In this document: one piece after another, positions 1 through 64,000 of the stretch
Layout: each line of letters begins with the position of its first letter
How positions within the stretch are numbered: the stretch's first letter is position 1
Assembly (NCBI GenBank): GCA_011389865.1
Contig: JAABTL010000013.1
Span: forward strand, 1 to 64,000
Source of the DNA: Trueperaceae bacterium
Lineage (GTDB): Bacteria; Deinococcota; Deinococci; Deinococcales; Trueperaceae
Length of the DNA stretch: 64,000 nucleotides
Reading direction: 5' to 3'
Program-made: the position numbers and the translations under genes
Notes under the pieces: generated by a model
The model's input: only the letters and a program-made list of their open reading frames with translations
Databases searched by the model: none
What the model was told of the DNA's origin: nothing

Positions 1-2
1 AC

Positions 3-491
3 CTCGTCGCGCGCCACGGGCTCGCGCCCGACAGCCCCGTGCTGTTCTCGACCCTGACGCTCTTCAGCGTCTCCGCCGCGCTAGGCGGCATCGTGGCGGG
101 CGCGCTGGAGCGCCGCGCGCCCCGCTCGCTGCTGATCGTCTCCAGCATGCTCGCCTCGCTCGTGCCCTTCGGCCTGCTGTTCGTGTTGGCGCCGGGTACC
201 GTGGGTTACTTCGCGGCCGTGGTGGCCGCGGGGGCCCTGGTCAACGCCGGCCTGCCGCTCATGGTGGTCGCCGCGCAGGACCTGGCCCCGCATGCCATGG
301 GCGCCGCCTCGGGCCTGCTCATGGGGTTCACCTGGGGCACCGCGGGCCTGCTGTACGTCGGCGTCGGGGCCCTGCAGGAGAGCCTCGGCCTGTTGCCGGC
401 GATGGCGCTGGCGTACGCGCTGATCGTGCCGGCCGGGGCGCTGGCGCTGGCGGTGATCCGGCGCGAGGAGACGGCCGCTCGCGACGCCTGA
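3..491 (+). CDS. MFS transporter, C-terminal part (partial at window edge)
   Basis: The reading frame is open from the first full codon, so the gene begins before the window. About 160 residues with four to five hydrophobic segments remain. The loop after the first segment has an Arg-rich cytoplasmic stretch (LERRAPRS), and a later segment carries the Gly-rich pattern SGLLMGFTWGTAGL, which resembles the fosmidomycin-resistance (FSR) branch of the major facilitator superfamily. Substrate cannot be told from the tail alone. It converges on fba, with a hairpin between them. Confidence 0.75.
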   Translation, partial: LVARHGLAPDSPVLFSTLTLFSVSAALGGIVAGALERRAPRSLLIVSSMLASLVPFGLLFVLAPGTVGYFAAVVAAGALVNAGLPLMVVAAQDLAPHAMGAASGLLMGFTWGTAGLLYVGVGALQESLGLLPAMALAYALIVPAGALALAVIRREETAARDA

Positions 492-533
492 AGCGCCGGC
501 AGCGAGTACGGGTTGGCCTTGGTTCTCGACGGC

Positions 534-566
534 GCGGGCCGCGGCGATCGAAGCGCCGCGGCCCGC
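534..566. terminator. Hairpin between convergent MFS and fba genes
   Basis: A perfect 13-bp inverted repeat (GCGGGCCGCGGCG and its complement) with a 7-base loop lies between two convergent genes. It has no T tract, so its role as a two-way terminator is inferred from position. Confidence 0.55.
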
Positions 567-584
567 GATGTGACGGACGGTGGA

Positions 585-1505
585 TCAGGCCTTGCCGGCG
601 GACCCGAACACCTCGAGGCGCTCGGCCACCACCTGGCGCATGAGGTCGCGCGCGGGGCCGAGGATCTTGCGGGGGTCGAACTCCTTGGGCTTGGCAGCCA
701 GCGTCTCGCGCACGGCGACCGTGAACGCCAGCCGCAGGTCGGTGTCGGTGTTGATCTTGGCGATGCCGTGCTGCACGGCCTCGCGCACGTCGTCCTCGTG
801 GATCCCCGAGGCGTCCTTCAGCTGGCCGCCGGCGGCGTTGAGGCGCTCCACCAGGTAGGTGGGCACGCCCGAGGCGCCGTGCATGACCAGCGGGTGCGGC
901 AGGATCGCGGCGATCTCGCGGATGCGCTTGTGATCGATGTAGGGCCGGCCCTTGCCCTTGTTGGCGCCGTGGCTGGTGCCGATCGCGACGGCCAGGAAGT
1001 CAGCGCCGGTGGCCGCCATGAAACGCTCGGCCTCGTCGGGCTTCGTGAGGATCGCGTCCTCGGCGGCGACCACCACGTGCTCCTCGACCCCGCCGAGGCG
1101 ACCGATCTCGGCCTCGACCGACACGCCGGCCGCGTGCGCGGCGTCGACGACGCGCTTGGTCTCGGCGATGTTCGTCTCCTCGTCCTCGTGGGACTTGTCG
1201 ATCATCACCGAGGTGAAGCCGAGGCGGATGCAGCGCACGCAGCTCTCGAACGAGCTGCCGTGGTCCAGGTGCACGGCCACGGGCACGGTGGCCTCGCGCC
1301 CCATGCCGAGCACCAGGTCGACGAGCGGCTTGCCGCCGTACTTGAGGGCGCCCTCGGAGAGCGCCAGCAGCACCGGCGAACGGGCGGCTTCACAGGCCTC
1401 CAGAACCGCCTGGGTGATCTCGAGGTCGTTGGTGTTGAAGGCGCCCACGCCGTACTTGCCTGCGCGGGCGGCCTGGAGGATGTCGAGTCCAGTCGCGAGA
1501 GGCAT
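585..1505 (-). CDS. fba: Class II fructose-bisphosphate aldolase
   Basis: Cleaves or forms fructose 1,6-bisphosphate in glycolysis and gluconeogenesis, in the cytoplasm. The 306-residue protein has the zinc-dependent class II motifs: HLDHG at about 79-83 (catalytic Asp81, zinc ligand His82), Glu133 in EAEIG, His179 in GTSHG and His209 in LVMHGASG, followed by the phosphate-binding NTDTDLR. Length matches the short Thermus-type enzymes. The ATG lies six bases after TAGACT and has no Shine-Dalgarno sequence, so the mRNA is probably leaderless. The TAG of that hexamer is the stop codon of mqnB upstream. Confidence 0.93.
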   Translation of the reverse strand: MPLATGLDILQAARAGKYGVGAFNTNDLEITQAVLEACEAARSPVLLALSEGALKYGGKPLVDLVLGMGREATVPVAVHLDHGSSFESCVRCIRLGFTSVMIDKSHEDEETNIAETKRVVDAAHAAGVSVEAEIGRLGGVEEHVVVAAEDAILTKPDEAERFMAATGADFLAVAIGTSHGANKGKGRPYIDHKRIREIAAILPHPLVMHGASGVPTYLVERLNAAGGQLKDASGIHEDDVREAVQHGIAKINTDTDLRLAFTVAVRETLAAKPKEFDPRKILGPARDLMRQVVAERLEVFGSAGKA

Positions 1506-1511
1506 GGGTGC

Positions 1512-1517
1512 AGTCTA
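1512..1517 (-). promoter_or_regulatory. -10 element TAGACT of fba
   Basis: TAGACT ends six bases before the fba ATG. Its first three bases are the mqnB stop codon. I see no convincing -35. Confidence 0.6.
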
Positions 1518-2329
1518 CCACCCGGTCATGAAGCCGCTTTCCGCCGTGTCCCGCACGATCTCGTTCCACGTCGGGTCGTCGGCGACGCCGCCGAGCGCCG
1601 CCGCCGCTGCGTCGGTGGAAGCGCGGATGGCGCCGCGCAGGTCCCACCGCGCACGGTCGCGCTCGCCCACCACGTTCGACACCGCCCGGAGCTCGGCGAA
1701 CGGCACGCCCAGGCGCGCCGCCACCGCCGCGGCGGCGGCGCCCTCCATGCTCTCGATGGAGACGTCGAAGCGCCGCTGCATGGCGGCGCCGCGTTCCACG
1801 TCCGCGGTTACCGCGTCGAGCGTGGCGAAGCGGCCGCGCGGCAGCCCGCTCGCTGACGCGAGCAGGCCCGTCCAGCGGGCGTCGGTGGGCACGGCGCGGT
1901 CGGGCGCCGCCAGGTCGGGCGCCGCCCGCTCGCCGGGGCGCGCAGGGAGCAACGGCACCCTCAGCCCCTCGAAGTCGGCCCACCCGTCGTCGCCCGCGAC
2001 GCCGAGGTCGAGCTCCAGGTCGGCGTCGGCCAGCATCGTCAGCCCGACGCTGAGGAAGCTCCCCAGGTAGGCACCGCCGACGCCGACCTGCAGGATCGCC
2101 GCCGGCCGGTGCGCCCGCACGGACCACGCCAGGCCGGCCGCCGTACGGGCCTTGCCGACACCGAGCGCCTGCGCCACCACCTCGAGCCCGGCGAAGCGAC
2201 CGCGAACGGCCTCCGTCCAGCCCGTGTCGGACGACTCGGGGCCGTTCAGGCGCTCCACCAGCGGCGCCAACTCGAACGCGGTGGCCGCGACGACCAGGAT
2301 GGGCGCGATCGGCGTCGGGGCGGGGCCGC

Positions 2330-2333
<4 letters not shown>
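1515..2333 (-). CDS. mqnB: Futalosine hydrolase (menaquinone biosynthesis)
   Basis: Removes hypoxanthine from futalosine, giving dehypoxanthine futalosine in the futalosine route to menaquinone. The 272-residue protein belongs to the PNP/UDP phosphorylase superfamily. The purine-site signature SIESMEGAAAA lies near residue 210, and the C-terminal SNVVGERDRARWDL segment is typical of MqnB rather than MTA/SAH nucleosidase. The GTG start overlaps the ftsY stop by four bases (GTGA), which fixes the start and implies translational coupling. A plain nucleosidase of the same superfamily is the alternative. Confidence 0.82.
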
Positions 2334-3274
<941 letters not shown>

Positions 3275-3276
3275 CC

Positions 3277-4830
3277 TCAGCTCCGCTCGGCGGGCATGGG
3301 CGGTCGACGCTTGCCCTTGGCCGCGGCGGCCTTGGCGGCCGCCTCGGCCTCCGCCTTGAGTCGTTCGGGGTCGTCATCGGGGAGGCCCTCCTGGATCGCC
3401 TGCAGCGCCTGCCCGAGGCGCGTCAGCGTGCGCCCGCGGCCCATGATCGCGACGAGGTCGACCACGGCTGGCGCCTGACTGGTGCCCGTCAGGGCGACGC
3501 GCAGGGGCATGAGCACCTTGCCCAGCGGCACCGCCTGCCGCTGCACGTAGTCGTGCAGGAGGTCGTCGATCGCGTCGTCGTCGAAGAACTCGAGGCGGGA
3601 GAACTCGCGCTCGAGGTCCTCGAGGTACGACTGGCCGGCCGCCAGCCGGCGGCGGGCGTCCGCGTCGTAGGTCACGCGTTCGACGTAGAAGTAGTCGGCC
3701 TGCTCCGCGAGTTCGGCCAGCGTCTCGGCCCGCGGACGCAGGACGTCGACGACGTCGAGCAGGTAGTCCTCGTCGCTCGGGTCGTGGCCGCGCTCGACGA
3801 GCCAGGGCGCGAGCCGCGCGCCGACGGCCTCCAGCGACAGGACCTCGCGCAGGTAGCGGGCGTTGAGGTTGCGCAGCCGCTTGAGGTCGAACACCGGCCC
3901 GCCGAGCGAGACGCGCTCCAGGTCGAACGCGGCGACGAACGCCTCGAGCGTGAACACCTCGCGCCCGTCGGGCATGCTCCAGCCCATCGTGGCCAGGAAG
4001 TTGACCAACGCCTCGGGCAGGATGCCCTGCGCGCGGTACGACTCGGCGCTGGTGTCCATCTTGCGTTTGGAGATCTTGGTCTTGTTCGCGTCGGGGTTGC
4101 GCAGCAGCGGCAGATGGGCGAACACGGGCGGCGTCCAGCCGAAGGCGCGGTAGAGCAGGACGTGCAGCGGGGTCGACACGACCCACTCCTCGGCGCGCAC
4201 GACGTGGCTGATGCCCATGAGGTGGTCGTCGATCACGTTGGCGAGGTGGTAGGTCGGGTAGCCGTCGCTCTTGAGCAGGACCGCGTCACGGATCTCCGCG
4301 TTCGGCACCGACACGTCGCCCCGCAGGAGATCGTGGAACGTGGTGTGCCCCTCGTCGGGCGTGCGCAGGCGCACGACGTGCGGCTCGCCGGCCTCGGCAC
4401 GGCGGCGCTGCTCGGCCGGGTCGAGTTCGCGGCCGCGACCGTCGTAGCCGGGGTCGATCCCGCGGCGCTGCTGCTCGAGGCGCATCGCGTCGAGCTCGTC
4501 GGCGGTCTCGAACGCGCGGTAGGCGTGGCCCTCGGCGAGCAGCCGGTCGATGTGCTCGCGGTAGATCGCGAGTCGTTCGCTCTGGCGGTAGGGGCCGTGA
4601 TCGCCGCCGATCCCCGGGCCCTCGTCGGGCGGCAGGCCCAGCCAGCGCAAGACGTCGATGATGCGCGCCTCGGCGGCGGCCACGTAGCGGGCGCGGTCGG
4701 TGTCCTCGACGCGGAGGACGAAGCGGCCGCCGTGCCGCTTCGCGTACGCGTAGTTGAACAGGGCGACGTAGGCGGTGCCGACGTGCGGGTCACCGGTGGG
4801 CGACGGTGCGATGCGGGTGACGACGGGCAT
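3277..4830 (-). CDS. gltX: Glutamyl-tRNA synthetase
   Basis: Charges tRNA-Glu with glutamate. The 517-residue protein has the class I signatures: a HIGH-like HVGT after SPTGDP near the N-terminus and KISKRK in mid-protein, followed by the helical anticodon-binding domain. I chose the ATG at 4830 because GGAGG lies eight bases upstream. The in-frame ATG at 4854 has no ribosome binding site and would add eight unconserved residues. First gene of gltX-ftsY-mqnB. A shorter paralogue, gluQ, lies at 46141-47115. Confidence 0.93.
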   Translation of the reverse strand: MPVVTRIAPSPTGDPHVGTAYVALFNYAYAKRHGGRFVLRVEDTDRARYVAAAEARIIDVLRWLGLPPDEGPGIGGDHGPYRQSERLAIYREHIDRLLAEGHAYRAFETADELDAMRLEQQRRGIDPGYDGRGRELDPAEQRRRAEAGEPHVVRLRTPDEGHTTFHDLLRGDVSVPNAEIRDAVLLKSDGYPTYHLANVIDDHLMGISHVVRAEEWVVSTPLHVLLYRAFGWTPPVFAHLPLLRNPDANKTKISKRKMDTSAESYRAQGILPEALVNFLATMGWSMPDGREVFTLEAFVAAFDLERVSLGGPVFDLKRLRNLNARYLREVLSLEAVGARLAPWLVERGHDPSDEDYLLDVVDVLRPRAETLAELAEQADYFYVERVTYDADARRRLAAGQSYLEDLEREFSRLEFFDDDAIDDLLHDYVQRQAVPLGKVLMPLRVALTGTSQAPAVVDLVAIMGRGRTLTRLGQALQAIQEGLPDDDPERLKAEAEAAAKAAAAKGKRRPPMPAERS

Positions 4831-4869
4831 GGGGCGCCTCCTACGGTCCTCCATGGTACCGCGGGCCGC

Positions 4870-5670
4870 TCAACCCAGGGCGAGCCGCGCGAGCGTGATG
4901 CCGGCGACCAGCCACAGGTAGGGAGCGAACACGCGGAAGCGGCCGCGCCGGAGCACGGCGAACAGCACGAACAGCGCGGCGTAGCCGACGACGGCCGAGG
5001 CCACGGTCATGCCGACGAGCACGCCCCAGTCGAAGTCGGCGCCCGCGACCTCGCCGACCGTCAGGACGGCGACGCCGGCGGACGCGAGCAGGTACATCAG
5101 GAACGACAGGCGCGGGGCGAGATCGGCTGAGCCGCCGCGCCACAGCAGCGCCACGATCGTGGCGCCGGAGCGGGAGACCCCCGGGACGACCGCCAGCCCC
5201 TGCGCGGCACCCGCGACGAGCGCGTCGACGAAACCGAGGTCGCGGACGGTGGCCTTGGGCCCGCCGCGAGGCGCGGTCCACAGCAGCGCGCCGGTCGCGA
5301 TCATCGCCAGCGACACCGGCAGCGGGGCGTTGAGGTCCTCGAACACGGGCCGCAGCAGCAGGCCGATGACGACGGTGGGCACGCTGCCGACGAGCACCAG
5401 GAGCGCCAGGCGCCAGCCCTCGCTGCGGCGCCCCTCCGCGGAACGCAGGCCCGCGACGAAGCCGCCCGCGGCGGTGAGCACGTCGCGCCAGAGGAACGCC
5501 AACACGGCGAGCAGGGTGCCGGTGTTGGTCGCGAAGGTGACGACCGCCGGCAACTGGTCGCCCCAGCCGAGGTGGTAGTTGGTCAGCACCAGGTGGCCCG
5601 AGCTCGAGACCGGCAGGAACTCGGTGAGGCCCTGGACCACGCCCAGCATCACGGCTTGGATCGCGTCCAT
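4870..5670 (-). CDS. uppP: Undecaprenyl-diphosphatase (BacA/UppP family)
   Basis: Integral membrane phosphatase recycling undecaprenyl pyrophosphate for peptidoglycan and polysaccharide synthesis. In 266 residues about eight hydrophobic helices are visible. The two signature motifs are QGLTEFLPVSSSGH (about 13-26) and VPGVSRSGATI (about 158-168), which carry the catalytic Glu, Ser and Arg residues of the family. A GGAGG precedes the ATG by eight bases. It follows rpsI on the same strand after a 109-base gap with a hairpin. Confidence 0.92.
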   Translation of the reverse strand: MDAIQAVMLGVVQGLTEFLPVSSSGHLVLTNYHLGWGDQLPAVVTFATNTGTLLAVLAFLWRDVLTAAGGFVAGLRSAEGRRSEGWRLALLVLVGSVPTVVIGLLLRPVFEDLNAPLPVSLAMIATGALLWTAPRGGPKATVRDLGFVDALVAGAAQGLAVVPGVSRSGATIVALLWRGGSADLAPRLSFLMYLLASAGVAVLTVGEVAGADFDWGVLVGMTVASAVVGYAALFVLFAVLRRGRFRVFAPYLWLVAGITLARLALG

Positions 5671-5701
5671 CGGTGGCCTCCTCTCGGCCCTGGTGCAAGA
5701 C

Positions 5702-5734
5702 GTGCGGCGCGAGGCTCGAGGCCGCGCGCCGCAC
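5702..5734 (-). terminator. Hairpin between rpsI and uppP
   Basis: A perfect 10-bp stem (GTGCGGCGCG with CGCGCCGCAC) lies after rpsI and before uppP. A shorter 6-bp stem (GCGTGG/CCACGC) sits at 5751-5767. No T run follows, so the role as an rpsI terminator is inferred. Confidence 0.4.
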
Positions 5735-5779
5735 CGGGATTCGGGATCGGGCGTGGACGGACCACGCCGGGACGTCGGT

Positions 5780-6166
5780 TCAGCGCTTGCTGTACTGCGG
5801 GGCGCGCCGCGCCTTGCGCAGGCCGTACTTCTTGCTCTCCACGATGCGCGCGTCGCGGCTGAGGTAGCCCCCCGACTTCAGGGCGGGCCGGAAGTTGGGG
5901 TCGACCTTGACGAGCGCCCGCGCCACGCCGAGCTTGATCGCGTCGGCCTGACCGCTGGGACCGCCGCCGGCGACGGTGATCAGCGCATCGTAGCGACCCG
6001 CGGTGTTCGTCACCTTCAGGGGCTCGAGCGCCTGGACGCCGACGAGGATGCCCCGGAAGTAATCCTGGAACTCCTTGCCGTTCACGGTGATGCGACCCTG
6101 GCCGGGGCGCAGGAAGACGCGCGCGATCGCCGCCTTGCGGCGTCCGGTGCCGTAGTACTGTTCCAT
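5780..6166 (-). CDS. rpsI: 30S ribosomal protein S9
   Basis: Small-subunit protein whose basic C-terminal tail reaches the P-site tRNA. In 128 residues it opens with [19 protein letters not shown] and ends in the characteristic SKR, with the [16 protein letters not shown] tail. Its ATG shares one base with the rplM stop (TGATG), so the two are coupled, the usual L13-S9 order. Confidence 0.96.
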
Positions 6167-6591
6167 CAGCGGATCTCCATGGGGGTGGGCACCTGGGCGG
6201 CGTGCGGGTGCACTTCGCCGGCGTAGACCTTGAGCCGGCGGATGAGCTTGCGGCCGAGCCGGTTCTTGGGCAGCATGCCCCAGACGGCCCGTTCGAGGAC
6301 GCGCTCCGGGTGCTTGTCGAGCATCTCGCGGGCGGTCGTGGTCTTCAGGCCGCCCTGGTAGCCCGTGTAGCGGGTGTAGACCTTCTGGTCCAGCTTGTTC
6401 CCGCTGAAGACGACCTTGTCGGCGTTGACGACGATGACGAAGTCGCCGCCGGCCTGATGCGGCGTGAAGTCGGGTTTGTGCTTGCCACGGAGCACGCTGG
6501 CGACCTGGGTCGCGAGGCGTCCGACGGTCTGGCCGGTCGCGTCGACGACCACCCAACCTGGCGTGGGCTCCTTGGGAAAGTACGTGCTCAT
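6166..6591 (-). CDS. rplM: 50S ribosomal protein L13
   Basis: Early-assembling large-subunit protein. The 141 residues contain [19 protein letters not shown], the [16 protein letters not shown] segment and the conserved MLPKNRLGR near the C-terminus. First gene of rplM-rpsI, served by a good promoter about 120 bases upstream. The ATG at 6591 gives the normal family length. Confidence 0.96.
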
Positions 6592-6709
6592 GCTGGGCGC
6601 ACCTCTCGGGTTCACCCCAGACGCGTGGTCGCGACGGGGCGGGTGCGCGGCCGGGTGATCAGGGTGACGGTGGTGGTCGTCATGGCCGACGCGCGCGAAA
6701 CCAAACGCG

Positions 6710-6738
6710 AGCGTAGCACAGGCGCGCGTGCGCGGCAA
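6710..6738 (-). promoter_or_regulatory. Promoter of rplM-rpsI (TTGCCG-17-TACGCT)
   Basis: On the minus strand TTGCCG and TACGCT are separated by exactly 17 bases, about 120 bases upstream of rplM, leaving a long untranslated leader that could carry autoregulation. The rest of 6592-6841 holds no gene. Confidence 0.6.
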
Positions 6739-6790
6739 GCAAGCGGCAGGCGAGACGCGGCGAGGGCCAGGTCGGCGACGCCCGCGGCCC

Positions 6791-6837
6791 GCCGTCGCTC
6801 GCGGGTTGGCGGGAGGCAGCCCCGCGGGAGCGACGGC
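6791..6837 (-). terminator. Terminator-like hairpin after nrdR
   Basis: A 10-bp stem (GCCGTCGCTC with GAGCGACGGC), with an inner GCGGG/CCCGC pairing, begins five bases after the nrdR stop codon. Confidence 0.5.
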
Positions 6838-6841
6838 CGGG

Positions 6842-7300
6842 TCAGCCTGGCGGGTCGCCCAGCTCACCCAACTGCTTGATCTCCTCGATGAAGCGGTCGA
6901 CGGAGTCGAAATCGCGGTAGACGGAGAGGAACCGGATGTAGGCGACGTCGTCCAGGCCCTTGAGGAAGTGCAGCGTGCGGCGACCGATCTCCTCGCTGGC
7001 GATCTCGGGCACCTGGACCTCGTCCTCGAAGCCGTACGCGAACTCCCGCAGCTGCTTCTCCGTGATCGGACGCTTGTTGCACGCGATGCGCAGCTTGTCG
7101 AGCAGCTTGTCGGGGTTGAACGCCTCGAGGCGACCCGAGCGCTTGCGTACCATCAGCGCCTCGAACTGGGCCCGCTCGTAGCTGGTGAAGCGGCGGTGGC
7201 AGGCGCCACACTCGCGCCGCCGGCGGATCGCGGTGCCCTCGTCCGCCGGCCGCGAGTTGACCACCCGGGTGTCGTTCGAGGAGCAGTACGGGCACTTCAC
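6842..7300 (-). CDS. nrdR: Transcriptional repressor NrdR
   Basis: Zinc- and nucleotide-binding repressor of ribonucleotide reductase genes. In 152 residues it has an N-terminal zinc ribbon, CPYC (3-6) paired with CGAC at about 31-34, then an ATP-cone domain with [11 protein letters not shown] at about 51. Length and layout match the family. The GTG start overlaps the stop of the upstream SDR-like gene (GTGA). No ribonucleotide reductase gene is in the window. Confidence 0.95.
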
Positions 7301-8253
7301 GCGCGACCGATCCGTCGCCCAGGGTCGGGGGCGGTCTCGTCACCGGCATCGTCGCCCACCAGCTGCCGCAGGGCCGTCTCGGCGGCCGTCAGGTTCGCGT
7401 CGTCGAGGCCCTCGTCGAGCAGGGGATCGAGGTCGGGCTCGCCGTTGCCGACCGGCGAGTCCTCCAGGTCGTCGTCGCTGTCGTTGTCGTCCTGGCGCAC
7501 GCTGTCGTCGAGCGCCGCCTGGACCTCCGGCAGCAGGGCCTCGATGACCTGGGGGGGCGGTGGCAGGGCCACGGCGATCTCCGCCCCGTGGACGCCGCCG
7601 CCGGCCTGACCACCGAGGAGGCGGACCAGGTGCACCAACTGGGCGTCGTGCCGCGGATCGGAGGCGGGTCGCGAGGGGACGACCACGTTGACCCGCAGGC
7701 CCCGAACCGGTTCCGCGAAGGCGTCGAGCAGGTCGGCCTCGTCGCTCAGCGCCAGCGGCGCCGGGAACGCGGCCGCGAGTCGGGCGAGGGCACCGCCGAC
7801 CGCGGCCAGGTGCGGGCGCTCGGGGTGCGGAGCGGGCGCGACGAGGACGACCCAGCTGCCGGGCGCGGCTCGCTGGGCCGAGCGGAGCACGAGCACGCTG
7901 CTGCGCACGGTCTCGTCGAAGAGCTCCACGAGCTCGCCCTCGGCGAGGTGATGGAAGGGCGTGGCGCTCTCGAAGGAGGCGACGTGGACGACGCCCGAGA
8001 GGCTGCCGAAGATCTCCCACACCTTGGCGAACGCGGCCTGGACGTCGAGGGCGGCGGTCGGGTCGGCCTGGATGGGGATCGCCTGGCCCCCGAGTTCCTC
8101 GATCTCGGCGGCGGTACGCGCGGCCAGATCGACGTCGCGGTCGGCACAGACGACGTCGTAGCCCGCCTGACCGTACGCGATCGCCACCGCTCGTCCGAAA
8201 CCCTGGCCCACCTGCGTGACCAGGACGACCTTCGCGCGCTCCATGCCGACCAT
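7297..8253 (-). CDS. Degenerate short-chain dehydrogenase-like protein with acidic tail
   Basis: The 318-residue protein has a Rossmann fold of the SDR type: a nucleotide-binding GQGFGRAVAIAYGQAGYDVV near the N-terminus and CADRD at the end of strand two. The catalytic Tyr-x3-Lys is absent: the corresponding region reads HLAAVGGAL. The Asn-Ala-Gly motif is also lost (HVASF). After about residue 240 comes a low-complexity acidic tail rich in Asp and Glu. I chose the ATG at 8253 because AGGAG sits five bases upstream. It is coupled to nrdR, so a regulatory or structural role is possible, but the function is unknown. Confidence 0.7.
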   Translation of the reverse strand: MVGMERAKVVLVTQVGQGFGRAVAIAYGQAGYDVVCADRDVDLAARTAAEIEELGGQAIPIQADPTAALDVQAAFAKVWEIFGSLSGVVHVASFESATPFHHLAEGELVELFDETVRSSVLVLRSAQRAAPGSWVVLVAPAPHPERPHLAAVGGALARLAAAFPAPLALSDEADLLDAFAEPVRGLRVNVVVPSRPASDPRHDAQLVHLVRLLGGQAGGGVHGAEIAVALPPPPQVIEALLPEVQAALDDSVRQDDNDSDDDLEDSPVGNGEPDLDPLLDEGLDDANLTAAETALRQLVGDDAGDETAPDPGRRIGRA

Positions 8254-8290
8254 GATACTCCTGGGTGGTTGCGGCGCGGCCGCGAGGCGG

Positions 8291-8296
8291 TAGCAT
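8291..8296 (+). promoter_or_regulatory. -10 element TAGCAT of accD-accA
   Basis: GGTAGCAT lies 36 bases before the accD ATG, leaving room for a short leader with the GGAGG ribosome binding site. Confidence 0.45.
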
Positions 8297-8332
8297 GTCG
8301 CGCGGGCCAGCGCCGGCCCCCGAGGAGGACGT

Positions 8333-9217
8333 ATGGCCCTGGAACGCTGGTTCCGCCGCCAACGACCGACGCGTGGCGACGATGATGCGACCCCGGCGGG
8401 CCTGTGGGTCAAGTGCTCGGCATGCCACGCGCAGCTGTACCGCAAGGACCTCGTCGCCCACCTGTACGTGTGCAAGGAGTGCGGCCACCACGAGCGCATG
8501 CCCGTGGCGGCGCGCATCGCGATGCTCACCGACGAAGGCAGCTTCGAACCGTGGTCCGGCGACGTGCGGCCGGTGGACGCGCTCGGGTTCGTCGACGTCG
8601 AGCCGTACGCCGAGCGACTGGCCGCCGTGCAGCAGAAGGCCGGGCGGCCGGACGCCATCGTCACCGGCGCCGCCCTCATGGAGGGCGAGCCCGTGGCCCT
8701 GGCGGTGATGGACTTCTCGTTCCTCGGCGGCTCGATGGGATCGGTCGTCGGTGAGGAGATCGCGCTGGCCGCGGAGCGCGCCGGCGAGGAGGATCGCGCG
8801 CTGGTGATGGTCGCCGCCTCGGGCGGCGCCCGCATGCAGGAGGGCGCGCTGTCGCTGATGCAGATGGCCAAGACCACGGTCGCCCTCGAGGGCCTGGCGT
8901 CGCGCCGCTTGCCGTACGTCTCCGTGCTCACCGATCCGACGACGGGCGGCGTCACCGCCTCCTTCGCCACGCTCGGCGACGTCATCTTCGCGGAGCCCGA
9001 CGCGCTGATCTGCTTCGCCGGCCCCAGGGTGATCCAGCAGACGATCAAGCAGGACCTGCCGGCCGGTTTCCAGCGCGCGGAGTTCCTGCTGCGCAAGGGC
9101 ATGATCGACGACGTGGTGCCGCGCGGTGAGCTCAAGCGGCGCCTGGCGGCCGTCATCGGCCTCCTGCGGGCGGGCGCCGCGACCATGGTGCCCGGCGCAC
9201 TGCCGGCGGGTGCCTGA
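8333..9217 (+). CDS. accD: Acetyl-CoA carboxylase carboxyltransferase subunit beta
   Basis: Beta half of the carboxyltransferase that makes malonyl-CoA for fatty acid synthesis. The 294 residues begin with the zinc ribbon (CSACHAQLY near 28 and CKECG near 50), followed by a crotonase-fold core with [12 protein letters not shown] and [10 protein letters not shown], the acetyl-CoA-binding signature. GGAGG lies five bases before the ATG. accA starts two bases after its stop. Confidence 0.95.
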
Positions 9218-9219
9218 GC

Positions 9220-10176
9220 GTGGCGCTACCGTTCGAGAAGCCGATCGAGGACCTCGAGTCCAAGATCCGCGAGATGCAGGCCTACGCCGATGAGCAGCAG
9301 GTCGACCTCGCCGAGGAGATCTCGCTGCTGGAGCAGCGACTGGAGCGCCTCAAGCGCGAGACCTTCGCCCATCTCACCCGCTGGCAGCGGGTCCTGGTCG
9401 CGCGGGCGCCCGGGCGCCCCACCGCGCTGGATCACGTCGGGGCGTTCGTCGACGACTTCGTCGAGCTGCATGGCGACCGGGCGCTGGGGGACGACCCCGC
9501 GCTGGTCGCCGGCCTAGGCCGCGTGGACGGGGCCGGCGTCGTCGTCCTGGCGCAGCAGAAGGGGCGCGACACCAAGGAGAACATCCACCGAAACTTCGGC
9601 ATGGCGCACCCGAGCGGCTACCGCAAGGCGATGCGCATGATGGAGATGGCCGACAAGTTCGGCCTGGCGGTCGTCGCGCTGATCGACACCCCCGGCGCGT
9701 ACCCGGGCATCGCCGCCGAGGAGCAGGGGCAGGCGTGGGTCATCGCCGAGAGCATTCGACGGATGAGCCGCCTGCGGGTCCCCGCGGTCGCCGTCGTCGT
9801 GGGCGAGGGCGGGTCGGGCGGCGCGCTGGCGATCGGCGTCGCGAACCGGGTCCTGATCCTGGAGAACTCGGTGTACTCGGTCATCAGCCCCGAGTCGTGT
9901 GCCGCCATCCGCTGGCGGGACGCCGCGGAAGCCCCCCGCGCGGCCGAGGCGCTCAAGCTGACGTCGGCGGACTTGCTCGAGCAGGGGGTGGTCGACGAGA
10001 TCGTCGCCGAGCCGCTCGGCGGCGCCCACAAGGATCCGGCCACGGCCGTGGCCGCGACGGCGACCGCCGTGCGTGCGGCGCTGGCGAGCTTGCGGGGCCT
10101 GCCCGTCGAGGAGATCGTGCGCGCCCGCTCCGAGCGCTTCCGTCACATGGGGCGGGTGTTGGTCGACAGCGCCTGA
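9220..10176 (+). CDS. accA: Acetyl-CoA carboxylase carboxyltransferase subunit alpha
   Basis: Alpha half of the carboxyltransferase. In 318 residues it opens with the usual coiled-coil start ([12 protein letters not shown]), then [19 protein letters not shown], the [17 protein letters not shown] segment and [12 protein letters not shown]. The GTG start two bases after accD implies coupled synthesis of the two subunits. Its last 34 bases overlap the convergent rpe gene. Confidence 0.95.
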
Positions 10177-10823
10177 AGCAGCCGCGCGACGCCCGCCGCC
10201 GCGCCCCCGGGCGCGCCGAAGACGGCCGTCCCAGCCACCAAGACGTCGGCGCCCGCCGCCGCGGCGCGGGGCCCGGTGACGGGGTCGATGCCGCCGTCGA
10301 CCTGCAGTCGGCAGTCGAGCCCGCGGGCGTCGATCCACGCCCGGACCGTGCGCAGGCGCGCGTCGCTGCGCGCCAGGTACGCCTGGCCGCCGAAGCCGGG
10401 GTCCACCGACATGACGAGCGCGAGGTCGATCTCGTCGAGCGCCGCCTCGATGGCGCTCAAGGGGGTCAGCGGGTTGAGCGCGAGCCCCGCCTTCAGGCCG
10501 CGATCGCGGACCGCCCGCAGCGCGCGATGGGCGTGCGGCGTGGCCTCGGCGTGGACCGTGATGCCGTCCGCGCCGGCGTCCGCATAGGCGTCCACCCAGC
10601 GCTCGGGCGACGCGATCATGAGGTGCACGTCGACGTACGCCCGGGTCGCCTCGCGGACGGCGCGCACCACGGCGGGTCCGAACGTCAGGTTGGGGACGAA
10701 GTGGCCGTCCATGACGTCGACGTGGAGCCAGGTCGCGCCGGCGTCGACGACGGCGGACGCCTGCTCCGCCAGGCGACCGAGGTCGGCTGCGAGCAGCGAG
10801 GGGGCCAGCACGGTGGGGCGCAC
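10143..10823 (-). CDS. rpe: Ribulose-phosphate 3-epimerase
   Basis: Interconverts ribulose 5-phosphate and xylulose 5-phosphate in the pentose phosphate pathway. The 226-residue TIM barrel shows [13 protein letters not shown], the metal-binding [35 protein letters not shown] and VDGGI, all in family order. The GTG start lies six bases after TACGCT with no ribosome binding site, so it is probably leaderless. Confidence 0.94.
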
Positions 10824-10829
10824 GCCGCG

Positions 10830-10835
10830 AGCGTA
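10830..10835 (-). promoter_or_regulatory. -10 element TACGCT of rpe
   Basis: TACGCT ends six bases before the rpe GTG. Confidence 0.55.
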
Positions 10836-10897
10836 GCATCCGGCCGCCGGGTTCGGTCGGCCGGACGCGGGTTGCGCGGCGGAAGTCGCGCCGAGGG

Positions 10898-12214
10898 TCA
10901 GGCGACCGCCAGCGCGCCCTCGCTCACCGTCACGATCGCCTCCTCGAGCAGATCGAGCCCCTCGGCCAGCTCGGCGTCGCTCATGCGCAGCGGCGGCAGC
11001 AGGCGGATGACGTTGCCGTAGGTCCCGGTCGGCAGCAGCACGAGGCCGCGCTCGCGGGCGTGGGCCACGGCGCCGTTCACCAGCTCCGGGTCGGGCGTGA
11101 CGCCGTCCTCGCGCACGAACTCCAGGCCGATCATCGCGCCCGCGCCGCGCACGTCGCCGAGGCCCGGGACGCGCTGCCGCAATGCGTTCATGCGCGCGCG
11201 GATCGCCTCGCCGATGGCGGCCGCGCGTTCGAGCAGGCCCTCCTCCTCGATGACCTCGAGGGTGGCGAGCGCGGCGGCGCAGCCGGCGGGGTTGCCGCCG
11301 AACGTGCTCCCGAGCATGCCGGGTCCCACCTTGTCCATCACGTCGGCCTTGCCGACGACGGCCGCGAGCGGGAAGCCGCTGGCGAGCGCCTTGGCCGTGC
11401 ACACGAGGTCGGGCTCGAGGCCGAAGCGGTCGACCGCCCACCAGTGGCCCGTGCGGCCCATGCCGGCCTGGACCTCGTCGTCGATCCACAGCGCGCCGAT
11501 CCGGTCGGCGTACGCCCGCAGGCCGCGCAGGTAACGCTCGGGAACGGGGATGAAGCCGCCCTCGCCGGCGATCGGCTCCAGCAGGAACGCGGCGACCTCG
11601 GTCTCGCCGATGGTCGTCTTGACCAGGTCCTTCAGCTGGGCCAGGTAGGCGTCCGCGACCGCGTCCTCGTCGTGAAGGCCGAAGGGGTTGCGGAAGACGT
11701 ACGGGAACGGCGCGCGGTAGATCTCGGCCGCGCGCGGCGCGAAGCCCGCCTTGTAGGGGTTGGCCTTGCCCGTCAGCGAGAGCGTCATGTGGGTGCGGCC
11801 GTGGAAGGCGTGCGTGAAGGCGACGATGCCCTGCCGGCCGGTCGCGACGCGGGCGATCTTGACGGCGTTCTCCACGGCCTCGGCGCCCGAGTTGATCAGG
11901 AAGGTCTTCTTGGGCGAGGGCCCGGGCGCGATGCGCCCCAGCGCCTCGGCCACGCGGATGTAGCTCTCGTGCATGCCGACCGCGAAGCACAGGTGCTGGA
12001 AGCTCCCGACCTGGCGCTGGACCGCCTCGACGACCTTCGGGTGCGAGTGGCCGACGTTCATGACGGCGATGCCGACCGACCAGTCGAGGTAGCGCTTGCC
12101 GTCCGCGTCCCACACGTAGCTGCCCTCGGCGCGCTCGGGGAAGAAGGGGTGGACGCTGTACGCGGCCTGCGCCACGGCGGCCTGGCGGCGGCGGCTCAGC
12201 TCGTCGTTGTTCAT
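10898..12214 (-). CDS. gabT: 4-aminobutyrate aminotransferase, class III
   Basis: PLP-dependent transfer of an omega-amino group, probably from GABA to 2-oxoglutarate. The 438 residues follow E. coli GabT closely: SGAEAVENAVKIAR, FHGRTHMTLSLTGK, LEPIAGEGGF, the PLP aspartate in WIDDEVQAGMGRTG and the Schiff-base lysine in AKALASGFPLAAV. The ATG at 12214 has GGAGGT upstream. The frame stays open for 27 more codons to an ATG near 12296, but homologues begin at the downstream site. Acetylornithine or 5-aminovalerate transaminase activity is the main alternative. Confidence 0.8.
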   Translation of the reverse strand: MNNDELSRRRQAAVAQAAYSVHPFFPERAEGSYVWDADGKRYLDWSVGIAVMNVGHSHPKVVEAVQRQVGSFQHLCFAVGMHESYIRVAEALGRIAPGPSPKKTFLINSGAEAVENAVKIARVATGRQGIVAFTHAFHGRTHMTLSLTGKANPYKAGFAPRAAEIYRAPFPYVFRNPFGLHDEDAVADAYLAQLKDLVKTTIGETEVAAFLLEPIAGEGGFIPVPERYLRGLRAYADRIGALWIDDEVQAGMGRTGHWWAVDRFGLEPDLVCTAKALASGFPLAAVVGKADVMDKVGPGMLGSTFGGNPAGCAAALATLEVIEEEGLLERAAAIGEAIRARMNALRQRVPGLGDVRGAGAMIGLEFVREDGVTPDPELVNGAVAHARERGLVLLPTGTYGNVIRLLPPLRMSDAELAEGLDLLEEAIVTVSEGALAVA

Positions 12215-12233
12215 GGCACGACCTCCATTCGAA

Positions 12234-12251
12234 CGCCCCCGATCGGGGGCG
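12234..12251. repeat. 18-bp perfect palindrome upstream of gabT
   Basis: CGCCCCCGATCGGGGGCG is an uninterrupted palindrome 20 bases upstream of the gabT start. It could be an operator or an RNA hairpin in the leader. Confidence 0.5.
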
Positions 12252-12353
12252 CCTTTCGGTTCGGTGGCGCATCGGCAATCCCGCTTGCGCTTCATATGAG
12301 TATGCGCCTCATGGCCGTCGGTACGCAAGTGAGCGCGCGGGCGCGAGCGGGCG

Positions 12354-12359
12354 TAGGCT
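12354..12359 (+). promoter_or_regulatory. -10 element TAGGCT of rsmJ
   Basis: TAGGCT ends six bases before the rsmJ ATG, the leaderless spacing seen throughout the window. Confidence 0.55.
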
Positions 12360-12365
12360 GGCCGC

Positions 12366-13175
12366 ATGACGTCCGACTCCGCGATTCCGGCGTCCGAGAG
12401 CGTCGTCGTCGTCGCCGCCGAGCCTGCCTTCGAGCCCGCCGCCGCCGCGGTGGCGCGGCGCCTCGGCTTGCCGCTGCTCGCGGTCGACGCGTGGCGCGGC
12501 GGCGCGGGCGGGCCGGTCGTCCTGTGGTGGGACGCCGAGGGCCTGGCCCTGCGCGGGTCGGCGGCGTCGCGCGCGCGACCCGTTCGCCCCGTTCGCCCGC
12601 TCGCCGCCCGCGCCGGGCGCGACCCGCTGCTCCGGGCGGTCGGCCGCTGGGAAGAGGTGCTCGACGCCACCGCGGGCCTGGGCGGCGACGCCGCTACGCT
12701 GGCTGCCGCCGGTCGCCAGGTGACCCTGATCGAGCGGAACCCGGTGCTCGCGGCCGTCCTGGCCGATGCGCTCGGGCGCTGGCGCGCCGACGGCGTCGGG
12801 GCGGCGGGCAGGATGCGGCTGGTGAGCGGCGACGCGCGGGACCACCTCGCCGCGGCGGCGGCCGACGTGGTCTTCCTCGACCCGATGTACCCGGAGCCGC
12901 CCGGCGGGGGGCGCGCCCGCACGCGTGAGCGCGCGCCCGCGCGTAGGCGCGCGCCCGCGCGCAAGGCGGAGGGACCGCACCTGCTGCGCTTGCTCGCGGG
13001 TGACGACGACGATCAGGACGAGCTGCTGGCCGTGGCCCGTCGCGCGGCCCGCCACCGGGTGGTGGTCAAGCGGCCGCGCCACGCGCCGCCGCTGGCAGGT
13101 CGCACGCCCAACGGCGTGCTGCCGGGGAGGACGGTCCGTTACGATCTGTACGCACCGGAGGAGGTCGACCCGTGA
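12366..13175 (+). CDS. rsmJ: 16S rRNA (guanine1516-N2)-methyltransferase RsmJ family
   Basis: SAM-dependent enzyme expected to methylate G1516 of 16S rRNA. In 269 residues the RsmJ signatures are DATAGLGGDAATLAAAG (SAM loop, about 100-116), LIERNPVLAAVL and the catalytic FLDPMYP (about 171-177). Directly after this motif three in-frame 18-bp repeats insert an Arg/Ala/Pro-rich stretch (residues 183-200) that interrupts the normal loop. Its stop overlaps the GTG of the next gene by four bases. Confidence 0.82.
   Translation: MTSDSAIPASESVVVVAAEPAFEPAAAAVARRLGLPLLAVDAWRGGAGGPVVLWWDAEGLALRGSAASRARPVRPVRPLAARAGRDPLLRAVGRWEEVLDATAGLGGDAATLAAAGRQVTLIERNPVLAAVLADALGRWRADGVGAAGRMRLVSGDARDHLAAAAADVVFLDPMYPEPPGGGRARTRERAPARRRAPARKAEGPHLLRLLAGDDDDQDELLAVARRAARHRVVVKRPRHAPPLAGRTPNGVLPGRTVRYDLYAPEEVDP
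12912..12965 (+). repeat. Three 18-bp tandem repeats inside rsmJ
   Basis: Units at 12912-12929, 12930-12947 and 12948-12965 have the form CGCGCGCCCGCGCGTAGG with a few changes. They encode RARTRE, RAPARR and RAPARK. A related 18-bp unit occurs in the PASTA gene at 22650-22721. Confidence 0.8.
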
Positions 13176-14008
13176 ACGACGTCTCGCCCTACCCGCCCGT
13201 CCGCCGCGTCGCCGTGCTCGGGGCCGGCACGATGGGTGGCGGCATCGCCGCCCTGCTGGCCGGGGCCGGTTACGAGGTGGTCCTGACCGATCCCGCGCCC
13301 GAGGCGGGGGAGCGCGCCCTCGCGCGTATCGCCAAGCGCGCGCCGCAGGCGAGCGTCACGTTCGTCGCCACGCCGGAGGCGGCGGCGGCCGACGCGGACC
13401 TGGTGATCGAGGCCGCGCCCGAGCGCATGGACGTCAAGCTCGATCTGTTCCGCCGGCTCGACGGCGCGGCACCCGCGCACGCCGTGTTGGCCAGCAACAC
13501 CAGCCAGCTCTCCATCACCGCGCTCGCGGCCGCGACGTCGCGGCCGGCCCAGGTGTGCGGGATGCACTGGTTCAACCCGCCGGAGCGCATGCACCTGGTC
13601 GAGAACGTGCGCGGCCTCGCCAGCAGCGACGCCACGATGGCGACCGTACGCGCCGTCGCGGAGGCGTGCGGCAAGACGGTCGTCGAGGTGGCCGACCGGC
13701 AGGGCTTCGTCAGCACCCGGATCCTGGCCGCCAACCTCATCGAGGCGATGCGCATGTACGAGGAGGGTGTCGCGTCGGCCAGCGACATCGACGCCGCGGT
13801 CAAGCTCGGCCTGAACCACCCGATGGGTCCGCTCGAGCTCGCCGACTACGTCGGCCTCGACGTGATGCTCGCCATCGCGGAGTCCCTGACCGACGCCCTG
13901 GGCGAGCGGTTCCGCCCGCCGCAGGGCCTGCGCAAGCGGGTCGACGCCGGGTTCCTCGGGCGCAAGTCGGGACGGGGCTACCACGAGTACCCGCCGCGCG
14001 ACGCGTGA
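13172..14008 (+). CDS. 3-hydroxybutyryl-CoA dehydrogenase family protein
   Basis: NAD-dependent oxidation of a 3-hydroxyacyl-CoA, in fatty acid or butyrate-type metabolism. The 278 residues begin with a Rossmann GAGTMGGGIA loop. SNTSQLSI and the catalytic MHWFNPPERMHLVE (His of the HFFNP-type motif) follow, then the C-terminal dimer domain with LGLNHPMGPLELADYVGLD and FLGRKSGRGYHEY. The GTG overlaps the rsmJ stop (GTGA), an unusual partner. Likely Hbd/PaaH; substrate range is not visible. Confidence 0.85.
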   Translation: MNDVSPYPPVRRVAVLGAGTMGGGIAALLAGAGYEVVLTDPAPEAGERALARIAKRAPQASVTFVATPEAAAADADLVIEAAPERMDVKLDLFRRLDGAAPAHAVLASNTSQLSITALAAATSRPAQVCGMHWFNPPERMHLVENVRGLASSDATMATVRAVAEACGKTVVEVADRQGFVSTRILAANLIEAMRMYEEGVASASDIDAAVKLGLNHPMGPLELADYVGLDVMLAIAESLTDALGERFRPPQGLRKRVDAGFLGRKSGRGYHEYPPRDA

Positions 14009-14042
14009 ACCGCGCGGCGGGGCCCGAAGCGTGCGGCCATGG

Positions 14043-14080
14043 CGAGGAGCGGCGTCGCGGTTAGGCGACGCCGCTCCTCG
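14043..14080 (-). terminator. 16-bp hairpin after tRNA-Gln(UUG)
   Basis: A perfect 16-bp stem (CGAGGAGCGGCGTCGC and its complement) with a 6-base loop begins eight bases beyond the tRNA CCA end. It also faces the convergent hydroxyacyl-CoA dehydrogenase gene. Confidence 0.65.
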
Positions 14081-14087
14081 CACCCGT

Positions 14088-14161
14088 TGGCTGGCCCTCA
14101 GGGATTCGAACCCCGACCGACTGGACCAAAACCAGTTGTCCTGCCATTAGACGAAGGGCCA
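14088..14161 (-). tRNA. tRNA-Gln (anticodon UUG)
   Basis: A 7-bp acceptor stem (TGGCCCT/AGGGCCA), a T arm with GGTTCGAATCC, and the anticodon loop TTTTGGT on an ACTGG/CCAGT stem read CAA codons. The discriminator is G and the CCA end is encoded. Confidence 0.96.
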
Positions 14162-14192
14162 ACGCCCGCGGGGGAGCTTCCCCGCAGCGCCG

Positions 14193-14222
14193 ATGATACG
14201 GAGGCGGTGGCGGCGAGGTCAA
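14193..14222 (-). promoter_or_regulatory. Promoter of tRNA-Gln(UUG): TTGACC-18-TATCAT
   Basis: TTGACC and TATCAT are 18 bases apart on the minus strand, about 32 bases upstream of the tRNA. The second tRNA-Gln has the same -35 and spacing. Confidence 0.7.
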
Positions 14223-14230
14223 ACCCATGG

Positions 14231-14268
14231 CGAAGAGCGGTGCCGCCGTCAGGCGACACCGCTCTTCG
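14231..14268 (-). terminator. Hairpin after tRNA-Gln(CUG)
   Basis: A 12-bp stem (CGAAGAGCGGTG with CACCGCTCTTCG), extended by four more pairs after one mismatch, lies eight bases beyond the CCA end. It is homologous to the hairpin after the UUG gene. Confidence 0.6.
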
Positions 14269-14275
14269 CACCCGT

Positions 14276-14349
14276 TGGCTGGCCCTCAGGGATTCGAACC
14301 CCGACCGAGCGGACCAGAACCGCTTGTCCTGCCATTAGACGAAGGGCCA
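14276..14349 (-). tRNA. tRNA-Gln (anticodon CUG)
   Basis: Near-identical to the neighbouring tRNA-Gln but with an AGCGG/CCGCT anticodon stem and loop TTCTGGT, reading CAG. The acceptor stem, G discriminator and encoded CCA are the same. Tandem duplication with divergence only in the anticodon arm. Confidence 0.96.
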
Positions 14350-14364
14350 ACGCAGGCGCCCATC

Positions 14365-14394
14365 AGGCTAGCCGGCGCGGGCGGTCCGGGTCAA
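14365..14394 (-). promoter_or_regulatory. Promoter of tRNA-Gln(CUG): TTGACC-18-TAGCCT
   Basis: TTGACC and TAGCCT are separated by 18 bases, 15 bases upstream of the tRNA 5' end. The 200 bases between this tRNA and tRNA-Ser hold two divergent promoters and no convincing gene. Confidence 0.7.
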
Positions 14395-14475
14395 GGCATG
14401 GCGAGGCACGCCGGGTCACCCAGCGCCAGCTGGCACGCGCGGCCGCACGAGGACGTGGTCGCGGCGGCCGGGGCC

Positions 14476-14505
14476 TGGACGACGGTGGCGGCCCCGTGAT
14501 AGCCT
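14476..14505 (+). promoter_or_regulatory. Promoter of tRNA-Ser: TGGACG-18-TAGCCT
   Basis: A -35-like TGGACG and a TAGCCT are 18 bases apart, 42 bases before the tRNA. Confidence 0.5.
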
Positions 14506-14547
14506 CCCTGGGCTCCGGCGGCGTTCACGTCGCCCGCAAGCCACGAT

Positions 14548-14638
<91 letters not shown>

Positions 14639-14767
14639 TTCCCTCACGCGCGCGCCGGCCACGGCGCGCGCGCTCGTGCATCGTGGCGCCGGCGCCGGTC
14701 GCTCGCCGGCGCGCGACCGGCGCCGACCGGTCGCCCGACCGGCGACCCACGGAGGAGGCCGTCGACC

Positions 14768-15394
14768 ATGCCGCTGACCCTCGTCGATCACCCGCTGGTG
14801 CAGCACAAGCTGTCGGTGCTGCGCGACCACCGCACCACCGTCCGCGACTTCCGGGCCTTGTGCACCGAGATCAGCGCCCTCATGGCCTACGAGGCCATGC
14901 GCGACCTGCCGCTCGAGGACGTCACGATCGAGACGCCGGTCGCCGTCGCCACGGCGCGGCGTCTCGCCGGCAAGAAGCTGGCCGTCGTGGCGATCCTGCG
15001 CGCGGGGTTGATCATGGCGGACGGCATCCTCGGGTTGGTGCCGAGCGCGCGCGTGGGTCACGTCGGCCTCTACCGCGACGAGGAGACGCTCAAGCCCGTC
15101 CAGTACTTCGTCAAGCTGCCCGGCGACATCGCGGACCGCGACGTGTTCGTTCTCGATCCGATGCTGGCCACCGGTGGCTCGGCCGTGGCGGCCTTGACGC
15201 TCTTGCGCGAGCGCGGGGTCGAGCACCCGCGGCTGCTGTGCATCATCGGCGCGCCGGAGGGGGTGGCCGCCGTCGCGGCCGCGCACCCCGACGTCGAGAT
15301 CATCCTCGCCGCCCTCGACGAGCGGCTGGACGAGCGCGGGTTCATCGTCCCCGGGCTCGGCGACGCCGGCGACAGGATCTACGGCACCCGGTGA
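14768..15394 (+). CDS. upp: Uracil phosphoribosyltransferase
   Basis: Salvages uracil to UMP with PRPP. The 208 residues contain the N-terminal [38 protein letters not shown], the PRPP loop [12 protein letters not shown] and the C-terminal uracil-contact region [17 protein letters not shown]. The ATG at 14768 has AGGAGG upstream. It precedes wecA-like and wecB genes, a neighbourhood also seen in Firmicutes (upp-mnaA). Confidence 0.95.
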
Positions 15395-15462
15395 CGCCCG
15401 CATGCGTTCGCTCGCACCGCCGGTGTGGCGTACATCGCTCATGTTGGGTCGTGCCACCTCGG

Positions 15463-15468
15463 TACACT
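15463..15468 (+). promoter_or_regulatory. -10 element TACACT of the wecA-like gene
   Basis: TACACT ends five bases before the GTG at 15474. No ribosome binding site follows. Confidence 0.5.
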
Positions 15469-15473
15469 GACGC

Positions 15474-16583
15474 GTGGCCCCCGAACTCCTGACCCACGCG
15501 CCACTCGTCGTCGCCACCTTCGCCGTGGCGGCCGGCCTCGTGGCGGCGTTCGTCCCGCGCGTGCGCGACTTCGCCCACCGCATCGGCGCCGTCCAGCGCG
15601 GCGGCGGCCAGCACGGCGCCGGCACGCGCGTCCACCGGGGGGCGCTGCCCAACGTCGGTGGCATCGCGATCTTCGGCGGTTTCCTCACCGCCGTGCTGAT
15701 CGGCAGCATCGTGGCGCCGCAGGCGGTCGCGGCGCACCGCGTCGAACTGCTGGCGATCGTGTTGGGCGGCACGCTGATGATGCTGGTAGGCCTGATCGAC
15801 GACCTGTACGAGGTCTCGCCGGCGCTGCGCCTGGCGACCCAGGTGGCGGCCGCCGGCATCCTGGTGGTCAACGGCATCACCATCGACTTCGTCACCAACT
15901 ACTTCGGACCGACGCCGTTCCTGTTCGTGCCGCAGACGTTCGCGGCGCTGCTGACGATCCTGTGGGTCGTCGGGTTCGTCAACGCGTTCAACTTCATCGA
16001 CGGCCTCGACGGGCTCTCCTCGGGCATCGCCGCCATCGCCAGCCTCAGCCTGCTGGCGGTCGCACTGCAGTTCCCGGACCGCGGGGTCTCCGTGCTCCTG
16101 CTGGCGGCGGTCGCGGGCAGCGCCCTCGGCTTCCTGCGGCACAACTCGAACCCGGCGACGATCCACATGGGCGACTCGGGTGCCTACTTCCTCGGCTTCC
16201 TGCTCGCCGCCGTGTCCGTGCTGGGCGCCCTGAAGGTCACCGCCGCCGTGACCGTCGTCGCGCCGATCCTCGTCCTGGCGCTCCCCGTCGTCAACATCAC
16301 GCAGGTCACCGTGCGTCGGCTGCGCCGCGGACACGACCCGACGCTGGCCGCCAACGACCACCTGCACGACCTGCTGCGCGTCCGCTCGGGCAGCCCCCGG
16401 GTCGCCGTCTACACGCTGTGGGCGGCCGCCCTGGCCTGCGGCGTCCTCGGCATGCTCGCCTCCGCCACGCCGGTGTGGTTGGTGATGGCGACGATCCTCG
16501 GCTCCGTCGCGCTGCTCGTCGGCGTGACGTGGCTGCGGTGGCGGGAGGTCCAGCGCACCGAGGCGCTGCAGCAGGGCGCGTGA
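15474..16583 (+). CDS. Undecaprenyl-phosphate N-acetylhexosamine 1-phosphate transferase (WecA/TagO family)
   Basis: Membrane enzyme that would load a GlcNAc-1-phosphate-type sugar on undecaprenyl phosphate, starting a surface polymer. The 369 residues have about ten membrane helices. Family motifs are GLIDDLYEV (metal-binding Asp pair), [12 protein letters not shown], and [11 protein letters not shown]. The usual HIHH/HLHH loop reads HLHD, so one His is replaced. Followed directly by wecB, which supports polysaccharide assembly rather than the peptidoglycan step (MraY). Confidence 0.87.
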
Positions 16584-16597
16584 CCGGCGGGGCCGGC

Positions 16598-17725
16598 ATG
16601 GCCACCGTCGTCGTCGCGTTCGGCACCCGACCCGAGGCCTCCAAGATGGCGCCGGTGGTGCAGGCGCTCGAGGCCCACCCCGCGCTGCGCCCGCGCCTGC
16701 TGGTCACGGGCCAGCAGCGCACCCAGCTCGACCGCATGCTGACGATCTTCGGCCTACGGGCGGACGCCGATCTCGACGTGATGACCGAGCGGCAGACGCT
16801 TCCGGAACTGCTGGCGCGGATCGTCCCGGGCGCCGCCGAGCGACTGCGGTCGCTCGCCCCGGACTACGTCCTCGTGCACGGCGACACGCTGACGACGTTC
16901 GCCGTCGCGCTCGCCGCCTTCTACGAGGGGCTGCCGGTCGGGCACGTCGAGGCCGGTCTACGGAGCCACGACCTGCGCCAGCCGTATCCCGAGGAGGCCA
17001 ACCGGCGCCTGACCGACGTGCTCACCGACCTCGACTTGCCGCCGACGCCGCTCGCGCGCCGCCACCTGCTGGCCGAGGGCAAGCCGGCCGACCGGATGGT
17101 CGTCACCGGCAACACCGCCGTCGACGCCGTGCGCTGGGCGGTAGCGCGCGCCGTCCTCCCGCCGCACGTGCCGCACGGGCGGCCGCTCGTGGCGGTCACC
17201 CTCCACCGGCGCGAGAACCTGCCGCGCATGGCCGACCTCGCCGTCGCGCTCGCCGAGGTCGCCAGGGCGCACCCCGACCACCACTTCGTGTGGCCCCTCC
17301 ACCGCAACCCCTTGGTCCGCGACGCGGTGCGGCCGGTGCTCGAACGGCTGCCCAACGTCGCCCTCGAGGACGACTGGGACTACCTGGCCATGCTCGCACT
17401 GCTGCGCGCCGCCCGCCTGGTGATCACCGACAGCGGGGGCCTGCAGGAGGAGGGGGCTGCGCTGGGCGTGCCCGTCGCCGTCGTGCGCGACGTCACCGAG
17501 CGGCCGGAGGGCGTCGACGCCGGCGCCGTCAGGCTGGTCGGCAGCGACCCGGCTCGGCTGGCGGGGCCGCTGCGGGCGCTGCTCGCCGACGCCGCCGCGC
17601 TCGCCGCGATGCGGGCGGCGCCCAATCCCTTCGGCGACGGCCACGCGGGCGCGCGCGTCGCCGCCGCGGTCGCCTGGCGGCTCGGGGCGGGACCACGGCC
17701 GGCCGACTGGGAACCCGGCGCGTGA
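16598..17725 (+). CDS. wecB: UDP-N-acetylglucosamine 2-epimerase, non-hydrolysing
   Basis: Interconverts UDP-GlcNAc and UDP-ManNAc for surface polymers. The 375 residues show [13 protein letters not shown], the catalytic-region [14 protein letters not shown] and [45 protein letters not shown] and a C-terminal NPFGDG. The ATG at 16598 matches homologue starts. The in-frame GTG at 16580, overlapping the previous stop, would add six residues and is the alternative. Its stop overlaps the folP GTG. Confidence 0.92.
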
Positions 17726-18594
17726 TCGCGCATGACCAACGGCTGCGCTCCCGGCGCCCGCTGGCGGGCGCGGAGCGCGACGGCGACGGATACCTGCTGC
17801 GCTGGCAGGGATGCGGCGTCATGGGCGTGGTCAACGTGACCCCCGACAGCTTCTCCGACGGCGGTCGCCATCTCGCGCCCGCGGCGGCCGTCGCCGCGGC
17901 CCGCGCCCAGTGGGCGGCCGGCGCGACCTGGATCGACGTCGGCGGGGCCTCGACCCGACCGGGCGCGACCCCGGTCGCGGCGGACGTGGAGGCCGAACGG
18001 GTCGTACCGGTCGTGCGGGCGCTGCGCGCGGAGGAGCCCGGGGCGCGGATCTCCGTCGACACCTCGGACCCGGGGGTCGCACGCGCCGCGGTGGTCGCCG
18101 GCGCCGGACTCGTCAACGACGTCCGCGGTCTGCGCGACCCCGCCCTGCGGGTCGCCTGCGCGGAGCTCGGCGTCCCCGCCGTGGTGTCGCACCTGCGCGG
18201 CGAGCCGGCGACGATGCATCACGCGCCGGCGTTCGACGACGTCGTCGCCGAGGTCGTGGCGGAGCTGCGGGCCGCTCGCTCCCTGGCGCTCGACGACGGC
18301 GTCCCGGACGTCGTGCTCGATCCGGGACTCGGCTTCGGCAAGACGACCGCGCACAACCGCGCGCTGCTGCGCGCCACGGCCGAGTTGGCGGGCCTCGGAG
18401 GTCCGCTGCTGGTGGGTGCCTCGCGCAAGCGCAGCCTCGGCGAGGTGGCGGGCGAACCCGTGCCGGAGCGGCGCGACGCGGCCTCGCTGGCCGCGCACCT
18501 CTACGTCGCCGCCCGCGGCGCCGCGTTGGTGCGCGTCCACGACGTGGCCGCCCACGTGCAGGCGTTGCGCATCTGGAGGTGGTTGGGTGGCTAG
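17722..18594 (+). CDS. folP: Dihydropteroate synthase
   Basis: Joins 6-hydroxymethyl-dihydropterin pyrophosphate with p-aminobenzoate in folate synthesis. The 290-residue TIM barrel has [58 protein letters not shown] and a terminal VHDV. About 30 residues precede the first strand. The GTG overlaps the wecB stop by four bases. First of three consecutive folate genes. Confidence 0.94.
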
Positions 18595-18937
18595 GATCGT
18601 CCTGCAGGGTCTGCGCTTCCACGCGTACCACGGCGTCCACCCGGAGGAGCTGCGCTTCGGCGCGCCGTTCGTCGTCGACCTCGAGCTCGAACTCGACCTG
18701 CCCGAGGTCGACGAACTGGCGCGGACCGTCGACTACGGCCGCGTCTACCGGAGGGTGGCCGCCATCGTCACCGGCGAGCGCCACCGGCTGATCGAGTCGC
18801 TCGCGCATCGGCTGGCGCGCGACGTCCTCGCCGAGGAGCCGCTGGTCGCCGCGGTCACCGTGCGGGTCCACAAACCGCACGCGCCGCTGCCGGGGGTGGT
18901 CGGCGACGTCTTCGTGGAGGTCGAACACGCCCGCTGA
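18587..18937 (+). CDS. folB: Dihydroneopterin aldolase
   Basis: Forms 6-hydroxymethyl-dihydropterin from dihydroneopterin. The 116 residues contain GLRFHAYHGVHPEE, VDLELELDL, VDYGRVYRRV, RLIESLAHRLA with the active-site Glu, and VHKPHAPL. The GTG at 18587 lies inside the folP end (eight-base overlap) with GGAGGT upstream. Confidence 0.92.
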   Translation: MARIVLQGLRFHAYHGVHPEELRFGAPFVVDLELELDLPEVDELARTVDYGRVYRRVAAIVTGERHRLIESLAHRLARDVLAEEPLVAAVTVRVHKPHAPLPGVVGDVFVEVEHAR

Positions 18938-18959
18938 GGGCCGTGGCCAGGACGCCCCG

Positions 18960-19565
18960 CTGGCGCACGTCGCGCTCGGCGGGAACCTCGGCGACCCGCT
19001 CGCCGCGCTGATCGCCGCGGCGACGGCGCTCGGTCGCCTGGGCGAGCTCGTCGCCGTGTCGGCGGCGTGGCGGACGGATCCCGTCGGCGGACCCGCGGGG
19101 CAGCCCGCTTACCGCAACGCCGTGGCCCTATGGCATCCAGCGCCGCCGTGGCGCAGCCCGACGGCCGCGCTGGCGGCGATGCTGGCGGTCGAGCGCGCGT
19201 TGGGGCGCGAGCGTCGAGAGCGCTGGGGGCCGCGCCGCATCGACCTCGATCTGCTCGCATGGGACGCCGCCGTGGAGCGCGCCCACGGGGCCCTGCGCGA
19301 GCCGAGCGGCCGCCGTGGGTGGCCCGAGCTGCCGCACCCGAGGGCGCTGGAGCGCGCGTTCGTGCTGCTGCCGTGGGCCGAGGTCGCCCCTGGTTGGGTC
19401 CACCCAAGCGCCGGGCGATCGCTGGCCGATCTCGCCGACGCGATCGATCGCTCGGGCGTCGAGTCGCTGCGCGAGGCCGGCGCCCTCGGCGGGGCCGAGG
19501 CCCTCGCCGGGGGCGAGGCCCGGCGCTGGGAGTCGGCCTTCGGACGGCTCGCCGGCCCCTGGTAG
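18960..19565 (+). CDS. folK: 6-hydroxymethyl-dihydropterin pyrophosphokinase, start uncertain
   Basis: Activates the pterin for FolP. Signatures are ALGGNLGDP near the N-terminus, ERWGPRRIDLDLLAWD (metal and ATP site), LPHPRALERAFVLLPWAEVAPGW and a short C-terminal extension. No ATG, GTG or TTG exists in frame upstream of the conserved start. The CTG at 18960 would give 201 residues beginning LAHVALGGN. A single missing base in the CCCC run at 18955-18958 would instead join the frame to a GTG at 18943. It is therefore either a CTG start or a sequencing error. The TAG stop is part of the next gene's -10. Confidence 0.85.
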   Translation: MAHVALGGNLGDPLAALIAAATALGRLGELVAVSAAWRTDPVGGPAGQPAYRNAVALWHPAPPWRSPTAALAAMLAVERALGRERRERWGPRRIDLDLLAWDAAVERAHGALREPSGRRGWPELPHPRALERAFVLLPWAEVAPGWVHPSAGRSLADLADAIDRSGVESLREAGALGGAEALAGGEARRWESAFGRLAGPW

Positions 19566-19568
19566 ACT
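19563..19568 (+). promoter_or_regulatory. -10 element TAGACT of the metallophosphoesterase gene
   Basis: TAGACT ends six bases before the GTG at 19575. Its TAG is the folK stop codon. Confidence 0.6.
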
Positions 19569-19574
19569 CCCGGC

Positions 19575-20294
19575 GTGCGCGTCCTCGCCATCGCCGATCC
19601 GCACCTCTCCGGCGCGGAGCCGAAGCCCATGGACATCTTCGGGCCCGGCTGGGCGGGCCACCCGCAGGCGTTCTTCGACGGTTGGCGTCGCGTGGTGCGC
19701 GACGACGACCTCGTGCTGGTCGCCGGCGACATCTCGTGGGCGATGCGCCTCGAGGAAGCCCGCGTCGATCTGCAGGCGATCGCCGCCCTGCCGGGCACGA
19801 AGGTCATGCTGCGCGGCAACCACGACTACTGGTGGCCCTCGCTCGCGAAGCTGCAGGCGGCGCTGCCGCCGCGCATGCACGTCGTTCAGAACGACGCCGT
19901 CCGCGTCGGCGACGTGGTCGTCGGGGGGACCCGCGGCTGGATCTGCCCCGGCAGCCCGGGCTTCGGCGAGCACGACCTGAAGGTGTACGAACGCGAGGCG
20001 CAGCGGTTGTCACTGTCGCTCGCGGCCATGACCGCGCTCGGCGGCGCGTACCGCGTCGTCATGCTGCACTTCCCGCCGACGAACCCGCGCGGGGAGCCCT
20101 CGGCCTTCACCGAGGCGCTGAGCGAGGCGCGGCCCCACGCGCTCGTCTTCGGCCACGTCCACGGCGACGCGCCGGTGGCCATGCCGCAGCTCCCCGGCAC
20201 CGAGGTCGCCTTCGTGGCGGCCGACCGGGTCGGCTTCGAGCCCGTCGTGCTCGCCGGCTACCCGCCGCTGGGCGCGGCCCGCGGCCCCTGCTAG
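19575..20294 (+). CDS. Calcineurin-like metallophosphoesterase
   Basis: The 239 residues carry the five binuclear metal-site motifs: ADPHLS, GDISWAM, RGNHDYWW, MLHFPP and GHVHGD. It resembles the uncharacterised phosphohydrolases of COG1768, and the substrate is unknown. The GTG start follows TAGACT by six bases, so translation is probably leaderless. Its TAG stop forms the start of the next -10 element. Confidence 0.88.
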   Translation: MRVLAIADPHLSGAEPKPMDIFGPGWAGHPQAFFDGWRRVVRDDDLVLVAGDISWAMRLEEARVDLQAIAALPGTKVMLRGNHDYWWPSLAKLQAALPPRMHVVQNDAVRVGDVVVGGTRGWICPGSPGFGEHDLKVYEREAQRLSLSLAAMTALGGAYRVVMLHFPPTNPRGEPSAFTEALSEARPHALVFGHVHGDAPVAMPQLPGTEVAFVAADRVGFEPVVLAGYPPLGAARGPC

Positions 20295-20297
20295 ACT
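20292..20297 (+). promoter_or_regulatory. -10 element TAGACT before the ROK leader ORF
   Basis: TAGACT overlaps the stop codon of the metallophosphoesterase gene and lies 39 bases before the small ORF at 20337. Confidence 0.5.
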
Positions 20298-20336
20298 CGC
20301 TGGCGACGGCCACGACGGCCGCGATCAGGAGCCTCC

Positions 20337-20390
20337 ATGGACCACCCTCGTCAGCCCCCGCACCCCACCGACGCCGGGGTGATCCGGTGA
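20337..20390 (+). CDS. 17-codon upstream ORF before the ROK kinase
   Basis: ATG with AGGAG six bases upstream opens a 17-residue peptide (MDHPRQPPHPTDAGVIR), rich in Pro and His. Its TGA overlaps the GTG of the ROK gene (GTGA). The ROK start has no ribosome binding site of its own, so translation of this peptide probably delivers ribosomes to it. A regulatory leader is possible but unproven. Confidence 0.5.
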   Translation: MDHPRQPPHPTDAGVIR

Positions 20391-21301
20391 TCGCGCTCGG
20401 CCTCGATCTCGGCGGAACCAAGATCGCCGCCGCCGTCGTGCGCGATGGGCGCGTGATCGAGCGCGGCCGCCTGGAGACGCCGCAGACGGGCTTCGCGGAC
20501 GTGTTGGACGCGCTCGTCGCCGCCGCCCGGCCCCTGCTCGACGCCCACCCGGAGGTGCCCGTCGTCGGCATCGGCTGTCCGGGACCGCTCGACTTCGAGC
20601 GCGGTCGCGTCCGTTTCGCGCCCAACATCGCCGGCATGGAGGACGCCCCGTTGGTGGAGGCGCTCGAGGAGCGCCTGCGGCTGCCGGTCGTGCTCGAGAA
20701 CGACGCCAACGCCGCCGGGTACGCGGAGCACCGCTACGGGGCCGCGCGCGACCTGGCCAGCAGCATGTACGTCACCCTGTCGACCGGGATCGGCGGCGGG
20801 TTCTTCGTCGGCAACGAGGTCCTGCGCGGCGCCCACGGTCTGGCGGGGGAGATCGGGCACATGGTCCTGTTGCCCGGTGGGCCCACGGGCGGGGACGGTC
20901 ACCCCGGCACCTGGGAGGCGCTGGCGGCCGGCCGCGCGATCGCGCGCGATGCCAGCTACGTGTTCTCGCGGCAGGTGTCTACGGAAGAGACGTTCTCCCT
21001 GGCGCGCGACGGGGATCGGCACGCGCTGGCGATCGTCGATCAGGCCGCCCGCTTCACGGGCCTGGCGCTGGGCAACCTGGTCAAGGTCGTGGACCCCGCC
21101 GGGTTCGTCCTGGGCGGCGGCATGACGGCCGTGGGGGACTTCTACTTGGGTCGCGTTCGCGCGGCGCTCGCGGCGGCGCTCGTCGGTTACCCGGCGGTCG
21201 AGGTCCGGGTCGCCGAGCTCGGCGGCAACGCCGGGGTCGTCGGCGCGGCGGCGGTCGCGGATCACGTGTTCGACGGGCGGATGGCGGGCGTCGAGCGATG
21301 A
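20387..21301 (+). CDS. ROK family sugar kinase without zinc cysteines
   Basis: The 304 residues have the ATP-binding LGLDLGGTKIAAAVV, GCPGPLDFERG, the catalytic Asp in LENDANAAGYAEH and STGIGGGFFVG, as in ROK glucokinases. GEIGHMVL keeps the zinc-ligand His. The Cys-rich motif that follows in typical ROK proteins (CxCGxxGCxE) is replaced by GGPTGGDGHPGTWE, with no Cys. Glucose is the likeliest substrate, but this is inference. The next gene starts ATGA on its stop. Confidence 0.82.
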   Translation: MIALGLDLGGTKIAAAVVRDGRVIERGRLETPQTGFADVLDALVAAARPLLDAHPEVPVVGIGCPGPLDFERGRVRFAPNIAGMEDAPLVEALEERLRLPVVLENDANAAGYAEHRYGAARDLASSMYVTLSTGIGGGFFVGNEVLRGAHGLAGEIGHMVLLPGGPTGGDGHPGTWEALAAGRAIARDASYVFSRQVSTEETFSLARDGDRHALAIVDQAARFTGLALGNLVKVVDPAGFVLGGGMTAVGDFYLGRVRAALAAALVGYPAVEVRVAELGGNAGVVGAAAVADHVFDGRMAGVER

Positions 21302-21837
21302 GCCCCGACGCCGCCGGTCTCTTGCTCGCGGCCGCCGGGATCTTCGCCCTGCGCATCCTGGACGTGTCGATCGGCACCCTCCGCATCGCCTTCCTGGTCC
21401 GCGGCCGCCGGGCGATCGCCGGCGGCCTCAGCTTCTTCGAGTCGCTCGTGTGGTTGACGGCCGCGGCACAGGTCATCACCAGCCTCGACGCGCCCATCAA
21501 GTTCGTGGCGTACGCCGCGGGTTACGCCACGGGGACCGTGCTCGGCGTGTCGATCGAGCGCTGGATCGGCGCAGGCGACACGCTGCTGCGGGTCATCACC
21601 CCGGTAGGGAGCCCGCCGGTCGAGACGCCGCTGCGCGACGCGGGCTACTACGTCACCTCGCTCAACGCGCAGGGTCGTGACGGCGACGTGCGCGTGCTCT
21701 TCACGGTGCTCTCTCGCCGCAAGGTGCCCGCCGCGCTCCGCATCGTCCGCCAGGCGAGCCCGAACGCCTACGTCACGCTGGAGGCCACGACCCCGGCCCG
21801 CGCCTCGTCGATCGGCGCCTCGCACGTGCGCAAGTAA
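21298..21837 (+). CDS. UPF0316-type membrane protein (DUF5698/DUF2179)
   Basis: In 179 residues two or three hydrophobic helices are followed by a soluble C-terminal domain (about 95-165) with LRDAGYYVTSLNAQGRDGDV and VLFTVLSRRKVPAAL, the DUF2179 pattern also found at the end of YitT proteins. SIGTLRIAFLVRGRR in the first loop is typical of UPF0316. Function unknown. Coupled by ATGA to the ROK gene. Confidence 0.8.
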   Translation: MSPDAAGLLLAAAGIFALRILDVSIGTLRIAFLVRGRRAIAGGLSFFESLVWLTAAAQVITSLDAPIKFVAYAAGYATGTVLGVSIERWIGAGDTLLRVITPVGSPPVETPLRDAGYYVTSLNAQGRDGDVRVLFTVLSRRKVPAALRIVRQASPNAYVTLEATTPARASSIGASHVRK

Positions 21838-21915
21838 GCGTGTGGTGGGGTGCCCAGGGGCATCCCCGCGCCACCGGCGGGCTGGCCATTCGACATCCCG
21901 TCGCCACCGCCCGCG

Positions 21916-22542
21916 TCAGCCGAGCTCGAGGCGCGCGAGCCGGCCCTCCGGATCGCTCCACGCGGCGACGGGCCGGCCCAGCGCCCGAGCGGCGGCGGCG
22001 GCGACGGCCGGATCGGCGCGCAGGTCCGCGGCGTGAACGAGGACCGGGCGGGGCGCTGGCAGCCACCCGCGTCCGCCGCGCACCCGCGCCAGGCTGGGGG
22101 AGAGGAGCCAGTCCTCGGCCCAGATGCGCTTCACGGCGATGAGCGCCGGTCGTCCGCGACTGGCCGCGACGCCGGGCGCGCCGGGCCTGCGCACGGTCAG
22201 CCGCGAAGGCAGGTCGCCCAGGGCGGCGTAGAAGGTGTCGATGACGGCGTCGAGCAGGGCGTGGTCGCGCACCCAGGCGGCGGCCGTCGGCAGCAAGTCC
22301 TCGACGTCGTCCTCGTCGGGATCGCCCGGGTCGAGCTCCGCGAGCAGCGCCTCGATGCGCTCCGGCAGGTTGTTCCAGCGGTAGAAGTCGCCCTCGACCT
22401 GCGCCGGAACGACGGCCATCGGCGTGACGGGAACCCCGTGCGCCTCCGCGCGGCGCAGCCAGGCGAGCTCGGATCCCTCCTCCGCGGCGTCTCGGGGCCG
22501 TTCACTGTCGAACTCGGGTGCGGCGGGGCGCTCTCTCGGCAC
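21916..22542 (-). CDS. Hypothetical protein
   Basis: The 208-residue protein has no family I recognise and no signal peptide or membrane helix. The most distinctive parts are a central VEGDFYRWNNLPERIEALL, an acidic DPGDPDEDDVEDLL and RIWAEDWLLSPSL. The GTG at 22542 lies six bases after TACACT, consistent with the leaderless pattern. It is divergent from the PASTA gene, with back-to-back promoters. Confidence 0.7.
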   Translation of the reverse strand: MPRERPAAPEFDSERPRDAAEEGSELAWLRRAEAHGVPVTPMAVVPAQVEGDFYRWNNLPERIEALLAELDPGDPDEDDVEDLLPTAAAWVRDHALLDAVIDTFYAALGDLPSRLTVRRPGAPGVAASRGRPALIAVKRIWAEDWLLSPSLARVRGGRGWLPAPRPVLVHAADLRADPAVAAAAARALGRPVAAWSDPEGRLARLELG

Positions 22543-22548
22543 CCGGCC

Positions 22549-22554
22549 AGTGTA
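22549..22554 (-). promoter_or_regulatory. -10 element TACACT of the gene ending at 21916
   Basis: TACACT ends six bases before the GTG at 22542. Confidence 0.5.
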
Positions 22555-22603
22555 GCCGCCGCGGCCAGAAAGCACGTCCCATGGCGCACTCAGTCGGGCG
22601 TGA

Positions 22604-22609
22604 TAGCCT
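22604..22609 (+). promoter_or_regulatory. -10 element TAGCCT of the PASTA gene
   Basis: TAGCCT ends seven bases before the ATG at 22617. It is divergent from the TACACT at 22549. Confidence 0.55.
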
Positions 22610-22616
22610 CACCCCG

Positions 22617-24092
22617 ATGATGCAGGGGGCAGCGACGAGTTCGAGCACCTGCGCGCGCGCGCATGAACGCGCGCGTGCGCATGAGCGCGCGCGTGCGCAT
22701 GAGCGCGCGCCCGCCCACACGCGCCGAGGCGCCGGCCGGGTCTGGGTCCTGGCCCTGGCGCTGGTCGCGCTCGTCGGGCTCGGCGGTTGGCTGACCGCAG
22801 GCCTGCTCGTTGGCGAGGAGGTCCGGGTCCCCACCGTCACCGGGCTCGACTACGAACAGGCGGCGGCGCGCCTGCGGGACGTCGGCCTCGAGCCCAGCCC
22901 CTACGCGGAGCTCGACGCCCGCGGGCGGGCCAACGAGGTCCTTTCCCAGGCGCCGGCCGCCGGCCAACCGGTGCGGCCGGGCCGTGTCGTGGCGGTCGGC
23001 GTGAACACGCTGCCGGAGACGCGCGTGGCGCCCGACCTGGTCGGACTGCGGGAGGCCGACGCCGTCGCCCGCGCGAGCGCCGTCGGCGTGGTCGTCGGAC
23101 GGGTCGTCTACGTGCACGCCGAACGACCGGTGGGCACCGTGGTCAGACAGGATCCCGCCGCTGGCGTGGCGCTGGCGGCCGGCCAGGACGTCGTCGTGTC
23201 GGTGAGCCGCGGGGCCGTCGACGTCCCCTTCGTGCTGCCCGACCTCCGCGGCCAGCCGATCGAGGTCGCCGAGGTGACGCTGGCCAACCTCGGCGTCCGG
23301 CACGTCGAGCGGGTGGCGGCCGCCGTCAGCTTCGACCGCGCCGGAGCCGTCACCGATCAGCGCCCGCCTGCTGGAAGCGAGGTCTTGGCCGCGACGCCGG
23401 TCACCCTGGTGTACGCGGTCGAGGGGACGCGGGTGGTGCCGGTTCCGGACCTGGCCGGGCTCCCGCTGTGGCGTGCGCAGCTGGCGCTGCGGGCGGCCCG
23501 GCTCGAGCTCGGCGCGGTCCGCCGCATCGAGGACACGTCGCTGCCCGATGGTGTCGTCGAGGCGATGCCGGCGGGCTACACGGTCGTCGGCAGCCCGATC
23601 GCGGTCGTCGTCAACGGTTCCGGCGGGCAGCTCGAGCTCGACGGCTACGACGGTCTGCTGTGGTCGGGCGAACTCGACTGGCCGAGCGAGACGGGGCGCC
23701 TGCCGGCTGCCGGCGCGCCCTCCGGTGGCGCTGTCAGCGGGTCCGAGAGCGGGTCCGCCAGCGGGTTCGCGAGCGGCGTGCCCCTGCCCGACGGGTCGGT
23801 GCCGGAGCCCGCTGAACCGGACGTGCCCGCGCCCGGGACGGCCAGGACCGAGTTGGACGGCAGTCGCATCATCCCCTTCCGCTTCGACCCGGCGTCGGTG
23901 GGTATCGCCAGCCTGGCGCGCGAGGCGTACAGCCTGAGGCTGGTCATCTCCGACGACGAGGGCGAGCGGGTGGCGTTCGATCGCGAACTGGCGGCGGGCG
24001 AGCGCGTCGAGATCTCGGTGCGCGTCGTCGGGGACGAGGCGATGCTGCAGACCTTCATCAATGGGTCGTTCTTCCAGGCCTGGCGACCCTAG
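22617..24092 (+). CDS. PASTA-repeat membrane protein without kinase domain
   Basis: In 491 residues the order is: a basic cytoplasmic head with ARAHER hexapeptide repeats (about 13-34), one membrane helix (about 42-64), four PASTA domains (about 70-133, 135-201, 203-272 and 273-338), a Ser/Gly/Pro linker, and a C-terminal beta-rich domain of about 90 residues that I do not recognise. PASTA domains bind muropeptides or beta-lactams in PknB-type kinases and PBPs, but neither catalytic domain is present. A wall-sensing or scaffolding role is inferred. The start follows from the -10 seven bases upstream. Confidence 0.85.
   Translation: MMQGAATSSSTCARAHERARAHERARAHERAPAHTRRGAGRVWVLALALVALVGLGGWLTAGLLVGEEVRVPTVTGLDYEQAAARLRDVGLEPSPYAELDARGRANEVLSQAPAAGQPVRPGRVVAVGVNTLPETRVAPDLVGLREADAVARASAVGVVVGRVVYVHAERPVGTVVRQDPAAGVALAAGQDVVVSVSRGAVDVPFVLPDLRGQPIEVAEVTLANLGVRHVERVAAAVSFDRAGAVTDQRPPAGSEVLAATPVTLVYAVEGTRVVPVPDLAGLPLWRAQLALRAARLELGAVRRIEDTSLPDGVVEAMPAGYTVVGSPIAVVVNGSGGQLELDGYDGLLWSGELDWPSETGRLPAAGAPSGGAVSGSESGSASGFASGVPLPDGSVPEPAEPDVPAPGTARTELDGSRIIPFRFDPASVGIASLAREAYSLRLVISDDEGERVAFDRELAAGERVEISVRVVGDEAMLQTFINGSFFQAWRP
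22650..22721 (+). repeat. Four 18-bp tandem repeats inside the PASTA gene
   Basis: Two exact copies of CGCGCGCGTGCGCATGAG (22668-22685 and 22686-22703) are flanked by two degenerate copies. They encode RARAHE hexapeptides. The unit resembles the 18-bp repeat in rsmJ. Confidence 0.85.
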
Positions 24093-24165
24093 CCGGCTTG
24101 CGGGCGTCGCCGACGCGGCGCCTGGTTCGTGAGTCAGTTCGCGTCGCCACGGGCGCGGTGCCGCG

Positions 24166-24171
24166 TAGACT
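24166..24171 (+). promoter_or_regulatory. -10 element TAGACT of the E3-binding-domain gene
   Basis: CGTAGACT lies 54 bases before the GTG start. The remainder of 24093-24225 shows no gene. Confidence 0.45.
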
Positions 24172-24225
24172 GCGACAGGTTCCTACCGAGGTGTCGCGAT
24201 CGGCGACCCGGCCGAAGGAGGAGAC

Positions 24226-25794
24226 GTGCACGAACCCGATATCGCCCCGCTCGCGCGGCGGCTCGCCGAGGAGAACAACGTCGACTGGCGCCGGCTTTCG
24301 GGCACGGGTGAGGACGGTCGGGTGGTCGAACGTGACGTCCTGGGGTATCTCGCCCGCGTCATGGCCGGCGACGAGGCCATCGATCCGACGCCCGAACCGG
24401 TGCCGGAGGGCATGGAGGCGTGGCCCGCCGACGACGTCGGTAGGTACGCTGCGAGCGACGCCGACGACGACGAACCCACGTCGCCCCCGACGCTCGACGA
24501 CGACCTGTTCCTGTTCGAGGATCCGACGCCGCCCGAACCCGGCGAGGTGGACGACGCGTTGTTCGTCGCTCCGGACGGCGGCGAGTCGAGGGGAGGGCCG
24601 GTCGCGCAGGAGGCGACCGTTCCCGAGGAGGAGGACGGCCACGTCATCGAGGCGCCGAGCGGTGCCGAGGGCGAGCGCGAGGGCGAGAGCGAGGACGGTG
24701 TCTGGCTCGTGGGCGACGACGCGGTCGAAGAGGACGCGGCGTCGAGCGTGCCGGCGGAGCCAGAGGCGGCCAGCCTCGTCGAGGCGACCGACCTGGACGG
24801 GTCCGACGCGGGCGTCGAGATGCGGATCGACGAGCTCCCCGACCTCACCGGTGGCCACGACGACGTCGGGGCCCATGCCGGAGAGGACGAGCGCGCGAGG
24901 CTGGCGGGCGGGCGGGACGCGCTCGAGCTCCCCGACCTCTTCGCGGAAGAGGGCGGCGCGAACGACGACGCGGCCGCCGTGCATGACGACCTCTCGCTCG
25001 ACGCCGACGCGCGGGACGACGCGGCCGCCGTGCATGACGACCTCTCGCTCGACGCCGACGTGCGGGACGACGCGGCCGCCGTGCACGACGACCTCTCGCT
25101 CGACGCCGACGCCGGCCCGGAGCCGCTGGACGTTGGGGCGGACGCCGACGCCGTGCCGGACTTCTCGGGTGCCCCGAGCCCGGAACCGGAGGTCGCCGCC
25201 GGACCCGCAGAGGCCGAGATCCCGCTGGAGCCCACGCCGCCTATCGGCGCGCGCGACGACGGTGGCCCGGCCGCGGTGCCCGGATCGGCGCAGCCCGCGT
25301 TGGCCGTCTCCCTCGTGCGCCACGGACAACTGTGGCGTCGACGGATCGACGATCGGACCCTGCGGCAGGTGGCCTCGGACGCCGCCGCGGCCCTCGACGT
25401 GTCTCCCACGACGGTCGTGCTGCTGCTGATGGCGCGGGCGGCCAGTCGCGCCGGCGTGGCCAACGGCTCGGTCGACGCCTGGCGCTGGCGCCGCGAGGGC
25501 GCCGACAGGCTCGCCATCGATCCGGACGCGGCGGTGCACGACGCTGCCCAGCGCATCGAGACGCGCGCGGCGGGTGCCGATGCGCCGCCCGCCAGCCTCG
25601 TCGTGGCGGATCTCGGCGGCATGGACGTCGACGAGGCGGTCCTCCACCTCGAGGCCCCCGTCCTGGCGCTGGGGCGATCGTCCGCCGACGGCGCCTGGCT
25701 CAGCCTCTCCGGCGACGACCTCGATGGCGGCGCGGCGTCCGGTCTGGCGCGGGTCGCCGAGTTACTCGGATCGCCGGTCCGCCTGTTGCTCTGA
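24226..25794 (+). CDS. E3-binding-domain protein with acidic repeats and degenerate E2-like domain
   Basis: The first 45 of 522 residues match the peripheral-subunit-binding domain of 2-oxoacid dehydrogenase E2 proteins (IAPLARRLAEENNVDW, then SGTGEDGRVVERDVLGYL). A very acidic linker of about 290 residues follows, with three 17-residue repeats (247-297). The last 170 residues resemble an E2 acyltransferase core (ASLVVADLGGMDVDEAV, ALGRSS) but lack the catalytic His-x3-Asp-Gly. There is no lipoyl domain. It may bind E3 or a related complex without catalysis. The GTG has AAGGAGGAG upstream. It overlaps the convergent pspC end. Confidence 0.75.
   Translation: MHEPDIAPLARRLAEENNVDWRRLSGTGEDGRVVERDVLGYLARVMAGDEAIDPTPEPVPEGMEAWPADDVGRYAASDADDDEPTSPPTLDDDLFLFEDPTPPEPGEVDDALFVAPDGGESRGGPVAQEATVPEEEDGHVIEAPSGAEGEREGESEDGVWLVGDDAVEEDAASSVPAEPEAASLVEATDLDGSDAGVEMRIDELPDLTGGHDDVGAHAGEDERARLAGGRDALELPDLFAEEGGANDDAAAVHDDLSLDADARDDAAAVHDDLSLDADVRDDAAAVHDDLSLDADAGPEPLDVGADADAVPDFSGAPSPEPEVAAGPAEAEIPLEPTPPIGARDDGGPAAVPGSAQPALAVSLVRHGQLWRRRIDDRTLRQVASDAAAALDVSPTTVVLLLMARAASRAGVANGSVDAWRWRREGADRLAIDPDAAVHDAAQRIETRAAGADAPPASLVVADLGGMDVDEAVLHLEAPVLALGRSSADGAWLSLSGDDLDGGAASGLARVAELLGSPVRLLL
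24964..25116 (+). repeat. Three 51-bp tandem repeats in the acidic linker
   Basis: Units at 24964-25014, 25015-25065 and 25066-25116 are nearly identical and encode DDAAAVHDDLSLDADAR with one or two changes at the end. The near identity at DNA level indicates recent expansion. Confidence 0.9.
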
Positions 25795-26061
25795 CGCCGG
25801 CTCGAGCGGCAGTAACAACCACATCGCCGGATACGCCAGCGCGGTGATCCCGAGGGACGGCAGCAGGCTGAGCAGCCAGATGCCGCGCACGACGTTGGCG
25901 CGAGCCCCGACGAAGTCGGCGATGCCGCCGCACACGCCGCCGAGGACGCGTCGCCGGCGGCGCAGCAGGGGCGCGCTGGCGCCGACCGGCCGTCGTGCAC
26001 GCCGTTGCTGGTGCCGCAGGGGGTCGTCGACCCTCGATGGCGTCGGGTCGGTTGGGGTCAC
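25762..26061 (-). CDS. PspC-domain membrane protein
   Basis: The 99 residues comprise a basic Arg-rich head and one PspC domain: RRVLGGVCGGIADFVG (about 46-61) followed by a hydrophobic helix ending PAMWLLLP. PspC proteins take part in envelope stress in other bacteria. The GTG overlaps the DUF309 stop (GTGA). Its 3' end overlaps the convergent E3-binding gene by 33 bases. Confidence 0.8.
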   Translation of the reverse strand: MTPTDPTPSRVDDPLRHQQRRARRPVGASAPLLRRRRRVLGGVCGGIADFVGARANVVRGIWLLSLLPSLGITALAYPAMWLLLPLEPASEQQADRRSE

Positions 26062-26411
26062 GCTGCCGCCTGCGGCAGCCAGGGCCAACGCGGGAGGACG
26101 GCCGCGTCCGCGAGGGCGGCATGCACGGTCGCCTCGAGCGCGCGGACGTCGGTGCCGCCGAAATGGTCGGGCACGACCGCGAGGTGGCGCAACGCCTTGG
26201 CGTAATTCCTGCGGCCGCCGCGCGCCGAGCCCATCACGTGCGCCTTGTGCAACGCGGCGCACAGGAGGATCACGCCGGCGGCCCACGCCCGCGACGTGCC
26301 CTCGGCGGCCAGCCACCAGGGCTCGAGCGCCTCGTGGGCGTCCCAGTAGCGACCCGCCTCGAAGAGCCCGATGGTCGTGGTCCAGGCGGGTTCGCGCGCG
26401 ATGTCGGGCAT
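26058..26411 (-). CDS. DUF309 family protein
   Basis: The 117 residues match DUF309: LFEAGRYWDAHEALEPWWL, then WAAGVILLCAALHKAHVM and RNYAKALRHLA. A helical protein of unknown function. The ATG at 26411 lies seven bases after TAACCT, probably leaderless, and is divergent from ubiX. Confidence 0.82.
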   Translation of the reverse strand: MPDIAREPAWTTTIGLFEAGRYWDAHEALEPWWLAAEGTSRAWAAGVILLCAALHKAHVMGSARGGRRNYAKALRHLAVVPDHFGGTDVRALEATVHAALADAAVLPRWPWLPQAAA

Positions 26412-26418
26412 GGCGGAC

Positions 26419-26424
26419 AGGTTA
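26419..26424 (-). promoter_or_regulatory. -10 element TAACCT of the DUF309-pspC pair
   Basis: TAACCT ends seven bases before the DUF309 ATG. Confidence 0.5.
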
Positions 26425-26484
26425 GCGCGCCGGCCGCCGAGAAACCGTGCGGTGGGACGGTGTGCGGCCCCGTCTCGGGCGCGG

Positions 26485-26490
26485 TAGATT
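26485..26490 (+). promoter_or_regulatory. -10 element TAGATT of ubiX-ispD-ispE
   Basis: TAGATT ends nine bases before the ubiX ATG, slightly longer than the six-base spacing of other genes. Confidence 0.45.
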
Positions 26491-26499
26491 GCGTCGCAT

Positions 26500-27078
26500 A
26501 TGGCCAACGTTCCACACCGGGTCGTCGTCGCCGTCAGCGGTGGCTCGGGCATGCCCTACGCCGTCGACCTGCTGCAGGCGCTGACCCGGATCGAGGTCGT
26601 CGAGACCCATCTGATCGTCACCGCGGGCGCCAAGCTGGTGCTGCCGACCGAGATCGACCTCCCGCTCCCCGACCTGCTGGCACTCGCCGACGTCGTTCAC
26701 AAGGATGGCGACCTCGGCGCGCCGATCGCCTCGGGCAGCTTTCGTGCCCACGGGATGGTGGTCGTGCCCTGTTCCGCGGGCACGCTGGCCAAGGTGGCCC
26801 AGGGGTTCACCGACAACCTCGTGGCGCGCGCCGCCCACGTGTGCCTCAAGGAGCGTCGGCCCCTCGTCCTGACCGTCCGCGAGGCACCGTATCCCAGGCC
26901 GATGCTCGTCAACCTGCTGGCGGCCCACGACGCGGGTGCCACCGTGCTGCCGGCCTCACCGGGCTTCTACCATCGGCCCGGCTCGGTCGCCGAGCTCGTC
27001 GCCGGCATCACCGCGCGCACGCTCGACCTGCTCGGGCTCGAGCACCGGCATGCCCCGCGTTGGCGCGATGACGACTGA
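26500..27078 (+). CDS. ubiX: Flavin prenyltransferase UbiX family
   Basis: Makes prenylated FMN, the cofactor of UbiD-type decarboxylases. In 192 residues the fold signatures are VVVAVSGGSGMPYAVDLL, the VPCSAGTLAKVAQG loop, NLVARAAHVCLKERRPLVLTVREAP and PMLVNLLAAHDAGATVLPASPGFY. In an organism with the futalosine route (mqnB is in this window) such a protein may serve the late menaquinone decarboxylase; this is inference. Overlaps ispD by 11 bases. Confidence 0.9.
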   Translation: MANVPHRVVVAVSGGSGMPYAVDLLQALTRIEVVETHLIVTAGAKLVLPTEIDLPLPDLLALADVVHKDGDLGAPIASGSFRAHGMVVVPCSAGTLAKVAQGFTDNLVARAAHVCLKERRPLVLTVREAPYPRPMLVNLLAAHDAGATVLPASPGFYHRPGSVAELVAGITARTLDLLGLEHRHAPRWRDDD

Positions 27079-27769
27079 GCGCGTCGCCGGCCTCGTGCCG
27101 GCGGCGGGCAGCGGCGACCGGCTGGGGAGAGGGCCGAAGGCCTTCGTCGAGTTGGCGGGCACGCCGATGCTGGCGTGGACCGTCGCCGCGCTGGCGCCGT
27201 GGGTCGACGAGCTCGCGGTCGCGGTCGCCGAGTCCGACGTGCCTCGGGCACGCGAGCTGCTCGCGCCCTGGTCGGCGCGCATCGACCTGCGCCTGATCGC
27301 CGGGGGCCCGACGCGTCAGGGGACCGTGCGCAGGCTCCTGGAGACGGTCGACGCCGAGGTCGTGGTCGTCCACGACGCGGCCCGTCCGTTCCTCGACGCC
27401 GCCACCGTCCGCGCCGTGATCGCCGCCGCCTTGGCGCACGGCGCCTGCTCGGTCGGCCAGCCGCTCGCCGACAGCCTGGTGCGGGTCGCCGACGGCGGGC
27501 CGGTCGACCGGGCCAGCCTGCGCGCGGTGCAGACGCCGCAGGCGTTCCGCCGCGGCGTGTTGGCGCTGGCCCACGCCGAGGCGGAACGGAGCGAGGCGTC
27601 GGCGACCGACGACGCCGGCCTCGTGTGGCGCATGGGTCACCCGGTGGTCTGGGTCGACGGCGGCGGTCACCTGTTCAAGGTGACGACGGCGAGCGATCTG
27701 GCGCTGGCGGAAGCGGTCGTCGCGGCGGGTGCGCTGGGGGTAAGGCTGCCCGCGGGCACCGGCCCGTGA
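27068..27769 (+). CDS. ispD: 2-C-methyl-D-erythritol 4-phosphate cytidylyltransferase
   Basis: Third step of the MEP isoprenoid pathway, forming CDP-methylerythritol. In 233 residues it has VPAAGSGDRLGRGPKAFVEL (CTP site with its Arg and Lys), VVVHDAARPFLD, the PLADSLVRV and RAVQTPQAFRRGVL segments, and FKVTTASDLALAEAV. The ATG at 27068 lies inside the ubiX end. Coupled to ispE by GTGA. Confidence 0.93.
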   Translation: MTTERVAGLVPAAGSGDRLGRGPKAFVELAGTPMLAWTVAALAPWVDELAVAVAESDVPRARELLAPWSARIDLRLIAGGPTRQGTVRRLLETVDAEVVVVHDAARPFLDAATVRAVIAAALAHGACSVGQPLADSLVRVADGGPVDRASLRAVQTPQAFRRGVLALAHAEAERSEASATDDAGLVWRMGHPVVWVDGGGHLFKVTTASDLALAEAVVAAGALGVRLPAGTGP

Positions 27770-28737
27770 GCTGCCTCGAGGACGCCCCGGCCAGCGTCGC
27801 TGGGACCCGCGTCGGCATGCGGGAGGCGGCGCCGGCCAAGCTGAACCTCGGACTCCGCGTCCTCGGTCGGCGCAGCGACGGCTTCCACGAGCTCGACTCG
27901 CTCTTCGTCCGGCTCGACCTCGCCGACACCGTGGTCGTGCGGGCCGCTGCCGATTCCGTTGGCGGGTCCGGTGGGGCCGGCACGCGCCCGGCCGCCTACG
28001 CCACGCCCGTCGGTGACCGGCTGGCGCGGGCCCCCGCCGGCGACGCGTGGCTGGACGAGCGGCCGCTGGCCCTCGGACCCGACAACCTCGTCCTCCGCGC
28101 GGTCGCCGCGTACCGCCGGGCGGCGGCCGCCGCGGGCGTCGCGGTACCGCCGGCGGAGCTCGAGCTCGTCAAGCGCATCCCGTGGGGGGCGGGCCTGGCC
28201 GGCGGATCGGCGGACGCCGCGGCGACGCTGCGGGCGGTCGCCGCGGCGTGGCCGGCCCGCGTCGACCTGCCCGCGCTCGGCGAGACGCTCGGGTCCGACG
28301 TCCCGTTCTGTCTCTCGGGCGCCGCGGCTGCCCGCGTCGGCGGTCGCGGCGAGCGCATCGTGGCGACCGAGGTCCCGTCGCTCGAGCTCCTGCTCGTGTA
28401 CCCGGGCGTCGAGGTGTCGGCGGGCGCCGCCTTCGGCTGGTGGGCGGCCGAACCCGTCGACGTGCCGCCACCGGACGAGGGGGCCCTGCGCGCCGGCAGG
28501 CGCGTCCCCCTGCACAACGCCCTGGAGCCGTCCGTGGCGGCACACGTGCCCGCCGTGCGGGACGCGCTCGCCGAGCTGCGTGACCTCGGGTTGGGGCCGG
28601 TCGGCATGAGCGGCTCGGGGTCGACCTGCTTCGCCTGGGCGGCGGACGCGTCCGCCGCGGCGGACGCGGCGCGCGACCTCGCCGGGCGGCGGCCCGACTG
28701 GTGGGTGCGCGCCGTCCGCGGCGCGAACGCCGCCTAG
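27766..28737 (+). CDS. ispE: 4-diphosphocytidyl-2-C-methyl-D-erythritol kinase
   Basis: GHMP kinase for the MEP pathway step after IspD. In 323 residues it has a 16-residue extension, then APAKLNLGLRVLGRRSDGFHEL, the ATP loop PWGAGLAGGSADAAATL, GSDVPFCLSG and the C-terminal MSGSGSTCFA. The GTG overlaps the ispD stop, so both enzymes are probably made together. Confidence 0.93.
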   Translation: MSCLEDAPASVAGTRVGMREAAPAKLNLGLRVLGRRSDGFHELDSLFVRLDLADTVVVRAAADSVGGSGGAGTRPAAYATPVGDRLARAPAGDAWLDERPLALGPDNLVLRAVAAYRRAAAAAGVAVPPAELELVKRIPWGAGLAGGSADAAATLRAVAAAWPARVDLPALGETLGSDVPFCLSGAAAARVGGRGERIVATEVPSLELLLVYPGVEVSAGAAFGWWAAEPVDVPPPDEGALRAGRRVPLHNALEPSVAAHVPAVRDALAELRDLGLGPVGMSGSGSTCFAWAADASAAADAARDLAGRRPDWWVRAVRGANAA

Positions 28738-28803
28738 GCGCAGCGTGGACCGCGAACGGCGCCTGAGCCGCGACCGGCACGTACGCCGCACGCGCCGCCC
28801 CAG

Positions 28804-29838
28804 TCAGAGCGGGTCGAACTCTTGGCGGGCCGAGACCGGCCGGCCGCTCTCGGCGCTGGCGTAGCTGGCCAACACCAGCCGCACGGCCTCGCGGCCGTCC
28901 TCGCCGGTGCACGCGACCTCTCGCTCGCCGCGCACCCCCGCGAGGAACGCCAGCACGTGGCGGGCGTGAGCGGAGGCGCCGGCGAAGCGGTGCTCGCTGA
29001 CGTCGGTGTCGCCCCAGGTCGTGCCCGGCGAGGTGCGGTGCGCGTGGCGCACCACGGGCACGCCCGTGCGGTTGGTGTACTCGAAGGTGCCCTCGCTGCC
29101 GTAGAGCCACCAGCCCTCTTCCCAGCCGGTGGCGGTCCAGGCGACCTCGACGGTGCCGATGGCGCCGCTCTCGAACGCGAGCGAGACGTGGCCGGTGTCC
29201 TCGACCTCGACGTCGAACTTGCGGTGGGCGACCCGCGCGAAGACCTCCGCGACGTCGCCGCCCAGGTAGCGCGCCAGGTCCATCAGGTGGCAGCCGTTGT
29301 CCAGCAACGTCCCGCCGCCGGCGAGCGCGCGGGTGGCGAACGACGGCTTCACCTCGCGCGCCCCCGCCCAGTCGTGGGCCTGCCGCAGGCGCACGTGCGT
29401 CAGCGTGCCGAGGTCGCCGGCCGCCAGCATGCGCCGCGCGAGATCGCCCGCCGCGTGCGAGCGCAGTTGGTGGTTGACCATGAGGACGACCCCCGCGCGG
29501 CGGCAGGTGGCGATCATGTCGTCGGCCTGCTCCAGGTCGAGGGCGATGGGCTTCTCGCAGAGCACGTGGACGCCAGCGGCGGCGGCCGCCAGGGTCGCGG
29601 GGTGGTGCACGGCGGTGGGCGCGCAGATCGACACGGCGTCGAGGTCCTCGGTGGCCAACATGTCGTGGTAGTCGGGGTAGGTACGGGTCACGCCCCAGGC
29701 GCCCGCGCGGGCCGCCAGGGTCGGCGCGTGCACGTCGGCCAGGGCGACGACGTCGGCGCCCGCGGCGAGGTATCCCTCGCGATGAAGGCCCGCGATGCCG
29801 CCCACGCCGATGATGCCGATGCGGGGCGGGCGGTTCAC
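28804..29838 (-). CDS. Gfo/Idh/MocA family oxidoreductase
   Basis: The 344-residue protein has an N-terminal Rossmann domain (IGIIGVGGIAGLHREGYL), then the family signature CEKPIALDLEQADDM near residue 93. Its C-terminal alpha/beta domain includes GGGTLLDNGCHLMDLARYLGG, with the typical His-x3-Asp. Acts on a sugar or polyol with NAD(P); substrate unknown. GTG start with GGAG upstream, 25 bases after the ThuA-like gene, suggesting one sugar-catabolic operon. Confidence 0.87.
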   Translation of the reverse strand: MNRPPRIGIIGVGGIAGLHREGYLAAGADVVALADVHAPTLAARAGAWGVTRTYPDYHDMLATEDLDAVSICAPTAVHHPATLAAAAAGVHVLCEKPIALDLEQADDMIATCRRAGVVLMVNHQLRSHAAGDLARRMLAAGDLGTLTHVRLRQAHDWAGAREVKPSFATRALAGGGTLLDNGCHLMDLARYLGGDVAEVFARVAHRKFDVEVEDTGHVSLAFESGAIGTVEVAWTATGWEEGWWLYGSEGTFEYTNRTGVPVVRHAHRTSPGTTWGDTDVSEHRFAGASAHARHVLAFLAGVRGEREVACTGEDGREAVRLVLASYASAESGRPVSARQEFDPL

Positions 29839-29863
29839 GCCCCGGACTCCGAACGCGTCACGC

Positions 29864-30616
29864 TCAGATGTGCTCCTTCGTGGGGTTGGGGACGGGTTCG
29901 AGTTCGCGGCTCTGGAAGCACTTCGAGGCGTCCACGGTGACCCGGCGACGCGCCCAGAGCGCGGCGTTGGCGACGATGCGGCAGATCAGGGGGTGGTGGT
30001 AGGTCGGGAACGTCTCGTGCCCGGGCCGGAAGTAGACGACCTGACCGTGCCCACGACGCCAGGTGCAGAGGCTGCGGAACACCTCACCGCCCTGGAACCA
30101 GCTGATCATCAGCAGCTCGTCGGGCGTGGGGACGTCGAAGCGCTCCCCGTACATCTCCTCCTGCTCGAGCTCGAAGTAGGCGGGGACGCCCTCGAGGATC
30201 GGGTGCGAGGGCTGCAGGTTCCACAGCCGCTCCTTCTCGTCCGCCTCGCGCCAGAGCAGCGACGCGTGGCTGCCGAGCACCCGCTTGAACGGTTTGGAGA
30301 AGTGCCCCGAGTGCAGCACCACGAGCCCCATGCCCTGAAGGACGGCCGCGTGGACCTTGGCGGCCCAGGCGTCGCTCACCTCCGCGTGGGCCTTGTGGCC
30401 CCACCAGAAGAGCACGTCGGTGTCGGCCAGCAGCTCGTCCGAGAGCCCGTGATCCGGCTGTCGCAGCGTGGCCGTGCGCACCAGCGCGTCCGGGTAACGC
30501 TCGAGGACGGCGTCCCGCAGCGCGCCGTGGATGCCGTCGGGGTAGATGCGCCCGACGACCTCGTGCTCGAGCTCGTGGAGGTACTCGTTCCAGATGGTGA
30601 CCTTGAGCGGCGCCAT
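29864..30616 (-). CDS. ThuA-like protein
   Basis: The 250 residues match the ThuA/trehalose-utilisation family, a glutamine amidotransferase-like fold: VTIWNEYLHE at the start, DVLFWWGHKAHAEV, GLVVLHSGHFSKPF, the SHPILEGVP loop and VVYFRPGHETFPTYHHP. Paired with a Gfo/Idh oxidoreductase, as in disaccharide-utilisation clusters. The ATG follows TAGACT by six bases, leaderless type. Confidence 0.87.
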   Translation of the reverse strand: MAPLKVTIWNEYLHELEHEVVGRIYPDGIHGALRDAVLERYPDALVRTATLRQPDHGLSDELLADTDVLFWWGHKAHAEVSDAWAAKVHAAVLQGMGLVVLHSGHFSKPFKRVLGSHASLLWREADEKERLWNLQPSHPILEGVPAYFELEQEEMYGERFDVPTPDELLMISWFQGGEVFRSLCTWRRGHGQVVYFRPGHETFPTYHHPLICRIVANAALWARRRVTVDASKCFQSRELEPVPNPTKEHI

Positions 30617-30622
30617 GGCGGG

Positions 30623-30628
30623 AGTCTA
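30623..30628 (-). promoter_or_regulatory. -10 element TAGACT of the ThuA-Gfo/Idh pair
   Basis: TAGACT ends six bases before the ThuA-like ATG. Confidence 0.55.
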
Positions 30629-30661
30629 CCGCCGCGGCGAGGGGGCGCTGGGCCCCCGCTG

Positions 30662-30710
30662 GTTCGTCGGGGCGCGTACGCCTCGAAGAGGCGCCTGCGC
30701 CCCGACGAAC
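30662..30710 (-). terminator. Strong hairpin after ilvD
   Basis: A perfect 14-bp stem (GTTCGTCGGGGCGC and its complement) whose 21-base loop contains a second small hairpin. It starts four bases after the ilvD stop. Confidence 0.65.
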
Positions 30711-30714
30711 ACCT

Positions 30715-32400
30715 TCACCCCGTGACGGCCCCCTCGGACGCGCTGCCGACGAGCTTGGCGTACTTCGCGAGCACGCCGACGGTGTAGCGCGGCTCGGGCG
30801 GGGTCCACGCCGCGCGGCGGGTGGCGAGCTCGGCGTCGTCGAGCGCCACCGCCAGCAGGTTGCGCTCGGCGTCGATCGTGATCGTGTCGCCCTCCCGCAG
30901 CAGGCCGATCGGCCCGCCCACGGCCGCCTCCGGCGCCACGTGCCCGACGACGAGGCCGTAGGTGCCGCCCGAGAAGCGCCCGTCGGTGATCAGGCCGACC
31001 GCGTCGCCGAGGCCCTTGCCGATGATCGCGCTGGTGGGGGAGAGCATCTCGCGCATGCCGGGGCCGCCGACCGGTCCCTCGTAGCGGATGACGAGGACGT
31101 CGCCCGCCGCGATGCGGTCCTCGAGGATGGCCGCCATCGCGTCCTCCTCCGACTCGAAGACGCGCGCCGGGCCCGTGATGCGCGTCTGCTTCAGGCCCGA
31201 CGTCTTGGCCACGGCGCCCTCGGGCGCGAGGTTGCCGCGCAGTATCGCGAGGTGCCCCTCGGCGTACTTCGGGCGTTCGAGGGGGAGGATGACGTCCTGG
31301 CCGGCGGGCGGCGACGACGGCAGGTCGGCGAGGTTCTCGGCGACCGTCTTGCCGGTGATCGTCATGCAGTCCCCGTGCAGCAGCCCGGCGTCGAGGAGGA
31401 GGCGCATCACCTGGGGGATGCCGCCGGCGCGGTGGAGGTCGGTGGCGACGTAGCGCCCGGAGGGCTTGAGGTCGCACAGGTGGGGCGTTCGCCGCCGGAT
31501 CGCCTCGAAGTCGTCGAGGTCGAGCGGCACCTCGGCCGCCCGGGCGATCGCGAGCAGGTGCAGCACGGCGTTGGTGCTGCCGCCGACCGCCATGACGACG
31601 GTGATGGCGTTCTCGAAGGCCTCGCGGGTCAGCAGGTCACGCGGCCGCACGTCGTCGGCGATCAGCCGCAGCAGGACCTCGGCGGCCCGCTCGGTCGAGC
31701 GGGTCTTCTCGTCATCTTCGGCGGCCTCGGTGCTCGAGTAGGGGAGCGACAGGCCGAGCGCCTCGATGGCCGACGACATCGTGTTGGCCGTGTACATGCC
31801 GCCGCACGAGCCGTTGCCCGGGCACGCGTGCTGCTCGATGGCGCGGAAGGTCTCGAGCGGGATGCGCCCGGCGGCGTACTCGCCGACCGCCTCGAAGACC
31901 GACACGATCGTCAGGTCCTGGCCGTCGTGGTGGCCGGGCTTGATCGTGCCGCCGTAGACGAACACGGCGGGGACGTTCAGGCGCGCGATCGCGATCATGG
32001 CGCCCGGCATGTTCTTGTCGCAGCCGCCGATCGCCAGCAGACCATCCATCGACTGGCCACGCACGACCGTCTCGATGCTGTCGGCGATGACCTCGCGCGA
32101 TACCAGCGAGCACTTCATCCCCTCCGTGCCCATCGAGATGCCGTCGCTGATCGTGATCGTGCCGAAGGTCTGCGGCATGCCGCCGGCGCGGCGCAGCGCG
32201 ACCTCGGCGGCGGCGGTCAGGTCGCCCAGGCCGGCGTTGCATGGGGTGATCGTGCTGTGGCCGTTGGCGATCGCCACGATCGGCTTGTGGAAGTCGTCGT
32301 CGGTGAAGCCGACGGCGCGCATCATCGCGCGGTTGGGCGCGCGGTGGTCGCCTTGGGTGACGATGGCGGAGCGGCGGTTGGGGGCGGTGCTTTCGGGCAT
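30715..32400 (-). CDS. ilvD: Dihydroxy-acid dehydratase
   Basis: Iron-sulfur dehydratase of valine, isoleucine and leucine synthesis. The 561 residues include the cluster cysteines in [16 protein letters not shown] and [14 protein letters not shown], plus [19 protein letters not shown] and the C-terminal [11 protein letters not shown]. The ATG has GGAGG upstream. It lies 86 bases downstream of leuB with a hairpin between, so it may be read through from leuCDB or have its own promoter. Confidence 0.95.
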
Positions 32401-32426
32401 CGGGGTCCTCCGAGAGGGGCATCGTA

Positions 32427-32446
32427 CCCGCGCCGGGCGGCGCGGG
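32427..32446 (-). terminator. Hairpin between leuB and ilvD
   Basis: CCCGCGCCG and CGGCGCGGG form a 9-bp inverted repeat with two central bases. A TACGAT that could be an ilvD -10 directly adjoins it at 32421-32426. Whether it ends leuB transcripts is not certain. Confidence 0.35.
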
Positions 32447-32486
32447 CACGGGAACCGGCGCGCCGGGCGGCGGCGCCGGCTGACGC

Positions 32487-33593
32487 TCAATCCGCCGCAG
32501 CGGTCGCGCCCGGGTCGCCGGTCGCGACGCGTGCCGGCAGCGCCGCGACGACGGCGGCCGTGAAGGCCGCCGTGCCACGCGTCCCGCCGAGGTCGCGGGT
32601 GGGATCCTCGGCGAGCGCCGCGCGGACGGCCCCCTCGAGCGCGTCGGCCGCCGCGGGCGCACCCAGGCCGAAGCGCAGCATCATCGCGGCCGACAGCAGC
32701 GTGCCGGTCGGGTTGGCGAGGTCGCGACCGGCGATGTCCGGGGCGCTCCCGTGCACTGGCTCGTAGAGGCCGATGCGCCCGCCGAGGCTGGCCGACGGCA
32801 GCACGCCCAGCGAGCCGGGCAGCACGGCGGCGAGGTCGGAGAGGATGTCGCCGAACAGGTTGGCGGTCACCACGACGTCGAAGGCCCGCGGGTCGCGGAC
32901 GAGCTGCATCGCGGCGTTGTCGACGTACAGGTGGTCCAGCGTCACGTCGGGGAACTCGGCCGCGTGCACGCCGACCACCACGTCGCGCCAGAACTGGGAG
33001 ACGTCGAGGACGTTGGCCTTGTCGACGCTGGTGACACGGCCGCGCCGCAGACGCGCGGCCTCGAACGCGCTGCGGGCGATGCGCTCCACCTCGTACCGCT
33101 CGTAGACGTCGGTCGAGACGCCGCGGTCCGGGCCGTTCTGGGAGGGCTTGCCGAAGTAGATCCCGCCGGTCAGCTCGCGGACGATGAGCAGATCGGTCCC
33201 GCGCGCGATCTCGGGCTTGAGCGGCGACAGGTGTTCGAGGCCCGCGAAGACCGCCACCGGGCGCAGGTTGGCGTAGACGCCCAGGTGCCGCCGCAGGTCC
33301 AGGATGCCGCTCTCGACCCGCAGCGCGCGCGGGAGGCGGTTCCATGGGTGGTCGCCGACGGGTCCGCCGGCCGAGCCCATCAGCACGGCGTCCGCCTCGA
33401 GAACCCCAGCCTTGGTCACCTCCGGCAGTGGCGCGCCGTGGTGGTCGATGGCGTGACCGCCGAACGGGAGCGGCGTGAAGTCGAAGGTCAGTCCGGCGCG
33501 CGGCGTCAGCGCCTCGAGCACCTCGAGGGTGGCGTCGACGACCTCGGGCCCGATGAAGTCGCCGGCGAGGACGGCGATGCGGTGGCGCGTCAC
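32487..33593 (-). CDS. leuB: 3-isopropylmalate dehydrogenase
   Basis: Oxidative decarboxylation of 3-isopropylmalate in leucine synthesis. In 368 residues it shows [31 protein letters not shown], the Lys-containing [41 protein letters not shown] and [15 protein letters not shown] start overlapping the leuD stop (GTGA). Last gene of leuC-leuD-leuB. Confidence 0.95.
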
Positions 33594-34201
33594 CCGCGCT
33601 CTCCGGAGACGTAGGGGAGGCGCTCGGCGGTGGCCGCGATGGCGGCGTCGTGCTCGAGCAGCTCCACCAGCGGGTCGTAGCGGCCACGGATCAGGGCGTC
33701 GCGGGCGGTGGCCGGCAGCGAGCCGGCGTAGCTGCGCCCGCCGACGGTCACGGTCGCGGCGGCCACGTCGATGGTGAGCTCGGCGGCCGGGTCGGCCTCC
33801 ACGAGCGCGGCGACGGCGGCGAGGTCGTCGTCGCCGAGCGCCAGGCACGTCATGCCGAGGGTGGTGGCGTTCTGGAAGAAGATCTCCGCGAACGACCCCG
33901 CGATCACCGCCCGGAACCCGGCCCGCACGATCGACTGGGGGGCGTGCTCACGCGAGCTCCCGCAGCCGAAGTTGCGCCCCGACAGCAGGACGGTGGCGCC
34001 CTGTCGCTCCGGGCGATCGAGCGGATGGCCGAGCGGGCGGCCGTCCTCGGTGAAGCGCACGTCCTGGAACAGGAACTCGCCGAGGCCATCGAAGGTGATC
34101 GCCCGGAGGTAGCGCGCCGGGATGATGCGGTCGGTGTCGATGTCGTCTCCGGGGACGACCACGCCTCGACCGCGCACGTGCAGGATCGGTTCGAGCGCCA
34201 T
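33590..34201 (-). CDS. leuD: 3-isopropylmalate dehydratase small subunit
   Basis: Swivelling domain of isopropylmalate isomerase. The 203 residues include [29 protein letters not shown] and [10 protein letters not shown]. The ATG begins one base after the leuC stop, and the stop overlaps leuB. Confidence 0.95.
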
Positions 34202-34202
34202 G

Positions 34203-35624
34203 TCAGGCCTCCCGTGCGCCGAAGACGGCGCGGGCATCGGCGACGGCCCCCGTCACCGCGGCCGCGGCGACCATGACGGGGCTCATGAGCACGGTGCGGC
34301 CCGTGGCCGAGCCCTGGCGCCCCTTGAAGTTGCGGTTGCTGGAGCTGGCACACAGCTCGTCTCCCCGGAGCTTGTCGGGGTTCATCGCCAGGCACATCGA
34401 GCAGCCCGCGGCCCGCCACTCGAAGCCGGCGTCGATCAGCACGCGGTCGATGCCCTCGCGTTCGCAGGCCTCCTTGACCAGCGTCGAGCCCGGCACGGCG
34501 ATGGCGCGGACGCCGCTCGCGACCTTGCGGCCGCGCAGCACCGCCGCGACCTCGCGGAAGTCGCTGAGGCGGGCGTTCGTGCACGAGCCCAGGAAGGCGA
34601 CGTTCACCGGTGTGCCGGCGATCGCCTGGCCACCCTGCAACTGCATGTGGGCGAGCGCCTCCGCGACCGACGCCCGCTCACCGGCGGGCACCTCGTCGGG
34701 GTGCGGCACGCGCTCGTCGATGAAGACCGCCTGGCCGGGGTTGATGCCCCAGGTGACGGTCGGGGCGATGTCGGCGGCGTCGATGACGACGACGTCGTCG
34801 TACGCGCAGCCCGGGTCGCTGGCCGTCGCCCGCCAGCGGGCCACCGCCTCGTCCCATGCGGGGCCCTTGGGCGCGTACGGGCGCCCCTCCAGGTAGGCGA
34901 AGGTCGTGTCGTCGGGGTTGACGTAGCCACAGCGCGCGCCGCCCTCGATCGACATGTTGCACACCGTCATCCGCTCCTCCATGGTCATCCGATCGAAGAC
35001 GTCGCCGGCGTACTCGTAGGCGTAGCCGATGCCGCCGTTGACGCCGAGGGTGCGGATGATGTGGAGGATGACGTCCTTGGCGTAGACGCCGGGCCCGAGT
35101 TCGCCGTTCACCTCGATGCGGCGCACCTTGGGTTTCGTCATCGCGATCGTCTGGCTGGCGAGGACGTCGCGTACCTGGCTGGTGCCGATGCCGAAGGCGA
35201 CGGCACCGAAGGCGCCGTGGGTGCTCGTGTGGGAGTCGCCGCAGGCGATCGTGGTGCCGGGTTGGGTGATGCCCTGCTCCGGCCCCACCATGTGCACGAT
35301 GCCCTGGCGGCCCGAGCCGAGGTCGAAGTAGGTGATGCCATGGAGAAGGCAGTTCGCCCTGAGCGCCTTGATCATGGCGTCGGCCAGGGGATCGTCGAAC
35401 GGCTCGTGACGCTGGTCGGTCGGGACGATGTGGTCGACGGTGGCGAACGTGCGGTGCGGCATGCGCACGGAGAGGCCGAGGTCGTCGAGCATGCCGAAGG
35501 CCTGTGGGCTGGTGACCTCGTGGATGAGGTGCGTGCCGATCAGGAGTTGGGTCTGGCCGTTGGCCAGGGTGCCCACGGCGTGGGCGTCCCAGACCTTGTC
35601 GAAGAGGTGGCGGGGCTCGTTCAA
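34203..35624 (-). CDS. leuC: 3-isopropylmalate dehydratase large subunit
   Basis: Aconitase-like [4Fe-4S] subunit of isopropylmalate isomerase. The 473 residues include [27 protein letters not shown], the cluster cysteines in [10 protein letters not shown] and [11 protein letters not shown], and [12 protein letters not shown]. The start is TTG, six bases after GAGGAG, with no in-frame ATG nearby. It follows a leader peptide gene with a strong promoter. Confidence 0.95.
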
Positions 35625-35682
35625 GGGGGCTCCTCGGGGCGCGCGCTCAGGGCGCCGGCGCGCGGTGGTCGCAGGATGAACA

Positions 35683-35714
35683 CGCCCCCGGCCGAAGGGG
35701 TTCGACCGGGGGCG
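35683..35714 (-). terminator. Putative attenuator hairpin before leuC
   Basis: A 9-bp perfect stem (CGCCCCCGG with CCGGGGGCG) with a 14-base loop lies 21 bases after the leader peptide stop and about 58 bases before leuC. No T tract follows, so termination is inferred from position. Confidence 0.5.
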
Positions 35715-35735
35715 CGACGGGGCCGGCGGGTCGCC

Positions 35736-35840
35736 TCAGCGAGGCGGCACGACGACGTTCGCACCCGGCCGGCGTAGGGGCAGGGTGTGGCGCTGCTGGA
35801 TGACCCGCAGCCGGCGGCGTGTTCGGGGACGCGACTGCAT
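35736..35840 (-). CDS. Putative leu operon leader peptide
   Basis: A 34-residue ORF in the leuC leader begins seven bases after the -10 TACGCT, so it would itself be leaderless. It contains LRVI, TLPL and VVV: three Leu codons (CTG, CTG and CTA), four Val and one Ile, on a basic peptide that opens MQSRPRTRRR. CTA is expected to be very rare at this GC content. A small stem (CGCCTC/GAGGCG) encloses its stop, and the attenuator hairpin follows. The layout is that of ribosome-mediated attenuation, known for leu operons in enterobacteria. Confidence 0.6.
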   Translation of the reverse strand: MQSRPRTRRRLRVIQQRHTLPLRRPGANVVVPPR

Positions 35841-35847
35841 GGGCCAG

Positions 35848-35876
35848 AGCGTACGCAGACCGGCGGCGGCTGTCAA
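35848..35876 (-). promoter_or_regulatory. Promoter of leader-leuCDB: TTGACA-17-TACGCT
   Basis: A consensus TTGACA, a 17-base spacer and TACGCT, with the leader ATG seven bases downstream. The best promoter match in the window. Confidence 0.8.
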
Positions 35877-35922
35877 CGCCGGCCGACCGTGGGCGCGCCG
35901 CCGCTCGCCCACGGTCGGACGC

Positions 35923-37146
35923 TCAACCGCGTCCGCCGCGTCCGACCGGCGGCGAGCCGCCGGGGGTGCGTCCGAGGTTGCCGCTCGCCGCGGGACCGGC
36001 CGAACCGGCCGCCGGACGCGCGCCGGCCGTCGCGGCAGCGGTGCCGGCCGCCGAACCGCCCGACGTGACGAGCCGCTCGAACTCCTTCTGGTCGACCGAG
36101 CGGTTGAGGCCCATCTCGAAGCTGATGACGCGCTTGAGGTGCAGGTTGGCGAGGCAGGCGTCCATCGTCAGCATGCCGAGGTTGCCGCTCACCTGCATCG
36201 AGGCGAGGATCTGGTGGGTCTTGCCCTCGCGGATCTGGTTGCGGATGGCGGGCGTCGCGAGCAGCAGCTCGTACGCCAGGGTCCGCCCCTCGCCGGAGAG
36301 CCTGGGCAGCAGCTGCTGCGTGAAGATCGCCTGCAGGTTGTTCGCCAGCTGCACCCGGATCTGCGCCTGCTGGGCCTCGGGGAAGACGTCGATGATGCGG
36401 TCGACCGCCTCGGGCGCGGAGTTCGTGTGCAGCGTACCCAGGACGAGGTGACCGGTCTCGGCCGCCGTCACCGCGGCATGGATCGTCTCGTAGTCACGCA
36501 TCTCGCCGACCAGGATGACGTCGGGCGCCTGCCGCAGCACCGACCGCAGAGCGGCGTGGAAGTCGCGGGTGTCCTCGCCGATCTCCCGCTGGTTGACGAT
36601 GGAACGCTTGTGGGAGTGGAAGAACTCGATCGGGTCCTCGACCGTCACGATGTGCTTCGCGGACTCGTTGTTGATCTGGTCGATCATGGTGGCGAGCGTC
36701 GTCGACTTGCCGGAACCCGTGGGGCCGGTAATGAGCACCAGGCCGCGCGGGAGCCTCGCGACGTCGGCCATCTCCTTCGGCACCCCGAGCGTGTCGAACG
36801 ACATGACGTCCTCGGAGATCGTGCGCATCACGCCGCCCACGGAGCCGCGCTGCTGGAAGCAGTTGACGCGGAAGCGCCCGTGGCCCGCGAGGCTGAACGA
36901 GAAGTCGAGGTCCTTGCGCTCCTCGAAGTTGCGTTGCTTCTTCTCGTCCATCATCGAGTACATCAGCCGGCGCGTGATGTTGGGGGTCAACACGTCGTGC
37001 TCGGTCGCCCGCCACTCACCGTTGACCTTGAGCATGGGGGCCAGTCCCACGGTCAGCACCAGGTCGGATGCGCGCCGCTCGACGGCGAGCTTCAACAGGT
37101 CGACGATGTCCACCTGGGTTTGGGTCGATCGGATCTGATCGGCCAT
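35923..37146 (-). CDS. pilT: Type IV pilus retraction ATPase
   Basis: Hexameric ATPase that depolymerises the pilus for twitching and DNA uptake. In 407 residues it has an N-terminal PAS-like part, Walker A GPTGSGKST (about 139-147), the Asp box VEDPIEFFH, Walker B VILVGEMRD and the His box AETGHLVLGTLHTNSA. A Gly/Ala/Pro-rich tail of about 50 residues follows. AGGAGGT precedes the ATG, 16 bases after the pilB stop. Confidence 0.95.
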   Translation of the reverse strand: MADQIRSTQTQVDIVDLLKLAVERRASDLVLTVGLAPMLKVNGEWRATEHDVLTPNITRRLMYSMMDEKKQRNFEERKDLDFSFSLAGHGRFRVNCFQQRGSVGGVMRTISEDVMSFDTLGVPKEMADVARLPRGLVLITGPTGSGKSTTLATMIDQINNESAKHIVTVEDPIEFFHSHKRSIVNQREIGEDTRDFHAALRSVLRQAPDVILVGEMRDYETIHAAVTAAETGHLVLGTLHTNSAPEAVDRIIDVFPEAQQAQIRVQLANNLQAIFTQQLLPRLSGEGRTLAYELLLATPAIRNQIREGKTHQILASMQVSGNLGMLTMDACLANLHLKRVISFEMGLNRSVDQKEFERLVTSGGSAAGTAAATAGARPAAGSAGPAASGNLGRTPGGSPPVGRGGRG

Positions 37147-37162
37147 GGGGCCTACCTCCTGG

Positions 37163-39823
37163 TCAGTCGGCCGTCCGGGCCAACACTTCCTCGAGCGTCG
37201 TGATGCCCTCGAACGCCTTGAGCATACCGTCCTCGCGAAGGGTCTTCATGCCGTGCTTCGTCGCGAGTTCCTTGATCTCGAGCGCCGACGCCTCCTTGAC
37301 GATCGCGTTCGAAAGCTCATCGTCGATCGTGATCAGCTCGTGGATAGCGTACCGCCCGTTGTATCCGCTCCCGCCGCATTTCTCACATCCGACGCCGCGG
37401 TAGAGCTTCTTGCCGCGGATCTCGTCGAGGTCGAGGCCGAGGCGCCTCAGCACGTCGGGCTCCGGCGTGTACTCGACCCGGCAGTCGCGGCAGACGCGAC
37501 GCACCAGGCGCTGGGCAAGCACGCCGATCAGCGACGCCGAGACGTTGAACGGCTCCAGGCCCATCTCGACGAGGCGGACGACGGCGCCCGCGGCGTCGTT
37601 GGTGTGCAGCGTCGCGATGAGCAGGTGACCCGTCAGCGCGGCCTCCATCGCGATCTTGGCGGTCTCGTGGTCGCGGATCTCGCCGACCATGATGATGTCC
37701 GGGTCCTGCCGCAGGAAGGCCCGCAGGGCGCGGGCGAAGTCGAGCCCGGCCTTGAGGTTCACCTGCGTCTGGTTGATGCCCGGGATCTCGTACTCCACGG
37801 GGTCCTCGACCGTCGACACGTTGACGTCGGGCGTGGCGATGCGCTTGAGGATCGAGAAGGTGGTGAACGACTTGCCCGAGCCGGTGGGGCCCGTGATGAG
37901 GAACATGCCGTAGGGCTTCTGGATCACGTCGGTGAAGCGCTGGAAGTTGTGCGTCGCGAAGCCGAGGTCCTCGATCTCGGGGATCGAGGTCGCCTTCTTC
38001 AGGAGGCGCATGACGGCCTTCTCGCCGTACACGGTCGGCAGGGTCGAGAGGCGCAGGTCCACCTCGGTGGACTTGTCCTTGTAGCGGATGCGCCCGTCCT
38101 GCGGCACCCGTCGCTCGGCGATGTTCAGGCCGCCCATGATCTTGATGCGCGCCGCCAACGCGCCGGCGGTCGCCTTCGGCATCGTCATGTACTCGCGCAG
38201 GCCGCCATCCTTGCGGACGCGCACCACCACGTGCTCCGGCCTCGGCTCGATGTGGATGTCGGACATGTCGTTGAGAATCGCCTCGCGGATGATGTTGTTG
38301 ACCACCTTGACCAGCGCGTTGTCGTCGATCGCGCTGGTGTCCACCTCGACCTGCGCCCCGCCCCCGCCGACCTCCTCGAGCATGGCCTTGGCGAGCTCGT
38401 CCATGTCGGCGCCGTCGCGGTAGAAGCGGTTGATCATCCGCATCAGCGAATCCTCGGTCGCCACCGTCGGCTGGATCTCCTTGCCGGTGATCAGGCGGAT
38501 GTCGTCGAGCGCGAACACGTGCCGCGGGTCCTTCATCGCGACGATCAGCGTGTTCCCCTCCAGCCGGATGGGCATGACCGGGTAGCGGCGCACGGTGTGC
38601 TCGGGGACCATCGTCACGACCATCGGATCGATCTTGGCGGTCGAGTCGTCGAGGTACTCGAAGCCCAGCTGCATCGCGAGGCTCTTGGCGAGCATCTCGG
38701 GCGAGATCTTGCCCGACTGCACCAGCGTGTCCTCCAGGCGACCGCCGCCGGAGCGCTGCTTGTTGAGCGCCTCGTCGACCTCCGCCTGCGACACGTACCC
38801 GAGGTCGATGAGCACCTCGCCGAGCGGCTTCACCTTGCCGAGCTTGGTCTGTTCCTCGAGCGCCTTGCGCAGCTGCTCGCGCTTGATCTTCTTGCCCATC
38901 AGCAGCGTCTCGCCGAGGCGGCCCTTGTCGCCGGCGTACATCTTCTCGATGCGGCGCTGGACCTGCGCCTCGGTGCTGCCGACGAACGTCGCCGGTCGCT
39001 GGATGATCGCCTCGACGTCCCCGACGCGTCGCGGGTCGGCCAGGGCGATGACGACGTGCTCGCCGTCGAAGCGCAGCGGCACGGCGTTGAACTGCACGGC
39101 GTCGAGTCGCAGGAGCTGGCTCGAGAGACGCTCGTCGTACGGCAGGTTCTCGATGGCGGGCTCGAAGGGGAGCTCGTACTGCTCGGCGAGCAGCTCGGAG
39201 AGCCGGTCCGCCGTGAGGTGGCCGCGCTTGAGGAGGATGCGGCCGAGCATCCCGCCGGTGCGTTGCTGCTCCGTGACGGCGTCCTGCAGCTCCTCCTCGG
39301 TCAGCAGGCCGTGGCCGACGGCCAGCGTCCCGAGGCGTCGACCGGTGTCGAGGTGGACGTCGCTGGGCGGCGTGAGGCCCAGTTCCGGGTAGTAGGTGGC
39401 CAGGCCCCAACGGATCTCGTTCTGCAGCCCCTGGTAGGGCTCGACGACGCAACCGGAGGCGTCCTCGATCTCCTCGATCGCGAGGGCGTCCAGGGGGTCC
39501 TCGAAGGCGACCCGCAGGCGATGGCCGTCGACCGCGAAGGCGAGCGCGCCGATCTCGTACGCCGTCGTCGCCGGGACCTTGGCCAGGGCCTCGGGCATGA
39601 CGTCGACGCGCGGGAGCATGACGAGCGGGATGCCGATGGACTCCTCGACGGCGCGTGCGATGCGCTGCTCCGAGATGACGCCGATCTGCACGAGCACGTC
39701 GGCCAGCCGGCCGCCGACCTCGCCGTGACGGCTGATCGCCTGCTGCAGGGCCTCGTCGCTGACGTAGCCGCGTTCGAGCAGCACGGCACCCAGCCGCTTG
39801 TCACCGATCGAGAGGACGGGCAC
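37163..39823 (-). CDS. pilB: Type IV pilus assembly ATPase PilB/PilF
   Basis: Drives pilus extension and natural transformation. The 886 residues carry three N-terminal GSPII/MshEN domains (about 1-145, 160-305 and 315-470), then an ATPase core with Walker A GPTGSGKSFTT, VEDPVEYEI, Walker B DIIMVGEIRDHETA, HLLIATLHTND and a CRDC...CEKC zinc site. In Thermus PilF such domains bind cyclic di-GMP. I chose the GTG at 39823 because GGAGGTGA lies directly upstream. A GTG six bases earlier abuts the ribosome binding site. Overlaps the HAD gene end. Confidence 0.93.
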   Translation of the reverse strand: MPVLSIGDKRLGAVLLERGYVSDEALQQAISRHGEVGGRLADVLVQIGVISEQRIARAVEESIGIPLVMLPRVDVMPEALAKVPATTAYEIGALAFAVDGHRLRVAFEDPLDALAIEEIEDASGCVVEPYQGLQNEIRWGLATYYPELGLTPPSDVHLDTGRRLGTLAVGHGLLTEEELQDAVTEQQRTGGMLGRILLKRGHLTADRLSELLAEQYELPFEPAIENLPYDERLSSQLLRLDAVQFNAVPLRFDGEHVVIALADPRRVGDVEAIIQRPATFVGSTEAQVQRRIEKMYAGDKGRLGETLLMGKKIKREQLRKALEEQTKLGKVKPLGEVLIDLGYVSQAEVDEALNKQRSGGGRLEDTLVQSGKISPEMLAKSLAMQLGFEYLDDSTAKIDPMVVTMVPEHTVRRYPVMPIRLEGNTLIVAMKDPRHVFALDDIRLITGKEIQPTVATEDSLMRMINRFYRDGADMDELAKAMLEEVGGGGAQVEVDTSAIDDNALVKVVNNIIREAILNDMSDIHIEPRPEHVVVRVRKDGGLREYMTMPKATAGALAARIKIMGGLNIAERRVPQDGRIRYKDKSTEVDLRLSTLPTVYGEKAVMRLLKKATSIPEIEDLGFATHNFQRFTDVIQKPYGMFLITGPTGSGKSFTTFSILKRIATPDVNVSTVEDPVEYEIPGINQTQVNLKAGLDFARALRAFLRQDPDIIMVGEIRDHETAKIAMEAALTGHLLIATLHTNDAAGAVVRLVEMGLEPFNVSASLIGVLAQRLVRRVCRDCRVEYTPEPDVLRRLGLDLDEIRGKKLYRGVGCEKCGGSGYNGRYAIHELITIDDELSNAIVKEASALEIKELATKHGMKTLREDGMLKAFEGITTLEEVLARTAD

Positions 39824-40301
39824 GGTCACCTCCAGCGAGCACCCAGCGCTCCAGGCGGCGTGCCACCCGGGTATGGGGGTGGCGGCCCGGCGTCAGCGGC
39901 GCGACGAGCACCGACGTCAGCCCGGCGCAGCGCGCGCCGAGGACGTCCGTGAAGAGTTGGTCTCCGACCATCGCCGTCGTGGCCGGCGTGGTGCCGATCG
40001 CACCGAGCGCCCGCCGGAAGGCGAACCCGAAGGGCTTGCCCGCCATCGCGAAGGCGGGCACGCCCAGGCGCTCGCCCAGGGCGGCGATGCGGCCCGAGGT
40101 CCCGTTGGACAGGATCGCGACGCGCACGCCCGCGGCGTGCAGTTCGTCGAGCCAGGCGAGGGCGTCGGAAGACACCGGGCCGTCGTCGCCGGGGACGAGC
40201 GTGTCGTCTGCGTCGATCAGCACGCCGCGCACGCCGCGCTCCCGCAGCCACGCCAGGTCGATGGCTGCGACCGAGGCCACGTGGAGGTCGGGTTCGAGCA
40301 T
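39801..40301 (-). CDS. YqeG-type HAD phosphatase
   Basis: The 166 residues show HAD motif I LIDADDTLVPG, motif II ILSNGTSGRI, a lysine in AGKPFGFAF and motif IV VGDQLFTDVLGARCAG, the YqeG pattern. Substrate unknown. The ATG at 40301 lies six bases after TACAGT, and the longer frame upstream is rejected. Its last 23 bases overlap pilB and carry the pilB ribosome binding site. Confidence 0.85.
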   Translation of the reverse strand: MLEPDLHVASVAAIDLAWLRERGVRGVLIDADDTLVPGDDGPVSSDALAWLDELHAAGVRVAILSNGTSGRIAALGERLGVPAFAMAGKPFGFAFRRALGAIGTTPATTAMVGDQLFTDVLGARCAGLTSVLVAPLTPGRHPHTRVARRLERWVLAGGDRARPLDR

Positions 40302-40307
40302 CCGACG

Positions 40308-40313
40308 ACTGTA
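40308..40313 (-). promoter_or_regulatory. -10 element TACAGT of the HAD-pilB-pilT run
   Basis: TACAGT ends six bases before the HAD ATG. It may serve all three genes. Confidence 0.5.
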
Positions 40314-40345
40314 GCACCGCCGCCCACGCGCGTTCGCGATGACCT

Positions 40346-41197
40346 TCACGTTGGCGCCCCCGCGTGGGCGAGCGCGGCGTGGAGCGCTGCCAGGAAGGGT
40401 TCGGGGTCGTCGAGGTAGGGGTGGTGACCGCCCTCGAGGAAGGCCGTGACCGCCCGTGGCAGCTGCTCGAGCGCCAGCTCCGCCTGGTCGGGGTAGCAGC
40501 TGCCGTCACCGGTCGCCAGCAGCACGGCCACGGGCCCCCCGATGCGGTCGAGCTCCTCGCTGACGTCCACGCGCCACGGGTCGCTCAGGCCGACCGATTC
40601 GCTGGGCCCGAGGAGCACGGACGACTCCGCGTGCTCGAGCTGCAATCGCGCCGATGGGTTCGGGAAGAGCAGCGCGTCGAAGAGCGGTTTGGCGCCGGCG
40701 GCGGCGAAGGCCGCGTCGACCAGGGCGTCCGGATCGCGGGTGCCGTCCCCGTCACCGTCGCCCGCGTGCGCTCGGCGGTGCAGCGTCGCAGCGAGCACGG
40801 GCATCGACAGCCACGGGTTCAGCCACACGTGGCCGCGCACCAGGTGCGGGTGGCGGATCGCGAGGCGCACGGCGACGGCCGCGCCGAAGCCGTGGGCCAG
40901 GGCGGTCACGGCCGGGAGGCGCAGGGCCTCGGCCACGGCGGCCGCGTCGTCGGCGAGCGTGTCGAGGTCGAAGGCGGCGTCGGCGTAGCTGCGGCCGCCG
41001 CCCCGCTGGTCGAGGTAGACCATGCGGTACGGCTCGAGGTCCTCGCCGAGGAGCTCGCGGAAGGCGTGGGCGGAGGCGCCTGGGCCCCCGTGCAGGAACA
41101 GCACGGGTGGTGCCTCGGCGGGGCCGACCTGCTCGACGTACAGGTCGGCGCCCTCGCGGACCAGGTGCAGCGCGTCGTCGACGAAGCCAGCGCTCAC
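40346..41197 (-). CDS. Alpha/beta hydrolase-fold protein lacking the nucleophile serine
   Basis: The 283 residues align with proline iminopeptidase-type hydrolases: LFLHGGPGASAHAF (oxyanion region), YLDQRGGGRSY, an acidic-residue loop LLATGDGSCYPDQ and the late His in LEGGHHPYLDD. The nucleophile elbow, normally GGSWGG, reads LAHGFGAAVAV, so the Ser is Gly. It is probably catalytically dead or uses another mechanism. GTG overlapping the stop of the 79-residue gene upstream. Confidence 0.8.
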   Translation of the reverse strand: MSAGFVDDALHLVREGADLYVEQVGPAEAPPVLFLHGGPGASAHAFRELLGEDLEPYRMVYLDQRGGGRSYADAAFDLDTLADDAAAVAEALRLPAVTALAHGFGAAVAVRLAIRHPHLVRGHVWLNPWLSMPVLAATLHRRAHAGDGDGDGTRDPDALVDAAFAAAGAKPLFDALLFPNPSARLQLEHAESSVLLGPSESVGLSDPWRVDVSEELDRIGGPVAVLLATGDGSCYPDQAELALEQLPRAVTAFLEGGHHPYLDDPEPFLAALHAALAHAGAPT

Positions 41198-41433
41198 GGC
41201 TCCACCGTCCGGAAGCGCCAGATGCGGGTTCCCGCGTCCCCCGCCACCTCCGGCCCGCCGCGGGCGGTGAGCAGCCACAACCCGGGTTGCTCGCTGCTCG
41301 CGAGGAGCTCGACCTGAGCGCCCCCCTCGCGCAGGCGACGGGCGAGGGCCTCGAGCGTGGGGCGGGCGTCGGCCCCGGCGCGTTCGAAGAAGCGAACCTG
41401 CTGATCGCCGGCGGGCTCCGGAGCATGTCCCAT
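41194..41433 (-). CDS. Small conserved-looking hypothetical protein
   Basis: The 79-residue protein has no recognised family. A predicted alpha-beta pattern includes PTLEALARRLREGGAQVELL and ends in WRFRTVEP. The ATG follows TAGCAT by six bases, and the stop overlaps the hydrolase-like gene (GTGA), so the two are translated together. Function unknown. Confidence 0.65.
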   Translation of the reverse strand: MGHAPEPAGDQQVRFFERAGADARPTLEALARRLREGGAQVELLASSEQPGLWLLTARGGPEVAGDAGTRIWRFRTVEP

Positions 41434-41439
41434 ACCCGC

Positions 41440-41445
41440 ATGCTA
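41440..41445 (-). promoter_or_regulatory. -10 element TAGCAT of the 79-residue gene
   Basis: TAGCAT ends six bases before the ATG at 41433. Confidence 0.55.
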
Positions 41446-41563
41446 GCCCTCGAGCGCGTCCCGGCGCCGTCGCACGCGACGCCACCGTCACCGCCCGCGG
41501 TGCCGTCCGCCGCCGCCGGCCGCGGGCGTCGCCACCGACCCCGACGCTCGCGGGAACCCATGC

Positions 41564-41569
41564 TAGCGT
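41564..41569 (+). promoter_or_regulatory. -10 element TAGCGT of the DUF4258 gene
   Basis: GCTAGCGT lies 18 bases before the ATG at 41588. Confidence 0.4.
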
Positions 41570-41587
41570 CGCCCGGGAGACCTCGAG

Positions 41588-42004
41588 ATGCACTTACCGT
41601 CGAAACCACGTCGACCCGCCGTCCGCAGCCTCGAGGAACTGCGGCCCTTCGTTCGCGACGGTCGCTACCGCCTCGGCCCGCACGCCACGCGCCACGCCAT
41701 CGCCGAGGGCTTCACGGAGCGCGACGTCGTCATGACCCTGCTGCATGGGCGCGAGCTCGCTCGCTACCTCGACGACCGCCGCCTGCTCGTCCTCGGGTGG
41801 CTGCCCGCGGGTCGCCAGGTACGCCTGCCGCTGCACGTCGTCGCCGAGTACGGCCGACCGCGCTGGGTGGACGTCGTCACCGCCTTCATCCCGCGCGACC
41901 CGCACCGCGTGGTGTCGCGCCGACGGCTGGCCCAGATGCTGCGACCGCATCCGGAGGACGCGGCCACGCAGGGCGACGCCGGACAAGACGAACGCGTGGG
42001 GTGA
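41588..42004 (+). CDS. DUF4258-domain protein
   Basis: In 138 residues a DUF4258 pattern is visible: HATRHAIAEGFTERDVVMTLLHG, a variable LARYLDDRRLLVLGW, then LPLHVVAEYG and WVDVVTAFIPRDP. The fold is related to RelE/BrnT-type toxins, but no antitoxin partner is next to it. Converges on tatD with a three-base gap. Confidence 0.72.
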   Translation: MHLPSKPRRPAVRSLEELRPFVRDGRYRLGPHATRHAIAEGFTERDVVMTLLHGRELARYLDDRRLLVLGWLPAGRQVRLPLHVVAEYGRPRWVDVVTAFIPRDPHRVVSRRRLAQMLRPHPEDAATQGDAGQDERVG

Positions 42005-42007
42005 CGC

Positions 42008-42769
42008 TCAGGGCAAGCGGAACAGGGCGCGCGCGTTGGCGTCGAGGCGCCCCTCGAGGTCGCCGGCGTCGCTGCCTCGCAGGCGCGCGAGCTCGGCGGC
42101 CGTGAAGCGCACGTTGGCCGGGACGTTCGGGCGCCCCCGCCGAGGCACCGGCGCGAGGTACGGGGCGTCGGTCTCGACCAACAACCGGTCCTCGGGGACC
42201 GAGACGGCGGCGTCGCGCACCGCGGTCGCCTTCGGGTAGGTCAGGTTGCCCGCGAAGGACACGTACCAGCCGAGCCCGAGCGCCACCTCCAGCAGCCCCG
42301 GATGGCCGTTGGTGCAGTGCAGGACGCCCCGCCGGTGGCCCAGCTCCGCGAGGGTCGCCGCCGCCTCCCGTGACGCAGGGTCGTCGTCCCCTTGGGGGTC
42401 GCGCACGTGGAGCACGAGCGGCAGGTCGCGGCGGCGGGCGAGTTCGCCCTGCCAGCGGAAGCTGGCGAGCTGCTGCGCGAGCGGCACGCGGTCCCAGTAG
42501 AGGTCGACGCCCGTCTCGCCGACGCCCACCACCCGCGGGTGATCGAGCGCGGCCTCGATCGCCGCCACGATCTGGGGATCGCTCGCCTCCGCCGCCTCGT
42601 TCGGGTGGATGCCGACGACGGCGAAGGTCCGCTCGTCCTCGTCCGCCAGCTGCAGCACGGGCGCCAGGCGCGCGTGATCGGTCGCCACCGTGATGACGGC
42701 CGCGAGGTCGTGGTCGAGGGCGAGCGCGAGGTCACCGCAGCGGTCCAGATGGCAGTGGGTATCGATCAC
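42008..42769 (-). CDS. TatD family metal-dependent hydrolase
   Basis: The 253 residues show the TatD metal-site motifs: IDTHCHLD at the start, VGIHPNEA, GETGVDLYWD, LVLHVRDP, HCTNGHPGLL and the late LVETDAPYLAP. Predicted DNase or D-aminoacyl hydrolase of the amidohydrolase superfamily. The GTG lies six bases after TAGCCT, probably leaderless. Confidence 0.9.
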   Translation of the reverse strand: MIDTHCHLDRCGDLALALDHDLAAVITVATDHARLAPVLQLADEDERTFAVVGIHPNEAAEASDPQIVAAIEAALDHPRVVGVGETGVDLYWDRVPLAQQLASFRWQGELARRRDLPLVLHVRDPQGDDDPASREAAATLAELGHRRGVLHCTNGHPGLLEVALGLGWYVSFAGNLTYPKATAVRDAAVSVPEDRLLVETDAPYLAPVPRRGRPNVPANVRFTAAELARLRGSDAGDLEGRLDANARALFRLP

Positions 42770-42775
42770 CCGACC

Positions 42776-42781
42776 AGGCTA
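42776..42781 (-). promoter_or_regulatory. -10 element TAGCCT of the tatD-like gene
   Basis: TAGCCT ends six bases before the GTG at 42769. Confidence 0.55.
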
Positions 42782-42914
42782 ACCGGAGCACGGCGTAAGC
42801 GTGCCGTCATGGAACCGTGATATTCCCGTCAGTGGAGAGGCGCTACCTTGCGTCATCGGATCCCACGGGTCCACCCGAGCCACGCGGTGGCCGGCGGTGA
42901 GAGGAGTGCAAGCC

Positions 42915-43088
42915 ATGATGCAGGAGTCGTTCACGCGGGCCGAGCCGCTTCATCAGCTCAGCGGCGAGGAACTGGTCAAGATCATCGATCGCTGCGAGCA
43001 GGCCATCGCCGACGGCAGCGCCGCGCTGCCCGACTACGAAGCCTTCGTGCTGGCCCAGCGCGAACTGGCGCGTCGCACCTGGACCTGA
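42915..43088 (+). CDS. Small hypothetical protein
   Basis: The 57-residue protein has a predicted helical hairpin: LHQLSGEELVKIIDRCEQA and LPDYEAFVLAQRELARR. No family recognised. AGGAG precedes the ATG at 42915, and a TACCTT at 42844 could be its -10. The next ATG in tandem (42918) is an equal start candidate. Confidence 0.55.
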   Translation: MMQESFTRAEPLHQLSGEELVKIIDRCEQAIADGSAALPDYEAFVLAQRELARRTWT

Positions 43089-43165
43089 GCGCGCCGCTCG
43101 AACGGCGGCCACGATCCGCCGGCGCCTCTCATCTGCAGCGACGCTACGGGTGACATCCTGATTGG

Positions 43166-43840
43166 GTGCACCACAGCCGGCGCCGCAACGCGACTCACCC
43201 CGCCTGGTCGGTCGGGTGGGTCGTTCTCGTGTTGGCCGCTTGTGCCCCCGCCAACAACGCCGTCGTCGCGCCCGGCGCGGCGCCGTCCGCCGAGCCCGCC
43301 ATGCGTCCCGTGCTGCCGCTGCTGGCGGCGTTCGAGGGGAACGCCTCGTGGTACGGACCCGGGTTCGCCGGTCGCCGGACGGCCAGCGGCGAGGTCTTCG
43401 ATCCCGGTCAACTGACCGCCGCGCACCGCACGCTGCCGTTCGGCACCGTGCTGAGGGTGACCAACCTCGCCAACGGCCTGAGCGTCCAGGTCCGCATCAA
43501 CGACCGTGGACCCTTCAAGCCCGATCGCGTCATCGACCTCTCCCGCGCAGCGGCCGAGGAGATCGACATGCTCCGCAGCGGCTTGGCGCGCGTGCGGGTC
43601 GAGCCCCTCCAGTTCGGCGCCGGCGCCGTCCGGCTCGCCGTCGCATCCGACCTGCGGGGGTTCGAGGCCCGTTCCGAGCAGTACCCGGCCGGGCAGCTGC
43701 TGCTCCTCCACTCCGAGCGCCAAGGCGACCCCCTCGTGGTGCGGGTCGTGGGCGGCGACGTCGGAACGGGTGCCGATCTGTTCGTGGCCCCCGAGCTCTA
43801 CCTCGCGCTCGGGCCGATCGTCACCCTCCGCGTCGACTGA
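43166..43840 (+). CDS. rlpA: RlpA-like lipoprotein (double-psi beta-barrel)
   Basis: The 224 residues begin with a basic N-terminus, a hydrophobic stretch and a lipobox ending LAAC, so it is probably lipid-anchored. A double-psi beta-barrel follows: NASWYGPGFAGRRTASGEVF, TAAHRTLPFGT, VTNLANGLSVQVRINDRGP and the catalytic-type Asp in RVIDLSRAAAEEI. RlpA of Gram-negative bacteria is a septal lytic transglycosylase; there is no SPOR domain here. Overlaps the convergent trpA end by 20 bases. Confidence 0.85.
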   Translation: MHHSRRRNATHPAWSVGWVVLVLAACAPANNAVVAPGAAPSAEPAMRPVLPLLAAFEGNASWYGPGFAGRRTASGEVFDPGQLTAAHRTLPFGTVLRVTNLANGLSVQVRINDRGPFKPDRVIDLSRAAAEEIDMLRSGLARVRVEPLQFGAGAVRLAVASDLRGFEARSEQYPAGQLLLLHSERQGDPLVVRVVGGDVGTGADLFVAPELYLALGPIVTLRVD

Positions 43841-44662
43841 CCCCCGCGTCCCCCGGGCGTAGCGCCGCGGCCAGGTCGCCGGCGAACGCCTCCAGCTCGG
43901 CGACGTCCGCCGGGTCGCGCATCCGCCCCACGCGCTCGACGAGCGCGGAGCCGACCACCACGCCGTCGGCCACCCGACCGACGCGTGCGGCGGTCGCCGG
44001 GCTCGCCACCCCGAAGCCGACGGCGACCGGCAGGCCGGCGGCCTCGCGGGCACGACGGACGAGGTCGGCCACCTCGTCCGGCACGCCGTCGCGGGCGCCG
44101 GTCACGCCGGTGACGGAGACCGCGTACACGAAGCCGGTGCACGCCGAGGTCACCCGACGGATGCGCTCGTCGGTCGAGGTCGGCGCCACCAGGAAGACCG
44201 TCGCGACGTCCGCCTCCCGGGCCGCCTCGATGAGCGACTCGCCCTCGTCGGGGGGGAGGTCGGGCAGGATGAGGGCGTCGACGCCCGCCGCCGCGGCGTC
44301 GCGCACGAAGGCGCCCTCGCCACTGCCGGCCGGCCCGCGGTAGGCGAACACCGGGTTGTAGTAGGTCATGACGGCGATCGGGACGCCGGTCTCGCCGCGC
44401 AGGCGCCGGACGAGTTCGAGGGTGGAGCGGGTGCTGGCCCCGGCCGCCAGCGCGGCCTCGGAGGCGCGCTGGATCGTCGGGCCGTCGCCGAGCGGGTCGC
44501 TGAACGGCAGGCCGACCTCGATGAGGTCGGCGTGGCGGGCGAGGGCGTGCCCCGCGGCCAGCGAGCGGTCGGCGTCCGGGAAGCCGGCGGTGAGGTAGGC
44601 GACGAGGGCGGCGCGCCCCTCGCCGGCGGCGCGGGCGAAGGCGGCGCGCACGCGGTCGCCGC

Positions 44663-44666
<4 letters not shown>
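43821..44666 (-). CDS. trpA: Tryptophan synthase alpha subunit
   Basis: Cleaves indole-3-glycerol phosphate to indole. The 281-residue TIM barrel has [11 protein letters not shown], the catalytic Glu and Asp in [48 protein letters not shown] and VGFGVASP. Starts ATGA on the trpB stop. Confidence 0.95.
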
Positions 44667-45928
<1,262 letters not shown>

Positions 45929-45964
45929 GGGCACCTCCGGTCGGGTGCGGGATCGTGGGGGTCG

Positions 45965-46027
45965 GGCGTCGGGGCGGGCTCAGGGGTGCGCGACGGGCGC
46001 GGGGCGACGCCACCAGAACTGGTGGCG
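45965..46027 (-). promoter_or_regulatory. Putative trp attenuator with two alternative stems
   Basis: On the minus strand CGCCACCAG and CTGGTGGCG (46008-46027) form a 9-bp hairpin whose 3' arm contains the two leader Trp codons. A second possible stem pairs GGCGTCG (46005-46011) with CGACGCC (45965-45971) and shares four bases with the first, so the two exclude each other. Confidence 0.45.
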
Positions 46028-46072
46028 CACCTTGAAGGCGCGGGGCGTGCGCGTGCGCGGCCGCGGTCGCAT
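45980..46072 (-). CDS. Putative trp operon leader peptide with tandem Trp codons
   Basis: A 30-residue ORF upstream of trpB starts six bases after TAGATT, so it would be leaderless. It opens MRPRPRTRTPR and carries Trp-Trp at residues 20-21 (HQFWWRR), inside a hairpin. Adjacent Trp codons just before tryptophan synthase genes are the classic sign of a trpL attenuator. Apart from TrpB and TrpA, Trp is infrequent in the window, which makes chance less likely. Translation has not been shown. Confidence 0.65.
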   Translation of the reverse strand: MRPRPRTRTPRAFKVRHQFWWRRPAPVAHP

Positions 46073-46078
46073 GCCGGG

Positions 46079-46084
46079 AATCTA
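46079..46084 (-). promoter_or_regulatory. -10 element TAGATT of the trp leader-trpBA operon
   Basis: TAGATT ends six bases before the leader peptide ATG, the same spacing as at other leaderless starts. Confidence 0.6.
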
Positions 46085-46140
46085 CCGCGTCGGTCGGGTG
46101 GCGGCAAGCGGCCCGCCGGCCGCGGTCCGTGACCCGCGCC

Positions 46141-47115
46141 TCACGGCTGGCGGACCCAGGCGTCGAGGTCCGCGGTCCAGCGCGTCGGGCCGTCGGGCCA
46201 GCTGGCGGTATCGCACGCGCGCAGCGCCGCGGTCGGCGTCAGCGCCCGCGGCGCCGCCAGCCACCCGAGGGTCGTCGCGAGGGCGCCGACCACGCGCTCG
46301 GGGTCGGCGCCGCCCGCGCGCAGCTCGGCCAGCGTCGCGCCGCCGCGCCGCTTGGCCATGCGCGTGCCGTCCGCGTCCTGCAGCAGCGGCGCGTGCGCGT
46401 ACGTCGGCGCGTCCAGGCGGAGCGCGCGGGCCAGCGCGAGCTGGGTGCCGGTCGCCGCCAGCAGGTCGTCGCCGCGCACCACCTCGGTGATCCCCATGGC
46501 CGCGTCGTCGACGACGACCGCCAGGGCGTAGGCCCACAGCCCATCGCTGCGGCGCACCACGACGTCACCGACGTCGCGGGCGAGGTCGAAGCGACGCACC
46601 CCGCGACGACGGTCGAGCGCCTCGACCTCGCCATCGACCGCGTCGAAGCGCGCGCGCTGCGCCGGCGTGCGCCCCTCGCGCCGGCGCGCCTCCGCCAACG
46701 CCGCGCTGAGCCGCCGCTCCGCGGCCCCGTACACCGGCCCGGCGGGTCCGTGCGGGGCGGAGGCGGCCTCGCGCAGGTCGCGGCGCGACAGCCAGTCCTC
46801 GGCGAGGCGGCCGTCGGCGGCCAGGCTTGCGAGCGCGGCCAGGTAGTGCTCGCCACGTTCGCTCTGCAGGTAGGGCGCGTGCGGCCCGCCGACGTCGGGC
46901 CCCTCGTCCCAGTCGAGTCCGAGCCAGCGGAGCTCGGCGAGGTTGCCGGCGACGGCCGTGGGCACCGTGCGGGGCCCGTCGAGGTCCTCGACGCGCACCA
47001 CGAAGGCACCGCCCTGCGACCGGGTCGAGGCCCAGGCCAACAGGGCGGTGCGGGCGTTGCCGAGGTGCAGCGAGCCCGTCGGAGAGGGCGCGAAGCGCCC
47101 GCGGACGGTGCTCAG
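46141..47115 (-). CDS. gluQ: Glutamyl-Q tRNA(Asp) synthetase-like protein, apparent CTG start
   Basis: A truncated GluRS paralogue, expected to attach glutamate to the queuosine of tRNA-Asp. About 324 residues with [21 protein letters not shown] (HIGH motif), [11 protein letters not shown], and KMSKS-like MAKRRGG, but no C-terminal anticodon-binding domain. No ATG, GTG or TTG lies near the conserved N-terminus. A CTG that overlaps the sucD stop (CTGA) fits the overlap pattern seen elsewhere as GTGA or ATGA. The start remains an inference. Confidence 0.82.
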
Positions 47116-48046
47116 AGGATGCCCGCCTGGCGCATCGCCTGCTGCACGGCGGCGGCCATGTCGGTGGGGGTCGGGGCGACGACGACGCCGGCCGCCTCGA
47201 GCGCCGCGATCTTCTCGGCCGCCGTGCCCTGGCCGCCGCTGATGATGGCCCCCGCGTGCCCCATGCGCTTGCCGGGGGGCGCCGTGGTGCCCGCGATGAA
47301 GCCGGCGACGGGCTTGGTCATGTGCTTCTCGATCCAGGCCGCCGCGTCCTCCTCGGCGCTGCCACCGATCTCGCCGATCAGGATGACGGCCTCGGTCTCG
47401 GGATCGGCCTGGAACTCGGCGAGCACGTCGACGAAGTTGGTGCCGTTCACGGGGTCGCCGCCGATACCGACGGCGGTGGTCTGGCCCAGGCCGACGTCGC
47501 TCAGCTGCTTCACCGCCTCGTAGGTCAGCGTGCCGGAGCGGCTGACGACGCCGACCCGCCCCGGGCGGTGGATGTAGCCCGGCATGATGCCGATCTTGCA
47601 CTGCTGTGGCGTGATGACCCCCGGGCAGTTCGGGCCGATCAGGCGCGTCGCCTTGCCCTGCAGGTAGCGCTTGGCGCGCACCATGTCCTGCACCGGGATC
47701 CCCTCGGTGATGCACACGATGAGCGGGATGCCGGCCTCGGCGGCCTCCATGATCGCGTCGGCGGCGCCCGCGGGCGGCACGTAGATCACGCTGGCGTTCG
47801 CGCCCGTGGCGGCCACGGCCTCGCGGACGGTGTCGTACACCGGCAGGTCCACCGCGTAGCGCGCGGGGCGACCCGGGACGCCGCTGGCGTCGCTCTCGCC
47901 CTCGAAACGGTGGTGGCTGCCGCCGCGGCCGGGGTGGACGGCGCCGACCATGTTCGTGCCGTAGGCGATCGCCCTGTCGCTGTGGAACTGGCCGACCTTG
48001 CCCAGGCCCTGGACCAGCACGCGGGTGTGGATGTCGACGAAGCGGC

Positions 48047-48050
<4 letters not shown>
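47112..48050 (-). CDS. sucD: Succinyl-CoA synthetase alpha subunit
   Basis: CoA-binding subunit of the TCA-cycle ligase. In 312 residues a Rossmann-type N-terminus ([11 protein letters not shown]) is followed by [32 protein letters not shown] and the phosphohistidine loop [14 protein letters not shown]. The ATG overlaps the sucC stop (ATGA). Confidence 0.95.
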
Positions 48051-49273
<1,223 letters not shown>

Positions 49274-49338
49274 GGGGTGACCTCCTGGTGTGGGCCGTCA
49301 CGGTCGCGGCGTCGCGAGCGGCGGTTCGGCAGCGCCCC

Positions 49339-49367
49339 AGGCTACCCGTTGGCCGCGGACGACGCAA
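49339..49367 (-). promoter_or_regulatory. Promoter of sucC-sucD-gluQ: TTGCGT-17-TAGCCT
   Basis: TTGCGT and TAGCCT are 17 bases apart on the minus strand, 65 bases before sucC. Confidence 0.55.
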
Positions 49368-49448
49368 ACGAGGCCGCGGTGCGGCGGGGCCGGGCCGATG
49401 CGGACGAGAGCGTGCGGCTTCGAACGGCGGCCGGGCGCCCGGGCGCGC

Positions 49449-49454
49449 TAGCAT
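49449..49454 (+). promoter_or_regulatory. -10 element TAGCAT of the moaB/mog-like gene
   Basis: TAGCAT ends six bases before the ATG at 49461. Confidence 0.55.
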
Positions 49455-49460
49455 GTCCGC

Positions 49461-49982
49461 ATGATTCGAACGGCGATCCTCACCGTCTCAGACAGGTCGG
49501 CCGCCGGCCGCCGCGAGGACCGGTCGGTCCAGGCGGTGCGCGAGGTGCTCGCCACGGGCCCCTTCGTGGAGGTCGACTACCAGGTCGTCCCGGACGAGCA
49601 GGCGATCATCCGCTCCAAGCTCCGAATCCTCACCGAGGGCGACGGCGTCGACCTGGTCCTGACGACCGGCGGTACCGGGCTGGCGCTGCGCGACCGCACC
49701 CCCGAGGCGACCCTCGAGGTCGTCGAGCGCACCGTGCCCGGGCTCGCCGAGGCGATGCGCGCGGGCGGCGCCCGTGACGATCCCCGCGCGTGGCTGTCGC
49801 GCTCGGTCGTCGGCGTGCGGCGCGCGACGCTGGTCGTCAACCTGCCGGGCTCGCCGGCGGGTGCGCGCAGCTCGCTCGCGGCGATCGCCGGCGTCTTGCC
49901 GCACGCGGTCGACGTCGTGCAGGGACGGACGGGCGAGGGGGGCACGCGGGCGCCGGCGGCGCCCGAAGACGGGCATGCCTGA
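49461..49982 (+). CDS. Molybdopterin adenylyltransferase, MoaB/Mog family
   Basis: Activates molybdopterin by adenylation before molybdenum insertion. In 173 residues it has AILTVSDRSAAGRREDRS, the nucleotide-site LVLTTGGTGLALRDRTPEAT and NLPGSPAGARSSL. Whether it is functionally MoaB or Mog cannot be told here. Leaderless-type start. Overlaps the DUF456 gene by eight bases. Confidence 0.88.
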   Translation: MIRTAILTVSDRSAAGRREDRSVQAVREVLATGPFVEVDYQVVPDEQAIIRSKLRILTEGDGVDLVLTTGGTGLALRDRTPEATLEVVERTVPGLAEAMRAGGARDDPRAWLSRSVVGVRRATLVVNLPGSPAGARSSLAAIAGVLPHAVDVVQGRTGEGGTRAPAAPEDGHA

Positions 49983-50478
49983 ATCGACGCTCGCGCTGGT
50001 CGGGGCCTGGGTGCTCGTGTTGCTGGGGCTCGGCATCGCGGCCCTCGGCGTCGTTCTGCCCGTGCTGCCCGGGGTCCCGGTGGCGCTGCTGGCGACGGTG
50101 TTGGCCGGCTGGCTGACCGGCTTCGAGCGCATCGGCGTCCCGACGATCGCCTGGGTGGCCGTGCTCGCCGCCCTGGCGCAGGGCTTCGACGTGCTCGGCA
50201 ACGTGATCGGCGCACGGCGCTTCGGGGCGGGCCGCGCGGGGCTGTGGGGCGGCGCGATCGGCGGCATCGTCGGCCTCGTGCTGCTGCCCCCGTGGGGCTT
50301 CCTGCTCGGCGCGTTCGCCGGCGCGACGGGCTTCGAGGCGCTCGCCGGCAGGCCGCTGCCCGAGGCCTGGCGCGCCGGTGTGGGCGCCCTCCTGGGCGCG
50401 CTCGCGGGCGTCGGCGGGAAGCTCGTCATCGTCGTCGTCATCGCCATCGTCCTCATCGCCCGGCTGGTCGGGGCCTGA
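49975..50478 (+). CDS. DUF456 membrane protein
   Basis: The 167-residue protein is nearly all hydrophobic, with about five helices. The first has VLPVLPGVPVALLATVLAGWL, and Gly-rich helices GGAIGGIVGLVLLPPWGFLLGAF and GVGALLGALAGVGGKLV follow, as in DUF456. Function unknown. The ATG lies inside the preceding gene's end. Confidence 0.82.
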   Translation: MPESTLALVGAWVLVLLGLGIAALGVVLPVLPGVPVALLATVLAGWLTGFERIGVPTIAWVAVLAALAQGFDVLGNVIGARRFGAGRAGLWGGAIGGIVGLVLLPPWGFLLGAFAGATGFEALAGRPLPEAWRAGVGALLGALAGVGGKLVIVVVIAIVLIARLVGA

Positions 50479-50498
50479 GACTCGACCGCGTCGGCTGG

Positions 50499-50504
50499 TA
50501 GCAT
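50499..50504 (+). promoter_or_regulatory. -10 element TAGCAT of lgt
   Basis: GGTAGCAT lies 43 bases before the lgt ATG, which has its own GGAGG. Confidence 0.4.
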
Positions 50505-50547
50505 CGCGCGACCGCCGCCGGCAGACGCTCGGCGCCTCGGAGGAACG

Positions 50548-51426
50548 ATGGACCCCATCCTGATCTCGATCGGACCGCTCGCGCTGCGCTGGTACGGCGT
50601 GCTCATCGCGTTGGGCGTGGTGCTCGGCGCGGCGTGGACGCTGCGGGCGGCCCGCGCCCGCGGGCTCGACGGCGAGTGGCTCCTCGACACGGCCCCCTGG
50701 ATGGTCGGCGCCGGCATCATCGGCGCCCGCATCGTCTACGTCGTCACCAGCCCCTCGGCCTTCTTCGGCCCGGGGGGCGACCCGTTGCGCGCCCTCTACG
50801 TCTGGGAGGGTGGCATCAGCATCCACGGCGCGGTGATCGGCATCGTGCTGGTGTTGTGGTGGCGTGCCCGGCTCAAGGGGTACGACGTCTGGCGTTACCT
50901 CGACGTCCTGTCGCCGGTGGCCGCCCTCGGCATCATCGGTGGGCGCATCGGCAACTTCATGAACGGCACCGATACCGGCGGACGACTGACGGACTGGGCG
51001 ATCGGCTTCACCTGGCCCGAGCCGGGCACCCCGACCCTCGGCGCGTTCGGCCGCCTCGTGTTCGGCGATCCCCTGTGGCAGTACGGGCCGCCCGTGTGCC
51101 GCACGGTGCCCGTCGGAGAACCGTGCGTCGTGCACCTCACGCCCCTCTACGGCGCGCTCGTCGGGTTGCTGTTGGTCGGCATCGTCGCCTGGGCGCTCGC
51201 GCGGCTGCGCACGCCAGGCGCGGTGTTCCTCAACCTGGTGTTGTGGTACTCGCTGCTTCGCAGCGTGCTCGAGGAGCCCTTCCGCGACAACCCGCTGTTC
51301 CCGCAGGTCTATGTCGATCCGGTCGGCGGCGTCGGCCTCCTCACGCTGACGCAGGTGTTCAGCGTGCCGCTGGTGCTGATCTCGCTCTACCTGCTGTGGG
51401 TCCGGGGCGCGGGCGCCGAACGATGA
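50548..51426 (+). CDS. lgt: Phosphatidylglycerol-prolipoprotein diacylglyceryl transferase
   Basis: Adds diacylglycerol to lipobox cysteines at the inner membrane. The 292 residues have seven hydrophobic helices, GARIVYV, WEGGISIHGAVIG and the signature GRIGNFMNGTD, where the usual Glu after Asn-x is not in its standard place. GGAGG precedes the ATG. Coupled to the next gene by ATGA. It would serve lipoproteins such as RlpA. Confidence 0.93.
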   Translation: MDPILISIGPLALRWYGVLIALGVVLGAAWTLRAARARGLDGEWLLDTAPWMVGAGIIGARIVYVVTSPSAFFGPGGDPLRALYVWEGGISIHGAVIGIVLVLWWRARLKGYDVWRYLDVLSPVAALGIIGGRIGNFMNGTDTGGRLTDWAIGFTWPEPGTPTLGAFGRLVFGDPLWQYGPPVCRTVPVGEPCVVHLTPLYGALVGLLLVGIVAWALARLRTPGAVFLNLVLWYSLLRSVLEEPFRDNPLFPQVYVDPVGGVGLLTLTQVFSVPLVLISLYLLWVRGAGAER

Positions 51427-52415
51427 GCGGCGCCCGCCCCACGGTGATCGTGCTGGCCGCGGGGCAGGGGACGCGCATGCGCTCGCGGTGGCCCAAGGTG
51501 CTGCATGCGGCCGCCGGCCGGCCGCTGCTCGACCACGTGCTGCGGGCGGCCCGCGAAGTGGACCCCGAGAAGATCGCGGTCGTCGTTGGGCACGGCGCCG
51601 ACGCCGTGCGGCGGCGCTTCGCGGAGGCGGGCGTGACCTTCGTCGATCAGCCCCGCCAGCGCGGGACGGGCGATGCGGTGGCCTGCTGCGCGGCGGCGGT
51701 CGCGGACCGCCCGGGCCCCTTCGTCGTGCTCTCCGGCGACGGCCCGCTGGTCACGCCGGCGTCGCTCAGACGCGCGCTGGCGGCCCACGCGGCGGCGGGC
51801 GGCGAGGGCATGACGCTGGTGACCTACGAGGTGGAGGACCCGACCGGTCTCGGCCGGGTCGTGCGCGGACCCGACGGCCGCGTGAGCGCGATCGTCGAGG
51901 AGCGCGACGCCGACGCCGCCATCCGGTCGCTGCGCGAGGTCAACCCGGGGACCTACGTCTTCGACCACCGCCTGTGGTCGCTCCTGGGCGAGCTCGACGA
52001 CGACAACGCCGCCGGCGAGCTCTACCTCACCGACCTCGTCGCGGCGTACGCGCGGGCCGGGCTGCCGGTCCGAGCCGAACGCAGTGACGACGAAACGCGC
52101 CTGCTGGTCGGCGTGAACGACCGGGCGCAGCTGGCGCTGGCCGATCGCCTGCTGCGCGACCGCCTGCGGCGGCAGTGGCTGGCGGCCGGGGTGACGATGG
52201 TCGACCCCGGTTCCGTCTACCTCGACGACACGGTCGAACTCGCGCCCGACGTCACGCTGGGGCCCGGGGTGGTGCTGGCGGGCGCGACCCGCGTCGGCGA
52301 GGGGGCGACGGTCGGCGCGTACGCCCACCTGACGGATTGCACCGTGGGCGCGGGCGCGCGCGTCGGACCGCACACGGTCGCGATCGGACGCAGCTTCCCG
52401 CAGCTCGCGGACTGA
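51423..52415 (+). CDS. glmU: GlmU-like uridylyltransferase lacking the acetyltransferase domain
   Basis: The 330 residues begin with the GlmU pyrophosphorylase domain: VIVLAAGQGTRMRSRWPKVLH, QPRQRGTGDAVACC, LSGDGPLV and EVNPGTYVF with Lys/Asn-type sugar contacts. Only about three left-handed beta-helix turns follow (residues 260-325), and the protein stops before the acetyltransferase active site of normal GlmU (about 450 residues). No remnant lies in the 31 bases to the next gene. UDP-GlcNAc synthesis from GlcNAc-1-P is expected; acetylation must occur elsewhere. Confidence 0.82.
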   Translation: MSGARPTVIVLAAGQGTRMRSRWPKVLHAAAGRPLLDHVLRAAREVDPEKIAVVVGHGADAVRRRFAEAGVTFVDQPRQRGTGDAVACCAAAVADRPGPFVVLSGDGPLVTPASLRRALAAHAAAGGEGMTLVTYEVEDPTGLGRVVRGPDGRVSAIVEERDADAAIRSLREVNPGTYVFDHRLWSLLGELDDDNAAGELYLTDLVAAYARAGLPVRAERSDDETRLLVGVNDRAQLALADRLLRDRLRRQWLAAGVTMVDPGSVYLDDTVELAPDVTLGPGVVLAGATRVGEGATVGAYAHLTDCTVGAGARVGPHTVAIGRSFPQLAD

Positions 52416-52446
52416 CGCGCGCGCAGCGCGCCGGCCCGCGAACACG

Positions 52447-54696
52447 TCAGTCGCCGCGGATCAGGCGCCAGGCGCGCAGGCCCTGACGGACGCCTGCCGC
52501 GTGGTTGCCCTCGACGAAGCGAACGCCGCGCCGACCGCGCAGGTCCTCGAGCTCGGGCGCGTGGTTGCCGACGACGATCGCGCGGAACGGCCCGGTGAGC
52601 ATCTCACGGTCGTTGCCGGAGTCGCCCGCGACCGCGATGCGCTCCTCGGGCACGCCCCACGCCCGCGCGAGCCAGCGCACGGCCTTGCCCTTGCCCGCAC
52701 GCGGCGGCAGCACGTCGATCAGCGTGCCGCGCGAGGCGACGACCGTCGCCTTGAGGCCGGCCTCGCGCAGCGCCTTGCGGGCCCGGTCGGCGGTCGCCTG
52801 CGCGTCCTCGGCGAAGTAGCTGAGCTTGACCTCGGTGCGGGCCTCGTCCGGCTGCGGCTTCAGGCCGCGCAGCCTGGCGAGCGTCTCCTCGACGTCCGGC
52901 CCGTCCCAGCCGGACTTGAGGTGGGCGGTCCAGCCGCGCTCCGGGATCCACCGCGGACCGTCGCCGGTACCGTCGTGCCGGGCGTAGTGGATGGCGGTGC
53001 CGACGTCGCTGATGACGAGGGCGGGGGCCGGCAGCGCGAAGGCCTCGAGGGCCTCCTCGATCAGGGCCAGCGAGCGACCGCTGGCGAGGCCGAGCACCAG
53101 GCCGTGCTCGGCGACGTCGTCCGCCAGGCCCGCGAGCGCCTCGTCGTCGTGCTCGCCGTCCTCCTCGATCAGGGTGTGATCGATGTCGCTGATCAGCCAT
53201 GGGCGGTCGCTCCCGAGGCGGTCGACGAGATCGGCGCGCCACGGCGAGGCGAGCAGCTCCTCGGACGGGAGGCGAACGAGCGGCTCGACGACCTCCTCGA
53301 GGTAGCGCTCGGCGTGGGCGGCCCACGAGAAGTGCTCGCGCACGCCCTCGATGCCGGCGCGCGAGTACCGCTCCCAGGCCTCGCGGTCCGTGAGCAGCCG
53401 CCGGAGCGCGGCCTGCATCTCCGCGGTGTCGCGCGCGTCGATGAGCACGCCCGCGCCGGTCGCGCCGATGATGTCGCGGGGGCCGCCGTGGCCGGTCGAC
53501 ACGACGGGCAGCCCGGAGGAGGCCGCCTCGATGATCGTGATGCCGAAGTTCTCGACCAGCGCCGGGTTGATGAACACGCCGCCGCTGGCGGCGGCCAGCC
53601 GGTAGAGGACGGGGATGTCGACGTCGGGCTCGTGCCGCTTCGGCAGCGCCAGCTTGCCGTAGAGGTCGTAGCGGTCCAGCAGCAGCAGGAGCTCGGTGAG
53701 CACCTCGCGCTCGTTCTCCTGCATGTCACGGATGTCCTTGCGCACGCCCGCGAAGATCGCCAGGTTGGCCAGCTTCTGGAGCTCGGGGTCCTCGCCGTAG
53801 GCCGTGACGAGGCCCTCGATGTTCTTGCGCTTGTCGGGGCGTGAGATCGCCAGGATCAGGGGCTTCTCCGGGTGCGTGAGGAAGCGGGCGATCTCGCGCT
53901 GCATGCGCTCGCGGGCGCGGCGCACACCGTCGCCCGGGTCGAAGCCCTCCTCGTCGTCGCGCAGGTAGGGGTAGAAGCGCTCGACGCTGATCCCCGGCGG
54001 CAGCACCTCGTAGGTTGCCGACGGCGCGGCGTCGTACAGCTCGTAGCCCTTCTCGACCTCGTGGCGGGTCGAGGCGATGACGATGTCCGCGTCGGCGAGC
54101 ATGCGCTCCTCGACGTCGATGCGGTGAAACAGGTTGTAGCGCGACTCCATCGCGTCGAGGTCGACCCCGGCGCGGCCCAGCACGTCGCGCTTGTTGCGAC
54201 CCAGGCTGTGTCCGGTGAACACCAGCGGCACGCCGAGGCGCGCGGCGAGCTCGTGGGCGACGTGGCCGGCGTCGGCGTAGTGGCCGTGCACGAGGTCGGG
54301 GAAGCGCCCCTGGTCGCGGAAGAGCCGCATGGTGGCGGGTACCAGCTCGTCGAGGTAGGGCCAGAGCGTCTCCTTGCGGCGGTAGCGCTCGCCGCCGCAG
54401 CGCAGGCGCACGATGCGCGCGGCGCCCTCCTCGTCGAGCGGCTCGATCTCGCGGTCGTAGTCGGCGGAGACGTGGCGGTCGTCGATGCGGCGCGTGATCA
54501 GGTCGACGGCGTCGACCTCCGGCCGCCGCGCGAGCGCCTGCGCCAGCTCGACGACGTACTTGGTCTGGCCGCCGGTGTCCGCGTCGCGACCGAGCTCGAG
54601 ATCGCGGCCACGGATGAGGCCGTGGACGCTGATCATGACGAGGTACAGGCCACCGGCCCGGCGCTCGTCGCGGTTGGGTGGGTCGCTGTCGGTCAT
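52447..54696 (-). CDS. Sucrose-phosphate synthase / sucrose-phosphatase fusion
   Basis: Predicted to make sucrose 6-phosphate from UDP-glucose and fructose 6-phosphate and then dephosphorylate it. Residues 1 to about 480 are a GT4 glycosyltransferase: [22 protein letters not shown] (SPS start), [27 protein letters not shown] and the [20 protein letters not shown] sugar-nucleotide site. Residues from about 490 form a HAD phosphatase with SDIDHTL, LASGRS, a late Lys and [11 protein letters not shown]. Sucrose is a likely compatible solute. ATG five bases after TAATCT. Confidence 0.88.
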
Positions 54697-54701
54697 GCCC
54701 G

Positions 54702-54707
54702 AGATTA
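54702..54707 (-). promoter_or_regulatory. -10 element TAATCT of the sucrose synthesis gene
   Basis: TAATCT ends five bases before the ATG at 54696. Confidence 0.5.
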
Positions 54708-54819
54708 CCAGGGCCCCGCGTCGGCGCCGGTTCGGCGATCGTCGCGCTGCCGCGGCGGCGCCGACGCGGCACCGCTGCGGGGCCGCAGCGACGCCACCGG
54801 CGCGGCCCCGCCGGCGTGC

Positions 54820-54825
54820 TAGGCT
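54820..54825 (+). promoter_or_regulatory. -10 element TAGGCT of carA
   Basis: GCTAGGCT lies 20 bases before the carA ATG, which also has GGAGGGC upstream. Confidence 0.45.
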
Positions 54826-54845
54826 CTGCGCTCGGAGGGCGCCCG

Positions 54846-55994
<1,149 letters not shown>

Positions 55995-56024
55995 GCGGCC
56001 GTCGCCTCGGTGGGCCCGCGGTCG

Positions 56025-56486
56025 TCAGCGGTCGGCCGAGTCGAGCCACAGCGTCACGGGGCCGTCGTTCACGAGTTCGACGTGCATCGCCCGGCCGAAC
56101 GTGCCGCTGGCCACGGGCACGTCGGCACGACGCAGGCGCTCGATCAGCTCGAGGTAGACGCGTTCCGCGGCGTCGGGCGCGGCCGCGGCGGAGAAGCCCG
56201 GGCGGCGGCCGCGGCGGGTGTCGCCGTAGAGGGTGAACTGGGACACGACGAGCAGCCCGCCACCGGCGGCGACGACGTCGAGGTTCATCTTGCCTGCCGC
56301 GTCGGGGAAGACCCGCAGGTCGAGCAGCTTGGCGGCAGCCCAGGCGATCTCGTCGGCGCCGTCGCCTGGGGCGACGCCCACCAGGGCCAGCAGTCCGCGC
56401 TCGATGCGGCCCACGGTCTCGCCTGCGTCGGCGCCTTCGGCGCGGCGGACCTCGGCCCGCGTCACGCGCTGCAGCAGCAGGCGCAC
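56025..56486 (-). CDS. dtd: D-aminoacyl-tRNA deacylase
   Basis: Removes D-amino acids mischarged on tRNA. The 153 residues include MRLLLQRVTRAEV, LRVFPDAAGKMNLDV, the active-site VSQFTLYGDTRRGRRPGFS and the Gly-Pro cross-subunit motif in VNDGPVT. GTG start two bases after the DUF1844-like gene. Confidence 0.93.
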   Translation of the reverse strand: MRLLLQRVTRAEVRRAEGADAGETVGRIERGLLALVGVAPGDGADEIAWAAAKLLDLRVFPDAAGKMNLDVVAAGGGLLVVSQFTLYGDTRRGRRPGFSAAAAPDAAERVYLELIERLRRADVPVASGTFGRAMHVELVNDGPVTLWLDSADR

Positions 56487-56488
56487 GT

Positions 56489-56845
56489 TCAGCCGTCCCC
56501 GTCGCCGCCAGGGCGGGGAGCGTCCGCGTCGACGTCGGCCGCGTCCACGGCCGCTGCGTCGGCATCCGTCGCGCCGGATCCCGGCGCGCGGCCGGCCGTC
56601 GTGGCGAGTCGCCGGCGGATCTCGTCGCGCGCGTGCATCAGCGCGTCACGCTCGGTCGCGTCGAGGCGGCCCAGCGTCTTGTCGGCGAGCATCTCCAGGA
56701 GGTCGAGGCTGCGTTCGGCGGTCCGGCGGGCCAGTGCGCCGTCGCGGGCGAGCCGCGTGACCATGGGAGAGGAGAGCTCGCCCAGCGCGGCCTCGGCCGA
56801 GCTGCGCAGCGAGTGGACCAGACCGACGAAACGCGGATCGGGCAT
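56489..56845 (-). CDS. DUF1844-like protein
   Basis: In 118 residues the first 80 fit DUF1844: FVGLVHSLRSSAEAALGEL, then ARRTAERSLDLLEMLADKTLGRLDATERDAL (cited in parts: SLDLLEMLADKTLGRLDATE). The last 35 residues are an Ala/Asp-rich low-complexity tail. Function unknown. It lies between udg and dtd on the same strand. Confidence 0.65.
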   Translation of the reverse strand: MPDPRFVGLVHSLRSSAEAALGELSSPMVTRLARDGALARRTAERSLDLLEMLADKTLGRLDATERDALMHARDEIRRRLATTAGRAPGSGATDADAAAVDAADVDADAPRPGGDGDG

Positions 56846-56857
56846 GTCGCGACCGCC

Positions 56858-57472
56858 TCAGAACAGCGGCGTCGCCGCTGCCGTGTCGATGACCAGGGGA
56901 CCATGCTTGGGACCGAGCTCCGCCAGCACGGACTTGAGCGCCTTCATGTCCTGCCAGGTCTCCCACTTGGGCGAGCCGACCTCGCGGCTGGGGTTCCGTA
57001 GGAGGTAGGCAGGGTGGTACAGGGGCAGCAGCCGGACACCGTGCCAGCTCGCCCACCGTCCCCGAAGCCGGGTGATGCCCTCCTTGCTGTCCAGGAACCA
57101 CTGCGTCGGCACGTTGCCCAGGGTGGCGATCACCTGCGGTCGCACGAGACGGATCTGCTCGAGCAACAGGGGCACGCTGGCGGCGATCTCCTCGGGCCTG
57201 GGGTTGCGGTTGCCCGGTGGCCGGAACTTCACCATGTTGGTCACGTACACGTCGGCGCGGTCGATGTCGACCGACGCCAGGACCTTGTCGAGGAGCTGAC
57301 CTGCGCGCCCGACGAACGGCCGGCCGGAGAGGTCCTCCTCCTCACCCGGGGCCTCGCCGATGACCATCAGGTCCGCGTCCGGATCACCGTCGCCGAACAC
57401 GAGCCGGTCGGACAGCTCGGCCAGCGCGGGCGGCCTGTCCGCCGCCCGCGCCTCCAGTTCCGCGAGCGTCAC
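56858..57472 (-). CDS. Family 4-type uracil-DNA glycosylase without cysteines
   Basis: Expected to remove uracil from DNA. In 204 residues the family 4 motifs are present: VIGEAPGEEEDLSGRPFVG, the NMVKFRPPGNRNP loop and LYHPAYLLRNP with the catalytic-region His. The four Cys that hold the [4Fe-4S] cluster in Thermus-type UDG are all absent; the protein has no Cys at all. Either the cluster has been lost or activity differs. GTG overlapping the upstream stop (GTGA). Confidence 0.83.
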   Translation of the reverse strand: MTLAELEARAADRPPALAELSDRLVFGDGDPDADLMVIGEAPGEEEDLSGRPFVGRAGQLLDKVLASVDIDRADVYVTNMVKFRPPGNRNPRPEEIAASVPLLLEQIRLVRPQVIATLGNVPTQWFLDSKEGITRLRGRWASWHGVRLLPLYHPAYLLRNPSREVGSPKWETWQDMKALKSVLAELGPKHGPLVIDTAAATPLF

Positions 57473-57909
57473 GGAACGCTGGAACCGGCTTCCTCGGAGG
57501 GCGCCGCCGTGTCGGCGCGGACGTCGCCGCCCTCATCGCCGCCCAGCGACGGCCGCTGGTTGCGTGCCTCGCGGCGCACCTTCGGCTCCAGGCCGATCAT
57601 CAGGAAGAAGTTCTCGAGCGCGTTCTCTCTCGCGCGCAACTCCACGTGGGCAGGGTCGTCGCTGCCGGACGCGAAGGGAAGCTTCTGGTACACGTCGAGT
57701 GCGGCCTTCACGACGTCTTGCGGACCGGCCCGTTCCGCGATCTCCGCGAGCTCCGCGTAGACCTCGCGGCGAGCTTCGGCGTGGCGCAGGGACGCCTCGG
57801 GGTTGGCGGTCTCCGGCGCACGCAGGACGTCCTGCTTGGCGATGCGGCGGTAGTGCTTGAGGCCTCGGACGATGTCATCCGAACTCAACACGACCCGTAC
57901 CTCCATCAT
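57469..57909 (-). CDS. Hypothetical protein
   Basis: In 146 residues the central part (about 45-105) is predicted helical, with AEARREVYAELAEIAERA and VELRARENALENFFLMIGL. The C-terminus is charged and low in complexity. No family recognised. I chose the first of two tandem ATGs because AGGAGGAG lies directly upstream. Coupled to the uracil-DNA glycosylase gene by GTGA, so a link to repair is possible. Confidence 0.65.
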   Translation of the reverse strand: MMEVRVVLSSDDIVRGLKHYRRIAKQDVLRAPETANPEASLRHAEARREVYAELAEIAERAGPQDVVKAALDVYQKLPFASGSDDPAHVELRARENALENFFLMIGLEPKVRREARNQRPSLGGDEGGDVRADTAAPSEEAGSSVP

Positions 57910-58032
57910 GTGCTCCTCCTCCGGCGGCGTCGGGTGCGCCGGTCCACCCAAGTGTAGGCTGTGCGACCCCGCGGGGGCCTGCGGCCTCCGGCCCGCCGCC
58001 GCGCCGCTGACCGGCCCGACGGCACGACCGCG

Positions 58033-58260
58033 TCAGGCGCGCAGCGGCCGCCCCAGCGGCGGCGCCGTGTCGCCGTGCTCGCGCTCGAGGACCTCGCCCG
58101 TGGCACGCCGGAGGTCATGCAGGGCCTCCTCGTCGCTGCGCCAGCCACAGGCGCGACACTCCAGCTCCTCGAAGCCCTCCGCGTAGACGAAGCGCCAGGT
58201 GGGCGCCGCGCCGCACGCCGGGCAGGCGGGACCGTCCTCGTGACCCTCGGCGTCGAACAT
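58033..58260 (-). CDS. Small zinc-ribbon protein
   Basis: In 75 residues two CxxC pairs are visible, CPAC at about 13-16 and CRAC at about 35-38, spaced as in a zinc ribbon, with a helical C-terminal half. Function unknown. The ATG lies six bases after TACCGT. Divergent from the cysteine-desulfurase-like gene. Confidence 0.7.
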   Translation of the reverse strand: MFDAEGHEDGPACPACGAAPTWRFVYAEGFEELECRACGWRSDEEALHDLRRATGEVLEREHGDTAPPLGRPLRA

Positions 58261-58266
58261 GCGTCT

Positions 58267-58272
58267 ACGGTA
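58267..58272 (-). promoter_or_regulatory. -10 element TACCGT of the zinc-ribbon gene
   Basis: TACCGT ends six bases before the ATG at 58260. Confidence 0.5.
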
Positions 58273-58288
58273 CCCCGCGCGCGCTTGC

Positions 58289-58294
58289 TACCGT
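58289..58294 (+). promoter_or_regulatory. -10 element TACCGT of the aminotransferase V gene
   Basis: TACCGT ends six bases before the ATG at 58301. The divergent gene uses the same hexamer. Confidence 0.5.
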
Positions 58295-58300
58295 GGGGAC

Positions 58301-59524
58301 ATGTCCGCCTACCAGGTCGACCGGGTCCGTCGTCGCTTCGCCGCCCTCCGGGCCGGCGAGGTCCGTTACCTCGACAACGCGGCGGGTGCCCAACTGCCGG
58401 ACCGCGTGATCGACGCCGTCGCCGAGGCGCTCGCGGCGCTGCAGGTCAACGTCGGCGCCGCCTACGCGCCGAGCCGCCGGGTGACGGCGCACAAGGAGGC
58501 CGTGCGCGCGAGGACGGCGGCCTTCCTGGGGGCGGAGGGTCCCGGCAACGTCGCCTTCGGTCCCAACGCGACGACCCTGGTCACGCTCCTCGCCCGCTCG
58601 GTCGGGGACGCGCTCGCCGCCGGGGACGAGGTCGTGGTGACGTCGCTCGATCACCACGCGAACGTCGATCCTTGGCGGGCCCTCTCGGCGCGCGGGGTGG
58701 TCGTCCGGACGTGGCGTCCGCGGGCGCCGTTCGGCACCCTGCACGTGGAGGACCTGCACGAGTTGCTGGGGCCGCGCACGCGCGTCGTCGCCTTCACGGC
58801 GGCCTCGAACGCCGTCGGCACGCGTACGCCGGTCGCGGAGCTGGCGGCGGCCGCGCGGGAGGCCGGCGCCTGGGTGATGGTGGACCTGGTCCACGCCGCG
58901 CCCCACGAGTTGCCGGACGTGGGCGGGATGGGCATCGACATGGCGGTCTTCAGTCCCTACAAGGTCTTCGCGCCGCACCTCGGCGTGCTCTACCTGGGTC
59001 CGCGGGTGCGCGACCGCCTGACCCCGCCGAAGCTGGCGTTCCATGCCGCGGACGCGCCCAACGCCTGGGAGCCGGGCACGCAGTCGCAGGAGGCGATCGT
59101 CGGCTGGGGCGCCGCGCTCGATCACCTGTTCGAGATCGGGTCCGAGGTCGACGACACCGTCGCGGGCGACGAGCGGGCCGCCTGGCGCGCGGCCTACGCG
59201 GCGATCGCCGCGCACGAGGAGGCCCTCTGCGGCCGCATGCTGCACGGGCTCGACGCCCTCGGGTGCGAGCGCTACGGCCTGCCCGGGGTGGAGGAGAGGA
59301 CCGCGACCGTCGCGTTCAACCACCCCGAGCGGGCGCCCGGCGAGGTCGCCGACGCGCTCGCCGACGCCGGTGTGGCGGTGGCCGCCGGCCACTTCTACGC
59401 GCATGACCTGATCATGCGCGAGCTCGGCCTCGCCGAGCGCGGCGGCGCCGTCCGGGCGAGCGCCGTTCACTACACCGATGCGGCCGACGTCGACGCCCTG
59501 CTGGAGGCCCTCGCGAGGGTCTGA
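58301..59524 (+). CDS. Cysteine desulfurase-like class V aminotransferase (VC1184 type)
   Basis: PLP enzyme of the class V aminotransferases. In 407 residues it shows YLDNAAGAQLPDRV, FGPNATTLVTLLARS, SLDHHANVDPW, VDLVHAAPHELPD and the Schiff-base Lys in VFSPYKVFAPHLG. It fits the VC1184 subfamily better than SufS/IscS, and there is no suf neighbour, so sulfur donation is uncertain. The ATG follows TACCGT by six bases. Confidence 0.82.
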   Translation: MSAYQVDRVRRRFAALRAGEVRYLDNAAGAQLPDRVIDAVAEALAALQVNVGAAYAPSRRVTAHKEAVRARTAAFLGAEGPGNVAFGPNATTLVTLLARSVGDALAAGDEVVVTSLDHHANVDPWRALSARGVVVRTWRPRAPFGTLHVEDLHELLGPRTRVVAFTAASNAVGTRTPVAELAAAAREAGAWVMVDLVHAAPHELPDVGGMGIDMAVFSPYKVFAPHLGVLYLGPRVRDRLTPPKLAFHAADAPNAWEPGTQSQEAIVGWGAALDHLFEIGSEVDDTVAGDERAAWRAAYAAIAAHEEALCGRMLHGLDALGCERYGLPGVEERTATVAFNHPERAPGEVADALADAGVAVAAGHFYAHDLIMRELGLAERGGAVRASAVHYTDAADVDALLEALARV

Positions 59525-59542
59525 ACGCGCGCTCAGCGAGGG

Positions 59543-61171
59543 TCAGGCGGCGGCCGGGTCGCGCAGCAGCGCGCGGGCGTGGCGTCGGGCGACGTCGCCG
59601 GCGTCGCCGGCGAGCATGCGGGCGAGCTCCTCGACCCTGGCCTCGCCCGCCAGCGGGGCGACGCGGGTGACCGTCCGACCCTCGGCCTCGGCCTTGTCGA
59701 CCCGTAGGTGGTGGTCGGCGAACGCGGCGACCTGCGCCAGGTGGGTCACCACCAGCACCTGCCGACCTCGGGCGAGGCGCGAGAGGACCTCGCCGACGGC
59801 GCGGCCGCTGCGGCCGCCGAGTCCGGCGTCCACCTCGTCGAACACCAGCGTGGGCACGGCCGACCCGGCCGCGGCGTGCAGCGCCAGCATCACGCGCGAC
59901 AGCTCGCCGCCCGACGCCACCTCCTGGAGCGGCGCCAGCGGCTCGCCGAGGTTCGCCCCGAAGCGGAACGCGACCCGCTCGGCACCGTTCCGACCGGCCT
60001 CGGCGAGCGGTTCGAGGGAGATCTCGAAGCGCCCGTGCGGTAGCGCGAGTTCGTGCAGCACGGAGGTGACGGCGGGCGCCAGCTGCGCCGCCGCCCGCGC
60101 GCGGCCCTCGCTGAGGGTGGCGGCGGCGGCCCTCAGCCGCGCCGTCGCGCGCGCCTCGCGCTCGACCAGCGCGGCGTCCTCGGCCTCGGTGCCCGTCAGG
60201 CCGTCGAGTTCTGCCGCGAGCGCGTCGCGCATGGCGAGCACGCCGGCGACCCCGGCGCCGTACTTGCGTTCGAGGCTCTCGATCTCGGCCCTGCGGGCCT
60301 CGAGGCGGTCCAGCTCGCCGGGCTCGCTCTCGAGCCGCTCGAGCGCGCGCTCGAGCTCGTCACCGATCGCCTGCACCGCCGCCAGCGCGTCGCGCGCCTC
60401 GCCGGTCAGCCCCTCGAGTTGGGGGTCGTGGCGGGCGGCCTGCGTCAGGGCCCGCACGGCGTCCGCGAGCCGGTCCGCGGCGCTGGGCCGGTCGCCGCCG
60501 TCGTCGGCGGCGCTGAGCGCCGCGAGGGCCTCGGCGACGCCTTCGCGGACGCGTTCGACGTGGCGCAGCACCGTCAGCCGTGCGTCGAGTCGAACGTCCT
60601 CGTCCGGCGCGAGGTGCGCGGCGTCGATCTCGTCGACCTGGTAGCGCAGCAGGTCGAGCTGGCGGGCGCGGTCGCGGGTGGCCGCCCGCAGTGCGACCAG
60701 GCGGGCCCGGACCTGCTGACGCTCGTCCCAGGCGGCGAGTGCCTCGGCCGCGGCCGTCGCCGCGCCGGCGTCGAGGTGCAGGTCGAGGAGGCTGCGCTGT
60801 TCGGCGGCGTCGAGCAGGGTCCGGTAGGCCTGTTGCCCGAAGATGCCGAGGCGCGTCGCCAGCGTCGCCTGCAGCTCCGCGACGGTGACGATCTCGCCGT
60901 CGACGCGCGCGACGTTGCGTCCGTCGCGCACGATGCGACGCGCGGCCGTCAGCGGGCCCTCGCCGCCCCAGGTGGCCTGCACGAGGGCGGCGTCGCGGCC
61001 TGAGCGCACGACGCCGTCGTCGGCCCGACCGCCGGCGAGCAGAGCGAGCGCGTCGACCAGCAGCGACTTGCCGGCGCCCGTCTCGCCCGTCAGGACGTTC
61101 AGGCCGGGACGGAGTTCGACCACCACCCGGTCGGCGATCGCGAAGTCGAACAGCTCGAGCGTGTGCAGCAC
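59543..61171 (-). CDS. recN: DNA repair protein RecN
   Basis: SMC-like ATPase in double-strand-break repair. In 542 residues it has Walker A TGETGAGKSLLVDAL (about 28-42), a central coiled-coil region rich in Arg, Ala and Leu, the ABC signature ASGGELSRVMLAL and Walker B LVFDEVDAGLGG. The GTG start lies six bases after TAGCAT. Such a repair gene fits a radiation- or desiccation-tolerant lineage, but this is inference. Confidence 0.94.
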   Translation of the reverse strand: MLHTLELFDFAIADRVVVELRPGLNVLTGETGAGKSLLVDALALLAGGRADDGVVRSGRDAALVQATWGGEGPLTAARRIVRDGRNVARVDGEIVTVAELQATLATRLGIFGQQAYRTLLDAAEQRSLLDLHLDAGAATAAAEALAAWDERQQVRARLVALRAATRDRARQLDLLRYQVDEIDAAHLAPDEDVRLDARLTVLRHVERVREGVAEALAALSAADDGGDRPSAADRLADAVRALTQAARHDPQLEGLTGEARDALAAVQAIGDELERALERLESEPGELDRLEARRAEIESLERKYGAGVAGVLAMRDALAAELDGLTGTEAEDAALVEREARATARLRAAAATLSEGRARAAAQLAPAVTSVLHELALPHGRFEISLEPLAEAGRNGAERVAFRFGANLGEPLAPLQEVASGGELSRVMLALHAAAGSAVPTLVFDEVDAGLGGRSGRAVGEVLSRLARGRQVLVVTHLAQVAAFADHHLRVDKAEAEGRTVTRVAPLAGEARVEELARMLAGDAGDVARRHARALLRDPAAA

Positions 61172-61177
61172 CCACGC

Positions 61178-61183
61178 ATGCTA
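61178..61183 (-). promoter_or_regulatory. -10 element TAGCAT of recN
   Basis: TAGCAT ends six bases before the recN GTG. Confidence 0.55.
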
Positions 61184-61225
61184 GCGCGGAGCGGGTGGCG
61201 GGCGAACGGGTGGCCCGATTCCGGC

Positions 61226-62230
61226 CTAGGACGCGTCGGTCGCGGTCGTTCCGCCGGGGCGGCCGGCCACCCCGCGCAGCTCCGCCTCGACGGCCTCGAG
61301 CAATCGGCGCTCGGCCGTGGCCAGGTCGACGCCCTCGAGCGTCGCCCCGGCCGCCGCGTCGTGCCCGCCGCCGCCGAGCGCGACGCAGATGCGCCGCGCG
61401 GACGCGCCGCCGCGTGAGCGGACGCTCAGCTTCACCGCGCCGCCCCGCTCCTTGAGGATCGCGGCGACCCGGGTGCCCTCGGCGTAGCGGAGTTGACCGA
61501 CGTAGTCGTCGGAGTCGTCCTCGCTCTCGCCGAGCGCCTCGCGCATCGCCAGGGTCTGGTCCGCCAGGACGACCTCGCCGTCCAGGCGGAAGCGCACGGT
61601 GGCCATGACCAGGGCGAGCATGCGGAAGAAGTCCGGGTGACGCCACTGCAGGCGGTCGGACAGCTCGGCGTAGGCGACGCCGGCGTCGATCAGCCTGCCG
61701 GCGGCCTGGAGCGCTCGACGGTCGGTGTTGCCGAAGCGGAAGTGGCCGGTGTCGGTCATCAGGCCGGCGAGGCACGGGGTGGCGAGGCGCGCGTCCCATT
61801 CGACGCCGAGGGCGTCGACGACCTCGGCCACCATCATCGTCGCCGAGGCGTAGCGCGGATCGACCCAGGCGACCTCCGCCGTTCCCGGGTTGGTGCCGTG
61901 GTGGTCGACGTTGACGACCTGACCGCCGCTCGTGGGGACGCCGGAGGAGCGCGCCGGGTCGCTGTCGAGCACGACGACGAGGGCGTCGCGCGGGCGCTCG
62001 GTCAGAGGGTCGACCAGTTCGCCGTCGTCGACGAGGAAGCGCAGGAAGCGCGGCGGCGGCGTCATCGGCGTGATGACCTCGCGCCCCAGGCGCCGCAGCG
62101 CGCGCGCGAGCGTGAGGACGCTGCCGACCGCGTCGCCGTCCGGGTCGGTGTGGGCCACGACGACGTACGGGCCTTGGTGGTCGAGCAACGCGCGGGCGAC
62201 GCGGTGGGCTTGGGGATCGATCGTGTCCAT
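61226..62230 (-). CDS. DHH-family phosphoesterase (NrnA-like)
   Basis: In 334 residues the manganese-site motifs are VVAHTDPDGDAVGS, VVLDSDPA, VNVDHHGTNPG and a Thr/Asp-rich GLMTDTGHFRFGN. The DHHA1 domain ends in GGGGHDAAAGA. Predicted nano-RNase/pAp phosphatase or cyclic di-AMP-type phosphodiesterase. The ATG at 62230 is seven bases after TATCGT; an upstream TTG is rejected. Confidence 0.88.
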   Translation of the reverse strand: MDTIDPQAHRVARALLDHQGPYVVVAHTDPDGDAVGSVLTLARALRRLGREVITPMTPPPRFLRFLVDDGELVDPLTERPRDALVVVLDSDPARSSGVPTSGGQVVNVDHHGTNPGTAEVAWVDPRYASATMMVAEVVDALGVEWDARLATPCLAGLMTDTGHFRFGNTDRRALQAAGRLIDAGVAYAELSDRLQWRHPDFFRMLALVMATVRFRLDGEVVLADQTLAMREALGESEDDSDDYVGQLRYAEGTRVAAILKERGGAVKLSVRSRGGASARRICVALGGGGHDAAAGATLEGVDLATAERRLLEAVEAELRGVAGRPGGTTATDAS

Positions 62231-62237
62231 GCGGCGG

Positions 62238-62243
62238 ACGATA
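62238..62243 (-). promoter_or_regulatory. -10 element TATCGT of the DHH gene
   Basis: TATCGT ends seven bases before the ATG at 62230. Confidence 0.5.
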
Positions 62244-62333
62244 CCAGCCAAGCGCGGCGGCGCGCCGGCGTGGTCGCCCCGGCGAGGAGGCTCCGTGGTC
62301 GCCCCGGTGCGCGGAGGTGCTGCCGCTCGCGTG

Positions 62334-62501
62334 GCGGTCGCAGCGCGGCGGCGATCTCATCGTGTTCGCGGCTCGGCGGTGGTCGCGCGGTGTTCGCCCT
62401 GCGGCGGCGGTCTCATCGTGTTCGCCGCTCGGTGGCGGTTTCATCGTGTTCGCCGCTGCGCGGCGAACACAGGGTGTTCGCCCTCCGGGCGAACACACAG
62501 T
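62334..62501. repeat. 28-bp degenerate tandem repeat array
   Basis: GTGTTCGC recurs at 62362, 62390, 62418, 62446 and 62474, exactly 28 bases apart. A sixth unit from 62334 is more diverged. Several units end in TCTCATC or TTTCATC. The last two contain perfect 10-bp hairpins (62446-62470 and 62474-62496). The 28-base period is not a codon multiple, so it is not coding. This array fills most of the 319-base gap between two divergent genes. Confidence 0.8.
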
Positions 62502-62537
62502 GTCGGACACGTCGCGGTTCGCACGGACCCCAGCGAG

Positions 62538-62543
62538 TATCGT
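62538..62543 (+). promoter_or_regulatory. -10 element TATCGT of the HtrA-like gene
   Basis: TATCGT ends six bases before the ATG at 62550. Confidence 0.5.
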
Positions 62544-62549
62544 TCCGCC

Positions 62550-63803
62550 ATGATGGATCCTTGGCGCCAGACGGGTTCCGCGCAGGCGGCCGCCACCCAC
62601 GTGCGGCCCCAGCGGCTGCGGCCGGCCACCTTCCTCCTGCTCGCGCTCTTGGTCGCGGTGGCGTGGCCTTGGATCGCCCGGCCCGAGCCCGAGCTACGGC
62701 GGGTGCAGAGCGGTCCGCCGCCAGTGGTCGCGCCGACGGGCGACCTGCTGGCGGCCTTCGACCTGGCGCGGCCGGCGACGGTGCGGGTCGAGGCGCGCTG
62801 CGCGACCGCGTTGGGGGGGCGCCAGGTGCTCGGCGTCGGCACGGGGTTCTTCTTCCAGCCCGACGGCGCGTTGTTGACCGCGTACCACGTGGTCGACGCC
62901 GCGAATGCGGCGCGCGATTGCCGGGTCGTGTACGTCGGCGTCGATGCCGAACGGCGCGAGTACCCCCTCGAGCTCGTGGGCTTCGACGCGTACATGGATC
63001 TCGCGGTCATGCAGGCCGGCGTCGAGGGCCTGGTGCCGTTCATCCCCCTGGCGTCGTCGCTGCCCAACCCGGGGACCTCGGTGGTCGCGATCGGCAACTC
63101 GCGCGGGGACTTCCTGTCGGCTCGTGCCGGGCAGGTGACGCGTCTCGGGGTGCGGGCGGGGCGCGCGGACTTCGCCGACGACACGATCGAGCTGACGAAC
63201 GCGCTGGCGCCCGGCGACTCGGGCGGTCCCGTCGTCACCAGCCGTGGGGAGGCGGTCGGCGTCGTGTCGTACATCTCGTTCGATCCCGGCGGGATGAGCT
63301 CCGACGTTCCCCTTCCGCCGTTCCTGATGGGTCTGGCGTTGCCGCGTCAGTTCGCCGCATACGCGGTCCCGGTCGAGGCGACCTCCGAGCTGGTTTCGGC
63401 GCTGCTGGCTGGCGCCGAGCGGGACGTGCCGGTCATCGGCTTCAGCTGGCAGCAGGGGTTCGACTACGACCCCGCGACGTTCGACGTCGACCTGGGGCCG
63501 CGTCCCGGGCCGATCGTGGGCAGCGTGGCGGTCGGCGGGCCGGCGGCCCGGGCGGGCCTGCGGCCCTATACCGTGACGCCCGTGTTCGACGCCGAGGGCA
63601 ACCGGGTCGGCTCGACGGCCGAGGCCGACGTGATCGTGGCGGTCGATGGCGTGGCGACGCCGACGTTCGCGTCGCTGCTCGCGGTGGTGCGCTCCAAGGT
63701 GATCGGGCAGGTGGTCGAGCTGACCGTGCAGCGCGGCGGCGTGACCTACCGCATGCCGCTCGAGCTCGGCGCCAAGCGGGACGTGTTCGCCAGCCAACGC
63801 TGA
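62550..63803 (+). CDS. HtrA/Deg-like trypsin-fold serine protease with PDZ domain
   Basis: In 417 residues an N-terminal membrane anchor (about 26-43) is followed by a trypsin-like domain with the triad His in LTAYHVVDAAN, Asp in DAYMDLAVMQ and Ser in APGDSGGPVV, then one C-terminal PDZ domain with GSVAVGGPAARAGLRP and DVIVAVDGVATPTF. Probably a periplasmic quality-control protease. The start follows from the -10 six bases upstream; a second ATG follows directly. Confidence 0.9.
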   Translation: MMDPWRQTGSAQAAATHVRPQRLRPATFLLLALLVAVAWPWIARPEPELRRVQSGPPPVVAPTGDLLAAFDLARPATVRVEARCATALGGRQVLGVGTGFFFQPDGALLTAYHVVDAANAARDCRVVYVGVDAERREYPLELVGFDAYMDLAVMQAGVEGLVPFIPLASSLPNPGTSVVAIGNSRGDFLSARAGQVTRLGVRAGRADFADDTIELTNALAPGDSGGPVVTSRGEAVGVVSYISFDPGGMSSDVPLPPFLMGLALPRQFAAYAVPVEATSELVSALLAGAERDVPVIGFSWQQGFDYDPATFDVDLGPRPGPIVGSVAVGGPAARAGLRPYTVTPVFDAEGNRVGSTAEADVIVAVDGVATPTFASLLAVVRSKVIGQVVELTVQRGGVTYRMPLELGAKRDVFASQR

Positions 63804-63833
63804 GATCGAGCCGCTCTCGAGGCCGTTCCTTGC

Positions 63834-63870
63834 GCTTGCCCGGGGTCGTCGACGACGACCCCGGGCAAGC
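63834..63870 (+). terminator. 17-bp hairpin after the HtrA-like gene
   Basis: GCTTGCCCGGGGTCGTC and its complement, three bases apart, lie 30 bases after the stop codon. No T tract. Confidence 0.65.
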
Positions 63871-63917
63871 TCGTGGAGGTTGGCGTCGGGCGGCGGTGTG
63901 GGGTCGCGGGAAAGGCG

Positions 63918-63979
63918 GCGCCCCCCGACGGGGGATCGGGGGGCGCTCAGGGGGTGCCTCGGGTGGGGGGACCCGAGGC
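63918..63979 (-). terminator. Two GC hairpins near the window end
   Basis: GCGCCCCCC/GGGGGGCGC (63918-63946) and GCCTCGGGT/ACCCGAGGC (63956-63979) are 9-bp stems. On the minus strand the first is followed by CGCCTTT, so it could end a gene that enters from the right of the window. No gene is seen in 63804-64000. Confidence 0.4.
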
Positions 63980-64000
63980 GGGCCTCGAGGGGGGCTCGAG

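Follow-up and report, generated by a model that had tools for sequence, protein, structure and literature searches.

The trpBA genes of a Trueperaceae bacterium are preceded by a short leader ORF with tandem Trp codons, and homologues of this ORF, which share a conserved 13-residue peptide core, lie upstream of trpB in 82 of 111 Deinococcota genomes. In our best reading of this leader, to which we give a probability of about 0.6, it is a leaderless attenuator of trpBA to which the nascent peptide contributes. The initial annotation of this DNA had proposed a leaderless leader peptide that controls trpBA, and this idea has held, with conservation now added to it, whereas its assumption that known trp attenuators depend on a Shine-Dalgarno (SD)-led leader and its emphasis on the Trp pair have not. 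Searches of Pfam, NCBIfam, Rfam, and 5.39 million open papers, a scope that does not cover older papers on Thermus trp genes, returned no conserved-peptide leader family ahead of trpBA, and the family appears to be undescribed.

The analyzed window, which is the whole stretch of 64 kb, lies on a contig of a 3.05-Mb genome. The host is a Trueperaceae-like member of Deinococcota, and the nearest named TrpB is that of a Truepera sp. metagenome-assembled genome (77% identity). Read from the sequence, the whole element is on the minus strand. A -35 element TTGCCG (46107-46102) and a -10 element TAGATT (46084-46079) are separated by a 17-bp spacer, and the -10 element is followed after a gap of 6 nt by the ATG at 46072 of a leaderless-type ORF of 30 codons, MRPRPRTRTPRAFKVRHQFWWRRPAPVAHP (46072-45980, with the TGA at 45982-45980), which bears out the ORF and spacing described initially. 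The ORF contains the conserved core RTPRAFKVRHQFW (13 codons, 46051-46013), as delimited by comparison of 69 distinct cores, and the tandem Trp codons TGG TGG at codons 20-21 (46015-46010). It is followed by a C-rich stretch (45979-45939), the SD sequence GGAGG of trpB (45938-45934), trpB for the beta subunit of tryptophan synthase (45928-44663), whose product is 71-96% identical to the full-length TrpB of relatives, and, directly after it, an ORF with TrpA-like sequence, trpA for the alpha subunit (44666-43821). The start of trpB is most likely the ATG at 45928, and the leader stop is then 51 nt upstream; the ORF thus lies shortly before trpB as had been claimed, the distance having been given as 52 bases. 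The trpE gene of the same genome sits after a dehydrogenase-like gene, and no Trp leader was found within 500 bp before it, so that the trpBA leader is the only trp leader identified in this genome.

The distribution of the leader was analyzed with a profile made from 27 leader peptides, which was searched in 111 Deinococcota genomes and complemented by pattern matches. The genus and family names used for the compared genomes are those that we infer, and no Deinococcaceae were recognized among these genomes; a plasmid search likewise had no Deinococcota records among the best matches listed. Comparison with relatives had been set beforehand as the test on which the proposal could fail, and the ORF, the promoter spacing, and the core all recurred before trpB in the 82 genomes. 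The peptides are about 20-30 amino acids long. There was a single strong match per genome, except for one genome (G014) with near-identical leader copies on two contigs (L119 and L160), the second of which lies at a contig end. The next gene after the leader was trpB in all genomes but one; in that genome (G021, L027), a DMT/EamA-like transporter gene lies between leader and trpB, and the leader may control the transporter there as well. The gene on the 5' side differs between genera and was, by sequence reading, Glu-tRNA-synthetase-like, an ABC permease, a phosphotransferase, fdhD-like, or a divergent thyX-like gene, and therefore the leader belongs with trpB. With the same profile, the best E-value in 34 genomes of other phyla was 0.02. 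The leader is absent from two lineages (f2 and f5) and from genome G008, and most of these cases have a -10 element beside the trpB start itself, which suggests that the trpB mRNA may be leaderless there. At seven loci without the leader (L026, L029, L030, L031, L127, L128, and L141), the -10 element is about 6-8 nt before the trpB ATG. At two Thermus-like loci (L120 and L197), an extended leader ORF overlaps the trpB start by 8 nt, and translational coupling is conceivable.

The promoter geometry is shared by the family. When the gap was measured from the nearest in-frame start codon, the end of a TAnnnT motif lay 5-9 nt upstream of that codon in 58 of the 65 distinct leaders, as compared to 2.4 expected from shuffling, and the commonest gap was 6 nt. 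TTG was present 16-19 nt upstream of the -10 element in 60 of the 76 homologous leaders that have one. The -10 element hence appears to be placed so that transcription starts on the leader ATG or directly beside it, and initiation at this ATG is probably leaderless. In most Meiothermus leaders, the gap is 8-10 nt, and a few bases of 5' leader may be present there. An ORF adjacent to a -10 element is a described expression pattern of Deinococcus-Thermus (PMC12340547).

The central observation concerns the peptide. The core follows the consensus R-T-P-[R/F]-x-[F/Y]-K-x-x-H-[Q/G]-R-[W/Y] and is kept across Trueperaceae-, Marinithermaceae-, and Thermaceae-like families, while the tail of the leader past the core varies freely. 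R1 and T2 do not vary among the 69 distinct cores, and P3 (68/69), K7 (67/69), and H10 (65/69) are almost as constant. The codons behind these residues are diverse: all six Arg codons are used at R1 and all four Thr codons at T2, R, T, P, K, and H are fixed despite varied third codon positions, and the other two frames lack such a pattern. Between genera (23 of them), pS was about 0.70 and pN about 0.19 for the core; the pN/pS of trpB was set aside as a yardstick because the value of one genus looks misaligned. Synonymous variation with fixed residues means that selection acts on the peptide, and it is the amino-acid sequence and not the codons that is conserved, the pattern by which an arrest peptide is judged. 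None of the 19 leader members scanned had a match in Pfam or NCBIfam.

The Trp codons are far less constant, and the tandem Trp pair is not the conserved element that it had been taken for. Tandem Trp occurs in 33 of the 82 homologous leaders, and seven Thermus leaders (for example, MRARTPFAFKRRHGRYRA) have no Trp codon at all and nevertheless retain the core. Clustered Trp codons are kept within the genus of the window and in Meiothermus, where all 17 leaders have WW, but not family-wide. Many leaders finish with HQRW-stop, Trp often being the last codon before the stop, and Oceanithermus-like leaders finish with HQRFW-stop. Because of the seven Thermus leaders, Trp-codon sensing cannot be the whole story of this leader family.

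In the window, the Trp codons occupy the 3' arm of a hairpin, CGCCACCA-GTTC-TGGTGGCG (46027-46008), which is supported by folding and by a register shared with relatives. It has eight Watson-Crick pairs and one G-U pair, so that its original description as a 9-bp hairpin over the Trp codons is a fair one. The hairpin stretch has a minimum free energy (MFE) of -21.5 kcal/mol (z = -4.77), and 0 of 200 shuffled sequences folded as well, although the structure of the leader ORF as a whole is not unusual (z = -1.18). In the other leaders whose core has Trp at position 13, pairing is best in this register, at 72% as compared to 22-43% when the register was slid, but Thermus leaders lack it and still keep the core. 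A second stem that shares bases with the first, as suggested initially, is possible in single-sequence folds, but the relatives give no support for it. Pairing of the last leader codons with the trpB SD (CACCCCTG with CGGAGGTG), which would sequester it, was also considered and was rejected, as it occurred in one fold only and was not clearly kept in relatives. The leader had no Rfam match.

The region behind the leader stop differs between genera. The window leader has no intrinsic terminator after the hairpin and instead has a rut-like, C-rich and G-poor stretch of 41 nt, which extends from the leader stop to the trpB SD (45979-45939, minus strand) and does not overlap the hairpin. With 63% C and 20% G, the stretch has the top rank for C-over-G bias among the sampled 41-nt segments of both strands of the 64 kb, and it is unfolded, with an MFE of -0.2 kcal/mol. 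By composition and predicted fold, it looks like a Rho-utilization site or Rho-dependent terminator, and a rho gene is present in this genome. Most leaders of the Trueperaceae-like family also have no apparent intrinsic terminator, and C exceeds G after the stop in 29 of 30 of them. In Meiothermus, there are three successive stems, namely, the Trp-codon hairpin, a stem 2 that starts from the stop codon, and a terminator stem (CTCGAGG...CCTCGAG followed by a T run). Covarying stems in relatives had been named as a means of checking the proposal, and they exist in the form of Meiothermus stem 2, in which five pairs are changed on both sides. Several Thermus leaders have a GC hairpin with a T run directly before the SD. 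An antiterminator that excludes the terminator was not established for any of these leaders, Meiothermus included. An antiterminator formed via the CTCGAG palindrome in Meiothermus was rejected as not general, because the stem 2 sequences differ in several species. By eye, the A-[F/Y/C]-K codons of two Thermus leaders (L209 and L124) can pair with a strand beside the terminator.

From these features, we infer a Trp response, termination within the leader, a role of Rho, and pausing by the peptide, which would work together as follows. The leader peptide would be a cis-acting element of trpBA. As the RNA would begin on the leader ATG or immediately beside it, a ribosome would load onto the RNA the moment it emerges, and whether RNA polymerase gets as far as trpB would depend on where this ribosome is. 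Under a shortage of charged Trp-tRNA, the ribosome would dwell at Trp codons 20-21, and trpBA would be read; when Trp is plentiful, it would complete the leader and depart, and transcription would end before trpB. In the window genome, termination would most likely be brought about by Rho at the bare C-rich stretch past the stop, and in Meiothermus by the intrinsic terminators. During decoding of the Trp codons, the core RTPRxFKxxHQRW would be in the exit tunnel, where it probably strengthens or tunes the pause. The Trp codons would thus be the sensor in the genus of the window, and the core would add a nascent-peptide contribution, in the sense that the growing peptide itself may help to decide on trpBA expression. 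A point against an attenuator is that, in the window, a stalled ribosome would mask the hairpin, which is separate from the C-rich stretch, and this anatomy does not show how stalling would prevent termination.

The conservation of the core can also be taken further. As in the nascent-chain sensors TnaC and SpeFL, the core could halt the translating ribosome when it senses a small molecule, be it Trp, indole, or some other metabolite. Arrest at or near HQRW/stop would set the downstream RNA fold or the access of Rho, and the Trp codons would then be incidental. The amino-acid-level conservation of the core across three family-level groups speaks for this, as do the frequent position of Trp as the final codon before the stop and the survival of the core in the Trp-free Thermus leaders, which leave room for a true arrest peptide. 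The trpE leaders of the same phylum, which conserve only Trp runs, indicate in addition that codon sensing alone needs no conserved peptide. However, no known arrest motif is recognizable in the leader, and the high number of Trp codons in several genera, above all the WW of all 17 Meiothermus leaders, is better explained by codon sensing, so that we regard this alternative as possible but doubtful. The same tentative standing is given to its widest form, a new metabolite-responsive arrest-peptide family on leaderless mRNA that would control tryptophan synthase in much of Deinococcota through the nascent chain, sense Trp or another pathway metabolite, and still work in Thermus after the loss of every Trp codon.

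Two further explanations were considered. The protein-like selection on the core, and the short, very basic peptide that often lacks tandem Trp, would also suit a small trans-acting protein whose gene stands first in the trpBA operon by chance, and a role in trans has been reported for peTrpL of Sinorhizobium meliloti (PMC7298713). We think this quite unlikely, as the ORF is essentially single-copy and is always just before trpB (apart from the one transporter-like gene in between), its tail beyond the core is free to vary, and terminators or C-rich stretches often come next. Selection on the hairpin as a conserved RNA element, rather than on the peptide, would account for the register common to most of the leaders whose core has Trp at position 13. 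It is highly improbable, as R, T, and P are fixed 5' of the hairpin although almost all of their synonymous codons occur there, the Thermus leaders keep the core without the hairpin register, and Rfam has no match.

Leaderlessness itself is not new, as leaderless trp leaders are already on record in Sinorhizobium and Streptomyces, which is also why the premise of the initial annotation that known trp attenuators are SD-led had to be abandoned. The S. meliloti trpLE(G) attenuator (peTrpL/rnTrpL) has a 14-codon leader with consecutive Trp codons that acts by transcription attenuation, and its transcript begins at the ATG (PMC7298713). It resembles the trpBA leader in its leaderless type and its consecutive Trp codons, but it precedes trpE(G), and the peptides of its relatives are poorly conserved apart from the Trp codons. 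In Streptomyces lividans, trpL1 and trpL2 are leaderless, and, like other actinobacterial leader peptides, they are short and carry cognate codons, and a clear intrinsic terminator is missing in some of these leaders (PMC8079986); trpL1 and trpL2 precede trpE and trpS, and a conserved peptide core is not described there. Nor is the position before trpBA as unusual as had been supposed, since a trp leader with tandem Trp codons, MTNMNAHNWWWRA, was reported upstream of trpB1 in Corynebacterium diphtheriae (PMC5784534). That peptide is a different one, no transcription start site was found, and a leaderless start was not demonstrated there.

Closer at hand are the trpE leaders of Thermus-, Oceanithermus-, Marinithermus-, and Meiothermus-like genomes (L226, L229, L230, L225, L219, L234, and others), which are short and mostly of the leaderless type, such as MRSLPAFWWPG, MKRFAVRFWWWPG, and MLQVPFYPWWWPG. 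They share the -10 spacing and the Trp runs with the trpBA leader, but their sole recurring part is the Trp run, frequently with PG after it, and they do not have the RTPRxFK core. Before trpE of four Trueperaceae-like loci (L251, L252, L253, and L254), there is a distinct leaderless-type ORF with RRWRR or GRWRWR (for example, MFPPLSWLEPRRWRRPSACPSPSA), with the -10 element 5-7 nt before the ATG; this ORF is absent in the window genome. TnaC and SpeFL are short arrest leaders whose amino-acid sequence matters, and TnaC senses Trp, controls Rho termination, and regulates catabolism. The trpBA leader is likewise short and conserved in its amino-acid sequence, but the sequences differ, and arrest by the trpBA leader would be conjectural.

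Leaders of amino-acid operons usually retain only the cognate codons. In the trpBA leader, a peptide of 13 residues has persisted through deep divergence, even in relatives that lack a Trp codon, whereas the trpE leaders of the same phylum are ordinary. The two kinds of leaders therefore form a clean natural contrast between codon sensing and nascent-chain sensing, which is testable in culturable Thermus and Meiothermus species. The trpBA leader would also be a case of control by ribosome position on a leaderless mRNA, with loading of the ribosome that does not require a Shine-Dalgarno sequence.
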